Below are positions 1 to 40,355 of a DNA stretch of 40,355 nucleotides, in pieces. Numbering within the stretch: the stretch's first letter is position 1; each line of letters begins with the position of its first letter. The translations under genes were made by a program, and so were the position numbers. Under the pieces are notes generated by a model. The model searched no databases. It was given only the letters and a program-made list of their open reading frames with translations, and was not told where the DNA came from. Origin of the DNA: a virus; IMG/VR virus record IMGVR_UViG_3300034018_000585, positions 1-40,355 of that record; one strand, 5' to 3'.

Positions 1-998
1 TCATTGACATGGACTGCGTGAGGTCCGCGTAAACGAATGGAAACTGCCCGCGAAGGTCAAGGCAGTTGTCCGCGAAGTCCACAAAAACCACATCGCAGTT
101 AGTCAGCCGGTTGATTGCCAACCCGCCGCGCCCGGTGCCGCACCCGAAGTCCGCGATGATGTCGAGGAAGTGCGGCTTGACCACCTTGACGAATTCCTCC
201 GCAAAGCCCTCTCCAGGGGACATCGTGCGGTAGGAGTCAAACTCCCACATCTTGCGGTATTTTTCTTCCTCAGTGATCGGCTGGGAAGCAAGGCGCATCT
301 GGTGCATCACTTCCATGATAAGCCCGTCCGAATCCACCGTGACGATGCAGCCAAGGTCGATCAGGTTGTTGCAGACTTCGGGGAACAGTTCGGCTTGCCG
401 CGCCATAGTCAGGCTGGCCGTAAACGTCTTGCCGCCAAGCGTGACCTTGCACAGCGGTTCGGTCGCGTTGATCGGCTGCTTGTAGGCGTGTCCCAAAGTG
501 GCACGGTGCGAGGAATCGTAGCCAAACAGGTGCAGCTTGCGATATCCGAGCGTGTAGGCAAGGCACATGGCCGACAGCCCGACCGTCGTCCCGCCGCCGA
601 TAAGGGCATAATCATCGTCGTGGGCGGGCAAATGCTCCTCAATGTCCTCGATTGCCGGATGCCACACGAAGGGGTCGCCCAGGGCCTTAAAAATGGCCGG
701 ATCGCACTGTGAGGCAATCAGATACTTCTTCGCGCTGCCAATCAGGGCGATGTTGTCGGGGCGAGCGTCGAGAATGACCTGATACTCGGGAATTATGCCA
801 TTCTCGTTCAGGAATTTCGCAGCGCCGTTCAGGGCGAAGATTGTCTGCCCTAAATCCTTGCGCTTCTTGATTGTGGGTAGATGCTCCTGGAGCGATGGAC
901 CGCCGCCGACAATGACCGCGTGTCCGTCATGCGCTTCGAGCATCTTGATCCAGGACCGATGCTTGCGCGAGTTTTCACCAATGTTGGCGAAAAGGGTT
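1..998. repeat. left copy of 998-bp diverged terminal repeat
   Basis: Position p aligns to p + 39357 over the whole stretch with no indel. By hand count 46 bases differ. Positions 1-100 and 885-998 are identical to the other copy, so all differences lie in the middle. This is what an assembler leaves when it enters and leaves a two-variant bubble on a circular sequence. A true direct repeat at genome ends is the alternative. Confidence 0.95.
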
Positions 999-1033
999 TC
1001 GTCGTTCGTATTGCAGAGGATTTGTATGTCCAT
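1..1033 (-). CDS. DUF115-methyltransferase fusion, copy 1 (3' end missing)
   Basis: The reading frame is open from an ATG at 1033 to the window edge, so about 344 codons are seen and the C-terminus is cut off. The N-terminal part carries a glycine-rich VIVGGGPS motif and the YALIGGGTTVG motif of DUF115 (MptE/Maf-like, a glycosyltransferase-related fold). The methyltransferase part begins near residue 300. The first 998 bases match 39358-40355 without gaps (46 differences by hand count, 36 at codon third positions), so the frame is under selection. The start gives 30 residues upstream of the next internal Met, beginning MDIQILCNTNDE. No strong Shine-Dalgarno is seen before it. It follows the decoration-like gene at 1070-1621 in the late operon. 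If the genome is circular, this 5' part joins the 3' part at 39065 to make one protein of about 441 residues. Confidence 0.85.
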   Translation of the reverse strand, partial: MDIQILCNTNDETLFANIGENSRKHRSWIKMLEAHDGHAVIVGGGPSLQEHLPTIKKRKDLGQTIFALNGAAKFLNENGIIPEYQVILDARPDNIALIGSAKKYLIASQCDPAIFKALGDPFVWHPAIEDIEEHLPAHDDDYALIGGGTTVGLSAMCLAYTLGYRKLHLFGYDSSHRATLGHAYKQPINATEPLCKVTLGGKTFTASLTMARQAELFPEVCNNLIDLGCIVTVDSDGLIMEVMHQMRLASQPITEEEKYRKMWEFDSYRTMSPGEGFAEEFVKVVKPHFLDIIADFGCGTGRGGLAINRLTNCDVVFVDFADNCLDLRGQFPFVYADLTQSMSM

Positions 1034-1069
1034 ATGAAATGGGGGAGAGTTGCCCCTCCCCCACCCGTC

Positions 1070-1621
1070 TTAGGTGATCCGGCCTTGCATATGAGGCCGG
1101 TTGATCACGATGGCAACGGTAGCCGTAGCAGCAGCCACGGTAGCCGTGTTGGCCGAACGTGCGCCAAGGATTTCCTTGCCAGACGAAGAGGCCGCGACCT
1201 TGCCAGCCGAGGTGACGCCGATGGCGACAGTCGGAGCAAGAGCAACGCCGGTGGTCCGAGCCGCAATGGCGGTGCCCGCAATCTGATACCAAGAGAACTT
1301 GGTCGCAGAAGTGTTGGCAGCCATAGCGATAGCCACGGGACGCGCTTGGTTGGCGGTGACCGGAGCCAGGGCCGTTTCGTAGGTCGTGCCGTTGTAGGTA
1401 ACGACAGAGCCGACGGCGGTGCTGGCGACGCCCTTGAGGAGGATGAATTCACCCTCACCATAGACGGGGTCAAAACCACGGACAATCTGGCCCAGCACAT
1501 AAGGCGGGGTCGGAATGGTCGTGGTGGAGCCGCTGGAGACGCTGGCGGGCGAAAGCACGCCGTCGTCAATCTGATCGACTTGCTGAAGGCCGAGCTTGGG
1601 TTCATCGAAAGTGTAAGCCAT
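1070..1621 (-). CDS. putative capsid decoration/head protein
   Basis: 183 residues, rich in Ala, Thr, Val and Ser, with predicted beta structure and no membrane segment or signal peptide. It lies 12 bp after the major capsid gene. This is the usual place and composition for a capsid cement or decoration protein, but I recognise no definite family. The middle reads as a DUF2190-like beta domain (VGSVVTYNGTTYETA, then GVTSAGKVAASSSGKEILGA), which is only a resemblance. The ATG at 1621 follows AGGAGGC on the coding strand, a strong ribosome binding site. A virion role is inferred from position. Confidence 0.7.
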   Translation of the reverse strand: MAYTFDEPKLGLQQVDQIDDGVLSPASVSSGSTTTIPTPPYVLGQIVRGFDPVYGEGEFILLKGVASTAVGSVVTYNGTTYETALAPVTANQARPVAIAMAANTSATKFSWYQIAGTAIAARTTGVALAPTVAIGVTSAGKVAASSSGKEILGARSANTATVAAATATVAIVINRPHMQGRIT

Positions 1622-1633
1622 GATAAGCCTCCT

Positions 1634-2635
1634 TTAAGCGATGAGGACGCCTTGGAACTGAGAGCCCGAGCAGGTCATGTTGCCCGCCCAGCCAATCAGT
1701 TTCACAATGGCGTCTTGGTTGACGGCCTGCCGCTCGCCGCCAATCGGAACGAAGTTCCGGTCAACGTGCGGACGGAAGTGGAGATACTTCGTGTTCAGGA
1801 ACCACATGTGGTTCGCCGTGGCGGAAGCGCCGATACCACCATCAAGCACAACGTCGGAGGCCATGCCCGCGCCGTAATACTTGAGGGAGGCGAAGCCAGC
1901 GCCAGCCATGCCCGAACCGGAGTCCGAGATACGCTGGATGGCCTGAAGCGACTGGAGATACAGGCGGTAGTAGTTGTTGTCCGCCACGATCAGGTCAGGC
2001 TTGTCGGTGCCACGGATCAGTTGGACCGCCAGGGCATCCATGTAAGCCTGGATGTTGGAAGCCGTCACAGCCGCGCCGCCGTTGGTCACGCCAGCAAACA
2101 CCTTGGGCTGCCAGAACGACCAAGTGGCGCGGTTAATGCCGCCGTAGGTGCCCGAGGTCGGAACGTCAGGAACAGCCGCGCCGAGGCCGGTAATGTTCTT
2201 GCCGCTGTTGCCCGTGCCGTCGAGATAGATGTCACCGCTCATGCGGTTCTGAAGCTGGGCTTCAGCGACAGCCATACGGCCATCCAGCAGGTCAATAATG
2301 GCTTCCTTGCCGCTGTTCTGGATCATTTCAAGGCCCGAAATGGTCACAGCCGAAGCGTATTGGGTGATGCCGAACTGAGCCGCCGAGATGGGCGAGTTCT
2401 GGGACACGTTCAGCACTTCGTAGCCGGAGTAGCTGTTCGTGTTGTTCGAGGTGGCGTCGTTATACATGATCTCTTGAAGGATCACGTTACCACCGGAGAA
2501 CGTCTTGACGTTCCCCCGCTCCTTCAGACGACGCAGAAGGGCGTTGTTGTTGGTCACGTTATCAGCGAGTTCACCGCTGCGGCTTTGGATATTCGTCGCA
2601 ATGATGTCGCTGACTGCGGAATTGGCGAAAGCCAT
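1634..2635 (-). CDS. major capsid protein (HK97 fold)
   Basis: 333 residues. The N-terminal segment (NNALLRRLKERGNVKTFSGG) and the E-loop-like stretch after it are followed by long beta/alpha regions with LIVADNNYYRLY, then a C-terminal block containing HMWFLNTKYLHFRPHVDRNF. This matches the coat proteins of podovirus-like phages of Proteobacteria that accept a separate scaffold. It would assemble the icosahedral shell from many copies around the scaffold. It sits directly between the scaffold gene and the decoration-like gene, the canonical order. AGGAGGC precedes the ATG. Length is typical for a coat without a fused protease or delta domain; no prohead protease gene is seen nearby. Confidence 0.92.
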   Translation of the reverse strand: MAFANSAVSDIIATNIQSRSGELADNVTNNNALLRRLKERGNVKTFSGGNVILQEIMYNDATSNNTNSYSGYEVLNVSQNSPISAAQFGITQYASAVTISGLEMIQNSGKEAIIDLLDGRMAVAEAQLQNRMSGDIYLDGTGNSGKNITGLGAAVPDVPTSGTYGGINRATWSFWQPKVFAGVTNGGAAVTASNIQAYMDALAVQLIRGTDKPDLIVADNNYYRLYLQSLQAIQRISDSGSGMAGAGFASLKYYGAGMASDVVLDGGIGASATANHMWFLNTKYLHFRPHVDRNFVPIGGERQAVNQDAIVKLIGWAGNMTCSGSQFQGVLIA

Positions 2636-2661
2636 CGGCTTGCCTCCTTATCAGGGTTTCA

Positions 2662-3609
2662 TCAAAGACGGTCTGCGAAGTCGTTGAATTGCGACAACAG
2701 CATGGACCGCCTGTCTTGCGCGTTGGTAGCCGTTGGAACCCTGGGTGTAGAAGTCCTAACGCTCACCGCTGCTGCCTTGGCAGACTTTGCAGCCTGATCG
2801 GCTGCCTTTCGCTTTGCGGCTTCCGCAGCGGCTTGTTGGCTCTGCTGGACCCGTTCAAAGAGGTCATTGTCAAGACGGAGCGCCTTTTCATAGGCGTCCT
2901 GGAGAGTGCTTGCCACGCCGCTCTGTAGGAGCGTAATCATCGTGGGCTTTGCGTCCTCAAAGAATTCCGCCTTTGTGGAGAATTCCTCGATCTCAGCTTG
3001 AAGCGACTCATTCTTAGCCGCTTCTTGCTGCTGTTTCCACCCCACAAGTTCATTCTTGATGCTATAAAGCTCAGATTGAAGTTGCGAGACGTAGGGATCA
3101 GCCGGGTATTCTTGTTGGAATCCCTCTGCATCGCCCAGGTTGACGCCGTATTGTTGCGCCAATTGGTTGAGGTATGCCCGCTTCTGTTGCGGGTTGCCAT
3201 ACCTAAGATTGTGGTCTGCATCCATCAGCGCGCTTACGGCGGTGGGAAGGTCCACGCCGAGTTGCTGGATGGTCTGCATGTAAGGCTCTGCGGCCTTCTG
3301 CATCTGTTCGGCCAGTTGAGCCTTGGTCTTGAGGGGCTCAATGCCTGCGCGGGTTTCGTCCTCGCGCTGCCAAATGTATTCGCGCACCTTCGGATCAACG
3401 GATTCCCACACATCGTGGTAGTCCTTTTTCCAACTGGACGGCGGCTTGGCCCAAATCTTGGGCTCTTCGGGCTCTGGTTCGGGATCGTCGGGGACTTGAG
3501 ATTCTACGGGTTGCGGCGCTTCAGGCGCGGCCTCCACTTCCGAAAACTGCTGTGCCAGGAGTTCCCGGCGGTCGGTGGCTTCTTCGGTAGCTTGCTCTTG
3601 GGTGTCCAT
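2662..3609 (-). CDS. scaffolding protein
   Basis: 315 residues from the ATG at 3609; an upstream TTG would add four residues but has no better ribosome site. The N-terminus is acidic and proline-rich (PDDPEPEPEEPKIW), followed by KPPSSWKKDYHDVWESVDPKV, a pattern common at the start of podovirus scaffolds. The rest is charged and Gln/Ala-rich with heptad-like coiled coil, ending in an Ala/Lys-rich segment and a short basic tail (SVRTSTPRVP) of the type that contacts coat protein. It would direct prohead assembly and then leave the head. It sits immediately upstream of the coat gene in the transcript. Confidence 0.85.
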   Translation of the reverse strand: MDTQEQATEEATDRRELLAQQFSEVEAAPEAPQPVESQVPDDPEPEPEEPKIWAKPPSSWKKDYHDVWESVDPKVREYIWQREDETRAGIEPLKTKAQLAEQMQKAAEPYMQTIQQLGVDLPTAVSALMDADHNLRYGNPQQKRAYLNQLAQQYGVNLGDAEGFQQEYPADPYVSQLQSELYSIKNELVGWKQQQEAAKNESLQAEIEEFSTKAEFFEDAKPTMITLLQSGVASTLQDAYEKALRLDNDLFERVQQSQQAAAEAAKRKAADQAAKSAKAAAVSVRTSTPRVPTATNAQDRRSMLLSQFNDFADRL

Positions 3610-3617
3610 TCGCAATC

Positions 3618-3974
3618 TCAAATGCCTTTCTTTAGCTGCTTGAGAATCTTGTTTGCCTGATTGTCAGACATGTCGCCAAGCTGCTTGGCGATTATTTCGC
3701 GCCGATTTGTCTTTGGCGCAACTATTTTCGTCTCCATCTTCTCGTTTCCGACTTCGACGCAGTTGTGCCGCCTGAGCAATTCGCGGTGTTCCGACCGGCT
3801 GCTAATCATGCGCCCGTCGATCATGTTCTGATATGGGTCGATGTCGCGGATGACCATTGGACGCCCAAGATCGGACTCCTTGGGGGCCTGATAGTCGTCA
3901 CGCAGATAGACCAGTTCCTCGCCCTCGTATTCGGCAAGCAGGCCCTTTTTGTCGAAAACAGCACGGTATCTCAT
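3618..3974 (-). CDS. conserved hypothetical head-module protein
   Basis: 118 residues, charged, no membrane segment. The conserved-looking core reads IRDIDPYQNMIDGRMISSRS followed by EHRELLRRHNCVEVGNE, a pattern I have seen in small proteins encoded between portal and scaffold in many podovirus-like phages. Its biochemical role is not known to me. It overlaps the upstream gene by ATGA (3971-3974), so translation is probably coupled. The C-terminus is basic and helical (ANKILKQLKKGI). Confidence 0.75.
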   Translation of the reverse strand: MRYRAVFDKKGLLAEYEGEELVYLRDDYQAPKESDLGRPMVIRDIDPYQNMIDGRMISSRSEHRELLRRHNCVEVGNEKMETKIVAPKTNRREIIAKQLGDMSDNQANKILKQLKKGI

Positions 3975-4669
3975 AACAGCAACAGGATTTCCTCGTCGTC
4001 CATGTCAATGTAGGCGTTCCACAGACGCTCAATAGCGTCGGCGCTCTGCATGATCTTGTCGATATCCAGGCGCGGGGCTGCGGTGGCCTTGGCTTGCTTG
4101 GGCTCTGGGTCGGCATATTGCGCGATCAGTTCCTCAATGACCGGCGACTTGCCTTCAACCAGGACTTCATAAGCGTTGATAATGTCGCGCTTGCGTTTTC
4201 TGCGTTCGTCTCGTTCACGCTTGAACTTGCGCGGCAAGTAATCGCCATCGTGGGTGTCGTCCACGATGATGGGTTGCGGCACCGTAATCTGGATGCTCGC
4301 AATGTCTTGTGCTTCGGTCGCGGCAAGGGCAACCGTGACGTTTGCGGAACTTACAGTTACGCCGATTGCTGCAATGTCTTGCGCTTCTGTAGCGGCAAGG
4401 TCGGCGGTTATGCTTGTTGAGCCAACGGTTATGTTGGCAGCCGCAATGTCCTGCGCCTCAGTGACGGCCAAAGAAACGGTAATGGTAACGGCTGGGGCCA
4501 AATAAGCCCCACCGCCCCCTGCTTCCATCAGGACGTTGGACGGCAGCGCGGTCGTCAGGTTCGCCCCGGCCAGCGCAGAGCCTTCAGCCCAAAAGCCTTG
4601 GACCGGGTTTGCTGTCCCCGGCGACCTTTGCAATTGCGCTGGTGCGCTGCCGCCGTAGAGGGCGACCAT
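3971..4669 (-). CDS. hypothetical virion protein with three internal beta repeats
   Basis: 232 residues. Residues about 60-130 hold three tandem repeats of about 25 residues, each centred on (L)A(A/V)TEAQDIA(A/S) and followed by a beta-strand stretch such as ITVGSTSITAD. The second half is different: very basic (KFKRERDERRKRKRD), then acidic helices ending DMDDEEILLLL. The position between portal and scaffold suggests a minor head or neck protein. I do not recognise a named family. It overlaps the next gene by ATGA and starts 1 bp after the 714-residue gene upstream. Confidence 0.7.
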   Translation of the reverse strand: MVALYGGSAPAQLQRSPGTANPVQGFWAEGSALAGANLTTALPSNVLMEAGGGGAYLAPAVTITVSLAVTEAQDIAAANITVGSTSITADLAATEAQDIAAIGVTVSSANVTVALAATEAQDIASIQITVPQPIIVDDTHDGDYLPRKFKRERDERRKRKRDIINAYEVLVEGKSPVIEELIAQYADPEPKQAKATAAPRLDIDKIMQSADAIERLWNAYIDMDDEEILLLL

Positions 4670-4670
4670 T

Positions 4671-6815
4671 TTATGCCACCGTTAGGGTCGCGTAGAGGTC
4701 AATGCCGGAAGGGAGCGAAGCGGTCGGGACAAAGCGGCGGCGGGTGTTGAGCGTGTCAGTCCCCAGGCCGTTGGTCCAAGCCGTGCCGTTCCAATACTGG
4801 AAGTTTCCGTTGGTCGAGCCGCTGGACGCCTGCGTCAGCACAAGCGCGTTGGTATCGGCGCGGTAGATGTCGATGGTGTGGGTCGTCAGGCTGGCCCCAA
4901 AGAGCGCGGCCTGTATCCAGGCAAAGGTGCCGTTCGAGGCGTCAAAGTCCCCGAAGTTCCAGCGATACTGGCTCGGCAGTTCGTCCGCCGTCTCATAGAC
5001 CAGGGCCAGCGACAGGACGCGGGCGGGGAGCATGATGACGCCCGCCGTGCGGAACTGAAACGCGAACTGGATGTTCGCCGCAGGGAGAACACCCGACAGG
5101 TCGCCGGTCTGCGGAACATCCGTCCACGCGCCCGAGTTGTCGTCAATCCCGCTGGTCCGATACTGGATTTTGAAGGCGTCGGGGGTCACGCCCATCGTGG
5201 CGTCCCCGAGGTTCTCCATGCAGTTCACCAGCACCCGATAGAGTTTGTCGGGGGTCGCGCCGAGGGCGATCTTCGGGCAGATGATGCGGTTGTTCACATC
5301 GGCCTGATACTCCCAGTCCGCCGCGAGCGGGTAGGCGGTCATGGCCGACTGGTTGGCGGTGGTGCCGGTCGCGTAGACCCAGAACAGCCAGCCATCCTCT
5401 ACCCAGACAAATGGGCTGACGCCGGTGCCCGTGTAGTGGACAAACAGCGGGCTGTCCGTGTCTCGGAGAGACGATGCGAGCTGTCCAGTGGTGCAGCTTG
5501 CCCGCCGGTCAATCTGCTGACCGCCGGTGTAATAGTCTGTGATGTAGATTGCGCCGGTGGAACCCGTCGAGTTGGCGATCACCAGCTTGTCGATGGAGCC
5601 CGCCACATCCAGAGAGATGAAGCCCGCGCCCGCGAGGTTTGTGTTTGTTCCCCCTGGCACCACTTCCGACATCGTGTCCGCGATGAAGGTCGTGTTGCCG
5701 GAGGTCACGTTGGCAATAGGGACGCGGATGATCCGCGAGGCGGTGAACAGGTAAACCGAGGCCACCCCGGAGCCTGACCCGTGACTGAGCGTGGCGACCC
5801 GGCCATTGTTGGCCTGAGAGATGTTGCCAGTAACGGTCTGAGCCCCGGTAATGACCATGTTCGAACCCGTCAGCACCATCGCGCCAGCGGTCACGGTCAG
5901 CGGGGCGCGGATGTTGTAGCGGTAGAGGACGAGGGAGGTCGCAGCGCCTTCGGTGCTGTAGACGTATTGCTCCGTCCACGAGGTCCAGTCGCCAAGGGCG
6001 CAGCCGCCAATGACATCGTTCGTGATCGTGGCGGCATCCTTCAGCCAGTAGGTCGCCTTGATCTTGTCCACCGTGGTCGCCGCCGGGATAGCCGTGGCGG
6101 GGTTCTGGAAGTCCTCGTAGCGAAGGCCCTTCGTGATGAACAGACCGCCGTTGGTCACGGTCGCGTTGGTCGTAGCCTGAACGACCATTAGGTCTTGAAT
6201 GACGTAGGGCGTCCCCGCCGAGATAGTCCCCGCAGAGGTCGTCAGGGTAATGCCGGTGTCCGAGCCGATGGCGCTGATCTGATACCAAGTCGTGATCTGC
6301 GTCGGATCGGTCGAGCCAAAGCCGATGCGCGAGCCGACAGATAGACCCGTGGCCCAGACCGTGCTGGTGCCCGTGACGCCGGTGCCAGAAACCGCCACCG
6401 TGCCGGTCGTGTAGTTTTCGAGGATGACCCGGAAGCCGCGCACTGTGTGGGCAGTCGCGGTCGGGAATGTGCAGGTGATCGCGCCAACGAAGGTGTAGAG
6501 GTTGGTCGAGGGAACCCAGGTCCAAAGCTGGACACGCCGGGTCGCCGCCGCCGTCGCTACGTCAGCGCCAAAGACCCAAAACAGGTCGTCGGTGATCTTG
6601 ACGGGATGCACATACGCGGAAGGGATCGCCAGCGAGGACTCACCGAAGTTCGCCACGCCAAGGGGTGCGGGGCCAATGAACTTGTCCACCTCGCCGGAGC
6701 CCAGGGAAAACTGCCCGGTGTGCTTGCCGCGATTGATCTTCGTCGCGTCGTAGGAGCCGCCAATGGCGACCTGCGAATACGTCCCGTTGAAGACCTGTTC
6801 GACCGCCGCTTTCAT
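4671..6815 (-). CDS. large beta-rich putative virion protein
   Basis: 714 residues, dominated by Thr, Ser, Gly and Val in short beta-strand patterns, with no signal peptide or membrane segment. It contains a motif series such as TGTVAVSGTGVTGTSTVWATG and paired tryptophan/tyrosine strands (WYQISAIGSDTGITL), typical of phage structural proteins that form trimers or sheets. No catalytic motif is apparent. It lies between the portal and scaffold genes, an odd place for a tail fibre, so it may be a head-surface or neck appendage. The start overlaps the 60-residue gene upstream by ATGA. Function is inferred only from composition and context. Confidence 0.7.
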   Translation of the reverse strand: MKAAVEQVFNGTYSQVAIGGSYDATKINRGKHTGQFSLGSGEVDKFIGPAPLGVANFGESSLAIPSAYVHPVKITDDLFWVFGADVATAAATRRVQLWTWVPSTNLYTFVGAITCTFPTATAHTVRGFRVILENYTTGTVAVSGTGVTGTSTVWATGLSVGSRIGFGSTDPTQITTWYQISAIGSDTGITLTTSAGTISAGTPYVIQDLMVVQATTNATVTNGGLFITKGLRYEDFQNPATAIPAATTVDKIKATYWLKDAATITNDVIGGCALGDWTSWTEQYVYSTEGAATSLVLYRYNIRAPLTVTAGAMVLTGSNMVITGAQTVTGNISQANNGRVATLSHGSGSGVASVYLFTASRIIRVPIANVTSGNTTFIADTMSEVVPGGTNTNLAGAGFISLDVAGSIDKLVIANSTGSTGAIYITDYYTGGQQIDRRASCTTGQLASSLRDTDSPLFVHYTGTGVSPFVWVEDGWLFWVYATGTTANQSAMTAYPLAADWEYQADVNNRIICPKIALGATPDKLYRVLVNCMENLGDATMGVTPDAFKIQYRTSGIDDNSGAWTDVPQTGDLSGVLPAANIQFAFQFRTAGVIMLPARVLSLALVYETADELPSQYRWNFGDFDASNGTFAWIQAALFGASLTTHTIDIYRADTNALVLTQASSGSTNGNFQYWNGTAWTNGLGTDTLNTRRRFVPTASLPSGIDLYATLTVA

Positions 6816-6994
6816 GCCGCGTTTCCTTCATCAATTCCGAGGACCGACATCGCCAGAAACGCGCAGATGGGGCCGTTGGTGTCAATTAATCGTCTGCATG
6901 GAACAAAATCCAAAAGCTCATAGGAGCCGCTTACTGCAACTTCATACGAGGCATTTTCGGCCACTAAAACCCCCTGCTCAATAACATAGGCCAT
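6812..6994 (-). CDS. small hypothetical protein
   Basis: 60 residues (starts MAYVIEQGVLVAENASYEVA). An AAGG ribosome site lies 6 bases before the ATG at 6994, and the stop overlaps the start of the next gene by ATGA. Both features support a real coupled gene. No motif is recognised; two Cys residues are present (PCRRL and PICAF). Confidence 0.6.
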   Translation of the reverse strand: MAYVIEQGVLVAENASYEVAVSGSYELLDFVPCRRLIDTNGPICAFLAMSVLGIDEGNAA

Positions 6995-6999
6995 GTGCC

Positions 7000-7374
7000 T
7001 TATCCGTGCGTAATCGTCGCAGAGGTCAAATCAACGTTTTGGCCCGAAGAAAACGTCGTAGTGCTAACAATAACGTTTGTGCCACTAGTGCCGACTGTCA
7101 GGCCGTCGCAGACTACAGTGCCGGTGGAATCTTTGAACCGGGCCAAAGCCGCTACACCATTGTTTGACGCCGTGGTGCTGATCGGCAGGGCGTTAAACGT
7201 CAAAACGCCGCTCGACACGGTGCCGCACGGGTCATCCAGCGTGATGGTTGCCAGCACGGTCGTGTAGCCGGTAGTGCAGACCTCCAGCGTGCCCGGTCCC
7301 GCGCCGCCGTCGATGGCATCGCGCACCGCCGTCATGCGGGTGTTCTTGACCGTCGTGCTGTAGTTAACCGCCAT
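7000..7374 (-). CDS. hypothetical virion protein
   Basis: 124 residues. The N-terminal VKNTRMTAVRDAIDGGAGPGTLEVCTTG is a conserved-looking opening that I associate with small structural proteins near portal genes. The remainder is Thr/Ser/Val-rich beta strands (GVLTFNALPISTTASNNGVA). No enzymatic motif. Its start lies inside the last codons of the portal gene (11-bp overlap), so it is translated from the same late message. A structural role is inferred from neighbours. Confidence 0.65.
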   Translation of the reverse strand: MAVNYSTTVKNTRMTAVRDAIDGGAGPGTLEVCTTGYTTVLATITLDDPCGTVSSGVLTFNALPISTTASNNGVAALARFKDSTGTVVCDGLTVGTSGTNVIVSTTTFSSGQNVDLTSATITHG

Positions 7375-9643
7375 TGGTCACAACCTCCACACCGACCGCG
7401 CGTCCATCAGGGCCACGCACAAGCCGCTTGGGCGCGGTCAGGCTGCTAAGAACGCCGTCGAGGCGCTCCATCGTCTGTCCGTGCATGTTCATCATGTCAT
7501 TGTAGGTGGACGAAATGCCTTCCATGACTTCTTTCATGGTTTCGGCCATATCGCTTGCCGACTGCTGTTGAGACTCAAGGAACGGCACATCGGCCCCAGG
7601 ATTGGCCCCAATCCGCGCCACCATGATCTTCGTGGCCGCGTCCAGTTCGGCCTTCCAGCGGTCAAACTGCTCTTGCTGGGCCATTTCCTGAACGCGCATC
7701 TGCGCCTCAAACTCTTGCTTGCGGCGCTCCAGTTCGGCGCTCATCTGCGCCTTCATCTGCTCGACTTGTAGGTCAGCCTGCATACGCGCCTGTTGCAGTT
7801 GAGAATCGCTCTGAATCTTCATCTGCGCGGCTTGTTGGTCGGCCTGCATCTTCATTTTCGCGGCCTGCTGCTCTGCCTGCACCTTCATCATTTCAGGGTC
7901 CGGTTGCGGGTTTTGGGCGGCTTCAGCCTGCTTCTGCTCAAGCTTTTGCAATGCCGCGTCAATCGTGCCTTCAATAGGCCGGGCCTGCTTGAAGGACGAC
8001 ACGGCAAACCGCATGATCTGCATGAGCATCGGCGTCAGTTCGGGCACTTGCTGGCCCGCCGTCACGGCCTCACGCAGGAAGTTGCCGAACGCGCCGATGA
8101 ACTCAATGCGCTCCTGCTTGACCTGCTGTTCGTCAAGCTGGACAAGGCTATCCGCCGCCACTTCGATACGGAAATTCCGTAGAGGGTTGGCGGAAATAAG
8201 CTCCAGGGCCTGCGGGATCATTTGCTGATCCTCGCGCGTCATCTGGTCCGCAGCCGCGTATTTCAGGATGGTTTCGGGCTGGAACTTGGAACTGATGATC
8301 TGCGCCTTCAGGCGGATCAGGTCCGTCGCAAACAGCGCCACGGCTTCCTGCATGGACCGCAGACGCAGACCCGCATACTGGCCCTTGATCTGCTGCGCGG
8401 TGGCCGTCTCGCTCGCAGCCGTCTGGCCGCGAATGATGTCCGAGATGCCCGTGATCTCGTAAATCTGGCTCTTGATCTGCTGTTGCGCCTGATAGCACTG
8501 GATCAGGGTCGCCGCGATGGCGTCAATGGGCAGAAGGTCAATTGTCCCTTTAAGGCCACCTTTCTCGCTAAAAGCGGCCCATTTGTCCGTAGGGATTAAA
8601 GTATTGTTGTCGCCCTCAGTCAGCAGGCGCTGAAGCGCGGGCTGCGAGGCGTCATAGATACCGCGAACGCGGAGCGCCTTGACCAGCCCGTCGATGCGGT
8701 CAGTCAGGATATCCAGTTCGTTCGCCTGATCCTGATACAGCACAAAATCGGGGATCGGGACCAGCGAATCCGTCGTCGTGGTCGCATAAAGCGGCTTGGC
8801 GCACGGGAAGAAGCCCTCAACGCCCAGCGGGTCGTCGCGTTCGTCCAGCAGTTCGGGATAGGATTCGCTGAACCAATAGACCTTTTGCGTCTCGCGGTCC
8901 CACAGTTCGCAAATCTTGGCTTGGTCGTTCTGTTTGCTGGATTGCCCGTATTTGGTCAGGCCCTCGGGCGAGTCATTGGTCGGAATACGCCGGGCCAGTT
9001 CCTCGCCAAAGCGTTCCTGTAAAGCAGGCTTTGACATATAGACCCAACGCCAAACCTGAGTGACTTCTTCCCAGGTCCGCGCGACGTTGTGACCAAAGTC
9101 CTTCCAATGGACGTAATCCGTCGGCGCACACTCGTATTCGATGGCCTCTTGGGGCTCTTGGCCCTGATTGTCGCCTTCGGGATCAACGTCCTCAGTGACC
9201 TGATAACCGTCCTCAGGCTCGCCAACCTGCACGATATGCGGGTCATAGCGCACCCAGGCCACGCCGCGACCGCCAAGGAAGCGATCCTCAACCGCGTTCT
9301 TCATCGCAGCGCGGAAGTCGGGATAATGCTCAATTTCGTAGTCAAGCGCCCGCTCAAGAAGCAGGCTCGCCACCCGGCCTACAGGATCATTGTCCGCAAA
9401 ACGCCGTGAAACGTCCGCCTTGGGCAGCCGCGAGAACACGGCGGGCACCAGGGTCTGCACATTCGACCACAAGACGTTGAAACGGGCCGATTCTGAGCCC
9501 GTCGCGCCGCTTGTCCGCACATCATCACGATAGCGGCGGATGATCTTGGTAGCGCGAGCCTCCCACTTGGTGAACTCGCGGTTATATTGCCCGATGACGT
9601 TCAGGTATTTTTGCAGGGCGGGAGTAACAGGCAATTCAGCCAC
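7364..9643 (-). CDS. portal protein (P22-type)
   Basis: 759 residues, the size expected for a P22-like portal. The dodecameric portal forms the DNA entry and exit ring at one head vertex and binds the terminase during packaging. The N-terminal RRYRDDVRTSGATGSESARFNVLWSN region, the LPKADVSRRF motif and the central helical core (ITGISDIIRGQTAASETATA) are characteristic of this family. Residues about 560-700 form a long Gln/Met/Lys/Ala-rich coiled coil, matching the barrel region of P22 portals. The C-terminus ends with a basic loop (APKRLVRGPDGRAVG). It sits two genes after the large terminase. Confidence 0.92.
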   Translation of the reverse strand: MAELPVTPALQKYLNVIGQYNREFTKWEARATKIIRRYRDDVRTSGATGSESARFNVLWSNVQTLVPAVFSRLPKADVSRRFADNDPVGRVASLLLERALDYEIEHYPDFRAAMKNAVEDRFLGGRGVAWVRYDPHIVQVGEPEDGYQVTEDVDPEGDNQGQEPQEAIEYECAPTDYVHWKDFGHNVARTWEEVTQVWRWVYMSKPALQERFGEELARRIPTNDSPEGLTKYGQSSKQNDQAKICELWDRETQKVYWFSESYPELLDERDDPLGVEGFFPCAKPLYATTTTDSLVPIPDFVLYQDQANELDILTDRIDGLVKALRVRGIYDASQPALQRLLTEGDNNTLIPTDKWAAFSEKGGLKGTIDLLPIDAIAATLIQCYQAQQQIKSQIYEITGISDIIRGQTAASETATAQQIKGQYAGLRLRSMQEAVALFATDLIRLKAQIISSKFQPETILKYAAADQMTREDQQMIPQALELISANPLRNFRIEVAADSLVQLDEQQVKQERIEFIGAFGNFLREAVTAGQQVPELTPMLMQIMRFAVSSFKQARPIEGTIDAALQKLEQKQAEAAQNPQPDPEMMKVQAEQQAAKMKMQADQQAAQMKIQSDSQLQQARMQADLQVEQMKAQMSAELERRKQEFEAQMRVQEMAQQEQFDRWKAELDAATKIMVARIGANPGADVPFLESQQQSASDMAETMKEVMEGISSTYNDMMNMHGQTMERLDGVLSSLTAPKRLVRGPDGRAVGVEVVTNGG

Positions 9644-9655
9644 GATTAGCCCCTA

Positions 9656-9970
9656 TCAGGCAGAAAACACGCCAATGGCAAGCACTTCAACGCCCGCGCC
9701 GGTCGTCACTTGCCACGCCCCGTTTCGGGACACGACATTCATCTCAATGTTGTAGACGCCGATGCCACCGCCAGGGCTGTTCGGCAAAACCGTGTGCGTA
9801 GAGCCCGATCCGTCTTTGATTTGCACCTGAGCGGTCGCCGCCGTCGCCACCGTGCAGACAAGACGGTGAACGTAATCACCCGCAGCACCCGTGCCGCCAA
9901 GCACGTGATTGGTTTGGCTGGCAGCTACATGTTCGTATTGATAGCGATACGGGAAGTTGACGCCGCTCAT
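9656..9970 (-). CDS. hypothetical virion protein
   Basis: 104 residues from the ATG at 9970. This start overlaps the terminase stop as ATGA and has GGAG about 10 bases upstream, so I prefer it over an in-frame start at 10006. It is a small beta-rich protein (NFPYRYQYEHVAASQTNHVL near the N-terminus, then VYNIEMNVVSRNGAWQV). No catalytic residues stand out. Similar small proteins between terL and portal are usually called structural or head-associated, but the role is unproved. Confidence 0.65.
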   Translation of the reverse strand: MSGVNFPYRYQYEHVAASQTNHVLGGTGAAGDYVHRLVCTVATAATAQVQIKDGSGSTHTVLPNSPGGGIGVYNIEMNVVSRNGAWQVTTGAGVEVLAIGVFSA

Positions 9971-11310
9971 ATCCGTTGTCTCCGTGGCCGAGGTGTAGAG
10001 GCCCACATGTCATTCAGTGTAGCCGAATTTTCCTCACCCACCAACAAAGTATGTGGATTTGCCGATTTTTTGTCCCGAAACTGCCCTTTATCCCAAGAAA
10101 TCGCCATCATCCGCATCGCATCTGCCGGATGCGAACACCAATTGTGCTTGGGCGTGGGCCTGAAAGCCTTACGATCCTCGTCATATTCACGCTCATACTG
10201 CCTGAGCGCCTCAATTCCCTCGTAGCACTTCTTTTCGTCAAACCAACAGAAGGGCAGCGTCTTTCTGACCGCCTGGATGCCGTCCTGAAGGCTCAAATCG
10301 GGCACAATCGCCATATTCTGCATCCCGAGGTATTCCCCAAGCTGCTCAATGATGCTTTTGCCTTCCGCCGCGAGGGTCTTGGCCTTGGCGTCATGCGGCA
10401 AAAAGTGCTTCTCATAGTGATACGGCTTGTCCGTGACGATCTTGGACAGTTCCTTGACCCCCTTGCCGCTCACGGCATGGTAGTCGATCACATGAATCTC
10501 GTTCCTTAGCACCTGATACCACCAGATTGCGGTATCATCGCGGTATCCAAGGTCCCAAGCCGTAAACGTCGGCAGGCTTGGATCATAGTCCACCTTGCCA
10601 ATACGCTTTTCTTCCGCCGCAACGCGCATCTCAACGCCGTAAAACGCGCCAAGAATCGCCGCTTCAAAGCTGCACTCGTATTCCTGCTCATACTGGTCCT
10701 GCGACAACTGCCTTCGGTTGTCGTCAAGTTCGGTAGCGGGCAGGATTCCGCTCTCCGATGCCTTCAGGATCAGGTGAAACCACTCCTTCGGGTTCATCCT
10801 GGCGGTCTGAAGCACCTCCCAAAACTGGTTCTTGCCCTTGGGCGTGCCACCAAACACCGCCCAGCCCTGCTTGTCCGACAGCGCAGGACGAATGACGTTA
10901 CCCCAAACACTCGGCTTGAAGTCGCCATACTCGTCCATATAGACGCCATCGAAGCCCAAACCGCGCATGGCGTCGGCGTTGTCCGCCCCGAACAGCCGAA
11001 TCCGGCTGCCATTAATCAAGTCCACCTGAAGTTCGGCTTCGTTGGCCTGCTTGATAAGCGGCCTCGCATACCGCTTCATGTAGTCCCATGAAATCGACTT
11101 GGCCTGACTGCGATACGGGGCCACATAGCCATACAGGCCCGTGCCCGACGTATTCAGCGCCGCCTGCTTGATGATCTCATTGACCGCCGCGACGGTCTTG
11201 CCCGCCCGCCGATGCGCCACAAGGCAGGACCAGCGTTGCTTGCGATTGTGGAACGGGAGGAACGCCTTTCTAGGGGCGTATTCCAGGACTACTTCGCGTC
11301 GGTTGACCAC
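9967..11310 (-). CDS. terL: terminase large subunit
   Basis: 447 residues. The ATPase domain has Walker A AHRRAGKT at residues 32-39, Walker B and catalytic Glu in DGVYMDE at 121-127, and the coupling segment FGGTPKG at about 153-159. The RNase H-like nuclease domain begins at TAWDLGYRDDTAIWW with Asp253 as the first acidic residue, and ends with the HPADAMR motif. It would pump DNA into the prohead through the portal and cut the concatemer. It overlaps terS upstream (22 bp) and the next gene by ATGA. A headful mechanism would fit the circularly permuted ends of this contig, but that is inference. Confidence 0.95.
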   Translation of the reverse strand: MVNRREVVLEYAPRKAFLPFHNRKQRWSCLVAHRRAGKTVAAVNEIIKQAALNTSGTGLYGYVAPYRSQAKSISWDYMKRYARPLIKQANEAELQVDLINGSRIRLFGADNADAMRGLGFDGVYMDEYGDFKPSVWGNVIRPALSDKQGWAVFGGTPKGKNQFWEVLQTARMNPKEWFHLILKASESGILPATELDDNRRQLSQDQYEQEYECSFEAAILGAFYGVEMRVAAEEKRIGKVDYDPSLPTFTAWDLGYRDDTAIWWYQVLRNEIHVIDYHAVSGKGVKELSKIVTDKPYHYEKHFLPHDAKAKTLAAEGKSIIEQLGEYLGMQNMAIVPDLSLQDGIQAVRKTLPFCWFDEKKCYEGIEALRQYEREYDEDRKAFRPTPKHNWCSHPADAMRMMAISWDKGQFRDKKSANPHTLLVGEENSATLNDMWASTPRPRRQRI

Positions 11311-11567
11311 TTGATCGACAACTCCACCGGGCCCTCATCCGCGCCCGTATGCTCCTGCCGGGCCAGCTTGGGCACATAGAATTCCAAAAGGTCCGTAAAC
11401 TTGTCGAACGCGACCTTGGGGCCGTCACGCTCGTAAATCTCGTCAAGCCAGTCCTCAAGCTTGTGCGAGTTGGTCGAAATGAATTCCGCAAGGTTCTTGC
11501 GAACCTTTTGCAACTCAGGCTTCGGGGGTCTGCCGCCCTTGCCGTGATTGACCTTGAACTTTGTCAT
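11289..11567 (-). CDS. terS: terminase small subunit
   Basis: 92 residues starting MTKFKVNHGKGGRPPKPELQ at the ATG at 11567. The frame is open upstream, but the promoter below places transcription start at this ATG, and there is no Shine-Dalgarno. The N-terminal basic segment GKGGRPPKP is followed by helices with EDWLDEIYERDGPKVAFDKF and a conserved-looking FYVPKLARQEH end. This is the usual small terminase layout in podovirus-like phages, where it recognises the packaging site. The 3' end overlaps terL by 22 bp. Confidence 0.85.
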   Translation of the reverse strand: MTKFKVNHGKGGRPPKPELQKVRKNLAEFISTNSHKLEDWLDEIYERDGPKVAFDKFTDLLEFYVPKLARQEHTGADEGPVELSIKWSTDAK

Positions 11568-11573
11568 AGGGAC

Positions 11574-11602
11574 TAGATAGCGGGGATTTGGTGGGCGTGC
11601 AA
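11574..11602 (-). promoter_or_regulatory. candidate late promoter for terS (leaderless)
   Basis: On the minus strand TTGCAC (11597-11602) is followed after 17 bp by TATCTA (11574-11579). The expected start of transcription, 7 bases downstream, falls on the A of the terS ATG at 11567, which would give a leaderless message. This agrees with the absence of a ribosome site. No other strong promoter is seen in the late operon. Confidence 0.6.
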
Positions 11603-11606
11603 GCAT

Positions 11607-11637
11607 TTGCGTAATACGCAACATTGCGAAATGGCAA
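11607..11637. promoter_or_regulatory. paired TTGC-N7-GCAA operator-like sites at terS promoter
   Basis: TTGCGTAATACGCAA (11607-11621) is a perfect inverted repeat of the TTGC-N7-GCAA type. A second site with a 6-base centre, TTGC-GAAATG-GCAA, follows at 11624-11637. The first lies 4 bp upstream of the terS -35 box. The same element recurs at 12227, 13531, 22421 and 22436. Confidence 0.6.
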
Positions 11638-11670
11638 AAAATTTGTGGGGAGGGGCGGATAGCTACAGCC

Positions 11671-11707
11671 GACCCCCCCAACCGGGTTCGACCCCTGGGG
11701 GGGGGTC
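11671..11707 (+). other. very stable hairpin resembling a tRNA acceptor/T-arm
   Basis: GACCCCCCC (11671-11679) pairs with GGGGGGGTC (11699-11707). After an AA bulge a second 5-bp stem CCGGG/CCTGG (one G-U pair) closes the loop TTCGACC, which fits the T-loop consensus TTCRANY. There is no D-arm or anticodon arm, so it is not a tRNA. It lies upstream of the terS promoter. A T-run typical of a terminator does not follow. Confidence 0.55.
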
Positions 11708-11777
11708 TTGCTCAGCTTGCCCCATGCCTCACCATCCCGCATGAATTCATCCAGGCCCGCACGCAAGCCCGCACAAG

Positions 11778-11848
11778 GCCACGCTAGGCCAAGCTTGCCC
11801 ATGACCTCACCTCGCCACGCTAGGCCACTGTAGCGCCACGCCTGGGCA
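11778..11848. repeat. GCCACGC(T/C) repeats next to terS
   Basis: GCCACGCTAGGCCA occurs at 11778-11791 and 11814-11827. A variant GCCACGCCTGGGCA lies at 11835-11848. Related GCCACGCCTGGGTCC or CCCACGCCTGGGTCC copies occur at about 12106 and 12193. Spacing is irregular (36 and 21 bp). This could be a packaging or protein-binding site. From 11641 to 11911 I see no gene. Confidence 0.45.
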
Positions 11849-11910
11849 CGCATGGCATGGCCTACACAATGGCAGGCATGGGCATACCCCCCGACGGGTA
11901 ATGGGGCGCA

Positions 11911-11940
11911 ATGAAAAGCCCCGCCGGTTAGGGCGGGGCT
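11911..11940 (-). terminator. rho-independent terminator, minus strand
   Basis: AGCCCCGCC (11917-11925) pairs with GGCGGGGCT (11932-11940). Read on the minus strand the stem is followed by TTTTCATT. It lies 26 bp after the stop of the small minus-strand gene at 11966-12160 and would insulate it from terS. Confidence 0.75.
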
Positions 11941-11965
11941 GGGATGGGGCGGATTGTGGGGCGGG

Positions 11966-12160
11966 TTAGGCGAGCCAGGATTGCCTAGCTGCCTCCTGGG
12001 CGGCGGCGCGAGCCATTGCGCCCGAATGGCTAGGCGAGCCGCCATAAGTCCTGGCGGCGGCCCAGGTCGCGGCCCAGGCGTTGCCGGCAGCTTCGCACGC
12101 GATATCCCACGCCTGGGTCCAGGCGGCTTCACCTTCATTCGTGTAATCAAAATTGGTCAT
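11966..12160 (-). CDS. small Ala/Trp-rich hypothetical protein
   Basis: 64 residues from the ATG at 12160, chosen because a strong GAGGAGA site lies 8 bases upstream. The protein starts MTNFDYTNEGEAAWTQAWD and is unusually rich in Ala and Trp (WTQAW, AWAATWAAA), suggesting one or two amphipathic helices. It has its own promoter, operator and terminator, so it is an independently controlled gene between terS and the early region. I do not recognise it. Its control resembles that of the early genes, so a regulatory or takeover role is possible. Confidence 0.65.
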   Translation of the reverse strand: MTNFDYTNEGEAAWTQAWDIACEAAGNAWAATWAAARTYGGSPSHSGAMARAAAQEAARQSWLA

Positions 12161-12187
12161 ATCGTTGTCTCCTCTAAACGATGGCTC

Positions 12188-12217
12188 ACCATGCCACGCC
12201 TGGGTCCAGGCGCGCAA
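12188..12217 (-). promoter_or_regulatory. promoter for the 11966-12160 gene
   Basis: Minus strand TTGCGC (12212-12217), 18-bp spacer, CATGGT (12188-12193). The -10 box is identical to that of the plus-strand promoter at 13555. The operator-like TTGC-N7-GCAA element ends 9 bp upstream of the -35 box. Confidence 0.5.
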
Positions 12218-12226
12218 CACCTAATA

Positions 12227-12241
12227 TTGCACAATCTGCAA
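12227..12241. promoter_or_regulatory. TTGC-N7-GCAA operator-like site
   Basis: TTGCACAATCTGCAA, with both half-sites intact. The gap to the -35 box at 12212-12217 is 9 bp, the same as at 13531 and 22436. Confidence 0.55.
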
Positions 12242-12312
12242 AAAGGGGCGGGCCACAAGATGGACGCCGGTAGGCCAGTCCAAGGCGTGATCCTGGCCCC
12301 TCTTCATAGCTT

Positions 12313-12506
12313 GGACAAAACCCGGACAAGTCAGGACAGGACGGGGTATATATACCCCCGTCCAGTTGTCCGCCTCGAAATTAACCGGACAAAACGCCGA
12401 ATTTTGCGAAAATTCTCCCAATAAAATCAATGCTCCACCTGGACACGTCTGGACAAAACAACGAATTTGCCGGACAAAACCGTTGTCCAGACGGATTGGG
12501 CAAAAC
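12313..12506 (+). repeat. GGACAAAAC iteron-like array, possible origin
   Basis: GGACAAAAC occurs exactly at 12313, 12387, 12451 and 12472, with a GGGCAAAAC variant at 12498 and shorter GGACA repeats at 12324, 12334 and 12441. Two copies share a longer unit running into (A/C)CGAATTT(T)GC. The interval 12161-12710 has no convincing gene. The array is flanked by AT-rich palindromes. This combination is typical of an initiator-binding origin or a repressor-binding array, but neither is shown. Confidence 0.5.
12339..12363. promoter_or_regulatory. 25-bp inverted repeat around TATATATA
   Basis: GGACGGGG, then TATATATA, then CCCCCGTCC: an almost perfect palindrome with one extra base, centred on an alternating TA tract. 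It lies inside the iteron-like array and may be a duplex-unwinding or operator site. Confidence 0.45.
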
Positions 12507-12592
12507 CGTCCAAAATAGGATTTTGGGGGTGTCGTTTATGGGGGCGGGCGCATCCCTCATCCCCCGCCTATCATCCCCAATCCGACATAAAC

Positions 12593-12612
12593 ACATAAAG
12601 ATATCTTTATGT
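12593..12612. promoter_or_regulatory. perfect 20-bp palindrome, candidate operator
   Basis: ACATAAAGATATCTTTATGT is an exact palindrome in an AT-rich pocket of an otherwise GC-rich region. It lies 44 bp upstream of the first rightward early promoter at 12656, a suitable place for a dimeric HTH regulator. Confidence 0.6.
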
Positions 12613-12655
12613 TATCCCCGATCGCTACGTCCGCTTTTGACGCCACAAAAGCCGC

Positions 12656-12684
12656 TTGCATTTCAAATCAAGCGCGCGTAGGGT
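12656..12684 (+). promoter_or_regulatory. early promoter for 12711 gene
   Basis: TTGCAT (12656-12661), 17-bp spacer starting TTCAAATCA, then TAGGGT (12679-12684). The start of the spacer matches the conserved spacer of the promoters at 13555, 14933 and 15263. The ATG is 27 bp downstream of the -10 box with a GAGGAGA site between. Confidence 0.6.
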
Positions 12685-12710
12685 TTGAACGTCATCTAGA
12701 GGAGATAGAC

Positions 12711-12845
12711 ATGACACGCGCCGATACAGCTCGCCTCTTAATCGCCTACGGGTTTTCCGCCTTCAAGGCTTGGGAGATCGCCCTGGACTATGAGCGCGGC
12801 GACCGATACGCGGACAAGATTGTAGCTCTTGCGCGAGCTGACTAA
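12711..12845 (+). CDS. small early protein, 44 residues
   Basis: Starts MTRADTARLLIAYGFSAFKA at the ATG at 12711, with GAGGAGATAGAC before it; the frame is open upstream, but the promoter and ribosome site define this start. The protein is a short amphipathic helix pair (WEIALDYERGDRYADKIVALA). It is the first rightward early gene and has its own terminator, so it is a single-gene unit. I do not recognise a family; small, strongly expressed first-transcribed proteins are often host-takeover factors. Confidence 0.65.
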   Translation: MTRADTARLLIAYGFSAFKAWEIALDYERGDRYADKIVALARAD

Positions 12846-12870
12846 CCCCGCCCAACACACACTCCCCACT

Positions 12871-12898
12871 AACCCCGCCTATCGCGGGGTTTTTCTTT
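12871..12898 (+). terminator. rho-independent terminator, plus strand
   Basis: AACCCCGC pairs with GCGGGGTT across a CTATC loop and is followed by TTTCTTT. It lies 25 bp after the stop of the 44-residue early gene. Confidence 0.8.
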
Positions 12899-12936
12899 GC
12901 CCACAATCCCCCCCCTATCCACTAGGAATTACGCGC

Positions 12937-12966
12937 AACAAAAAGCCCGACACAATGGCCGGGCTT
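12937..12966 (-). terminator. rho-independent terminator, minus strand
   Basis: AAGCCCG (12943-12949) pairs with CGGGCTT (12960-12966). On the minus strand the stem is followed by TTGTTG after the TT that ends the stem, so the run is TTTTTG. It ends the two-gene minus unit 13466-12989. Confidence 0.75.
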
Positions 12967-12988
12967 GATGCTCCAGGATTGCGGCTGG

Positions 12989-13198
12989 CTAATCGTCCTC
13001 GCCTGGATAATGTAAGGCGCGGCTCATAGCCTTGAAGCCCTCAGTGAAATGAGATTCAGCTGTGTTTGTCCAAAACGTGCTGGTTTCAACGTAAGACGCC
13101 CTCCGTATGTTGCGGATCATATTTAACACGTCTTTTTCCCTCGCTTTCAAATCGCGCAGAGCATCGGAAAGAGTCATGGTTTCAAAATAATTTGTCAT
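12989..13198 (-). CDS. small hypothetical protein
   Basis: 69 residues, starting MTNYFETMTLSDALRDLKAR, mostly helical and charged (EKDVLNMIRNIRRASYVE). GGGGAGATAGAC precedes the start, and it follows the 86-residue gene by 7 bp, so both share one transcript. No known domain is recognised. The acidic C-terminus ends GEDD. Confidence 0.6.
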   Translation of the reverse strand: MTNYFETMTLSDALRDLKAREKDVLNMIRNIRRASYVETSTFWTNTAESHFTEGFKAMSRALHYPGEDD

Positions 13199-13205
13199 CG
13201 GCTGT

Positions 13206-13466
13206 CTATCTCCCCGCGAAGGCTTCGATCACGCGATCCGCGCCATGCTCGCCCATGAAATCGCGCATTGCGGCTTCCAGGCAATCCTCTTGCCGGATCA
13301 CTTCCGCTGTAAATCCGCAATTCGGATATTCAGCATCCCAAACAAACCACTGCACGGCGTCAAAGCGCGTATGGATGGGGGCAATCGCGTAACGCGAATT
13401 CTCGCCAAAAAGCCGCTTGCGAGCCGCAAGAGCGCCGCGCTTGGAAGGGTCATTCTTAAAAGACAT
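13206..13466 (-). CDS. hypothetical protein, minus-strand early unit
   Basis: 86 residues from the ATG at 13466, with a strong GAGGAGA site 7 bases upstream. The sequence begins MSFKNDPSKRGALAARKRLF, a basic start, then WFVWDAEYPNCGF and an acidic helical end (MRDFMGEHGADRVIEAF). No family is recognised. It is first in a two-gene unit divergent from the 13625 gene; the shared intergenic region holds a centred TTGC-N7-GCAM site, so both directions are probably co-regulated. Confidence 0.65.
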   Translation of the reverse strand: MSFKNDPSKRGALAARKRLFGENSRYAIAPIHTRFDAVQWFVWDAEYPNCGFTAEVIRQEDCLEAAMRDFMGEHGADRVIEAFAGR

Positions 13467-13493
13467 GTCGCTTTCTCCTCTATCGACACTGCG

Positions 13494-13521
13494 ACCATAT
13501 CAGCCCAACAAACCCCGTCAA
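13494..13521 (-). promoter_or_regulatory. promoter for 13466-12989 unit
   Basis: Minus strand TTGACG (13516-13521), 16-bp spacer, TATGGT (13494-13499). The operator-like site at 13531 begins 9 bp upstream of the -35 box. Confidence 0.5.
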
Positions 13522-13530
13522 TCACATAAT

Positions 13531-13545
13531 TTGCAAAAATCGCAC
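13531..13545. promoter_or_regulatory. centred TTGC-N7-GCAC site between divergent promoters
   Basis: TTGCAAAAATCGCAC has one mismatch to TTGC-N7-GCAA. It lies exactly 9 bp from the -35 box of the leftward promoter (13516-13521) and 9 bp from the -35 box of the rightward promoter (13555-13560), a symmetric arrangement. Confidence 0.55.
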
Positions 13546-13554
13546 AAACCCCTA

Positions 13555-13583
13555 TTGCATTACAAATCAGCCTGGGGCATGGT
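13555..13583 (+). promoter_or_regulatory. early promoter, TTGCATTACAAATCA family
   Basis: TTGCAT (13555-13560), 17-bp spacer TACAAATCAGCCTGGGG, CATGGT (13578-13583). The spacer is shared almost exactly with 14933 and 15263. It drives the gene at 13625. Confidence 0.65.
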
Positions 13584-13624
13584 CTGGACATAGGCCAATC
13601 ACGGCCATGACGGAGAGAGATGCA

Positions 13625-13804
13625 ATGACCTTTAAGGAGTATTCCAACGGCTGGAGTGTCTATTTCGACAAGCTTCGCAATGGTTGGTATGAAACCTATG
13701 TGCGAGACGCGAGCGGCGAAATGTACGACAAAATGCGTTGCGACACTTACGCCGGGGCGCGCGAGTATTACCGCGCGTTTCGGGCTATCGCTAAAAACGC
13801 CTAA
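13625..13804 (+). CDS. small early protein, Tyr-rich
   Basis: 59 residues from the ATG at 13625, which has GGAGAGAG about 8 bases upstream; an ATG at 13607 would add six residues but lacks a site. It begins MTFKEYSNGWSVYFDKLRNG and has a compact alpha/beta look with many aromatic residues (YETYVRDASGEMYDKMR). No family is recognised. It is the first gene after a strong early promoter. Confidence 0.6.
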   Translation: MTFKEYSNGWSVYFDKLRNGWYETYVRDASGEMYDKMRCDTYAGAREYYRAFRAIAKNA

Positions 13805-13833
13805 CCCCCCATCACAACGCCGACAACCGGCCC

Positions 13834-13863
13834 AAGGCGGGAGCGCTCAGCGTGGCCCGCCTT
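13834..13863 (+). other. hairpin in the 5' region of the 13891 gene
   Basis: AAGGCGGG (13834-13841) pairs with CCCGCCTT (13856-13863) over a 14-base loop. No T-run follows, so it is more likely a leader structure or a processing site than a terminator. Confidence 0.4.
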
Positions 13864-13890
13864 AAGGCGTGCAACATAGGAGATTGCACC

Positions 13891-14247
13891 ATGCGTAAGT
13901 CTGAATTGCTTGATCATTGGGCCAGCCTGAAGCCCGGCCTTCCCCTCAAGCCGCAAGCTATCCGCAACCGGCACAAGGGCTCTACCTACGGCCACGACGG
14001 TATCAGGATTGAAGGCTCGCCTGAATTCATCGACGCCATCCTTTCCCGCCTCCAGGACCTGCTCGCCTATGAGAACGCGGACACGCGGCTAGGCGTGGCC
14101 TATGCCCAAGTGACCGCCAAGCCGGGCAAGGATCATTCCGGCGGCGATCATGTCTGTTACGTCAAGTTTCATGAACGCGGCGATGAAGCCAAGATTGCTA
14201 ATCGCGCGTTCGGTGAAGTTACCTTCAGGCGGCCTCGCGCCGCCTGA
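13891..14247 (+). CDS. hypothetical early protein, 118 residues
   Basis: The ATG at 13891 is preceded by AGGAGATTGCACC, a ribosome-site segment repeated exactly before the next gene at 14275; the open frame upstream is ignored for this reason. The protein starts MRKSELLDHWASLKPGLPLK. The middle is helical (EFIDAILSRLQDLLAYENAD) and the end is His/Gly-rich and then basic (HSGGDHVCYVKFHERGDEAK). I do not recognise a domain. It is likely cytoplasmic. Confidence 0.65.
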   Translation: MRKSELLDHWASLKPGLPLKPQAIRNRHKGSTYGHDGIRIEGSPEFIDAILSRLQDLLAYENADTRLGVAYAQVTAKPGKDHSGGDHVCYVKFHERGDEAKIANRAFGEVTFRRPRAA

Positions 14248-14274
14248 TAGGCCCTCAATTCAGGAGATTGCACC

Positions 14275-14484
14275 ATGACCCGCCTCACAAATATGGACGG
14301 CCCCTCGCTTTTGCTGGAAATGTTCCGCCTGGACGTTCTGGACGGACTGGACAAAGCGGCGCGGCGCATCACTGAAAACCCGCTCGCAATGGGCGCAACG
14401 GATCAAGACTTGCCCGAACTTTTCCGGCTTGTTGATCGCCTTTTCGATGATGTTATGGCTAGGCAAAAGGGGTCCGCACTATGA
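14275..14484 (+). CDS. hypothetical early protein, 69 residues
   Basis: Starts MTRLTNMDGPSLLLEMFRLD after the repeated GGAGATTGCACC site. It is an all-helical acidic protein (ENPLAMGATDQDLPELFRLV) with no recognised motif. The stop overlaps the next start by ATGA. Confidence 0.6.
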   Translation: MTRLTNMDGPSLLLEMFRLDVLDGLDKAARRITENPLAMGATDQDLPELFRLVDRLFDDVMARQKGSAL

Positions 14485-14588
14485 CCCGCCTCATAGCCCT
14501 AGCCATGGAATTTGCCCTGACCGCCTTCACATTCGGCGCGTTGCTCTGGCTCATCATCGCCGCCTTCGTCGTGTTCGGTGGTCAATGA
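14481..14588 (+). CDS. 35-residue single-span membrane peptide
   Basis: Reads MTRLIALAMEFALTAFTFGA and continues through a hydrophobic stretch LLWLIIAAFVVF to a TGA at 14588. It overlaps both neighbours by ATGA, which is the main evidence that it is translated. It is almost entirely one membrane helix. Role unknown. Confidence 0.5.
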   Translation: MTRLIALAMEFALTAFTFGALLWLIIAAFVVFGGQ

Positions 14589-14908
14589 CCCGTTCAAAGA
14601 CGCCCGCATACACGCAAGCGGAGGACCTGCTATTGCTCCGCTTGCGTAATGACGGCGAGGCATGGGCGGATATGGCTCACGCCTTCCCCGGCCGCACACC
14701 GGCCAGCTTGCGCGGCCGCTATGGACAGATTGCCAAGACGCAAGAACGCCCGCCCATCGCCACGATTGACCCTGGCGACTACAAGGCCCAATGCGAGCGA
14801 CACGCCCGGATTGTCATGCGCCATGGCGGCTTTTGCGCGTTCAGCGACAACGGCGACAAGCGCGGCGCGTTCGGCATAACCCTGCCTATGATATGGCCCC
14901 AAAACTAA
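14585..14908 (+). CDS. SANT/Myb-like DNA-binding protein (GcrA-like N-domain)
   Basis: 107 residues from the ATG at 14585, overlapping the membrane peptide by ATGA. Residues about 9-50 (YTQAEDLLLLRLRNDGEAWA, then MAHAFPGRTPASLRGRYGQI) form a SANT-like trihelical fold of the kind found at the N-terminus of GcrA. The C-terminal half (DYKAQCERHARIVMRHGGFC) lacks the full GcrA Cys/His end. It is one of three such proteins here. It probably binds DNA or the host sigma factor; this is inferred from the fold only. Confidence 0.6.
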   Translation: MTRSKTPAYTQAEDLLLLRLRNDGEAWADMAHAFPGRTPASLRGRYGQIAKTQERPPIATIDPGDYKAQCERHARIVMRHGGFCAFSDNGDKRGAFGITLPMIWPQN

Positions 14909-14909
14909 T

Positions 14910-14961
14910 TTCATTTTTTCGCAAAAAGGCTATTGCATTACAAATCACCCTGGTTCATAGT
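14910..14961 (+). promoter_or_regulatory. early promoter, TTGCATTACAAATCA family
   Basis: TTGCAT (14933-14938), 17-bp spacer TACAAATCACCCTGGTT, CATAGT (14956-14961). Upstream, TTCA-N7-GCAA (14910-14924) keeps the right half of the operator-like element. It drives the membrane-protein gene at 15088. Confidence 0.6.
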
Positions 14962-15047
14962 CTGGTCATGGGGCGGCGGGCTTAGACCAGTCCGCGCGAT
15001 GTCCCCGACCCCCTCTCCGGGGCTGGGCTGTCCAGAATAGGAGGCGA

Positions 15048-15067
15048 GCCGGGGCGCTTCCCCCGGC
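15048..15067 (+). other. leader hairpin before 15088 gene
   Basis: GCCGGGG (15048-15054) pairs with CCCCGGC (15061-15067). It lies in a leader of about 120 bases, 20 bases before the start codon, with the ribosome site GAGGAGA outside the stem. No gene is seen between 14909 and 15087. Confidence 0.4.
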
Positions 15068-15087
15068 GCTCTTGAGGAGAAAGAGCA

Positions 15088-15255
15088 ATGTTCAAGAACC
15101 CCTGGTTCCTTACCGCCGCCGCCTATTTCGCCATTGCCTATGCCGTCATGGCGTTCGGATCGCCCGCGATGGAAAGCGTCCTCCGCAATGTCGCCCCGTG
15201 GGCGTTCGGGGCGTGGCTGTGGACCGGCATGTCCCGCTTGACGCGGGACGCCTAG
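15088..15255 (+). CDS. small membrane protein, 55 residues
   Basis: The frame starts MFKNPWFLTAAAYFAIAYAV at the ATG at 15088 with GAGGAGAAAGAGCA upstream and ends at a TAG at 15255. Two hydrophobic segments (about residues 5-22 and 36-49) suggest a small membrane protein with both ends on one side. It has its own promoter and sits between two early promoters, so it is a single-gene unit. Function is unknown; small early membrane proteins in phages often act in superinfection exclusion, but nothing here proves that. Confidence 0.6.
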   Translation: MFKNPWFLTAAAYFAIAYAVMAFGSPAMESVLRNVAPWAFGAWLWTGMSRLTRDA

Positions 15256-15262
15256 CCCAAGG

Positions 15263-15291
15263 TTGCATTACAAATCACCCCGGTATAACGT
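15263..15291 (+). promoter_or_regulatory. early promoter, TTGCATTACAAATCA family
   Basis: TTGCAT (15263-15268), 17-bp spacer TACAAATCACCCCGGTA, TAACGT (15286-15291); TATAAC at 15284 is an alternative -10 with a short spacer. It starts 8 bp after the previous stop and would drive the long early operon from 15319. Confidence 0.6.
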
Positions 15292-15318
15292 CAATCATCG
15301 CTTAGAGGAGAAAACGCG

Positions 15319-15540
15319 ATGTCCCAAGTTGTTAAGTTTGAGCCCGGCAAGACCTACGCCACGCGCTCCATCGTTGATGCTGATTATATCATCCGCGCCA
15401 CGATTGACCGCCGGACGGCGCGTAGCGTGTGGGTGGACGGCAAAGCTTTCCGCGTTGATGTGTATGACGGCGCGGAATTCATCCGGCCCTGGGGACGCTA
15501 TTCCATGTGCCCCGTTATCCGCGCCGACCGTGCGGCCTAG
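15319..15540 (+). CDS. hypothetical early protein, 73 residues
   Basis: Starts MSQVVKFEPGKTYATRSIVD after GAGGAGAAAACGCG. It looks like a compact beta protein: alternating strands DYIIRATIDRRTARSVWVDG and KAFRVDVYDGAEFI. I have seen similar short 'PGKTYxTRS' proteins in alphaproteobacterial phages, but the role is unknown. It is the first gene of the operon that runs to 19885. Confidence 0.65.
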   Translation: MSQVVKFEPGKTYATRSIVDADYIIRATIDRRTARSVWVDGKAFRVDVYDGAEFIRPWGRYSMCPVIRADRAA

Positions 15541-15543
15541 TCC

Positions 15544-16074
15544 ATGACCCCCCCCTGGACCCCCGAACAAGACCGCCAGCTTCTAGACCTGCAAGCTGGC
15601 GGTCATAGCGCCACCGAGATTGGCCGCACCATGCACAAGACGCGCAACGCCATCATAGGCCGTCTGTGGCGTCTCAGGCAGGTCGGCCTTGGCCTACCCG
15701 TCCGTAAGGCTGGCAAACGCGCTACGCTCCCCAAAGAGCCCAAGCCGGAGCCCGTGTTGCGCTATCCCAAGGAAAAGCCCGTCACGCTATCCACCGCCGC
15801 CAATATCGGCACGCCGCCACCCAAAGCACACATTACCAAGCGGCCTTGGCGCGAAGTCATGGACGAAGCCTTTTCGCCCATCCCAGGATCACGCCCGACG
15901 CGGCTTATGGACCGTGCCCCCATGTCTTGCGCGTGGCCTGTAGGCGGCGACGGCGAGGGGCTGTTAAGTTGCGCCATGCCCACTACCGGGCATGTCTATT
16001 GCGACCATCACCGGCGGATTGCCTATGTCCAGGCAAAGCCGCTAGACGTTAAACGCTACATGAGGATGAGATAA
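15544..16074 (+). CDS. GcrA-like cell-cycle regulator homologue
   Basis: 176 residues. The N-terminal domain WTPEQDRQLLDLQAGGHSAT (residues 5-24) continues to EIGRTMHKTRNAIIGRLWRL, the GcrA SANT-like fold. The C-terminal part has C129 in SCAWPVGGDGEG, C143, and VYCDHH at 152-156, matching the GcrA C-terminal CxWP and CxHH pattern that binds the sigma-70 domain 2. In Caulobacter GcrA activates sigma-70 promoters near methylated GANTC sites. Here it would redirect host RNA polymerase or mimic the host factor. The middle is proline/lysine-rich linker. The family assignment is strong; target promoters are not known. Confidence 0.85.
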   Translation: MTPPWTPEQDRQLLDLQAGGHSATEIGRTMHKTRNAIIGRLWRLRQVGLGLPVRKAGKRATLPKEPKPEPVLRYPKEKPVTLSTAANIGTPPPKAHITKRPWREVMDEAFSPIPGSRPTRLMDRAPMSCAWPVGGDGEGLLSCAMPTTGHVYCDHHRRIAYVQAKPLDVKRYMRMR

Positions 16075-16075
16075 C

Positions 16076-16531
16076 ATGACACCTGAAGAACTGGACGAAG
16101 CGCGAGCCAAGGAGGCTTGGCGCAAGTGTGATGCCTTGGGTTTTGGAAAAGACTATGAAAGCCCCGCCATCATCGCCGCCCGCTTAGCCCGCGAAGGCTG
16201 GACCCCGCCGCCGCCCGTTGATCCTGAGGTGCTGGCATATCGGGAGTGGGAGGTTAGCCAGCTTACAGATCACTTCGACCGGGAGAAAGTGCTTGCTGGA
16301 AAATGGGACCGAGGCGTCACCGCAACCGCCTACCTCGCCGGAGCCCGCATGGCCCGAGAGCAGGAACAGGAGCGGGCGAAGGTGCTGGTCGAGCCTGCCG
16401 AGGCTATCGTCAACCGCGCCGTGAGGGGGACGGGCTCAAACGATCTCCGCTGGCCCCACATCCTCAAAGCCGCCCGGCGGTTGGAGAAGGGCCTGAACGC
16501 CTACAAGGCCGGGAAGGAGGCGGGCAAATGA
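16076..16531 (+). CDS. hypothetical early protein, 151 residues
   Basis: Starts MTPEELDEARAKEAWRKCDA one base after the GcrA-like stop, with GAGGATGAG inside the previous gene. It is helical and charged. The central segment GVTATAYLAGARMAREQEQE resembles segments of small coiled phage proteins of this region. It ends AYKAGKEAGK, a variant of the KEAD ends of the genes that follow. The stop overlaps the next gene by ATGA. Confidence 0.6.
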   Translation: MTPEELDEARAKEAWRKCDALGFGKDYESPAIIAARLAREGWTPPPPVDPEVLAYREWEVSQLTDHFDREKVLAGKWDRGVTATAYLAGARMAREQEQERAKVLVEPAEAIVNRAVRGTGSNDLRWPHILKAARRLEKGLNAYKAGKEAGK

Positions 16532-16710
16532 CCCCCACCGAACAAGCCCGCAAAGCCGTAGGCTACGCGCTCGAAGAGGCCGAGATGTTTGACGGCATGA
16601 GCCGCCAGGACGTTGAACGCCACCATGCCGCCTTGGCCGCTATGCCTGACACGCTATTGGTATCGCTGGCCCGCCAGCTATGGACCGTTAAGAGGGAGAC
16701 GATGCGATGA
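16528..16710 (+). CDS. small hypothetical protein, 60 residues
   Basis: Starts MTPTEQARKAVGYALEEAEM at the ATG at 16528, inside AAATGA of the previous stop. All-helical and amphipathic (DVERHHAALAAMPDTLLVSL). Overlaps the next gene by ATGA. No known domain. Confidence 0.6.
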   Translation: MTPTEQARKAVGYALEEAEMFDGMSRQDVERHHAALAAMPDTLLVSLARQLWTVKRETMR

Positions 16711-17033
16711 GCAAACTTATTGAAGGCCCCGGAGACGACCTAGTTTGGGAGTCTGAGGACGACGCTACCCGCTGGGTAGATAGCCACCCCGAACTTACTT
16801 ACGCGGAAGAGATGGAGGCCGCAGCGAAGGCCTACCGCGCCGGTCGGGCCGCATCCGCCGAACGGATCAAGGCACTGGAGGAGGCTCTGAGGCCGCTGGA
16901 CGAGTGTGCGATTATTGGATCGGACTCTGGGTCGCGGCGGGCTTGGAATCCGGACGATCACGGCGCGCGATACTTCATTACCTACAGAGAAATCCGCCGC
17001 GCCCGCGCTCTGCTCAAGGAGGCTGACCAATGA
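16707..17033 (+). CDS. hypothetical early protein with ASAERIKALEE helix
   Basis: 108 residues starting MSKLIEGPGDDLVWESEDDA. The helix RAGRAASAERIKALEEALRP recurs almost exactly in the next gene (QAASAERIKALEEENAAL) and in part at 17987 (DRIKALELM). The end LLKEADQ is encoded by the boundary element AAGGAGGCTGACC, which is also the ribosome site of the next gene. No catalytic motif. It is probably a small helical accessory protein. Confidence 0.6.
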   Translation: MSKLIEGPGDDLVWESEDDATRWVDSHPELTYAEEMEAAAKAYRAGRAASAERIKALEEALRPLDECAIIGSDSGSRRAWNPDDHGARYFITYREIRRARALLKEADQ

Positions 17034-17506
17034 CTGAACCCGACGAGGCCCTGCTGTGGGCGAGGGACCATGAACTTAGGTCGCTTTTGGCGGCAGCTTC
17101 TCCCGGCCCTTGGCACCACGTTAACGCTGGCAAGGTTTCACGCAAGACGCGCACCGTTCACGGCACGGTTCCCGCCGAGCCCATCGACTATGTGTCAACA
17201 TGGCCCGGCCTTGGAACCCCTCCCGGCCACCGCGTTATCGTGCATCGTGAAGCCGGGGCTCGCACGGCTGATCTGGCGCTGATTGCCGAAGCCCCGGCCC
17301 TAGCTTCGGAAGTCCTCAATCTCCGCGCCGGTCAGGCCGCATCCGCCGAGCGGATCAAGGCGCTGGAGGAGGAGAACGCCGCCTTGGAGGAAATGGCGGG
17401 AAACCTTCAGGTCCGCATGAGCGACATGCTGGAGCGGCTGGAGGAGCGATACCCCGAGGACTTCGTGTGGCTAACAGAAGAACCCGCAAAGGAGGCTGAC
17501 CAGTGA
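17030..17506 (+). CDS. Ead/Ea22-like coiled-coil protein
   Basis: 158 residues. The N-terminal LRSLLAAASPGPWHHVNAGK has the LxxxxxATPGPW-type motif of Ead/Ea22-like phage proteins, followed by ARTADLALIAEAPALASEVL, also typical, and then a coiled coil (SAERIKALEEENAALEEMAG). Ead/Ea22 proteins are common in phage early regions; their role is not well known. It ends EEPAKEADQ through the shared boundary element. The start overlaps the previous stop as ATGA. Confidence 0.65.
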   Translation: MTEPDEALLWARDHELRSLLAAASPGPWHHVNAGKVSRKTRTVHGTVPAEPIDYVSTWPGLGTPPGHRVIVHREAGARTADLALIAEAPALASEVLNLRAGQAASAERIKALEEENAALEEMAGNLQVRMSDMLERLEERYPEDFVWLTEEPAKEADQ

Positions 17507-17805
17507 CTGACTGGATCGAACACGACGGCGGACCCCAGCCGGTCGCGGATGATGTGTGGGTGTATGTCGTGGACCCCATCGACGGCAATTATCAAAGCGC
17601 GTCTGACGAAGTCGATTGGCCCAACGCGGAACGATACCGCGTCCTCAACCAGCACCTGATCGACGCCGCCCGGCTAGAAGGCATCCGGCTAGGGCTGGAG
17701 GCTGCTGCGAGGGAGGCCGTCAATTGGGCTGTCATGCCCGCCAACTTTGACGCCGCCATCCGCCTACTCGACCCCGCCACCATCGCAAAGGAGGCTGACC
17801 GGTGA
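17503..17805 (+). CDS. DWIEH-domain protein, paralogue 1
   Basis: 100 residues; a GTG at 17503 overlapping the previous stop is the start. It opens MTDWIEHDGGPQPVADDVWV with an ASDEVDWPNAERYRVLNQH block, the small 'DWI-xH-xGG-xCPV...V-V...A...W...YRV' domain widespread in phage accessory regions. A helical tail follows (IRLGLEAAAREAVNWAVM). Paralogues with the same opening lie at 18843 and 19250. Function of this domain is unknown to me. Ends IAKEADR through the boundary element. Confidence 0.65.
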   Translation: MTDWIEHDGGPQPVADDVWVYVVDPIDGNYQSASDEVDWPNAERYRVLNQHLIDAARLEGIRLGLEAAAREAVNWAVMPANFDAAIRLLDPATIAKEADR

Positions 17806-17990
17806 GTGAGGTCCACGTTGAGGTGAAGTGCATCAACGCGCATGACAGGTGCTTTGAAGGCGGCCCCTGTCCGCTTTGCGAGGTGGTCCGCTACCGGGAC
17901 GAACAGGGCCGGTTTGTCAAACCCAGGGGGCGCTCCTCGTTAAATGAGGCTCTGGCCGCCGCTCTGCATGTCAAGGAGGCTGACCGGTGA
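17802..17990 (+). CDS. small Cys-containing hypothetical protein
   Basis: 62 residues from a GTG at 17802. Four cysteines lie in an ordered pattern: KCINAHDRCFEGGPCPLCEV, i.e. C-x7-C-x5-C-x2-C. This may bind a metal ion. It ends HVKEADR. The GTGA overlap and strong ribosome site support translation. Confidence 0.55.
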   Translation: MSEVHVEVKCINAHDRCFEGGPCPLCEVVRYRDEQGRFVKPRGRSSLNEALAAALHVKEADR

Positions 17991-18157
17991 GTGACGATGA
18001 CCGCATCAAGGCGCTGGAGTTGATGGCGGTGCTGTCCGAGATTTTCAATCGCCCTGAGTTGAGCAGAGTGCGGTGGGAGGAGCCGGATCGCGTTACCTAT
18101 CTCATTCGTCGTGCTGGCTTTCTCGCCGGGTTTCTTGCCGGGGAGGCTGACCAGTGA
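17987..18157 (+). CDS. small hypothetical protein, 56 residues
   Basis: Starts with GTG at 17987, reads MSDDDRIKALELMAVLSEIF, and ends FLAGEADQ at the TGA at 18157. The RIKALE segment repeats that of two upstream genes. It is helical, with a mildly hydrophobic second half (RRAGFLAGFLAG). The boundary element on both sides makes it part of the coupled series. Confidence 0.55.
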   Translation: MSDDDRIKALELMAVLSEIFNRPELSRVRWEEPDRVTYLIRRAGFLAGFLAGEADQ

Positions 18158-18318
18158 ACCCTAGTTGGTTGATCCTCCATATCGTTGACGCCCTGCGCGT
18201 CCCGTCGCCCCCGCCGCATCCCGCTGACGGCTACTGCTCCGACGCTCTGGCCTTCGGGCTAGGCGTGGCGGCTGTCGTTTCGTTCGTCGCTATTCTCGTA
18301 TGGGGAGTGCTGCCGTGA
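18154..18318 (+). CDS. small membrane protein, 54 residues
   Basis: Starts with GTG at 18154 inside the boundary element and reads MNPSWLILHIVDALRVPSPP. One clear membrane helix lies near the C-terminus (GLGVAAVVSFVAILVWGV). A proline-rich stretch precedes it. The TGA at 18318 overlaps the next GTG. Unknown role. Confidence 0.5.
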   Translation: MNPSWLILHIVDALRVPSPPPHPADGYCSDALAFGLGVAAVVSFVAILVWGVLP

Positions 18319-18497
18319 GTTTTGAACGACAAATCAGCCTGATGGTTATGTTTTGGGTTGGCGTCATGGGTTTTGCCCTATTCGCAAGCGAGTGGAAAAG
18401 CTGGCCCTTGCGAAAACGGGCTCTCGCCGTCGCATGGCTGGTCTTCTGGCTTGGCCCGCCGCTGTATTTCATCTGGACCAAAGGAGTGCTGGGATGA
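18315..18497 (+). CDS. small two-span membrane protein
   Basis: 60 residues starting with GTG at 18315, preferred over the ATG at 18300 because GGGGAG precedes it and it keeps the stop-start overlap of the series. MSFERQISLMVMFWVGVMGF leads into a first membrane helix (about residues 8-24). A second spans ALAVAWLVFWLGPPLYFIW. The short loop between is basic. Function unknown. Confidence 0.55.
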   Translation: MSFERQISLMVMFWVGVMGFALFASEWKSWPLRKRALAVAWLVFWLGPPLYFIWTKGVLG

Positions 18498-18670
18498 CCT
18501 ACCCCAAAGAACTGCAAGACTACTACGACGCGCATGATCGGATGATGGACGCGGAGCGTGGATGGAATTCTCTGCATTACCATTGGCCGCTCTTTTTCGG
18601 CCTCTACAAGATCGCCCGATACAACGCCGTCAAGGCTGGCTATCTGCCCGAGCGACCGGAGTTTGGCTAA
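18494..18670 (+). CDS. small hypothetical protein, 58 residues
   Basis: Starts MTYPKELQDYYDAHDRMMDA at the ATG overlapping the previous TGA. Rich in Tyr, His and Trp; no membrane helix is clear. The stop TAA overlaps the next start as TAATG. No family recognised. Confidence 0.55.
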   Translation: MTYPKELQDYYDAHDRMMDAERGWNSLHYHWPLFFGLYKIARYNAVKAGYLPERPEFG

Positions 18671-18846
18671 TGGCCGGGCGCCCGGTTGAATGGACCAAAG
18701 AGGAGGACGCCACGCTTTATGCCATGTGGCGGGACGGATATACTGCCCGCCTGATCGCGCTGGAATTGGGCAAGTCCCGTAGCGCGGTCCTGGGGCGAAT
18801 GTATCGACTGGGATTCAAGAAACAGCATGTTGAGGGGACGTTATGA
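18670..18846 (+). CDS. GcrA-like N-domain only protein
   Basis: 58 residues. WTKEEDATLYAMWRDGYTAR (residues 8-27) and LGKSRSAVLGRMYRLGF form the same SANT-like DNA-binding fold as the N-terminus of GcrA and of the gene at 15544. The C-terminal sigma-binding Cys/His part is absent, so it could compete for DNA sites without activating, as a natural antagonist. This is inferred from domain content. It overlaps the next gene by ATGA. Confidence 0.65.
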   Translation: MAGRPVEWTKEEDATLYAMWRDGYTARLIALELGKSRSAVLGRMYRLGFKKQHVEGTL

Positions 18847-19229
18847 CCGACTGGATCGAACACACCGGCGACACCTGCCCGGTAGACCCTGAGACGGTGG
18901 TGGAGGTGCGGGTGAGCCCGATGGGCGGGGCTTATGTTGCGCGTGCAGGGAGCCTTTATTGGGATAAGCGACATTGGTCCCACTACCGCATCGTCACCCC
19001 CGCCAAGCCCCCGGAGCCCGAGGAGCCGTTTGCGCCGTGGGATAGCTGGCCGAAAAGGTCGAGCGAGGCGCTGCCGTCTGAACCCGACCTCATCAACCTC
19101 CGTCTGGAGTGCCTGAAGCTGGCGCTTTCGGTTCCACAATCTCAAAGGGATTTTATAGATTTGGAGGATTTAGCCGAAGCATACCTTTATTACGTCCTTA
19201 ATGGCCCGATGAGCAAACCCAAGGAATAA
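18843..19229 (+). CDS. DWIEH-domain protein, paralogue 2
   Basis: 128 residues beginning MTDWIEHTGDTCPVDPETVV, followed by VEVRVSPMGGAYVARAG and a W...YRI block, i.e. the full form of the domain. A linker and a second helical part follow (ESLRLECLK-type helices and LEDLAEAYLYYVLNGPM). It overlaps the preceding GcrA-like gene by ATGA. The repeated opening nucleotide segment is shared with the 17503 and 19250 genes, so these arose by duplication. Confidence 0.65.
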   Translation: MTDWIEHTGDTCPVDPETVVEVRVSPMGGAYVARAGSLYWDKRHWSHYRIVTPAKPPEPEEPFAPWDSWPKRSSEALPSEPDLINLRLECLKLALSVPQSQRDFIDLEDLAEAYLYYVLNGPMSKPKE

Positions 19230-19249
19230 CCATGTTTGAGGAAAACACT

Positions 19250-19429
19250 ATGACCGACTGGATCGAACACACAACCGACACCTGCCCGGTTGACGCTAAG
19301 ACCCGCGTCCGCGTCCACCTGGAGGGCAAGGACAAAGAGGATAGCTTTGTTTGTTACGCGGAAGCGTGGAATTGGGCGAAAAATGCTGAACACCGCATTG
19401 CCCGCTATGCCCTTTACGAGGCCGCTTAA
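19250..19429 (+). CDS. DWIEH-domain protein, paralogue 3
   Basis: 59 residues from the ATG at 19250, chosen because its paralogues begin MTDWIEH and GAGG lies 8 bases upstream; an ATG at 19232 with AAGGA upstream is a real alternative. It reads MTDWIEHTTDTCPVDAKTRV and then VHLEGKDKEDSFVCYAEAW. It is the shortest copy, domain only. Confidence 0.6.
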   Translation: MTDWIEHTTDTCPVDAKTRVRVHLEGKDKEDSFVCYAEAWNWAKNAEHRIARYALYEAA

Positions 19430-19438
19430 GGCATAACC

Positions 19439-19885
19439 ATGTTTGAATGGGGCTATCTACCGCCGCGCAAGGACCAGCGGCCTAACCAGCATCGCCTCAC
19501 GCCCGAGCAGATGGAGGAAGGCCGGATTAAGGGCCGGAAGTCCAGCAAGGGCAAACTACGCGGCGATGCGGCCTATTACCGCGCCTTGCGGGCGCTCAGG
19601 CGCACTCATTCGACCAAGGGCGTTGAAGCCGCCAACCAATGGAAAAAGGACAACCCGGAGGAATTCAGCCGCCGGGTTTCCAAGGCCATGAAAACGGCTA
19701 TCCATAAATCCTGGGCTACGCGGAAGATCAATCGTGCAATTCAATTGCGCGGGGACTCGAAAGCGTATAAAAGACCCCCGCGAGTTGAGTTGAAGAAAAA
19801 GAATTCCTCGCCGCCCCCCTCGCGTGTCTCTCCTCCATGCGAGGGGGGCAACCCTTCTGAAAATAAGGCTGTGGACAAGGCGTGA
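19439..19885 (+). CDS. basic hypothetical protein, 148 residues
   Basis: Starts MFEWGYLPPRKDQRPNQHRL. It is very basic (GRIKGRKSSKGKLRG, then ALRALRRTHSTKG) with no membrane helix, so nucleic-acid binding is likely. The C-terminal 40 residues are low-complexity (RPPRVELKKKNSSPPPSRVS). No HNH or other nuclease motif is evident. It is the last gene of the rightward early operon. Confidence 0.6.
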   Translation: MFEWGYLPPRKDQRPNQHRLTPEQMEEGRIKGRKSSKGKLRGDAAYYRALRALRRTHSTKGVEAANQWKKDNPEEFSRRVSKAMKTAIHKSWATRKINRAIQLRGDSKAYKRPPRVELKKKNSSPPPSRVSPPCEGGNPSENKAVDKA

Positions 19886-20048
19886 GGCTTGGGGCATAGT
19901 CCTGCTTCCGCCTTTCTTTTTGGCTCAAGGCGGTTTGGAGTTCTTGAATATAGCCAAGGCGTCACGCGGATTGGAGCCGCGTTTCGCATATCCGCCCCAG
20001 CGGTTTACCGTTGGGCCTCCCGGGGTTCCGGCTTCGGGCATATCCACC

Positions 20049-20068
20049 CTCACGGCTTCGGTCGTGAG
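20049..20068 (+). other. hairpin with TTCG tetraloop
   Basis: CTCACGGC and GTCGTGAG pair around a TTCG loop (one G-U pair), a stable structure in RNA. It sits next to a second hairpin in the space between convergent genes. Confidence 0.45.
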
Positions 20069-20072
20069 TCGC

Positions 20073-20103
20073 AGGGCCGGGGGCAACCTCGGCCCTTGCT
20101 TTA
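20073..20103 (+). terminator. possible terminator after the early operon
   Basis: AGGGCCG (20073-20079) pairs with CGGCCCT (20090-20096) and is followed by TGCTTTAT, a weak T-rich tract. It lies between the plus-strand early operon and the minus-strand primase-helicase gene. Confidence 0.4.
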
Positions 20104-20129
20104 TAACCCGTAGCTTATGGACCGCGCAT

Positions 20130-20144
20130 GCGGATATAATCCGC
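20130..20144. promoter_or_regulatory. palindrome enclosing a perfect TATAAT
   Basis: GCGGAT-ATA-ATCCGC is an inverted repeat whose centre contains TATAAT (20135-20140). No good -35 box lies 17 bp upstream. It may be an operator over a -10 box for the short frame at 20150. Confidence 0.35.
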
Positions 20145-20149
20145 GCGTT

Positions 20150-20320
20150 ATGACAATGGACAAACAAACCACCTACAGCCAATCCCGCGCCCATTGGCGT
20201 TGGCTGCTAGACCTTCCAGGCCCCAAGGCAGAGCCCACTATGGAAGAGGCGTCACGCCTTTTTCCAGGCGTCCGACCCGGCGCGACGGACATAGCCGCTG
20301 TTGACCAGCTTGATGAGTGA
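20150..20320 (+). CDS. doubtful small protein, 56 residues
   Basis: Starts MTMDKQTTYSQSRAHWRWLL, 9 bases after the TATAAT palindrome and without a ribosome site. Its last 69 bases overlap the 3' end of the primase-helicase gene on the other strand. Composition (HWRWLLDLPGPKAEP) is not unlike a real protein. Weak support. Confidence 0.3.
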   Translation: MTMDKQTTYSQSRAHWRWLLDLPGPKAEPTMEEASRLFPGVRPGATDIAAVDQLDE

Positions 20321-22150
20321 CCGCCTCACGCCTTGACGGGCGGTGTCCGCGCTGCATCCGGCCTCATCCTTGATCGCATTCCTCATCTCCTCTTCAGAGA
20401 CGATCTTGCCGCTTTCGAGTAGGTTCATGATGACGAGATCGTATTTGCTCGTCTTGCCACCCGCCGCCCGTAGCGCATCGTTATAGACGGACACGAGCGA
20501 GGAGGCAGGCTTGCCCTTCTTGGTGACGCCCAAGTCCTCGCGTTCCATCGTGAAATACATGTCGTCCAGACGGTCCCCGTCCTTCTGCTTCACGACCATC
20601 ATACGCGCCGTGGAAGCCTCTGGATCGGGCTTGAATACGCCTAGCAGGTAATCCAGGTTCGCCATCATCGCGGACGACCCTCGCGGCCTGTCAGACGCAT
20701 TGTGGCCGGTGTGGTGAATGACCGCCACCGAGCATCCAAACCGGGCTCGAATGTCCGTGTTGATCGCGCGGATATAAGACGCAATGTCGTTGGACGAATT
20801 CTCATCCCCGGCGAACGTCTGCGAAAGCGTGTCGATCACGACAAAGGCAGGCTTAACCGTCATGGCTTCCATAGCCGTGATAAGGGCCTCTAGCTGCTCC
20901 TTGACGGTCAGGATCAGGGGCGTCGTGACAAGCCAAACGTCATCAGAGATCGGAAGCCCGTGGTGCTTGTGCCATGCCTGGATGCGCCGATAGATACCCG
21001 CGCCACCCTCGGACGCGAGATAGAGGACCGGAGCCTTGCGCGTCTCCTTGGCGATGAATTCCATCCCGTTGGCGATATGGCAGCATAGGTCAATGGCGAT
21101 GAAGGATTTGAACGTGCCCGACGCACCAAAGATCATGCCGACCGCCTGTTCGGGGATCAGTTCGTCAACGATCCAGTCGATATCTTCAAATTCCCGGCCA
21201 ACATCGTTCGCCGTGCGGATCAGCCCGCTAGGCTCCATGAACTTTGGCGTTTCTGGAGCAAATTTCTCGACCGCACCTTTCACGAGACGCGGGATTTCCT
21301 GAACGCGGGCCTCCCAGCGCCGCAATTCAGGGCCTTCAGCGGGCCTGCCTGCCTGCATGATGCCGGTGACGACCTCAACTGTCGTGTCAGGCTTTACACC
21401 CTCGCTCGCCAGCTTGGCGGTCAACTTCAGCAGCGGGTCATGATAGCTTCGTTCGCTCAGGTCTGGCGTAACCAGGGCCTCAATGAGTTGCGCGGCATTG
21501 GTGCGCGGCTTCAGTTCGCGCCGTAGCGGGACCACGGTTTCAGAACGCAGGCGGTCAAGGTCAATGCCGAACACCATGCAGGCGTCCTCAAGGCTATAGA
21601 CCCGCTCCTCGTCGAATTGCAGCAACCGGGCAGAGAACGCCCCGGAAGGCCGCTTCTTCGTGTTCGCGCCTTGGGGGAGCCTGACATACCGGATCAGGTT
21701 GTTGCCCGACGCATCCGCGCCGACCAGCCCCTCGGAGGCCATGACTTGCATGACCTTATCAATGAGCGCGGCGTTTCGTGCGTCCGGGTCTGTCGCATCA
21801 ATGATGCAACCAATCTGGTATTTCCCCGGCGAGGTTTCGATGATGTAGGTCGGATGCGCGGCGAGTCCGTCAAGCGTAGCGTCATCCGCTACAAGCACGC
21901 ACAGGCGTTCAAAATGTGCCTTGCGCCGCTTGATCTCCTTGCTCGCCATCGCGGCGACACAATAGAAATTGTTGTCAGCCTCACGGGCGTCGATCAATCG
22001 CTTTTGTGCATCGGTCGCCCGCCAAGCCTTGCCTTCCCACATAGTAGGATCGGCGGCATTTGGATCAGCGCGAAAGGAAGTCGTCCACCCGAACGAAGCG
22101 CCCAGGTCGCCATACACATGAGCGAGGAATTCGCTGTTCTGCACGGTCAA
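20252..22150 (-). CDS. primase-helicase (RepB-like primase plus RepA-like ATPase)
   Basis: 632 residues. The N-terminal part has VADD at 87-90 and IIETSPGKYQIGCIID at about 103-118, the pattern of RepB-type archaeo-eukaryotic primases. The C-terminal helicase domain (AAA_25/RepA-like) has Walker A GASGTFKS at 342-349, Walker B FVVID at 436-440, HHTGH at 479-483 and RGSSA after it. A winged-helix-like tail (SADTARQGVRRSLIKLVNSG) closes the protein. It would unwind and prime phage DNA for host polymerase III. It overlaps the HTH gene upstream by ATGA, so both are made from the leftward promoter at 22406. Confidence 0.85.
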   Translation of the reverse strand: MTVQNSEFLAHVYGDLGASFGWTTSFRADPNAADPTMWEGKAWRATDAQKRLIDAREADNNFYCVAAMASKEIKRRKAHFERLCVLVADDATLDGLAAHPTYIIETSPGKYQIGCIIDATDPDARNAALIDKVMQVMASEGLVGADASGNNLIRYVRLPQGANTKKRPSGAFSARLLQFDEERVYSLEDACMVFGIDLDRLRSETVVPLRRELKPRTNAAQLIEALVTPDLSERSYHDPLLKLTAKLASEGVKPDTTVEVVTGIMQAGRPAEGPELRRWEARVQEIPRLVKGAVEKFAPETPKFMEPSGLIRTANDVGREFEDIDWIVDELIPEQAVGMIFGASGTFKSFIAIDLCCHIANGMEFIAKETRKAPVLYLASEGGAGIYRRIQAWHKHHGLPISDDVWLVTTPLILTVKEQLEALITAMEAMTVKPAFVVIDTLSQTFAGDENSSNDIASYIRAINTDIRARFGCSVAVIHHTGHNASDRPRGSSAMMANLDYLLGVFKPDPEASTARMMVVKQKDGDRLDDMYFTMEREDLGVTKKGKPASSLVSVYNDALRAAGGKTSKYDLVIMNLLESGKIVSEEEMRNAIKDEAGCSADTARQGVRRSLIKLVNSGYVRRAGSDAWKKA

Positions 22151-22383
22151 CCCTTATAGAGCGTTTCAAGCGTGATCTTCTTTCCATATTTTGCAGCGTG
22201 ATCTAGGATCGGCTGCCAATACTTAAGCGGAATCTTGCCGCCAGTGCCTTTTTTACTTGTGGTATGCAGCCACCGGGACACCGTTGACGGATAGGTTCCG
22301 CAAATCTCAGCGGCCTTCGTGACGCCGCCAAGCATCGTCACAACGTCATAGGCGGGCTGTTCACGCCCTCGGATCGAGTTCAT
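22147..22383 (-). CDS. HTH regulator (Cro/YdaS-like)
   Basis: 78 residues from the ATG at 22383, which has AAGGAGATT 7 bases upstream; the longer frame begins within the operators and is rejected. VVTMLGGVTKAAEICGTYPS followed by TVSRWLHTTSKKGTGGKIP is a helix-turn-helix of the Cro/YdaS type. A short helical tail ends ITLETLYKG. It sits at a divergent promoter region with two TTGC-N7-GCAA sites, the natural place for an autoregulated switch protein. It probably controls the primase-helicase (same transcript) and perhaps the other promoters carrying this element. Confidence 0.75.
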   Translation of the reverse strand: MNSIRGREQPAYDVVTMLGGVTKAAEICGTYPSTVSRWLHTTSKKGTGGKIPLKYWQPILDHAAKYGKKITLETLYKG

Positions 22384-22405
22384 AGGGAAATCTCCTTCTC
22401 TCCCT

Positions 22406-22435
22406 ACCCTAGCCCCGAGATTGCATTTCTCGCAA
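22406..22435 (-). promoter_or_regulatory. leftward promoter for HTH and primase-helicase
   Basis: Minus strand TTGCGA (22430-22435), 18-bp spacer, TAGGGT (22406-22411). The -10 is identical to those at 12679 and 22484. The operator-like site 22421-22435 covers the -35 box, so a bound protein should block it. Confidence 0.6.
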
Positions 22436-22450
22436 GTGCATTTTGTGCAA
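22421..22450. promoter_or_regulatory. two abutting TTGC-N7-GCAA operator-like sites
   Basis: TTGCATTTCTCGCAA (22421-22435) is directly followed by GTGCATTTTGTGCAA (22436-22450). The first overlaps the leftward -35 box. The second ends 9 bp before the rightward -35 box at 22460. Confidence 0.65.
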
Positions 22451-22459
22451 AAAAACCTC

Positions 22460-22489
22460 TTGCATCGCATTTCGGTTCGGGTTTAGGGT
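22460..22489 (+). promoter_or_regulatory. rightward promoter for recombination genes
   Basis: TTGCAT (22460-22465), 18-bp spacer, TAGGGT (22484-22489). The ribosome site GGAAGGAGAAACC and ATG of the 22514 gene follow 24 bp downstream. Confidence 0.65.
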
Positions 22490-22513
22490 CAGCCTCATTG
22501 GAAGGAGAAACCA

Positions 22514-22912
22514 ATGACAAACGAAGAAACCGCCCTGGCGTCGCTTGCCGACGCTTGGGTTCAAGCCAAGCACGCCGAAGCCCAAGCCAACGCCCACCGA
22601 GTCGCAATCGAAGAGGAAATCATCGCCATCACCGGAGCCAAAGACGAAGGCCGCGAAACGCACACAGCCGGAACCTACAAGATCGTCGTCATCGGAAAGC
22701 TGACCTACAAAGCCGACATCACCGAAATCGAAACCCTCAGCCGCAACTTCCCCGACAACCTGAAGGTGCTGAAAACCACAATCGCAATCGATGAGCCCAA
22801 GCTTAAGAAGCTGCGCGAATATCGCCCCGACCTCTACAAGCGCCTGAGCCCCGCCCTCACCGTCAAGCCCGCCAAGACCGGAATCCAAATCGAAAGCCGC
22901 GACAATGTTTGA
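22514..22912 (+). CDS. hypothetical protein of recombination operon
   Basis: 132 residues, with a very strong ribosome site (GGAAGGAGAAACC) before the ATG. The N-terminal helix (LADAWVQAKHAEAQANAHRV) is followed by EEEIIAITGAKDEGRETHTA and a beta part (YKIVVIGKLTYKADI). This layout is common in small proteins encoded just before Sak4-like ATPases in phages; it may assist the recombinase, but its activity is unknown. It overlaps the ATPase gene by 8 bp. Confidence 0.65.
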   Translation: MTNEETALASLADAWVQAKHAEAQANAHRVAIEEEIIAITGAKDEGRETHTAGTYKIVVIGKLTYKADITEIETLSRNFPDNLKVLKTTIAIDEPKLKKLREYRPDLYKRLSPALTVKPAKTGIQIESRDNV

Positions 22913-23630
22913 CCTGAAATCCATCCGCAAATCCGAAGCCATCTCGGCCCCTCGCGTCATGCTCTATGGCGTTGAGGGGATCGGCAAGACCACCTTCGCC
23001 GCCGGGGCTCCTAGCCCTGTGTTCATCCTGACTGAGGATGGCCTGGGCTCGCTCAAGGTGGATCATTTCCCGCTTGCCCGCTCTACCAGCGACGTTCTGG
23101 AAGCTATTGGGACGCTCTACAGCGAAGCCCACGACTTCAAGACCGTGGTCCTGGATTCCGCCGACTGGCTGGAGAACATGATCTGGCAGGAAGTCGAAGC
23201 CAAGTATGACGCTAAAGACCTCGCCTATGGCAAGGGCGCGGTGCTTGTGGCGAACCGCTGGCGGGAAATGCTTGACGGCCTGGACGCCCTGCGTAACGAC
23301 CGCAAGATGGCCGTTATCCTGATCGCGCACTGCACGATCAAGCGTTTCGACAGCCCTGAAGTCGAGCCTTACGACCGCTATCAGCCGAAACTACAGGACC
23401 GTTCCAGCGCTATCCTTCGGGAATGGGCCGACGCGGTGCTGTTCGGCAACTACAAGACCCTCGTCAAGAAGGACGACGTTGGGTTCAACAAAACCAGCAA
23501 TCGCGGAATTTCGACCGGCGAGAGGCTTCTCTATACCAACGAGCGCCCGGCCTACATGGCGAAAAACCGCTATAGCCTTCCCGACCATATCCCTATGGCC
23601 TGGGATGAATTCGAAGCCGCAATCAACTAG
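22905..23630 (+). CDS. Sak4-like RecA-fold ATPase (AAA_24)
   Basis: 241 residues. Walker A GVEGIGKTT lies at 22-30 and Walker B TVVLDS at 80-85, then ADWLENMIWQEVEAKYDAK, a signature of the AAA_24/Sak4 group. KMAVILIAHCTIKRFDSPE gives the sensor strand. Sak4 proteins are short RecA/Rad51-like recombinases that promote single-strand annealing together with a phage SSB. The downstream DUF669 and nuclease genes support a recombination role. The family is well matched; annealing activity is inferred. Confidence 0.85.
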   Translation: MFDLKSIRKSEAISAPRVMLYGVEGIGKTTFAAGAPSPVFILTEDGLGSLKVDHFPLARSTSDVLEAIGTLYSEAHDFKTVVLDSADWLENMIWQEVEAKYDAKDLAYGKGAVLVANRWREMLDGLDALRNDRKMAVILIAHCTIKRFDSPEVEPYDRYQPKLQDRSSAILREWADAVLFGNYKTLVKKDDVGFNKTSNRGISTGERLLYTNERPAYMAKNRYSLPDHIPMAWDEFEAAIN

Positions 23631-23642
23631 GAGCCTAAACCA

Positions 23643-24107
23643 ATGCCCTCTATCGACTTTGACGTTACCCAATACGAAGCCGCCCCGCGTTCGGACTTCG
23701 CGCCCCTGCCTCCCGGCGAATATACCGCCGTGGTGACGCGGACGGACCTGAAGCCCACTAAGGCGGGCAATGGCGAGTATATCGAACTCACCATCGACAT
23801 CATCGACGGCGAACATTCGGGCCGCAAGATTTGGGAGCGCCTGAACGTCAACAATCCGTCTGAGCAGACGATGCAGATTGCCCGTAGCCAGCTTAACCAG
23901 CTTGCCACGGCGGTCAGCCAACTGCCCCTGTCCGACACCGACCAGTTGCTCGAAATCCCGTTCACGCTGCATCTGGATATCGACCGCAAGGACCAGACCC
24001 GCAACCGTGTGATGGGCTATTCGGCATCGGGCGGTTCCAAGCCCGTGCTTGCAAAGCCGGTCGCTGCCAAGGCTGAACCCACTACCAAGAAGCCCTGGGA
24101 GCGATAA
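23643..24107 (+). CDS. DUF669-family, probable single-strand DNA-binding partner
   Basis: 154 residues. The segment LPPGEYTAVVTRTDLKPTKA followed by GNGEYIELTIDIIDGEHSGR and KIWERLNVNNPSEQTMQIA is the DUF669 pattern. DUF669 genes accompany Sak4-like ATPases and RecB-like nucleases in many phages and are thought to bind single-stranded DNA. A basic, Ala/Pro-rich C-terminal tail (KPVLAKPVAAKAEPTTKKPW) may be flexible. It starts 12 bp after the ATPase stop. Confidence 0.85.
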   Translation: MPSIDFDVTQYEAAPRSDFAPLPPGEYTAVVTRTDLKPTKAGNGEYIELTIDIIDGEHSGRKIWERLNVNNPSEQTMQIARSQLNQLATAVSQLPLSDTDQLLEIPFTLHLDIDRKDQTRNRVMGYSASGGSKPVLAKPVAAKAEPTTKKPWER

Positions 24108-24111
24108 GACG

Positions 24112-25137
24112 ATGGTCGCAGTGCCTGCCCCCACGCGGACGACCGCGAGCGAGATTTACGCTTGGTATGAGAGGAGAAAGGAGGACTTCCGGGATCACCT
24201 CGGCGCGTCTCTGATCGGGCATCACTGCGACCGTTATCTGTGGCTGACGTTCCGTTGGGTTGAGTTGCCTCAATTCAACGGGCGTCTCCTACGCATCTTT
24301 TCGACCGGCAAGCGAGAAGAGCCGCGCATTTACGAAGAGTTGCGCGGGATCGGCGTTGAACTGCATACCGAAGAGGCCGACGGAAAGCAGATTGAATGTA
24401 GGGATGAGACGGGTCATTTCGGCGGTTCCGTTGATGGGATCGGTCAAGGCTTTCCAGAGGGGCCTAAAACCTGGGCGGTTCTGGAAATCAAGACGCACTC
24501 GTCAAAGTCATACCACGAAGTGCGGACCAAGACTGTCAAGGAAGCCAAGCCCCAGCACTACGCCCAGATGCAGACCTACATGGGCCTCATGAAACTGGAC
24601 CGGGCCATGTATATGGCCGTCAACAAGGACACCGACGAAATCTATACGGAATGGGTCCACTTTGACCGCAAGGTGTTCGAGTCCCTGATGGACCGCGCCA
24701 AGCGCACGATCAACATGACCGCGCCTCCGGGGCGGATCAGCGACGACCCGGCCAACTGGCAATGCAAAATGTGCGACTTCTACAAGTTCTGCCATCACGA
24801 CGGCCTGCCTGCGGTGAATTGTCGCACCTGTTCACATTCCACGCCTGTCGATAAGGGCATGTGGAAGTGTGGCCTGCATAACAAGTGGCTGACTGGCGCG
24901 GAGCAGCGCAAGGGCTGCGATAGCCATATCTTCATCCCGCCGCTTGTCCCAGCCAACCCGATTGATGGCGGCGAGAACTACGTCGAGTATCAGGCTAAGG
25001 ACGGGACCACGTTCAAGAATGGCCCAGGATTCGAGCCTAGCGAAATGCTGCTGAAGTCCGCCAAGGCCGCTACGCCTAAGCGCAAGAAGATTGGCGACAA
25101 TGGCGGCGTTCCGTTTGACGACGAGATTCCATTTTAG
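24112..25137 (+). CDS. Cas4/RecB-like PD-(D/E)XK exonuclease with Fe-S cysteines
   Basis: 341 residues from the ATG at 24112, which has GGGAG upstream. The nuclease core shows GGSVDGI at 104-110, LEIKT at 124-128 and QHYAQMQTYM at 148-157, the Cas4/RecB motifs II, III and QhxxY. Cys39 and the cluster C218-x2-C221-x5-C227 match the iron-sulfur cysteines of Cas4 and AddB nucleases. A second set (C237, C240, C253, C269 with a nearby His) follows and may bind zinc. It would resect DNA ends for the Sak4 pair. No cas1 or CRISPR is present, so a CRISPR role is not supported. Confidence 0.85.
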   Translation: MVAVPAPTRTTASEIYAWYERRKEDFRDHLGASLIGHHCDRYLWLTFRWVELPQFNGRLLRIFSTGKREEPRIYEELRGIGVELHTEEADGKQIECRDETGHFGGSVDGIGQGFPEGPKTWAVLEIKTHSSKSYHEVRTKTVKEAKPQHYAQMQTYMGLMKLDRAMYMAVNKDTDEIYTEWVHFDRKVFESLMDRAKRTINMTAPPGRISDDPANWQCKMCDFYKFCHHDGLPAVNCRTCSHSTPVDKGMWKCGLHNKWLTGAEQRKGCDSHIFIPPLVPANPIDGGENYVEYQAKDGTTFKNGPGFEPSEMLLKSAKAATPKRKKIGDNGGVPFDDEIPF

Positions 25138-25145
25138 GTGACGAC

Positions 25146-25502
25146 ATGACCGGACGCATGAGTAGGAACAAAGGCGCTCGCGGCGAGAACGAACTCGCCA
25201 AGCTGCTATCGGATGAACTCGGCTTCGTCGTGAAGCGCAACCTGGGCCAAGCCCGCGACGGTGCGGACGACATCACGGTCGGACCCTATCGCATTGAGTG
25301 CAAGCGCCAGGAGACACTTGCTATCATGAAGTGGTGCCGTCAGGTGGAGGCTTGCTCAAAGCCGGGGGAAATCCCGACCGTTATCTACCGCCAGAACGGG
25401 GAGCAATGGCGCGTTGTATTGCGGCTTGAACACTTCCTCCCATTGCTGCGTGAGCATCTGGCAGAACTGCCATCGCAACCGCCTTCGCCTGAACTTCCCT
25501 GA
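25146..25502 (+). CDS. Hjc-like PD-(D/E)XK endonuclease
   Basis: 118 residues. RNKGARGENELAKLLSDELG opens with the conserved Glu14. DITV has Asp42, and IECKR gives Glu51-x-Lys53, together a PD-(D/E)XK site of Holliday-junction-resolvase type. WCRQVEACSKPGEIPTVIYR is a further pattern of this phage family. It probably resolves recombination or replication intermediates before packaging. AGGTGA lies 6 bases before the ATG. Its last 122 bases overlap the 3' end of the endolysin gene on the other strand, which is unusually long. Confidence 0.8.
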   Translation: MTGRMSRNKGARGENELAKLLSDELGFVVKRNLGQARDGADDITVGPYRIECKRQETLAIMKWCRQVEACSKPGEIPTVIYRQNGEQWRVVLRLEHFLPLLREHLAELPSQPPSPELP

Positions 25503-25971
25503 CCCGGCGCTCCCAGCCCTTGCCAAACGACGGCCAATGCGGGAGCGCCTTGAGGAACCGCAACCGCTCGCCGCAATACCGCTGAATAAGCCCCTCAGAG
25601 GCCCGTGCAGCGGCAATCGTGGCCGGGCCTATCACTCCGTCCGTCTTTACGCCCAAAGCCGCCTGGAGGACCTTACAGGCCCGCATGACGCCACTGTTCA
25701 CGGCGTAGTCGAACACGGCGTAATCCAGGCCACCGGGCAGGTTGTCGCAATTGCACTTGTCCCAGTAGTTGCGCCGGTAGAGCGGGCCAACGTCCTCGGG
25801 CGTGAGGCGCTTCATGTCCGCCTCGGTCACGACATCGCCCGTATAGGCTTCCCAGACCTTCTTGGTCACGCCAAGCATGGTGGCCCCGCCCGGATCGGCG
25901 GGATGCTTTGAGAATCCGCCCTCGTGCTTGAGAACGAGTCGCAAAGAGTTAGGGAAGTTTGTCGCTACCAT
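25381..25971 (-). CDS. endolysin, GH108 N-acetylmuramidase
   Basis: 196 residues from the ATG at 25971, chosen for the GGTGG ribosome site and because the longer frame runs through the Rz1 gene. LKHEGGFSKHPADPGGATML contains the EGG catalytic Glu (residue 17) and the DPGGAT motif of glycoside hydrolase 108. A peptidoglycan-binding (PG_binding_3-like) part follows (GVKTDGVIGPATIAAARASE). It cuts the glycan of the cell wall. No signal peptide or SAR domain is seen, so a holin is needed, and one lies upstream. It is the last gene of the leftward late operon. Confidence 0.9.
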   Translation of the reverse strand: MVATNFPNSLRLVLKHEGGFSKHPADPGGATMLGVTKKVWEAYTGDVVTEADMKRLTPEDVGPLYRRNYWDKCNCDNLPGGLDYAVFDYAVNSGVMRACKVLQAALGVKTDGVIGPATIAAARASEGLIQRYCGERLRFLKALPHWPSFGKGWERRVREVQAKAVAMAVLPDAHAAMGGSVQAAIQRAIAPRSGGR

Positions 25972-26261
25972 AGTTTCCACCAAGGCTTTTTGGGCTTGTC
26001 CATCAATCCGACCAATCCGGCGCGTTTGGCCTCGCAATCCTGTAGCGCGACCTCCTGTTGCACGGAGAACACAGCAAGGTCGCCTATCGTCTTGACGGGT
26101 GTATCAGGACCGATACAGGGCTCACGGAACGCTTGCGGGATTGTCAGGGGCGGCGTCGTGCCCGCGCACCCGGTCAATGCCATCGCGCCAAGCAGACAGA
26201 ACGTCGTCAGGGACAGGCGTAGCAGCCTTGGGCGCTTGTTGGATACGTTGTGTGGCGGCAT
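25965..26261 (-). CDS. Rz1-like outer-membrane spanin lipoprotein
   Basis: 98 residues from the ATG at 26261. The sequence SLTTFCLLGAMALTGC ends in a lipobox with the lipidated Cys at residue 32. A proline-rich short mature region (TTPPLTIPQAF) and a tail ending KPWWKLW follow. Its reading frame lies largely inside the Rz gene in another frame, as in lambda. It overlaps the endolysin start by 7 bp. It would join Rz to disrupt the outer membrane. Confidence 0.8.
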   Translation of the reverse strand: MPPHNVSNKRPRLLRLSLTTFCLLGAMALTGCAGTTPPLTIPQAFREPCIGPDTPVKTIGDLAVFSVQQEVALQDCEAKRAGLVGLMDKPKKPWWKLW

Positions 26262-26466
26262 TGCCCTTCTCTCGGATGATGATGGTTTGCCGGTTGTATG
26301 TCTCAGCAGCCTCCAGGGCGCGGCGTGCGTCCTTGGCCTCGGCAATCGACGCCTCTGCCCGCTTGCGCTGGATATCAAACATGACCTTGTAATACCCGGC
26401 CACGATGAGCCCGAAGGCCACGACCACGAAGCACAGGATCAGGACATAGCGGTTCAGCTTCATCAT
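26122..26466 (-). CDS. Rz-like inner-membrane spanin
   Basis: 114 residues. A single N-terminal membrane helix (VLILCFVVVAFGLIVAGYY, about 8-26) is followed by a periplasmic coiled coil (RKRAEASIAEAKDARRALEA). This and the embedded Rz1 gene identify the pair. The start at 26466 overlaps the holin stop by ATGA. A second Met follows directly and could be the true start. Confidence 0.8.
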   Translation of the reverse strand: MMKLNRYVLILCFVVVAFGLIVAGYYKVMFDIQRKRAEASIAEAKDARRALEAAETYNRQTIIIREKGNAATQRIQQAPKAATPVPDDVLSAWRDGIDRVRGHDAAPDNPASVP

Positions 26467-26717
26467 GACACGATGTCCTTGACCTCTTCCGCCGTCTGGA
26501 TCACCTCGCCCTTAAGCCGCGTAAGGTCCACCAGAGTAGCGCCCGCCATATAGACGAAGGCCAACATGATGTTGGCAAAGATGAGGCCCAGGCCAATCCA
26601 TTTCAGGGCGTGGGGATCGTCCATCTTCCAGACCACGGCGGCAATGGCGATGCTGTTGACACTTGTAAACAGGAACGTGAACAAGCGCCTCCAGAACCAC
26701 TGGACCTCTTTGGTCAT
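26463..26717 (-). CDS. probable holin, two membrane spans
   Basis: 84 residues. Two membrane helices are visible: about 12-30 (LFTFLFTSVNSIAIAAVVW) and 39-61 (WIGLGLIFANIMLAFVYMAG). A charged, helical C-terminus follows (LKGEVIQTAEEVKDIVS). Size, topology and position directly before Rz, Rz1 and endolysin fit a class II holin that opens the inner membrane. It overlaps the phosphoesterase gene by ATGA. Family not recognised by sequence. Confidence 0.65.
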   Translation of the reverse strand: MTKEVQWFWRRLFTFLFTSVNSIAIAAVVWKMDDPHALKWIGLGLIFANIMLAFVYMAGATLVDLTRLKGEVIQTAEEVKDIVS

Positions 26718-27658
26718 ACCGCGTCCCCGCGAAAGTAGGCCACGCCGTCTATGACTTCACACAGTTCCGGCGGCAGGAGCATCCCGTCCTTGAATGTTAA
26801 CACTGCAAAGCCACTGCACCAAGGCGTGGCGTTGTTCTCCAGATACTCGAACTGAGGCCCCAGGGGATCGGACAGCGTGCCCGTATCAACGCCCCACCGC
26901 CTGCCCGTGTAGTCGGCCCAAGGCGTGATGGCGAGGCGGTGCAAGTGCCCCGTCACCATCGTAAGCCCGCCCTTCAGTGTATTGTTGTAGGTCGCGTGAA
27001 TCCCATTGGCTTGGCGATGCTTGACCATGACCGACCCGTTAAGGCGGATTGACCACGCCATTTCCCACTCTGGGAACCTATCCGCCAAGCGTTCCACGAC
27101 GCCTTCATACTCGGCTGCGTTGACGACCATCGCCCTGTCGAAACGTGCGTCATGGTTGCCGATATTCCAATCCAGAGGCGTCCCACGTTGGGCGGCAAGG
27201 GCGATTTCGTGCATCCGCTCAAGACAGGCGTCCAGTTCTTCCTTGACGGAAGGCGGTTGCCCCCATCCATGCGGGTCATGACGGCTGATCCTCGCGCCGT
27301 CGAAGATATCACCATTGGCAATGATGCGGGCGGGCTTGAGCCGCTTGATAAGCTTTAGCAGCGCCTCATTGGCGACCGTGCGGCCACCGGGCCAAAAGTG
27401 CGCGTCGGAGAAGATAATGACATTCCCGTCAATCACCTCGGCGGTGCGCTCGCGGGTATAGGACCAGGATTGCGTGTAGGTGGTCTGCGCTGCACCCGAA
27501 CTGTTGACGGGATGCGTCTCAAGGACAATGCCACGATCCGCCATCTTTTGACGACGGCGGTAGACCTCGCGGACTTGGACGTTAAGCTTTCGGGCTACGA
27601 CTGAGGGGGAACATTTGCATTGCTGCCAGACGGCGATGAACTCTTCGTCTGAAATCAT
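26714..27658 (-). CDS. calcineurin-like metallophosphoesterase with N-terminal HTH
   Basis: 314 residues. Metal-binding motifs are complete: D85-x-H87 (IIFSDAHFW), GDIFD at 116-120, GNHD at 167-170, KH at 213-214 and GHLH at 237-240. Before them, residues 5-40 (EEFIAVWQQCKCSPSVVARK, then LNVQVREVYRRRQKMA) look like a helix-turn-helix. Substrates of such phage enzymes include 2',3'-cyclic phosphates, nucleotides and DNA ends; which applies here cannot be said. It overlaps the holin gene by ATGA, an odd neighbour for an enzyme of nucleic acid metabolism. Confidence 0.8.
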   Translation of the reverse strand: MISDEEFIAVWQQCKCSPSVVARKLNVQVREVYRRRQKMADRGIVLETHPVNSSGAAQTTYTQSWSYTRERTAEVIDGNVIIFSDAHFWPGGRTVANEALLKLIKRLKPARIIANGDIFDGARISRHDPHGWGQPPSVKEELDACLERMHEIALAAQRGTPLDWNIGNHDARFDRAMVVNAAEYEGVVERLADRFPEWEMAWSIRLNGSVMVKHRQANGIHATYNNTLKGGLTMVTGHLHRLAITPWADYTGRRWGVDTGTLSDPLGPQFEYLENNATPWCSGFAVLTFKDGMLLPPELCEVIDGVAYFRGDAV

Positions 27659-27661
27659 GCC

Positions 27662-27841
27662 CTAGTTCCTCAAGACGTTAGTGCCAACGAGAAGAGCGCA
27701 CCCTGAGACGAAGATCACGCCAATGAACCAGAACACCCTTTGGGCGACGGACCGGCCAATCTGCTCATAAACCTTGACGATGGCCTTCTCAGCGGCCTTG
27801 TCGGCAATATGTTCAATCTCTGCGTCAGAGAGAGTGGACAT
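27662..27841 (-). CDS. small single-span membrane protein
   Basis: 59 residues starting MSTLSDAEIEHIADKAAEKA at the ATG at 27841 and ending at a TAG at 27662. The N-terminal half is a charged amphipathic helix. The C-terminal half holds one membrane helix (VFWFIGVIFVSGCALLVG). This layout resembles XhlA-like or accessory holin proteins. It overlaps the gene upstream by 17 bp. Ribosome site is weak. Confidence 0.55.
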   Translation of the reverse strand: MSTLSDAEIEHIADKAAEKAIVKVYEQIGRSVAQRVFWFIGVIFVSGCALLVGTNVLRN

Positions 27842-28208
27842 CGGTCATGGCTTTCTTCACCCAGGATTGAGTTGATTCATCCCATGTATACCAATGACCG
27901 TCATTCGGCATAGGGATAGGTGCAACCCAATCGCAAGTTTCTGGATCAAGAGTCCAACTCGGATACGGTTGCGGCGGGATGAAGGCGTCACGTTGCTGAT
28001 CAAATGAGTAGCCCACGCCTGCATACCTCTTTCTCATCTTGCCCGTATAGCTGGTCTGCGCCCACCGCGTATCAGGGCCGAACAGCGACTGGCAGAAGGC
28101 AATGCCCTTGGCTTCAATTTCATAGCCGTCAACGCTCGTATCCGCGTTGTTCACGACAATGATTTGAAGAACGATGTTGTTTTGGTCAAGTTGAGCGAAG
28201 TGAGCCAT
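27825..28208 (-). CDS. conserved phage virion-associated protein
   Basis: 127 residues from the ATG at 28208, which begins MAHFAQLDQNNIVLQIIVVN. The core TRWAQTSYTGKMRKRYAGVG continues to DAFIPPQPYPSWTLD and WYTWDESTQSW. This pattern is widely conserved in marine and freshwater phages (I know it from cyanophages and pelagiphages), near tail-fibre genes. Its molecular role is not established. It begins 2 bp after the glycine-rich tail gene. Confidence 0.75.
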   Translation of the reverse strand: MAHFAQLDQNNIVLQIIVVNNADTSVDGYEIEAKGIAFCQSLFGPDTRWAQTSYTGKMRKRYAGVGYSFDQQRDAFIPPQPYPSWTLDPETCDWVAPIPMPNDGHWYTWDESTQSWVKKAMTDVHSL

Positions 28209-28210
28209 GA

Positions 28211-29095
28211 TCAGAACGTGATTGAGCCTGAGCCAGTCCATTCGTAAATGCGATAACCGCCAGACACAGTGACAGTTGGGGAGCCCGTAGTTGAAGTGGC
28301 GGGCAAATATGTTGCGGGGTAGCGAATGATTACAATTCCAGAACCGCCATTCCCGCCTGCAAAATTTCCTCCAGACGGGGATGGAGTTCCGCCGCCAGCG
28401 CCGCCGCCACCGCGATTAGCTACGCCATTTCCACCGACACCATATCCACCGCTTCCAGCATTTGCGCCTCCCGTCCCTCCGGGTGCGGGAGTAAATTGAT
28501 TTCCGCCGCCGCCGCCGCCGCCAGCATAATCAACCGACGAACCAGAAATGGAAGATGATTGCGCCGAGCCACCATTACCGCCTTGCGTGGATGTTGCCTT
28601 TACTCCGGCTGATCCTTTTCCGCCCCCGCCAGAGCCGGGCCATCCTATGCCGCCGGGCGCCGCACCGCCGTCATTGCCGTAACTTGCATTGTTCGCCGTT
28701 CCATTTGTTTGACCAACGCTTGCGCCGCCGCCGCCAGAGCCGCCATTAGAACCGTCTTGACCGGAAATTCCAGACGCACCACCACCACCGCCATCGGATG
28801 AAATAGTTGAAAATACGCTGGATGATCCAGAAGTTCCTTTTGTGAGATAGGCGCCGCCAGCGCCGCCGCCACCAACCGTAACGGTAATGGCTACGTTGGG
28901 GGAAACACTAAAAGCGGTAGATGATCTAAAGGCTCCAGCCCCGCCGCCACCACCACCGGCTGCTTGGTTGTTATTTCCGCCGCCGCCGCCGCCGCCAGCA
29001 ACAACAAGATATTCGACTTCGCTCGGAGCGCCCAACGCACCAAAAAGCCCGTATCCACGAGCCGTAGCGGCGGAACGAGTGGACAGAACAGGCAT
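28211..29095 (-). CDS. glycine-rich tail tip/receptor-binding protein
   Basis: 294 residues. An N-terminal EVEYLVVAGGGGGGG opens a region (about 28-250) of poly-glycine runs of 4-8 residues separated by short Ser/Asn/Ala segments. The C-terminal part IVIIRYPATYLPATSTTGSP and YRIYEWTGSGSITF is a short beta end. Such glycine-rich domains fold as polyglycine-II bundles in phage adhesins (Salmonella phage S16 gp38) and bind receptors through the loops between them. The location right after the tail-fibre gene suggests an adhesin tip. Confidence 0.8.
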   Translation of the reverse strand: MPVLSTRSAATARGYGLFGALGAPSEVEYLVVAGGGGGGGNNNQAAGGGGGGAGAFRSSTAFSVSPNVAITVTVGGGGAGGAYLTKGTSGSSSVFSTISSDGGGGGASGISGQDGSNGGSGGGGASVGQTNGTANNASYGNDGGAAPGGIGWPGSGGGGKGSAGVKATSTQGGNGGSAQSSSISGSSVDYAGGGGGGGNQFTPAPGGTGGANAGSGGYGVGGNGVANRGGGGAGGGTPSPSGGNFAGGNGGSGIVIIRYPATYLPATSTTGSPTVTVSGGYRIYEWTGSGSITF

Positions 29096-29868
29096 CAGGT
29101 AAACTTTGTTTGAGCCGCAAACGCCGTGAACGCAGCGGAGCCGGTTTTGACAATCGTGATCGTATAGGCGTCAATCGACGACGCACTGCCTGAGGTGGGG
29201 GCCGAACCGCCTTGCCACTTGGGCGTCACTGACGCCCCATCAATCTGAAAGGCGGACTGGTAGTAAGGCGTAGCGCCATTCGTCACCAAGAACGCAATCG
29301 TAACGCTCTCGCCCGTCGCCATAAGCGCATTGAGCGAAGTCGTGCCATTGCCGCGCACGTTCAGCGTCCAGTTGGCGGATGCGTTCGTGGTGTAATACAG
29401 GACCGACTGCGTAGTGACATCAAAGGCAATCGTGCCCGTCGCCGCCGTGGCGCTGATCGTGACCTTCTCAAGCGCATTGATGAGTTTGGCGGCCAGGGCC
29501 GAAGTCGAGCCCGAAAACGTCTGCGTGTTGGTATAGGTTCCAAGGCCCGACACCGACAGGGCGGCAATCGTGGACGCACCAGAGACGTTAAGGGTGCCCG
29601 TGGCAGTCAGGTTGGAAACCGTAGCCGCATTGCCAAACGACAGCGCATCACCCGATAGCGTAGGCGCACCGACGTTGGTCAGCTTGTATCCGCCAAGCTT
29701 GATATTGGCCGTGGGCGTGGTCTGCCCGTCCTTGGTCAGACAGGTGCTAAGTCCCGTCGCAAGGTCAGCCGTGAGCGCATTGAACGCCGTCGAGCTGATA
29801 ATCGTGTTCGTGACGACGGGCTGACCCGCGCTGTTGATGAGGAATGTTCCAGAGCCGTTGAACGACAT
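29095..29868 (-). CDS. tail fibre protein
   Basis: 257 residues. The N-terminus MSFNGSGTFLINSAGQPVVT, then SSTAFNALTADLATGLSTCL and KDGQTTPTANIKLGGYKLTN, is the usual virion-attachment start of podovirus-like tail fibres. Repeated strand patterns (GTLNVSGASTIAALSVSG) form a shaft. The C-terminal part (FQIDGASVTPKWQGGSAPTS) is shared by many phage fibres. It overlaps the 3' end of the internal virion gene upstream by one base and the next gene downstream by one base. Confidence 0.85.
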   Translation of the reverse strand: MSFNGSGTFLINSAGQPVVTNTIISSTAFNALTADLATGLSTCLTKDGQTTPTANIKLGGYKLTNVGAPTLSGDALSFGNAATVSNLTATGTLNVSGASTIAALSVSGLGTYTNTQTFSGSTSALAAKLINALEKVTISATAATGTIAFDVTTQSVLYYTTNASANWTLNVRGNGTTSLNALMATGESVTIAFLVTNGATPYYQSAFQIDGASVTPKWQGGSAPTSGSASSIDAYTITIVKTGSAAFTAFAAQTKFT

Positions 29869-31934
29869 TATTCGCCCCTTACCTTGCGTCCGAGTTGCTC
29901 AGCCATTCCTTCAGCCGTGCGATTAAGTTGAAATGCAGCCGCGCCAAAGGCTGCGCTAGAAGCGCCCAAAATCATCAAAGCCCTATTGCGCGCCTTTTCA
30001 ACGCCCATAGTTCTTTCGATTTCGGCAATCTCGCTCAGAAAGCTTCCGTATTCATCCTGGGTCATTTTGCCCTGAAGCAGAAGCTTCTTGGCGACCACAT
30101 TAGCCTTGTTCAGAACCTGCTTTGGCTTGGCGACCTTCAGTTGCTCAAAGTCAGCCACAGCCTCAAGGCCGACTTTCTCGGCCTTAGCAGCCTCACCAAG
30201 CGCCGCCGTCTCACCCTTCTCAGCCGTCTCGGCAGCCTTGGTCCGCGCCTTGCCAAAGCCCGTAAACGCCTCGGCCCGCGTCCCGGCAATCTTGGCGTCA
30301 TTGAGGCGCTGAAGATGCTGCTGCACGGCAACCTTCAATTCGGGATCGGCATTGAGCGCATCGCCAAGCTTGGTGTTCTGGCCTAGCTTCTTGATAGCCG
30401 CGTCATAGTCCAGGGGCGCACCATCGGGGCCGACCAAAGCCGCCTGCACTTCATCGCTCAGGAATTGCTTTTGCGTCTGAGCGCCACCAAGAGCGCCGAC
30501 CTGTTCCACAGCCTCACGGCCACCCGCAATGACCGTGCCGGGCACATTGGCGGCAAAGGTGTTGGGCACCGACGTTTCGCCCTGAACGCCCGAAAGCGCC
30601 TTGCCAAGCCGCGTGTTGTCGTAGGGGGCAAGAGCGTCAATTCCAGACTTCCAATTGGCCTGAACATCGGCGCGAGCCGTGCCAACGTAATCATCCAGGA
30701 CACGGCTGACCTTGCCATACATATCGCGGGCAAGGTGCGTGGGGATGCCCTCAAAGCCAGACGGGACGCCGTTGAACGACTCGCCAAGGCGACGACGCAG
30801 ATTGTCGAGGGCTTCAAAATTGGTCTTGAACGTGCGGACGTATTTATCTCCCACCTTGGACACGGAGCCGGGGTCAATCTCGCTGGCAGCGCGGGCCTCG
30901 GCCTCGCTGATAATGACCCGACGATCCTTAATCGCCGTCTGCACGGCGTTCAGGATTTTGCCTTCTTCCGGCGTGGGCAACGCGGTGGCGGTAGGCGAAG
31001 TGCCAGGATTGGGCGTCGTGCGCTGAGTGACTTCATCAAGCAGCGACTTTGCGGACGGAAGGTCCGAAATGAACTTGCCTGCCGCCTCATTGTCCGCAAC
31101 CACCTGATCGGCGGCGTCACGCAGAACCTTGTCTTGCGCGACTTGGTTCTCATAGATTTTGCTACGGGCGGCGACCGTAGCCTCGCGCACAGGTGCGCCG
31201 CGCTCGCTCAAGGTCTTGACTTCGCCAACAGTAGGCGTGGGCGGGGTGGCCCTGGATTGAGCCTTTGCAGCCTTGCGCTCAAAGCCCGCCGCCGCCGTGC
31301 GACTGGATTGCCCTTGCGCCCTGAGTGCAGCAGCGCGGTCCTGCGCCGTGGCGCGAGCGATGGCAGCCTCGCCCGTCTCACGCTCAAGCGCGGCGGCTGT
31401 GCGGCCACGGACGGCCTGAACGCCGGGGCCAGAATTGGCCCTAAGAAAATCAAGCGCGGCCTTGGCCTTCGGGGCGACATACGGAGCCGCAGCCTTAGCG
31501 CCGATACCGATAACCTCGCCAATCGCACGGCCAGCAGGGGCGGCAATAGCATTAACCCCCACATCTCCCGCGACCTGCTTAAGCTTGCTTATCGGCGTCT
31601 CACCCATGCGCCCACGCCCGCGCAACGTCTGAACAACGTCGAAGGCTTGGCTACCGATGCCCGCGCCAAGACCCGCCGCGCCCGCCTCCAGCGCAATCGC
31701 CCCAGGCGTTGCAAGACCGCCAGAAAGCACAGTGCCGCCCACAGCAGCAGGAGCAGCAGCAACCATGCCAAGCCCTGCACCGACCCCCGAAAGGAGCGTC
31801 CGTCCATTTTTGTCAAACCAGCCTTGTTCCTGAACGCCCGCAGCCTCAAGCAATTCAGCCTGCGTAGCGCCGGGCGGGCCTTGGACCGTGTAGCGTTTGC
31901 CGCCGTATTCAAAGGTGTATTGCTTGTCAGCCAT
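29868..31934 (-). CDS. large internal virion protein, probable DNA ejection protein
   Basis: 688 residues from the ATG at 31934 (a GTG lies one codon upstream). The opening KQYTFEYGGKRYTVQGPPGA is typical of ejection proteins of podovirus-like phages. Residues about 45-130 are Gly/Ala-rich and hydrophobic (LLSGVGAGLGMVAAAPAAVG), able to insert into membrane. The rest is long charged helices. It ends with another hydrophobic segment (ALMILGASSAAFGAAAFQ). Such proteins leave the head first and build a channel across the envelope. Confidence 0.75.
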   Translation of the reverse strand: MADKQYTFEYGGKRYTVQGPPGATQAELLEAAGVQEQGWFDKNGRTLLSGVGAGLGMVAAAPAAVGGTVLSGGLATPGAIALEAGAAGLGAGIGSQAFDVVQTLRGRGRMGETPISKLKQVAGDVGVNAIAAPAGRAIGEVIGIGAKAAAPYVAPKAKAALDFLRANSGPGVQAVRGRTAAALERETGEAAIARATAQDRAAALRAQGQSSRTAAAGFERKAAKAQSRATPPTPTVGEVKTLSERGAPVREATVAARSKIYENQVAQDKVLRDAADQVVADNEAAGKFISDLPSAKSLLDEVTQRTTPNPGTSPTATALPTPEEGKILNAVQTAIKDRRVIISEAEARAASEIDPGSVSKVGDKYVRTFKTNFEALDNLRRRLGESFNGVPSGFEGIPTHLARDMYGKVSRVLDDYVGTARADVQANWKSGIDALAPYDNTRLGKALSGVQGETSVPNTFAANVPGTVIAGGREAVEQVGALGGAQTQKQFLSDEVQAALVGPDGAPLDYDAAIKKLGQNTKLGDALNADPELKVAVQQHLQRLNDAKIAGTRAEAFTGFGKARTKAAETAEKGETAALGEAAKAEKVGLEAVADFEQLKVAKPKQVLNKANVVAKKLLLQGKMTQDEYGSFLSEIAEIERTMGVEKARNRALMILGASSAAFGAAAFQLNRTAEGMAEQLGRKVRGE

Positions 31935-32647
31935 CACCGCACATCTTCGACAGAAATGACCTTGAACCTGCCTTGGGCGGGCTTGGGTTTGGCGATATCA
32001 GGGCGAGGAATGTTCTTTTCAGACCAGTCCGACCACCAGCCTTGGAACGATTGCCCTTGCGCGTTGGTGGCGGACGGCGAACCAAGGCGGTTAGTCCAGG
32101 CGTTCAGGGCGGATTCATAAGCCTTGGCCCTGTTTCCGGTCCATTCCATCAAGTTGACGATGCGCTGATTTTCGCCGCCAAACTTGCTTGGGTCCACTTG
32201 CTGTTCACGAAGGAACCTAACGTCCTTGTCGGAGATAGCGCCCTTAAGCTTGTCGAGGTCGCCAAAGATGCCCGTTCCACCAAGCCGCTTGATGGTGCTG
32301 AGATTGGTCAGGTTCTTGGGGCCAGTGAACGGCGAGGCGGCGGCATAACCAGCATAAGCCAAGGGGCCGGTAGCCGTCTCTTGAAGCAGACCCGCAATCT
32401 CTTTGGCGCGACCGGATGCTTGAGCGCCCTGCACGGCGGATTCACGAGCGCCAAGGCGCATGGCGCTATCCGCTTTGGCAAGTTCGGTTGCCGCCGCCGT
32501 ATTGTAGGGCTTGGACCCAATCTGTTGTTCCATGACGGAACCAGACGGGGCCGGGCGCTGGGTTGCCGGGGCGGTAGGCGCTGTGCCAGCTACGCGAGCG
32601 CGGAGGGCCTTGAGTTCCTCCAGCGACATTTTGTTAAGGTCGGTCAC
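31934..32647 (-). CDS. internal virion protein, putative
   Basis: 237 residues, starting MTDLNKMSLEELKALRARVA. A Pro/Thr-rich linker follows, then helices and a GPLAYAGYAAASPFTGPKNL hydrophobic part, and a C-terminal NRLGSPSATNAQGQSFQGWW motif. The clustering with two other helical, Ala/Gln-rich genes between tail hub and fibre is the usual ejection-protein position. No enzyme motif. Translationally coupled to the 688-residue gene (TGATG). Confidence 0.65.
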   Translation of the reverse strand: MTDLNKMSLEELKALRARVAGTAPTAPATQRPAPSGSVMEQQIGSKPYNTAAATELAKADSAMRLGARESAVQGAQASGRAKEIAGLLQETATGPLAYAGYAAASPFTGPKNLTNLSTIKRLGGTGIFGDLDKLKGAISDKDVRFLREQQVDPSKFGGENQRIVNLMEWTGNRAKAYESALNAWTNRLGSPSATNAQGQSFQGWWSDWSEKNIPRPDIAKPKPAQGRFKVISVEDVR

Positions 32648-32649
32648 GT

Positions 32650-33675
32650 TCAGCCTCCCCTGGCCGCAATGGCAGCGTCAATTTCGTCAAGGGTGGGAAC
32701 CCTGATAGGCTCTCGGCGATTGTTGTCTCTACCCTTGGGGCCATCACCACCACCACGGGGCGGAATATAGGCCCGCTTACGTTCACGCGCCGTGTAGATT
32801 TCCCAAATCTGCTTTTCGCCTTCAGTCAGCGGTTGGCCTTGAGCGACCTTTTGAGCCACGAGGCCAATCACGCCCTCGGGCGATTGGATCGGGACGGGGG
32901 GCTTGATAGCGTTCTTGAACGCTTCATTGTCGCCAAGTTCCATCGCAGCGACCATCTGACGCTTTTGCTCATCCGGCACATCAAGCCCGATAATGGCCTC
33001 AATCTTCCGGTCACGATCCGCCTGAGACTGCATGGAGGACTCAAGGTCGGCATACATTTTCGGCGCGATGCTCTCCAGATACGGATTACCGCTCATCGCG
33101 GCGTCCATGAGCATCTGCTGTTGTTCTTCAGGCGAGCGAGCGCGGTTCTGGAGTTCAGCCGGGATTTGCCGCATGTCCGACATTTGAGGCAGGGCCTCGG
33201 GGCCTTGCGGCATAGGCATAGGCTGTGCCGGGGCCATAGGCGCACCTTGAGGCGGGGCGACCATAGGCTGAGGCGGCGGGGCCGGTTGCGGGGCCTGTTG
33301 TGGCATGAACGATTGCCCGGCCTGCTTCAGTCGATCAATGAAGCCCGGCTGTTCAGGCTGGAAGTTCGGCGGCGCAATGAAACGATCCTGGGGCGTCTCT
33401 TGCTTGAGCCCGCGCACGAAGTCCATAGCCTCAGTGCGAGCCTTGGCGCGACCCGTAGCAAGGGCTTCTTCGGCCTTTTTTTCCTTGCGGTTAGCCGCAT
33501 AGGCCGCGAGCGCCTTGGCAAGCACTTCCGTCACCGGAATGGGAGCCTGAATCCCGTTGTAGGACTGGACTTGAATGGGCGAGGTCGATTGCTCACGCAG
33601 CGCGGCGGCAAGACGCTTTTGCCGTTCTGCGGCTTCTTGGGTAGCTTTGAAGTCTGTGAGGCTGATATTTGGCAT
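32650..33675 (-). CDS. internal virion protein, Gln/Pro-rich
   Basis: 341 residues. The N-terminal ISLTDFKATQEAAERQKRLA is helical; residues about 130-165 are a proline/glutamine/methionine-rich linker (QQAPQPAPPPQPMVAPPQG). The C-terminal half has helical segments (QADRDRKIEAIIGLDVPDEQ) and ends DEIDAAIAARGG. This composition is common in virion-internal proteins. It begins one base inside the stop of the S74 gene. Confidence 0.65.
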   Translation of the reverse strand: MPNISLTDFKATQEAAERQKRLAAALREQSTSPIQVQSYNGIQAPIPVTEVLAKALAAYAANRKEKKAEEALATGRAKARTEAMDFVRGLKQETPQDRFIAPPNFQPEQPGFIDRLKQAGQSFMPQQAPQPAPPPQPMVAPPQGAPMAPAQPMPMPQGPEALPQMSDMRQIPAELQNRARSPEEQQQMLMDAAMSGNPYLESIAPKMYADLESSMQSQADRDRKIEAIIGLDVPDEQKRQMVAAMELGDNEAFKNAIKPPVPIQSPEGVIGLVAQKVAQGQPLTEGEKQIWEIYTARERKRAYIPPRGGGDGPKGRDNNRREPIRVPTLDEIDAAIAARGG

Positions 33676-35297
33676 TAGAGAGCCCCGTAATCGACCATGT
33701 AGAAGCCGTCGTCGCGCATAGTGACGGCTTCAGGCTTAACCTGCAACACTTCTTGGGCCATCACGCCCCGCTCACGGTGGCCGTCAATGTCATACTCATA
33801 GACACCGACGCCGTTAGCATGTGTGCCCACGCGCTGAATGTTGGACTTCAGGCGCATGTCGCTAATCTTAAACGGCTGAATCATGCCCATGCCAGCCCCC
33901 GCAACGCTGCCAAGCGCCGCCATATTGGCGTTACGCGCCGCCATCTTTTGCCCGTAAACGTCCATGCCATACTTGGCTTGATCCGAAGCCGCCTGATAGA
34001 CCGGCGCGGCGCTCACGTTTGCGCCCGTGTAGCCTTGGAATTGCGGGTTCTGGATTTGCGATGCGCCCATGAGCGCCGTGATCTCATTGAGCGGCTGATT
34101 GCGAAGTTGCAGGGCGCGAGCAAGGGCCTGATCGGAGGCCGTATTTCCAAACTGAGCCGCCTGCATGTTCTGGTTGTAGTTCTGAGCCGCCGCCGAGTTA
34201 TACAACCCGGCAAGATTTGCCGCCTGTCCGTAGTTCTGCTGCATTGCAGCATTTTGCATGGCCTGCCCTTGCATGGCATTGGCGATGTTGGCGTTGAGCG
34301 CGTCGTTGCGAAGCCGCTGAGCCTCAAAAGCCGCCTGCTGATTTTGAGCAATCGCAGCGTTCCCGAGTTGCTGGGACGACAGCCCTTGACCGTAATTCTG
34401 CCCGACAGCCGCGTTTTGCAGTTGCTGCGCGGACAGGCCCTGACCGAAGTTCTGGCCGACCGCCTGATTGTAGAGCCCGAGCGTCTGTGCCGCCTGCCCA
34501 AAGCCTTGTTGGTTGGCGGACATGTCCACGTTGATGCCTTGCAGCGCGGCTTGGGTCAGCAAGTCATTCTCTTGCTGGCCCTGCTGTTCCATAGCCCGCG
34601 CAAAGGCTTCCGTGCCGGGGCGAAGGCCCTGGTTGAGAAGTTGGGTTCGCAGGCCCTCGCGCTGGCGCTCCAGTTGCGGCGCAAGGCGCGACAAGATGGC
34701 CTGCTGCCCAGTCATCCCCGCGTTGACCGGCATACGCGCCACGTTCGACAGGTCGAGCTGCCCGCGAGCAAGGCCGTAGTCGCTCGCGCCGATGCCGCCC
34801 GCGAGGCCATAGGCATTGGCATTGATCGTGCCAGCCCGGCCAAATTGGGTTTCGTCCACGCCCTGATTTTGCCCGAATTGGCTCAGGTCCACGCCTTGCG
34901 CGGTGCCATACTCGCCCATAGTCGGGCCGTAGTTCAGCGGACGGCCTTGGTCGAACGAGGTTTGAATGTCGGGGCCGGTATATTGGAACGGCGTTCCGAG
35001 AATGTCCCGCGCCGCGCCAATGCCCTGACTTCCAAGGTCTGCAAATTCCCGTTGCACCCGCTGCTGAGAATTAAGCGCGGCCTGCGCGTCAGGCGTAAGC
35101 GTTTGCGTGATAGTCGGCTTCGGCATGTTGGGATCAGACATGTCCCAAGTGACCGTCTGGTTCCCATACGGGCTGATGATGTTGGGATTGCTGATGCCAG
35201 CCGTTTGCAGGCCCGCCTGAAGGTTGGCTTGGCCCTGCGCCTGTGCAGCCGCGCTATAATCAGGCGCGGGAGGCGGTGCTGGCGTTTTCTTTCCCAT
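33675..35297 (-). CDS. virion protein with C-terminal S74 chaperone domain
   Basis: 540 residues. It starts GKKTPAPPPAPDYSAAAQAQ and has a long Gln/Ala/Asn-rich middle with repeated YGQGLSSQQLGNAA-like units. The last 70 residues (SDMRLKSNIQRVG, then GVMAQEVLQVKPEAV and DGFYMVDYGAL) are an intramolecular chaperone of the peptidase S74 family, which trimerises the protein and may cut itself off at the Ser. This short S74 form lacks the extra C-terminal helices of endosialidases. AGGGGACAGAT precedes the ATG. It overlaps the GNAT gene by 38 bp. Confidence 0.8.
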   Translation of the reverse strand: MGKKTPAPPPAPDYSAAAQAQGQANLQAGLQTAGISNPNIISPYGNQTVTWDMSDPNMPKPTITQTLTPDAQAALNSQQRVQREFADLGSQGIGAARDILGTPFQYTGPDIQTSFDQGRPLNYGPTMGEYGTAQGVDLSQFGQNQGVDETQFGRAGTINANAYGLAGGIGASDYGLARGQLDLSNVARMPVNAGMTGQQAILSRLAPQLERQREGLRTQLLNQGLRPGTEAFARAMEQQGQQENDLLTQAALQGINVDMSANQQGFGQAAQTLGLYNQAVGQNFGQGLSAQQLQNAAVGQNYGQGLSSQQLGNAAIAQNQQAAFEAQRLRNDALNANIANAMQGQAMQNAAMQQNYGQAANLAGLYNSAAAQNYNQNMQAAQFGNTASDQALARALQLRNQPLNEITALMGASQIQNPQFQGYTGANVSAAPVYQAASDQAKYGMDVYGQKMAARNANMAALGSVAGAGMGMIQPFKISDMRLKSNIQRVGTHANGVGVYEYDIDGHRERGVMAQEVLQVKPEAVTMRDDGFYMVDYGAL

Positions 35298-35703
35298 ATC
35301 TGTCCCCTAGGAACCTGCAATCTGACTTCTTCATCGTGAACAGGATGATATCGCCTTCAGGCTGCGCGTCCTTGATCCTGGCCTCCTCGGCAAACCCCAT
35401 TCGGCTTACCATTCGGATGCTTTTCTCGTTCTCGGACGACACAGGCGCAATAATCTTGTCCACACCACAAACATTGAAAGCGTAATCGTAGATGGCCCAA
35501 AGGTAGAACTTTGTGAGCCGCCCCGTTGCCGCAATGTGCGTAACCAAGGACCGCCCATTCCAGTTCTGATAAACGACGCCCGCTACAATTTCGCCTTCTC
35601 TTACTAAACCTATGGCGTTCGAGCGTTCAGCGTGATAGCCGACGCCCAATTGCCTATCCACCCAATACCCGATTTCGGGTCCACTTGCTATATGCCAGCC
35701 CAT
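35260..35703 (-). CDS. GNAT-family acetyltransferase
   Basis: 147 residues from the ATG at 35703, where the frame leaves the gp10-like gene; the longer frame is antisense-like sequence within that gene. GEIVAGVVYQNWNGRSLVTH gives the core beta strands, and VSSENEKSIRMVSRMGFAEE is the acetyl-CoA-binding and typical 'N..S....xxGF' part of GNAT folds. Substrate unknown; phage GNATs at this site may modify virion or host proteins. Same location in several podovirus-like phages. Confidence 0.8.
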   Translation of the reverse strand: MGWHIASGPEIGYWVDRQLGVGYHAERSNAIGLVREGEIVAGVVYQNWNGRSLVTHIAATGRLTKFYLWAIYDYAFNVCGVDKIIAPVSSENEKSIRMVSRMGFAEEARIKDAQPEGDIILFTMKKSDCRFLGDRYGKENASTASRA

Positions 35704-37259
35704 CCGGTCTGATACACCACATCTGTTGAAGCCCATTCGATCTGAACGCCTTGGCTGGACGACTTGAATTGCAGGCCACCGCAATACCCAATGCCGGTAA
35801 TGCCCTGCCATTGGTTCGTCATCACAAGCCCGGCCCCCCAGGAGCCAACGTCCCACCGCGATACGTCCCAAGTAGCCGCAGTCACCACCGAGAACGACAG
35901 CGGCGCGGCGTTGGTCGTGGTGTCAAAATCGGTGTTCATGCCGACAAAGATCGCCGGGGAACCATTGGTAAACAGGCTGTATCGGGCTCGCGTGAAATAC
36001 TTTTTCACGCCCCGTGAGCCGAAATAGTTGAACGCCTGCACCGCCGCCGTAGGGATATCCGCGCCATCGTCGGCATAGGTGTCGTCCCACGCCATCCCGA
36101 CGTAGCCATTGCCGCCGAAGTAGGGGTCGTCCTCATAGATTTCCCAGCAGTTCGCGGCCCAGCCCTGAAACTGGCTCCACGACTTCGTGATGGTGTTCAT
36201 CACATACTGCTCTTGGTAGCCCAGCGAGACAGGCACGTTGATCCACACGGCGTTATGCTTGGCGGTATAGACAATCTGCCAGCCCACCGACGCATGGTTT
36301 CCACCGTAAGCCGTCGTCGCCGCCGTGATCGCGCCCTGAATCTTGTCCGATAGCGCCACCCTGGGATCAAGGCGGCTGCTTTGCAGGCTGGACGCCATCG
36401 GGATTAGGCCGTCATAGGTGAGGATCAGCAGGTCGCCGCCCCATTTCAGCATACAGCGGTCGCCAATGGGCGAGCCAAGCTTCCACACGCCAATCAGCGA
36501 CCATGACGTAGACGACGAGGGGTCCGTCCCGCTCCACAGGATAACCTCGCCCTCGCTCGTGATAAACGCGAGGTTGTCGTCAACGCCGTAGCCCGCGTCG
36601 ATAGTCCAGGTGTCAAGGTCAACCAGATGCCCGCCATGCCGCGCAATCGCGGTCATGGGCAAAGCTTGAGCCGCGCCATAAATGGAGTCAGTCGGCAGAT
36701 ACCAAGCGTTCAGCGTGTCCTTTTCGATGAACCACAGCCGGTTCTTGAACAGCACGACGTTAACAAGGTCGTTCGTGGTCACGTTAGAAATGTGCGGGCC
36801 ACCACCCGAGGACGCGATGCTTGTCCAAGTCGTGCCATCATACAGGCGAGGCTCATCAATGCCGTTGACGGCCACGAGGAAGCTACCGCCCGAAGTCGTG
36901 ATGTTCACATGCTCCCATGTGCCCGACGACAAGCCCGTCACGACAGGAGCGCCCACAGCACCGCTTGACGTTACATCGTAAATCTTGCCCGTCTCGGTGA
37001 CGGCGAACAGTTCCGTAGTCGTGCCCGCCGAATAGGTCATCAGCGTCTGCACTTCGCCGTCGAGGCCAGTGGCGTGCTTGGTATAGCCGCCGCGAAGCAC
37101 GACGCTGGAGACGGTCGGGAACAGGTTGACCAGAGACACAGCGTCGGTCGGTTCCATGTTCGCCAACGAGTCACGAGCGTTCCAACCACCCACGGGCGCG
37201 GGCAGCGAATCGACGTTAGCCGTCGCCCGTTGAACCAGTGTGCGCGGAGCCAGAGCCAT
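35688..37259 (-). CDS. tail hub/needle-nozzle protein (P22 gp10-like)
   Basis: 523 residues. LPAPVGGWNARDSLANMEPT at the N-terminus and DAVSLVNLFPTVSSVVLRGG are characteristic of gp10-like tail hub proteins of podoviruses. The rest is a beta-propeller-like series with repeated GxxW and YDGTTW motifs (EPRLYDGTTWTSIASSGGG). It would sit below the gp4 ring and close the portal channel. It follows the adaptor gene with a one-base overlap. Confidence 0.85.
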   Translation of the reverse strand: MALAPRTLVQRATANVDSLPAPVGGWNARDSLANMEPTDAVSLVNLFPTVSSVVLRGGYTKHATGLDGEVQTLMTYSAGTTTELFAVTETGKIYDVTSSGAVGAPVVTGLSSGTWEHVNITTSGGSFLVAVNGIDEPRLYDGTTWTSIASSGGGPHISNVTTNDLVNVVLFKNRLWFIEKDTLNAWYLPTDSIYGAAQALPMTAIARHGGHLVDLDTWTIDAGYGVDDNLAFITSEGEVILWSGTDPSSSTSWSLIGVWKLGSPIGDRCMLKWGGDLLILTYDGLIPMASSLQSSRLDPRVALSDKIQGAITAATTAYGGNHASVGWQIVYTAKHNAVWINVPVSLGYQEQYVMNTITKSWSQFQGWAANCWEIYEDDPYFGGNGYVGMAWDDTYADDGADIPTAAVQAFNYFGSRGVKKYFTRARYSLFTNGSPAIFVGMNTDFDTTTNAAPLSFSVVTAATWDVSRWDVGSWGAGLVMTNQWQGITGIGYCGGLQFKSSSQGVQIEWASTDVVYQTGWAGI

Positions 37260-38164
37260 TACCGCCCATACCCACTGTCAGGAATGTTGTCGTAGCCGAT
37301 GAGAATGTTGCCAGGGCGAGGCGCAAACGACAGGTTCGCCGCCGAAGTGTTCTGCGCGATGGCCGTCTCAAGTTCGGTGTAGAAGTCGCGGAACAAGGCC
37401 GTCGTGTCGAAGCCCTTGGCCTGAAAATACTTCAGCTTGGTGTTCAGCACCATCACCCGGTCGGGGTAGATGCAAGTGTCCGTGTCCACCGTGAAACTGT
37501 TTTTGGCAACGCCCGCCGCCGACCTTGCCCAGCCCTTGCTGCGATATTCGAAGCTAAGGTTCTCAGCCGTCGAGAGTCCCGGCCAAATCTGGAAATAGTC
37601 GCCCAGCAGACGCCAACGGATGCGCGGTCCCGTGCTGATATAGCCGCTAATCAGCCATTCCCATTGCTGCGCGTCCTCGGGGCCAAGCATTTCCCAACGC
37701 TTGCTCCGGTCCCACTGAGTGCGCGGAACAATGGCGTCGTAGTCGGACGGCAGGTCGTATTTGACCTTTTGGAAATAGATCGTCCCGCTTGTGGCCGCGT
37801 CCTGCGGGAACGAGGTCAGCGTCACTTGGGTCAGCGAATCCACGCTCTCAATGAACGTGCCATTCGGGATGCCCGTGCCAACGGCCATGTAGGTCGTGTC
37901 GAGCCCGGCGGTGGACGGAATGCCCGTAACCGTCCTTGCCGCCGTCGTGTAGGTGCCCGTAGTCGTGGTGTATTCGGTGAAGAAGGAATACGGCTTGGTC
38001 AGTTCGCGCCAGTCAGCCTTTCGGAGCAGTTCATATCCAGAGGCGTTCATGAGCGCCAGGATTTGAACAACGTCCTGATTGGTGTTTCCGGCAACGGACG
38101 TAGGCGTAGAAATGCCTAGTTCGTTAGTGACCTGTGTCACCAACTCCAGCATTGTCGAGGACAT
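37259..38164 (-). CDS. head-tail adaptor (P22 gp4-like)
   Basis: 301 residues. The opening MLELVTQVTNELGISTPTSV and VVQILALMNASGYELLRKAD form the helical bundle that docks under the portal. WRELTKPYSFFTEYTTTTGT and KVKYDLPSDYDAIVPRTQWD are further patterns of this adaptor family. The C-terminal region has SFAPRPGNILIGYDNIPDSG, common at the end of these proteins. It stabilises packaged DNA and joins portal to hub. The 5' end overlaps the upstream gene by 41 bp. Confidence 0.85.
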   Translation of the reverse strand: MSSTMLELVTQVTNELGISTPTSVAGNTNQDVVQILALMNASGYELLRKADWRELTKPYSFFTEYTTTTGTYTTAARTVTGIPSTAGLDTTYMAVGTGIPNGTFIESVDSLTQVTLTSFPQDAATSGTIYFQKVKYDLPSDYDAIVPRTQWDRSKRWEMLGPEDAQQWEWLISGYISTGPRIRWRLLGDYFQIWPGLSTAENLSFEYRSKGWARSAAGVAKNSFTVDTDTCIYPDRVMVLNTKLKYFQAKGFDTTALFRDFYTELETAIAQNTSAANLSFAPRPGNILIGYDNIPDSGYGR

Positions 38165-38702
38165 TTACAGCCTCTTCCTTCTTCGGTCGGCCAGGGCCTC
38201 GACGTTCGCCCAAGAGAGCCTGCATCTGCTTCTTGAGTTCATCAATCTCGGCTTGCTGGGCGTCAATCTTCTGTTGAGCCTCTGCGTTGTTCTTGCCGGT
38301 GAGATAGGCGCGGGCGCGTTCCCGAAGGCCCGCTGCACCCATGCCAATCTTTTGCAACTGCGCGTCCGTAGCCGTGGCGACCTGTTCGGTCGTCTGGAAC
38401 TTGAGGATTTGCAGTTCGGCAAGCTGAACGTCACTGAGGTCGGCGTCCCGCTCACTCTTCCACCGCGAAAGCGGGGTGCCAATGAGCATGGCCGTCTCGG
38501 TGCTGTTCCTCATCTGGTAAGCGAGCCACTGACGGGAAAAGCGTCTCTTGTGGTCGTCGTTAACGAAAGTCTCAATGACGTTGGTCTTGTCACCAGGGGT
38601 CATGATCCTGACGAAATCGCGGCCCTTGTAGGGGTCCTTTTCGTATTCGTAAAATTCGACGTAAAGATGCGCGTCCGCGTTCAGGTCGTCGCTATCCAGC
38701 AT
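38124..38702 (-). CDS. conserved virion-region protein with AT-hook-like tail
   Basis: 192 residues. The N-terminal part (AHLYVEFYEYEKDPYKGRDF, then VRIMTPGDKTNVIETFV and RRFSRQWLAYQM) is widely conserved in podovirus-like phages next to adaptor genes. Helices with a coiled coil follow (AEAQQKIDAQQAEIDELKKQ). The tail RRGPGRPKKEEA is an AT-hook-type DNA-binding motif. Function is not established. Four bases separate it from the gene upstream. Confidence 0.75.
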   Translation of the reverse strand: MLDSDDLNADAHLYVEFYEYEKDPYKGRDFVRIMTPGDKTNVIETFVNDDHKRRFSRQWLAYQMRNSTETAMLIGTPLSRWKSERDADLSDVQLAELQILKFQTTEQVATATDAQLQKIGMGAAGLRERARAYLTGKNNAEAQQKIDAQQAEIDELKKQMQALLGERRGPGRPKKEEAVNVLDNAGVGDTGH

Positions 38703-38705
38703 GTA

Positions 38706-39062
38706 TTACGCTCCGAGATGGGAAAGCCAAACGGTCGGGGAGATGCCAAAGAAAATCCGTTCCTTGCCAGCGGCAATGGCAACGGAAGCGCCAGCATCAA
38801 CAGTCGTGCCGGTGAGGGCATAGACGGTCAGCGAACTCGCGCCGTTGTTGAACACCGTGACCATAGCGCCAGCCTCAGCGGGAGGCAGGGCAACGCCGGT
38901 CGAGGCGGCGGTCGTCGTCACGTTGTTGACCACGGCGCTCAGTTGCAGGGCGGTGGCAAGGTTGGTGCCGGTGGCGGTCAGGCCGGTAGCCACATCGCCG
39001 CAAATGACTTCGGTAGAAAGCGGCGCGTTACCAGCCGCGAGGACTCGTGAGGGAATCGCCAT
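38706..39062 (-). CDS. small beta-rich virion protein
   Basis: 118 residues, starting MAIPSRVLAAGNAPLSTEVI. Thr/Ala/Val-rich strands dominate (GTNLATALQLSAVVNNVTTT and GAMVTVFNNGASSLTVYAL), with no enzyme motif. Such proteins in this position are usually structural. It starts two bases after the DUF115-methyltransferase stop on the transcript. Confidence 0.65.
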   Translation of the reverse strand: MAIPSRVLAAGNAPLSTEVICGDVATGLTATGTNLATALQLSAVVNNVTTTAASTGVALPPAEAGAMVTVFNNGASSLTVYALTGTTVDAGASVAIAAGKERIFFGISPTVWLSHLGA

Positions 39063-39064
39063 TG

Positions 39065-40355
39065 TTAAGCCCTTTCTTTGGCTTTGACGTAGAAGGTAGC
39101 ATACGGAAAGGGGGTGTCCCCGTCATGGTTCCTGTATAGCACATCATATCCTGCAAATTGTTCTTCCCACCATTCGACGGGAAAAACCGATAGATGCAGG
39201 GGATGCCCTATCAGCGAGCCCATATTGTCATGAAACATCGCAATCTTAAAGAAGCACTTGTCAACGCAATCCATAATGTTTCGGATCGCGTCTGGCACTT
39301 TTTCAGGTTCGATATGCTCCATTACGTCGGTGCAGTATCCGATATCGGCGCTCACCTTCATTGACATGGACTGCGTGAGGTCCGCGTAAACGAATGGAAA
39401 CTGCCCGCGAAGGTCAAGGCAGTTGTCCGCGAAGTCCACAAAAACCACATCGCAGTTGGTCAGCCGGTTGATTGCAAGCCCGCCGCGCCCGGTGCCGCAC
39501 CCGAAGTCCGCGATGATGTCGAGGAAGTGCGGCTTGACCACCTTGGCGAATTCCTCCGCAAAGCCCTCTCCAGGGGACATCGTGCGGTAGGAGTCAAACT
39601 CCCACATTTTGCGGTATTTCTCTTCCTCAGTGATCGGCTGGGAAGCAAGGCGCATCTGGTGCATCACTTCCATGATAAGCCCGTCCGAATCCACCGTGAC
39701 GATGCAACCAAGGTCGATCAGGTTGTTGCAGACTTCGGGGAACAGTTCGGCTTGCCGCGCCATAGTCAGGCTGGACGTGAACGTCTTGCCGCCAAGCGTG
39801 ACCTTGCACAGCGGTTCCGTCGCATTGATCGGCTGTTCGTAGGCGTGTCCAAGACTGGCGCGGTGCGATGAGTCATAGCCGAACAAGTGCAGCTTGCGAT
39901 AGCCGAGCGTGTAGGCAAGGCACATGGACGACAGCCCAACCGTCGTGCCGCCGCCGATAAGGGCATATTCGTCGTCGTGGGCGGGCAAATGCTCATCAAT
40001 GCCCTCAATGGCCGGATGCCACACAAAGGGGTCGCCTAGGGCCTTGAAAATGGCCGGATCGCACTGTGAGGCAATCAGATACTTCTTCGCGCTGCCAATC
40101 AGGGCGATGTTGTCAGGGCGAGCGTCGAGAATGACCTGATACTCGGGAATGATGCCATTCTCGTTCAGGAACTTGGTCGCGCCGTTCAGGGCGAAGATCG
40201 TCTGCCCTAAGTCCTTGCGCTTTTTGATTGTGGGTAGGTGTTCCTGGAGCGATGGACCGCCGCCGACAATGACCGCGTGTCCGTCATGCGCTTCGAGCAT
40301 CTTGATCCAGGACCGATGCTTGCGCGAGTTTTCACCAATGTTGGCGAAAAGGGTT
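39065..40355 (-). CDS. DUF115-methyltransferase fusion, copy 2 (5' end missing)
   Basis: The frame runs from the window edge to a stop at 39065. The first visible residues are TLFANIGENSRKHRSW, so about 12 residues are missing compared with copy 1. The DUF115 part has VIVGGGPSLQEHL, YQVILDARPDN and YALIGGGTTVG. The C-terminal 150 residues are a class I SAM methyltransferase: ADFGCGTGRGG is motif I, FVDFA motif II and YCTDVMEHIEPEKVP the motif IV region. DUF115 proteins act in glycan transfer or pterin chemistry. Fused to a methyltransferase in a virion operon it may decorate virion or cell-surface glycans; this is inferred. Confidence 0.85.
   Translation of the reverse strand, partial: TLFANIGENSRKHRSWIKMLEAHDGHAVIVGGGPSLQEHLPTIKKRKDLGQTIFALNGATKFLNENGIIPEYQVILDARPDNIALIGSAKKYLIASQCDPAIFKALGDPFVWHPAIEGIDEHLPAHDDEYALIGGGTTVGLSSMCLAYTLGYRKLHLFGYDSSHRASLGHAYEQPINATEPLCKVTLGGKTFTSSLTMARQAELFPEVCNNLIDLGCIVTVDSDGLIMEVMHQMRLASQPITEEEKYRKMWEFDSYRTMSPGEGFAEEFAKVVKPHFLDIIADFGCGTGRGGLAINRLTNCDVVFVDFADNCLDLRGQFPFVYADLTQSMSMKVSADIGYCTDVMEHIEPEKVPDAIRNIMDCVDKCFFKIAMFHDNMGSLIGHPLHLSVFPVEWWEEQFAGYDVLYRNHDGDTPFPYATFYVKAKERA
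39358..40355. repeat. right copy of 998-bp diverged terminal repeat
   Basis: Ungapped partner of 1-998 with 46 differences by hand count, identical in the outermost 100 bases at the left and 114 bases at the right. Most differences are silent in the encoded protein. Merging the two copies gives a circle of 39357 bp. Confidence 0.95.

Follow-up and report, generated by a model that had tools for sequence, protein, structure and literature searches.

A GcrA- and SANT-domain gene set with a family of promoter-like repeats in a phage of probable alphaproteobacterial host

Results

By sequence, a 40-kb phage genome carries a set made up of a full-length GcrA protein, a second GcrA protein consisting of the DNA-binding domain (DBD) only, a SANT-domain protein with a conserved tail and four sigma70-like promoter elements. 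GcrA belongs to the cell-cycle regulation of alphaproteobacteria, where it reads the methylation of DNA, and from phiCbK onwards phages with a single homolog of it have been on record. We tentatively read the region from 12.6 to 19.9 kb as a regulatory cassette of early type, carried by a phage of alphaproteobacteria, and give this reading as a whole, mechanism included, a little less than an even chance of being right. The DNA analysed (the window) is a complete IMG/VR entry of 40,355 bases that also encodes a terminase, a portal, an endolysin, a Cas4-type exonuclease and Sak4. Gene order in the region is strongly shuffled, and PADLOC returned no defence or counter-defence matches. The coordinates of the original prediction hold, with open frames at 14585–14908, 15544–16074 and 18670–18846, all on the plus strand. 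The features are:

P1, 12656–12685, plus strand: promoter-like repeat TTGCAT-N17-TAGGGT, spacer TTCAAATCA
P2, 13555–13584, plus strand: promoter-like repeat TTGCAT-N17-CATGGT, spacer TACAAATCA
SANT-tail gene, 14585–14908, plus strand: SANT/Myb-domain protein of 107 aa whose C-terminal tail is conserved, outside PF07750
P3, 14933–14962, plus strand: promoter-like repeat TTGCAT-N17-CATAGT, closely following the SANT-tail gene
P4, 15263–15292, plus strand: promoter-like repeat TTGCAT-N17-TAACGT, immediately before gene 15319 and gcrA
Gene 15319, 15319–15540, plus strand: small gene (73 aa) between P4 and gcrA, ending 3 nt before gcrA
gcrA, 15544–16074, plus strand: full-length phage GcrA, 176 aa, matching PF07750
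GcrA DNA-binding domain, 15544–15693, plus strand: residues 1–50, helices 7–18, 23–30 and 34–46
GcrA sigma-interacting domain, 15883–16032, plus strand: residues 114–163, with C129, C143, C153 and H156
DBD-only gene, 18670–18846, plus strand: GcrA protein of 58 aa, matching PF07750
Gene 19439, 19439–19885, plus strand: conserved, after the DBD-only gene, no assigned function

The protein encoded at 15544 was predicted to carry both GcrA domains, and this is borne out by a PF07750 match that runs across the two of them (E 1e-13; 52.4 bits, the cut-off being 26.9; residues 5–163 on profile positions 3–147 of 155) and by alignment with the PDB entries for GcrA (7ye1, E 2.4e-7) and for the sigma-interacting domain (5yix, E 0.0035). 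The modelled DBD fits 5yiu with Z 7.0, rmsd 1.0 and 39% identity, and the Cys/His pattern of the sigma-interacting domain, CAWP..C..YC..H, is invariant in 10 relatives. Structural searching placed 5yix_B at rank 4 (TMt 0.63, with an E of only 0.58), and with Foldseek by itself neither the 15544 nor the 14585 model reached an E below 0.001; model confidence is low in the GcrA linker and in the SANT tail of 14585. Against the NF050816 equivalog the phage protein scores 41.6 bits where the cut-off is 280, so it is not an ortholog of host GcrA. In the tree the phage GcrAs form an old, separate clade (99/97) and not a recent host copy; the poorly extracted phiCbK row sits on a long branch, and its position was left unused.

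As predicted, the protein at 18670 is a GcrA DNA-binding domain and nothing more. It matches PF07750 (E 1.7e-8, 35.4 bits, cut-off 26.9) over profile positions 2–48 of 155, which is the DBD only, and the PDB GcrA DBD 5yiu (E 4.7e-7), scores 27.4 bits against the NF050816 cut-off of 280, and stops after the DBD, leaving no sigma-interacting domain. Its gene overlaps the preceding one by TAATG and the following one by ATGA. DBD-only orthologs are found in five relatives (L004, L012, L014, G007 and G008), and six synonymous and no nonsynonymous changes separate close relatives. GcrA-type DBDs by themselves are also found in Escherichia phages, so a lone DBD is not a host marker.

The original prediction counted 14585 as a third GcrA-like protein and named beforehand a PF07750 search of 14585 and 18670; the second matches and the first does not. 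No PF07750 match to 14585 was obtained at E<=1, for either the N-domain or the tail, and membership of the GcrA family was therefore ruled out. Among Pfam families it comes closest to Myb PF00249 (22.5 bits, a little below the cut-off of 24.4; E 1.3e-4), and the SANT protein of a distant relative with two SANT repeats (L041) exceeds that cut-off at 26.9 bits. The best PDB match is a Trichomonas Myb protein, 3osf (E 1.8e-6). What stands of the predicted 'related N-domain with a different tail' is a relationship at the level of fold or superfamily: a profile of its family and that of the phage GcrAs can be aligned across 44 columns (hhalign 97%), and the model superimposes on the GcrA DBD (5yiv, rmsd 1.0 A over 44 residues; 5yiu, Z 8.2), tied with Myb repeats (Z 8.6). 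The tail is conserved (QCERHA..MRHGGF.AFSDNGDKRGAFGI..P.IWP), is distinct from the sigma-binding domain and gave no matches in Pfam, PHROGs or NCBIfam. In 385 alphaproteobacterial genomes, searched with a first-look filter that scored few candidates per genome, the SANT-tail family returned SANT-domain matches alone, in one genome.

Three observations indicate that the set is not accidental. Purifying selection is evident between close relatives, with dN/dS of 0.06–0.13 for 14585 and 15544 (0.07–0.13 for 14585); relatives about 50% identical have four such proteins, and in G007 and G008 the genes for SANT-tail, GcrA, a further DBD protein and the 18670 ortholog stand in the same order; and the SANT-tail gene precedes gcrA in 11 of the 12 contigs that show that DNA (the window, G001, G002, G003, G006, G007, G008, G010, G011, L110 and L111). 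This linkage holds across phages only 35% identical, and the two genes overlap by 4 nt in G010 and G011. The SANT-tail gene is absent from L047, a contig of a metagenome-assembled genome (MAG), and is thus not always required. Gene 19439 adjoins or overlaps the DBD-only gene in L004, L012, L014, L037 and L038.

The repeats P1–P4 share TTGCAT, a 17-nt spacer and a weak −10. Their 15-mer core occurs in four copies within 2.6 kb, all on the plus strand, where shuffled genomes average 0.05. A weight matrix, itself built from these same copies, scores them at 32–47, and 12 simulated genomes reach no more than 14.6. A generic scan of the region for sigma70 promoters and terminators gave signal at shuffle level and was uninformative. 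Orthologous copies are present in relatives, and the conserved part of the spacer reads AAATCA in this phage and CGAATCG/A in five relatives, the latter being, by its letters, a GANTC site of the CcrM/GcrA type, from which the form in this phage differs by one base. P2 contains GAATC in 5 of 8 orthologous copies (G002, G003, G006, G007 and G008) and P3 does so in G003, counts that are not independent because the relatives share ancestry. Both sites of the G003 contig that fit YGAKTCG, the extended motif at promoters which GcrA activates (PMC7987155), fall inside the P2 and P3 spacers, and the sole such site of G008 falls inside P2.

GANTC is 2.6-fold depleted in the window (observed/expected 0.38, the lowest of 16 N-centred palindromes), compared with 0.27–0.28 in rhizobial phages with related portals, 0.99 in Myxococcus Mx8 and 0.68 in Stenotrophomonas BUCT555. 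This depletion suits the alphaproteobacterial host of the original prediction, as does a syntenic contig in a Hyphomonadaceae MAG. The portal had no match in that MAG, and the 4.3-kb contig may therefore be free phage or a binning error. Since neither 15544 nor 14585 found a match among named phages by tblastn, the host is assigned from composition, the MAG contig and the portal relatives. The intergenic DNA of the window is poor in GANTC and shows no enrichment: with hand-made gene limits there are three sites in 4.5 kb (0.67 per kb versus 1.62 in coding DNA), and P1–P4 have none. Given this scarcity, methylatable GANTC sites do not seem to belong to the promoters of this phage. The idea that GANTC serves the window as a general operator was also rejected, its intergenic density being below that of coding DNA and its conservation (16/21 sites) no better than that of other palindromes (48–86%).

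Discussion

GcrA is an activator that binds domain 2 of sigma, with separable DNA-binding and sigma-interacting domains (PMC7403470). We suggest that the phage GcrA would ride host sigma70, recognise the spacer element (CGAATCG/A or CAAATCA) and in this way boost open-complex formation at the weak −10 promoters, the cassette thereby turning itself on. The DBD-only protein would come from translationally coupled genes further along the cassette and occupy the same class of site without contacting sigma, so damping or ending expression, though it could regulate other sites, and the SANT-tail protein may be another DNA-binding partner or a co-regulator. Those relatives that have a GANTC spacer would read host CcrM methylation, whilst the AANTC form in this phage would be unmethylatable; host GcrA promoters may also be affected. 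The P1–P4 motif may, for its part, be used by host sigma70 on its own or by a different regulator. A bolder version, which we hold to be unlikely, is that one base toggles these promoters between a methylation-reading (CGAATC) and a methylation-blind (CAAATC) state, with phage GcrA driving, DBD-only GcrA opposing and the SANT-tail protein partnering in a self-contained epigenetic module made of host cell-cycle parts.

The original prediction favoured takeover of the host CcrM-GcrA programme. On this view phage GcrA would act mainly on methylated GANTC promoters of the host to give a replication-competent cell, and the domain-only copies would tune or block host GcrA. Such a role has been proposed for phiCbK gp222 (PMC3556154) and Atu_ph08 (PMC6630229), and it fits the shared domain content of phage and host GcrA, the similarity of the recognition helices (TRNAIIGR in the phage, TRNAVIGK in the host) and the poverty of phage intergenic DNA in GANTC. 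However, the phage proteins are an old clade of their own, and the cassette owns a promoter family that in relatives holds a GcrA-type spacer element; we regard takeover, with its presumed host targets, as doubtful. The relatives' GAATC sites fit the host's extended motif on one strand, and phage promoters driven by CtrA are a precedent in Caulobacterales phages (PMC9437464), so host GcrA might itself read the spacers, tying phage early genes to the host cell cycle and methylation while the phage proteins work elsewhere. But GANTC has been lost from P2 in the window, in G001 and in the contig from the MAG with the rest of the spacer kept, so host GcrA cannot be a general reader of methylation here, and the presence of gcrA-type genes in the cassette would go unexplained; this possibility seems to us very unlikely. 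A further view, which we find improbable, is that the SANT protein and the small DBD protein are utility DNA binders with no relation to GcrA (small-terminase-like, nucleoid or anti-restriction proteins) and share with it just a common helix-turn-helix fold. SANT/Myb-like three-helix folds are widespread, genes are heavily shuffled here, and the 14585 model also fits the phage small terminase 6ejq (Z 7.2, 12% identity), but 18670 exceeds the PF07750 cut-off with GcrA as its best alignment, and the SANT-tail–gcrA linkage is maintained in distant phages.

Caulobacter GcrA (PF07750; NF050816; 5yiu, 5yiv, 5yix, 7ye1, 7ye2) has the same order of DBD and Cys/His sigma-interacting domain as 15544 and shares the DBD alone with 18670. 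The phage proteins differ in their low NF050816 score, in their clade, in occurring several to a genome and in a conserved linker block, PWREVM.EAFSP, where the host linker is described as unstructured. Phage-borne PF07750 proteins, proposed to change the replication state of the host (PMC3556154, PMC6630229), include phiCbK gp222, Atu_ph08 gp5 and the GcrA homologs of Brevundimonas jumbo phages. Those genomes, among the ones searched, have one PF07750 match each, and neither a SANT-tail partner nor the promoter repeat is reported there. Caulobacter phage GB2A/RW (GB2A_gp060) and Phaeobacter phage MD18 have a GcrA DBD whose PF07750 match spans little or none of the sigma-binding part and, unlike this phage, no full GcrA by PF07750. 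The 14585 N-domain resembles Myb/SANT domains (PF00249, PF13921) in fold and sequence, but it is a single repeat followed by a conserved tail. Single phage GcrA homologs were already known, and what is new is the multi-protein GcrA/SANT set with its promoter family.

The cassette is a small, testable system, with a genome of about 40 kb, proteins of 58–176 aa and four short candidate promoters. Having phage promoters, a phage activator and its natural domain-only counterpart together allows a direct test of the role of phage GcrA, and if the spacer element is the target, its natural GAATC and AAATC forms would permit comparison of methylation-dependent and methylation-independent GcrA action. 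The viral set suggests a small gene switch assembled from host components.

Domain content of the three proteins

The original prediction was that this phage encodes three GcrA-like proteins, the products of the following genes:

14585-14908, + strand: SANT/Myb-domain gene with a conserved tail (SANT-tail), 107 aa
15544-16074, + strand: full-length GcrA gene, 176 aa
18670-18846, + strand: DNA-binding-domain-only GcrA gene, 58 aa

This holds for two of the three. The 15544 product is a full GcrA, with a PF07750 match of 52 bits across both domains and PDB matches to full GcrA, the sigma-interacting domain and the DNA-binding domain; in structural comparison its model best matches 5yiu, the DNA-binding domain of GcrA (Z 7.0, rmsd 1.0 Å, 46 residues). 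The 58 residues of 18670 comprise the DNA-binding domain alone, matching PF07750 above the cut-off (35 bits) and 5yiu in the PDB (E 4.7e-7). Family membership was ruled out for 14585, which lacks a PF07750 match and carries a SANT/Myb domain instead. Its family profile aligns with that of GcrA (hhalign 97%) and its model fits the GcrA DNA-binding domain and Myb repeats equally well, and on these comparisons it is kin to that domain at the level of the fold. The tail is kept among relatives and differs from the sigma-binding domain.

The homolog in the distant relative G011 (contig L041, 1005-1493) carries a pair of SANT repeats ahead of the tail seen in other SANT-tail proteins; it matches Myb and, weakly, PF07750, linking the two families. 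In G404, an alphaproteobacterial genome of ~1 Mb, a class search also picked up three ORFs with a SANT domain (loci L084-L086) that match the 14585 family weakly.

Conservation and linkage of the set

All three proteins are present in the close relative L004, at 95, 95 and 100% identity, and the first two in L003 and L005, contigs that end before the third. Between close relatives the longer genes (14585 and 15544) have dN/dS values of 0.06–0.13, and all six changes in 18670 are synonymous. In a second clade (G006, G007 and G008), where GcrA and the SANT-tail protein are ~50–55% identical to those of the window, the order is SANT-tail, GcrA and then another DNA-binding-domain protein; G007 and G008 have an 18670 ortholog further downstream, giving four such proteins per record. 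In these two records an unrelated gene of 198 aa (L037 5006-5602, L038 4849-5445) separates gcrA from the second DNA-binding-domain gene; in G006 the two genes overlap directly.

In the distant contigs G010, G011, L110 and L111, GcrA is 35–37% identical and the SANT-tail gene lies immediately upstream of gcrA, with an overlap of 4 nt in G010 and G011. Overall, the SANT-tail gene is upstream of gcrA in 11 of the 12 contigs showing that DNA, the exception being L047, a MAG contig without a SANT-tail gene. The gene after gcrA in the four distant contigs is DnaA-domain-IV-like, so that SANT-tail, GcrA and DnaA-like genes make up a run of three consecutive genes for DNA-binding proteins:

L041 2053-2385: PF08299 E 1.8e-11, above cut-off
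L040 3068-3421: PF08299 E 2.4e-5, below cut-off
L110 629-982 and L111 810-1163: assigned from near-identical sequence

The phage GcrAs form a single clade separate from Hyphomonadaceae host GcrAs (support 99/97), and so were not captured recently from a host.

The small genes around the set are far more shuffled than the set itself. Five gene junctions in 17012-18161 share AAGGAGGCTGACC(A/G)(A/G)TGA, the last with GGGGAGG. This sequence combines the end of one gene (often ...KEADQ/R) with the ribosome-binding site of the next, and is a candidate ready-made recombination joint for small-gene shuffling. Three paralogous genes (17503, 18843 and 19247) all begin MTDWIEH...PV, and coiled-coil segments AGxAASAERIKALEE are repeated at 16835 and 17323 too.

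Promoter-like repeats

A repeat search, extended by a motif scan, found four copies of TTGCAT-N17-weak -10:

12656, + strand: P1
13555, + strand: P2
14933, + strand: P3
15263, + strand: P4

For three of the four, the start codon or ribosome-binding site of a plausible gene lies within about 60 nt downstream, and the window holds four copies of the 15-base core vs a mean of 0.05 in shuffles. Relatives hold orthologous copies with a common spacer. The window spacer is AAATCA; in P2 of G002, G003, G006, G007 and G008 and P3 of G003 it is GAATC, mostly as CGAATCG. GAATC is a CcrM site, and CGAATCG read on the opposite strand is YGAKTCG, the extended motif of GcrA-activated promoters (PMC7987155). 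Such 7-mers are scarce: both of those in G003 lie in the P2 and P3 spacers, the only one in G008 is in P2, and G007 has five overall, one of them in P2. As the copies in the relatives share ancestry, these spacers are suggestive of GcrA-type promoter sites there.

Genome and host

The window, at 40,355 bases and ~59% G+C, is a complete IMG/VR virus record. PHROGs matches include terminase, portal, tail fibre, endolysin, Cas4-type exonuclease and Sak4-like annealing protein, and a RepB/AAA helicase-primase is also encoded. No tRNA genes were found in the window, nor any integrase or repressor among those of its proteins and those families that the search covered. Portal protein relatives occur in phages of Bradyrhizobium, Rhizobium, Ruegeria, Myxococcus and Stenotrophomonas. 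The two ends carry 998-base direct repeats (1-998 and 39358-40355; 95.4% identical, 46 mismatches) within a methyltransferase-like ORF (39065-40300, - strand), which could stem from duplication of a gene end or from strain variants used in closing a circular genome.

An alphaproteobacterial host, as originally predicted, is likely: GANTC is 2.6-fold depleted (61 sites observed vs 158 expected) and a Hyphomonadaceae MAG includes a syntenic 4.3-kb contig. Alphaproteobacterial genomes are depleted about 2-fold (PMC3973325); rhizobial phages are likewise depleted and Mx8 is not. Naming the host family would be a guess. GTAC is nearly absent, with one site (13723) vs 65 expected, none in 39.4 kb of G007 and two in 40.0 kb of G002; depletion in Hyphomonadaceae loci is only mild (53 vs 84). 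The near-absence points to strong selection by a restriction system that cuts GTAC.

Discussion

PhiCbK, Atu_ph08, three Brevundimonas jumbo phages, Caulobacter GB2A and Phaeobacter MD18 have one PF07750 match each, whereas the window and its relatives have two to four, some of the extras in relatives falling below the family cut-off. Alteration of host state by phage GcrA has been proposed for phiCbK (PMC3556154) and Atu_ph08 (PMC6630229). In the literature searched we found no GcrA combined with a SANT-tail partner, DNA-binding-only copies or promoters of this kind.

One end of GcrA binds to sigma70 domain 2 and the other to promoter DNA, and the protein aids open complexes at methylated promoters (PMC7403470). 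The domain content, conservation and linkage of the set are established here, as are the promoter-like repeats. We retain the activator and antagonist set first envisaged, in the following reduced form, but not the membership of all three proteins in the GcrA family. Phage GcrA would activate the cassette promoters, the domain-only protein (18670) would compete for promoter sites, and the SANT-tail protein would either assist or compete. Phage GcrA may act on host promoters as well.

Follow-up and report, generated by a model that had tools for sequence, protein, structure and literature searches.

A coding gene-boundary joint links unlike small genes in a phage array and recurs in phages of distinct lineages

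The window analyzed here, the whole 40,355-nt stretch of the IMG/VR virus record IMGVR_UViG_3300034018_000585, contains an array of small genes on the plus strand (Table 1). Six of these genes are joined by five copies of an 18-nt element, AAGGAGGCTGACC(A/G)(A/G)TGA (here, the joint), of which four are exact and one has two mismatches. All five lie on the plus strand, each at a 4-nt ATGA or GTGA overlap, and the proteins encoded upstream of joints 1 to 5 end in KEADQ, KEADQ, KEADR, KEADR, and GEADQ, respectively. The initial annotation, made from sequence alone, had described five such copies joining six genes, with (K/G)EAD(Q/R) protein ends and a perfect Shine-Dalgarno (SD) sequence for the following gene. 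This claim held, and a looser sixth joint with three mismatches can be added at position 16514. That the six genes are otherwise unrelated held only in part; the genes starting at 16707 and 17030 have in common an internal module of 50 nt, 94% identical between the two.

The joint (consensus AAGGAGGCTGACCRRTGA) is expected to match by chance 0.06 times in the window, and none of 100 shuffled sequences gave six matches. It forms a perfect SD sequence at a fixed 7-nt spacing. Its alanine codon is GCT at all five joints of the window, while GCT accounts for 20% of the alanine codons in the window's large genes. No inverted repeat is common to the five joints, which fold no better than shuffled sequences and each into a different fold; a hairpin or attC-like site at the joint was therefore rejected. 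No sigma-70-like promoter was detected on the plus strand of the array, in a scan that left out other promoter types.

Table 1. Positions of the array genes, joints, internal modules, and recombination genes in the window
Feature	Position	Strand	Remarks
Cassette MTPEELDEA...	16076..16531	+	Present in the window; cleanly missing between the GcrA-like gene and gene 16528 in sister phages G010 and G022
Looser joint, AAGGAGGCGGGCAAATGA	16514..16531	+	3 mismatches; tail KEAGK; closes the cassette missing from both sister phages
Left anchor gene MTPTEQAR... (TPTEQ)	16528..16710	+	About 90% nucleotide identity in the sisters; ends KRETMR in the window
Cassette A, 108 aa	16707..17033	+	Holds the 50-nt internal module
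50-nt internal module, copy 1	16835..16884	+	
Joint 1, AAGGAGGCTGACCAATGA	17016..17033	+	Exact; KEADQ tail of gene 16707, SD, start of gene 17030
Cassette B, TEPDEA type, 158 aa	17030..17506	+	Constant start, variable body, 50-nt module, KEADQ tail
50-nt internal module, copy 2	17323..17372	+	
Joint 2, AAGGAGGCTGACCAGTGA	17489..17506	+	Exact pattern match
Cassette C, DWIEHDGG type, 100 aa	17503..17805	+	Constant blocks alternate with variable blocks
Joint 3, AAGGAGGCTGACCGGTGA	17788..17805	+	Exact pattern match
Cassette D, EVHVEVKC...CFEGGPCPLC type, 62 aa	17802..17990	+	
Joint 4, AAGGAGGCTGACCGGTGA	17973..17990	+	Exact pattern match
Cassette E, DDDRIKALE...FLAGEADQ type, 56 aa	17987..18157	+	
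Joint 5, GGGGAGGCTGACCAGTGA	18140..18157	+	2 mismatches, GG for AA
Right anchor NPSWLILHI... (NPSWL), 54 aa	18154..18318	+	Class preceded by six different upstream classes
Sak4-like single-strand annealing protein	22905..23630	+	PHROG 124, E 4e-45
Single-strand DNA binding protein (SSB)	23643..24107	+	PHROG 6015, E 6e-32
Cas4/RecE-like exonuclease	24049..25137	+	PHROG 1990, E 7.5e-100; true start probably downstream of 24049
RusA-like Holliday junction resolvase	25146..25502	+	PHROG 244, E 3.7e-23

The 50-nt module (YRAGQAASAERIKALEE) occurs in 27 copies in the contig set described below, in unlike genes, and varies mainly at four synonymous positions; most of its positions, many third positions among them, are invariant. 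Together with the block structure of cassette C, this module shows that many array proteins are mosaics of short constant and variable blocks. Functional assignment was not achieved: cassette B gave only coiled-coil-type chance matches in Pfam, the PHROG search gave only a weak match to a family of unknown function, and no PDB entry matched the modelled structure of cassette C (mean pLDDT 75) at E <= 0.001. Upstream of the array, at 15544-16074, the phage carries a gene for a GcrA-like cell-cycle regulator (Pfam PF07750, E 1e-13), which suggests an alphaproteobacterial host; the array is probably one of alphaproteobacterial phages.

Two sister phages, G010 and G022, have a terminase (TerL) 99% identical to that of the window; their main structural blocks match its DNA at 96 to 97% identity, and the replication block of G010 does so at about 90%. 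The TPTEQ and NPSWL anchors enclose five genes in the window, three in G010, and two in G022, where the second gene fuses a TEPDEA-type start to a cassette-C-type end. The same two anchors enclose yet another filling in contig 3300049828, and the distance between the two anchor starts is 1626 in the window, 1194 in G010, 896 in G022, and 2108 in 3300049828. Cassette E is missing in both sisters and shows 89 to 91% nucleotide identity to four contigs from other phages. Likewise, gene 16076 and its 3' joint are present in the window and missing from both sisters, which run from the GcrA-like gene directly into the ATGA of the next gene. Thus, the fillings between shared anchors differ among sister phages, with edges at the joint. 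Elsewhere, a segment with a tail-fibre-like gene (4671-6815 within 4273-7386) has no DNA match in the compared parts of either sister and is flanked by DNA of 96 to 97% identity.

The end of the TPTEQ protein itself changes with its neighbor. It reads KRETMR in the window and in 3300049828 and KREADQ in G010 and G022, the switch lying inside the SD sequence. Because one protein has either end in closely related phages, the EADQ tail follows the joint and not the protein. This finding, and the retention of the joint in other reading frames (see below), bear out the proposal of the initial annotation that the shared last residues are caused by the DNA element.

To place the joint in a wider context, IMG/VR was scanned with the joint pattern, which returned 45 stretches, many of them holding two to five copies. 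The comparison set comprised 40 sequences, namely IMG/VR pattern matches, contigs found by cassette proteins, and two contigs from metagenome-assembled genomes (MAGs). Since the set was gathered partly by the joint pattern and by cassette proteins, its frequencies are not representative of phages at large, and gene calls were made by a simple script without curated support. Including close variants, 78 joints were found in 28 of the 40 contig sequences, linking 46 gene-start classes; among 75 transitions between start classes across a joint, 63 are distinct. When 907 gene starts of the non-redundant set were clustered without use of the pattern, the joint again emerged as the largest group (56 copies in 28 contigs, with 31 downstream and 27 upstream classes), the next-largest cluster containing 8 starts. 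The initial annotation had suggested a natural cassette-exchange region, to be refuted if gene content between the elements were fixed in all relatives or if the element were absent there. The element is present in the relatives and gene content between its copies is not fixed, so the suggestion stands, supported by the sister fillings and the scrambled transitions.

Several features indicate that the joint is conserved as a DNA sequence. At 4-nt overlaps with GGAGG at 7-nt spacing, the spacer CTGACC is found in 54 of 85 cases and no other spacer in more than 4; the joint is therefore not simply what any ribosome site needs. The EAD frame is read by the upstream gene in 60 of the 68 exact-core joints, another frame in 5 (giving protein ends KKGG or PAQGG), and no upstream gene was called in 3. 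Because the joint is also kept where another frame is read, its conservation is at the DNA level. EADQ-type tails are missing on genes without a following joint, such as the NPSWL genes. Some 20 different tails lead into the 18 nt of the joint, and just outside it identity drops to chance; a longer shared tail, either LLKEAD or TIAKEAD, is seen at about half of the joints. All downstream proteins have one of six residues (S, T, N, R, I, or K) in second position, as expected because the (A/G)TGA start forces a second codon beginning with A.

The carriers are not close relatives throughout. Compared with the window, terminases of other carriers show 91%, 45%, 38%, about 30%, or 26% identity or are barely or not detectable. 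In bacterial genomes, nine stretches with the exact AGTGA form were found, two of them multicopy, namely L064 (63-kb contig) and L066 (3-kb contig). On the L064 contig, which was binned as Aestuariivirga, there are genes for a phage terminase, a portal protein, and a primase, the first two belonging to PHROG families other than those of the window; both multicopy matches are likely to be phage DNA binned into MAGs. Thus, phages of distinct lineages share this connector and some of the cassettes, with the reservation that records may be fragments. Among isolated phages, we found no DNA match to the region, no protein match to cassette C or the GcrA-like gene, and only chance-level matches to the joint. 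Judged from the contigs alone, assembly chimeras seem unlikely, because the shared exact runs (11 to 22 nt in the window) are shorter than usual assembly k-mers and because arrays recur nearly unchanged in two contigs each (L029/L053, L024/L048, and L018/L061).

A few further arrangements were observed in these contigs. Other repeated junctions serving several unlike genes occur in related contigs: CAAAGGAGACTGCACG (ETAR tail), AAGCGGAGGGCAAGCG (EGKR tail), and CCAAGGGCGTGATGGG (GVMG tail). Records 3300043772_002320 (L081) and 3300034112_001908 (L090) have three tandem DWIEHDGG-type paralogues, two of which end in EAQHD over the next start. The 64-kb record 3300042392_000853 (L040 and L043) has joints at two separate places on opposite strands, with cassette types common to other phages. 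In 3300049828_000429 (L018, reverse strand 5975-7051), joints lie on both sides of a 358-aa pentapeptide-repeat-like cassette, which runs through the second of them in a different frame.

Homology between arrays ends at joints more often than random placement predicts (32 to 34% versus 4% of the ends of BLAST segments of at least 100 nt). In pairs with the same downstream but different upstream genes, and vice versa, identity steps at the joint from about 27%, the chance level, to 66 to 98% within about 15 nt. Identity of the joint itself tracks the upstream gene (0.93 to 0.99) and not the downstream gene (0.66 to 0.82, like unrelated pairs), so that the cassette unit is best described as an open reading frame (ORF) together with its 3' joint, which serves the gene after it. 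Between joints with unrelated neighbors, exact identity has a median of 16 nt, reaching at least 23 nt in 12% and at least 31 nt in 1.7%. Minimal efficient pairing lengths are quoted as 23 to 27 bp for Red-beta and 31 to 34 bp for RecA (PMC3945230); the shared identity is often below these lengths, which counts against exchange starting in the joint. Furthermore, in the same contigs the proportion of broken junctions is 0.815 without and 0.889 with the joint, and several small genes without a joint also switch neighbors, so the joint is not required for fluidity. The claim that exchange proceeds by homologous recombination at the joints is thus supported in part: edges at joints are seen, and initiation within the joint is inferred only.

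The window encodes Sak4-like, SSB, exonuclease, and RusA-like proteins, and some other carriers have Erf, so annealing-type recombination is available. The Sak4 protein of phage HK620 is able to anneal single strands even when they diverge, and its own SSB stimulates it (PMC5928155). Erf was found in three other joint-bearing records (G001, G002, and G011) and in two with cassette relatives only (G018 and G019), and RecT in none of 25 records; 16 of 22 joint-bearing records, many of them fragments, lack a clear Sak4, RecT, or Erf match. Because the recombinases differ among carriers, one dedicated recombinase is argued against. A tyrosine integrase (PF00589) is present in 4 of the 25 records and had no match in the window, and a site-specific integrase was rejected as the exchange agent on the latter ground.

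We consider it likely that the array is made up of exchangeable small-gene cassettes in a phage operon, behaving as connector-joined units. In this model, a cassette is an ORF opening with (A/G)TGA and closing with the 3' joint AAGGAGGCTGACC(A/G), and the joint serves at once as the final codons of the upstream protein, as the SD sequence at fixed spacing for the next gene, and as the shared stop/start. Any order of cassettes would then keep a working reading frame, probably with translational coupling, and the DNA of the joint may provide short homology for adding, losing, or swapping cassettes by annealing-type homologous recombination of the phage (Sak4/SSB/exonuclease in the window, Erf elsewhere) or of the host. 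Translational coupling, the start of exchange within the joint, and selection for positional freedom are all inferred. We therefore prefer to view the joint as a connector that renders exchanges harmless, and may also ease them, instead of calling it a proven hotspot.

The most serious alternative is ordinary mosaicism, in which illegitimate recombination, or longer homologies elsewhere, generates the junctions, selection keeps those with breaks at gene ends, and the joint is merely the passenger of a few successful tails. In its favor are the nearly equal mosaicism of junctions without the joint, joint identities that often lie below known pairing minima, and the longer tails LLKEAD and TIAKEAD at about half of the joints. 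However, this view does not account for some 20 tails on the same 18 nt with chance identity just outside, nor for the shared gene whose end differs by joint type between sister phages (ETMR versus EADQ), and illegitimate joining alone does not produce identical joints. We regard it as unlikely.

Two other readings appear still less plausible. If (K/G)EADQ/R were a functional C-terminal peptide, for docking or as a stability tag, shared DNA could result from coding over a ribosome site, and the EAD frame is indeed read at 60 of the 68 exact-core joints. However, a single protein ends in ETMR or EADQ depending on what comes next, the joint is kept in the KKGG and PAQGG frames, the GCT codon is fixed despite being a minority codon, and the tail is missing where no joint follows, as in the NPSWL genes; protein-level conservation is therefore very unlikely. 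Alternatively, the joint might be a ribosome site of these phages without any role in exchange, its spacer being under selection for translation initiation or serving as the binding site of a phage factor. The perfect SD sequence and its fixed spacing would fit this idea, and a like reading has been proposed for the start-associated sequences of cluster K mycobacteriophages (PMC3203893). Yet many other spacers are used by other genes of the same operon and phages, and homology breakpoints coincide with the joint, which leaves little room for an element acting in translation only.

Our preferred reading, of connector-joined cassettes, has its nearest precedents in lambdoid phages and mycobacteriophages. 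Lambdoid boundary sequences are short conserved sequences at module edges and proposed sites of homologous exchange (Clark et al. 2001, HK620; Susskind and Botstein 1978; cited in PMC3029335 and PMC2327257). The joint fits this description, being short, conserved in several phages, and placed where modules meet; the modules found there differ between phages, although recombination at the joint itself is inferred. Unlike those sequences, one joint serves dozens of unlike genes in one array and in several phage lineages, and it overlaps tail, SD, stop, and start. The cluster K start-associated sequences are short asymmetric repeats just upstream of many unlike nonstructural gene starts; they have the 13-bp consensus GGGATAGGAGCCC 3 to 7 bp before the start, about half have inverted repeats, paired and 17 bp long in the extended form, and the authors mention a possible target of homologous recombination (PMC3203893). 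Placement before the starts of many unlike genes is shared with the joint, whereas the joint consensus is AAGGAGGCTGACCRRTGA and not GGGATAGGAGCCC, its five copies share no inverted repeat, and no coding tail or cassette edges are described in the relevant passages of that work.

T4-type mobile regulatory cassettes (Arbiol et al. 2010; title from PMC4177764) are reportedly small repeated elements between early genes that are linked to module shuffling and consist of a promoter and a stem-loop in intergenic DNA; the joint has no conserved hairpin, and no sigma-70-like site was found on the plus strand of the array. Integron cassettes consist of an ORF and a shared 3' element in the same orientation and are promoterless, and their attC sites fold and need a tyrosine integrase. 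The array unit resembles them in being an ORF with a shared 3' element in one orientation, but no fold is conserved among the joints, and the window lacks a tyrosine integrase. Neither the integron nor the T4-cassette reading is thus supported by the fold, integrase, or promoter scans. In a limited search of the open-access literature, no earlier account of such a joint was found. Compared with known boundary sequences, the joint differs in sequence, is coding, and serves more unlike genes and more lineages; it would work like the lambdoid type and is placed like the cluster K type.

A bolder reading, for and against which we see similar weight, is that the joint is a common connector, a natural assembly standard, for unrelated phages of one host group. 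Each gene would end with the ribosome site of the next, and cassettes and domain-sized internal modules would circulate between lineages by annealing-type recombination.

It has long been disputed whether phage mosaics are produced by illegitimate joining or by homologous recombination at short boundary sequences. Because the boundary sequence described here is visible, repeated, directional, and common to distinct phage lineages, and comes with natural present/absent comparisons, it makes this dispute directly testable. The joint also offers a handle for finding fast-changing accessory genes of phages. By packing a coding tail, a ribosome site, and a start codon into one connector, it would leave gene order free.
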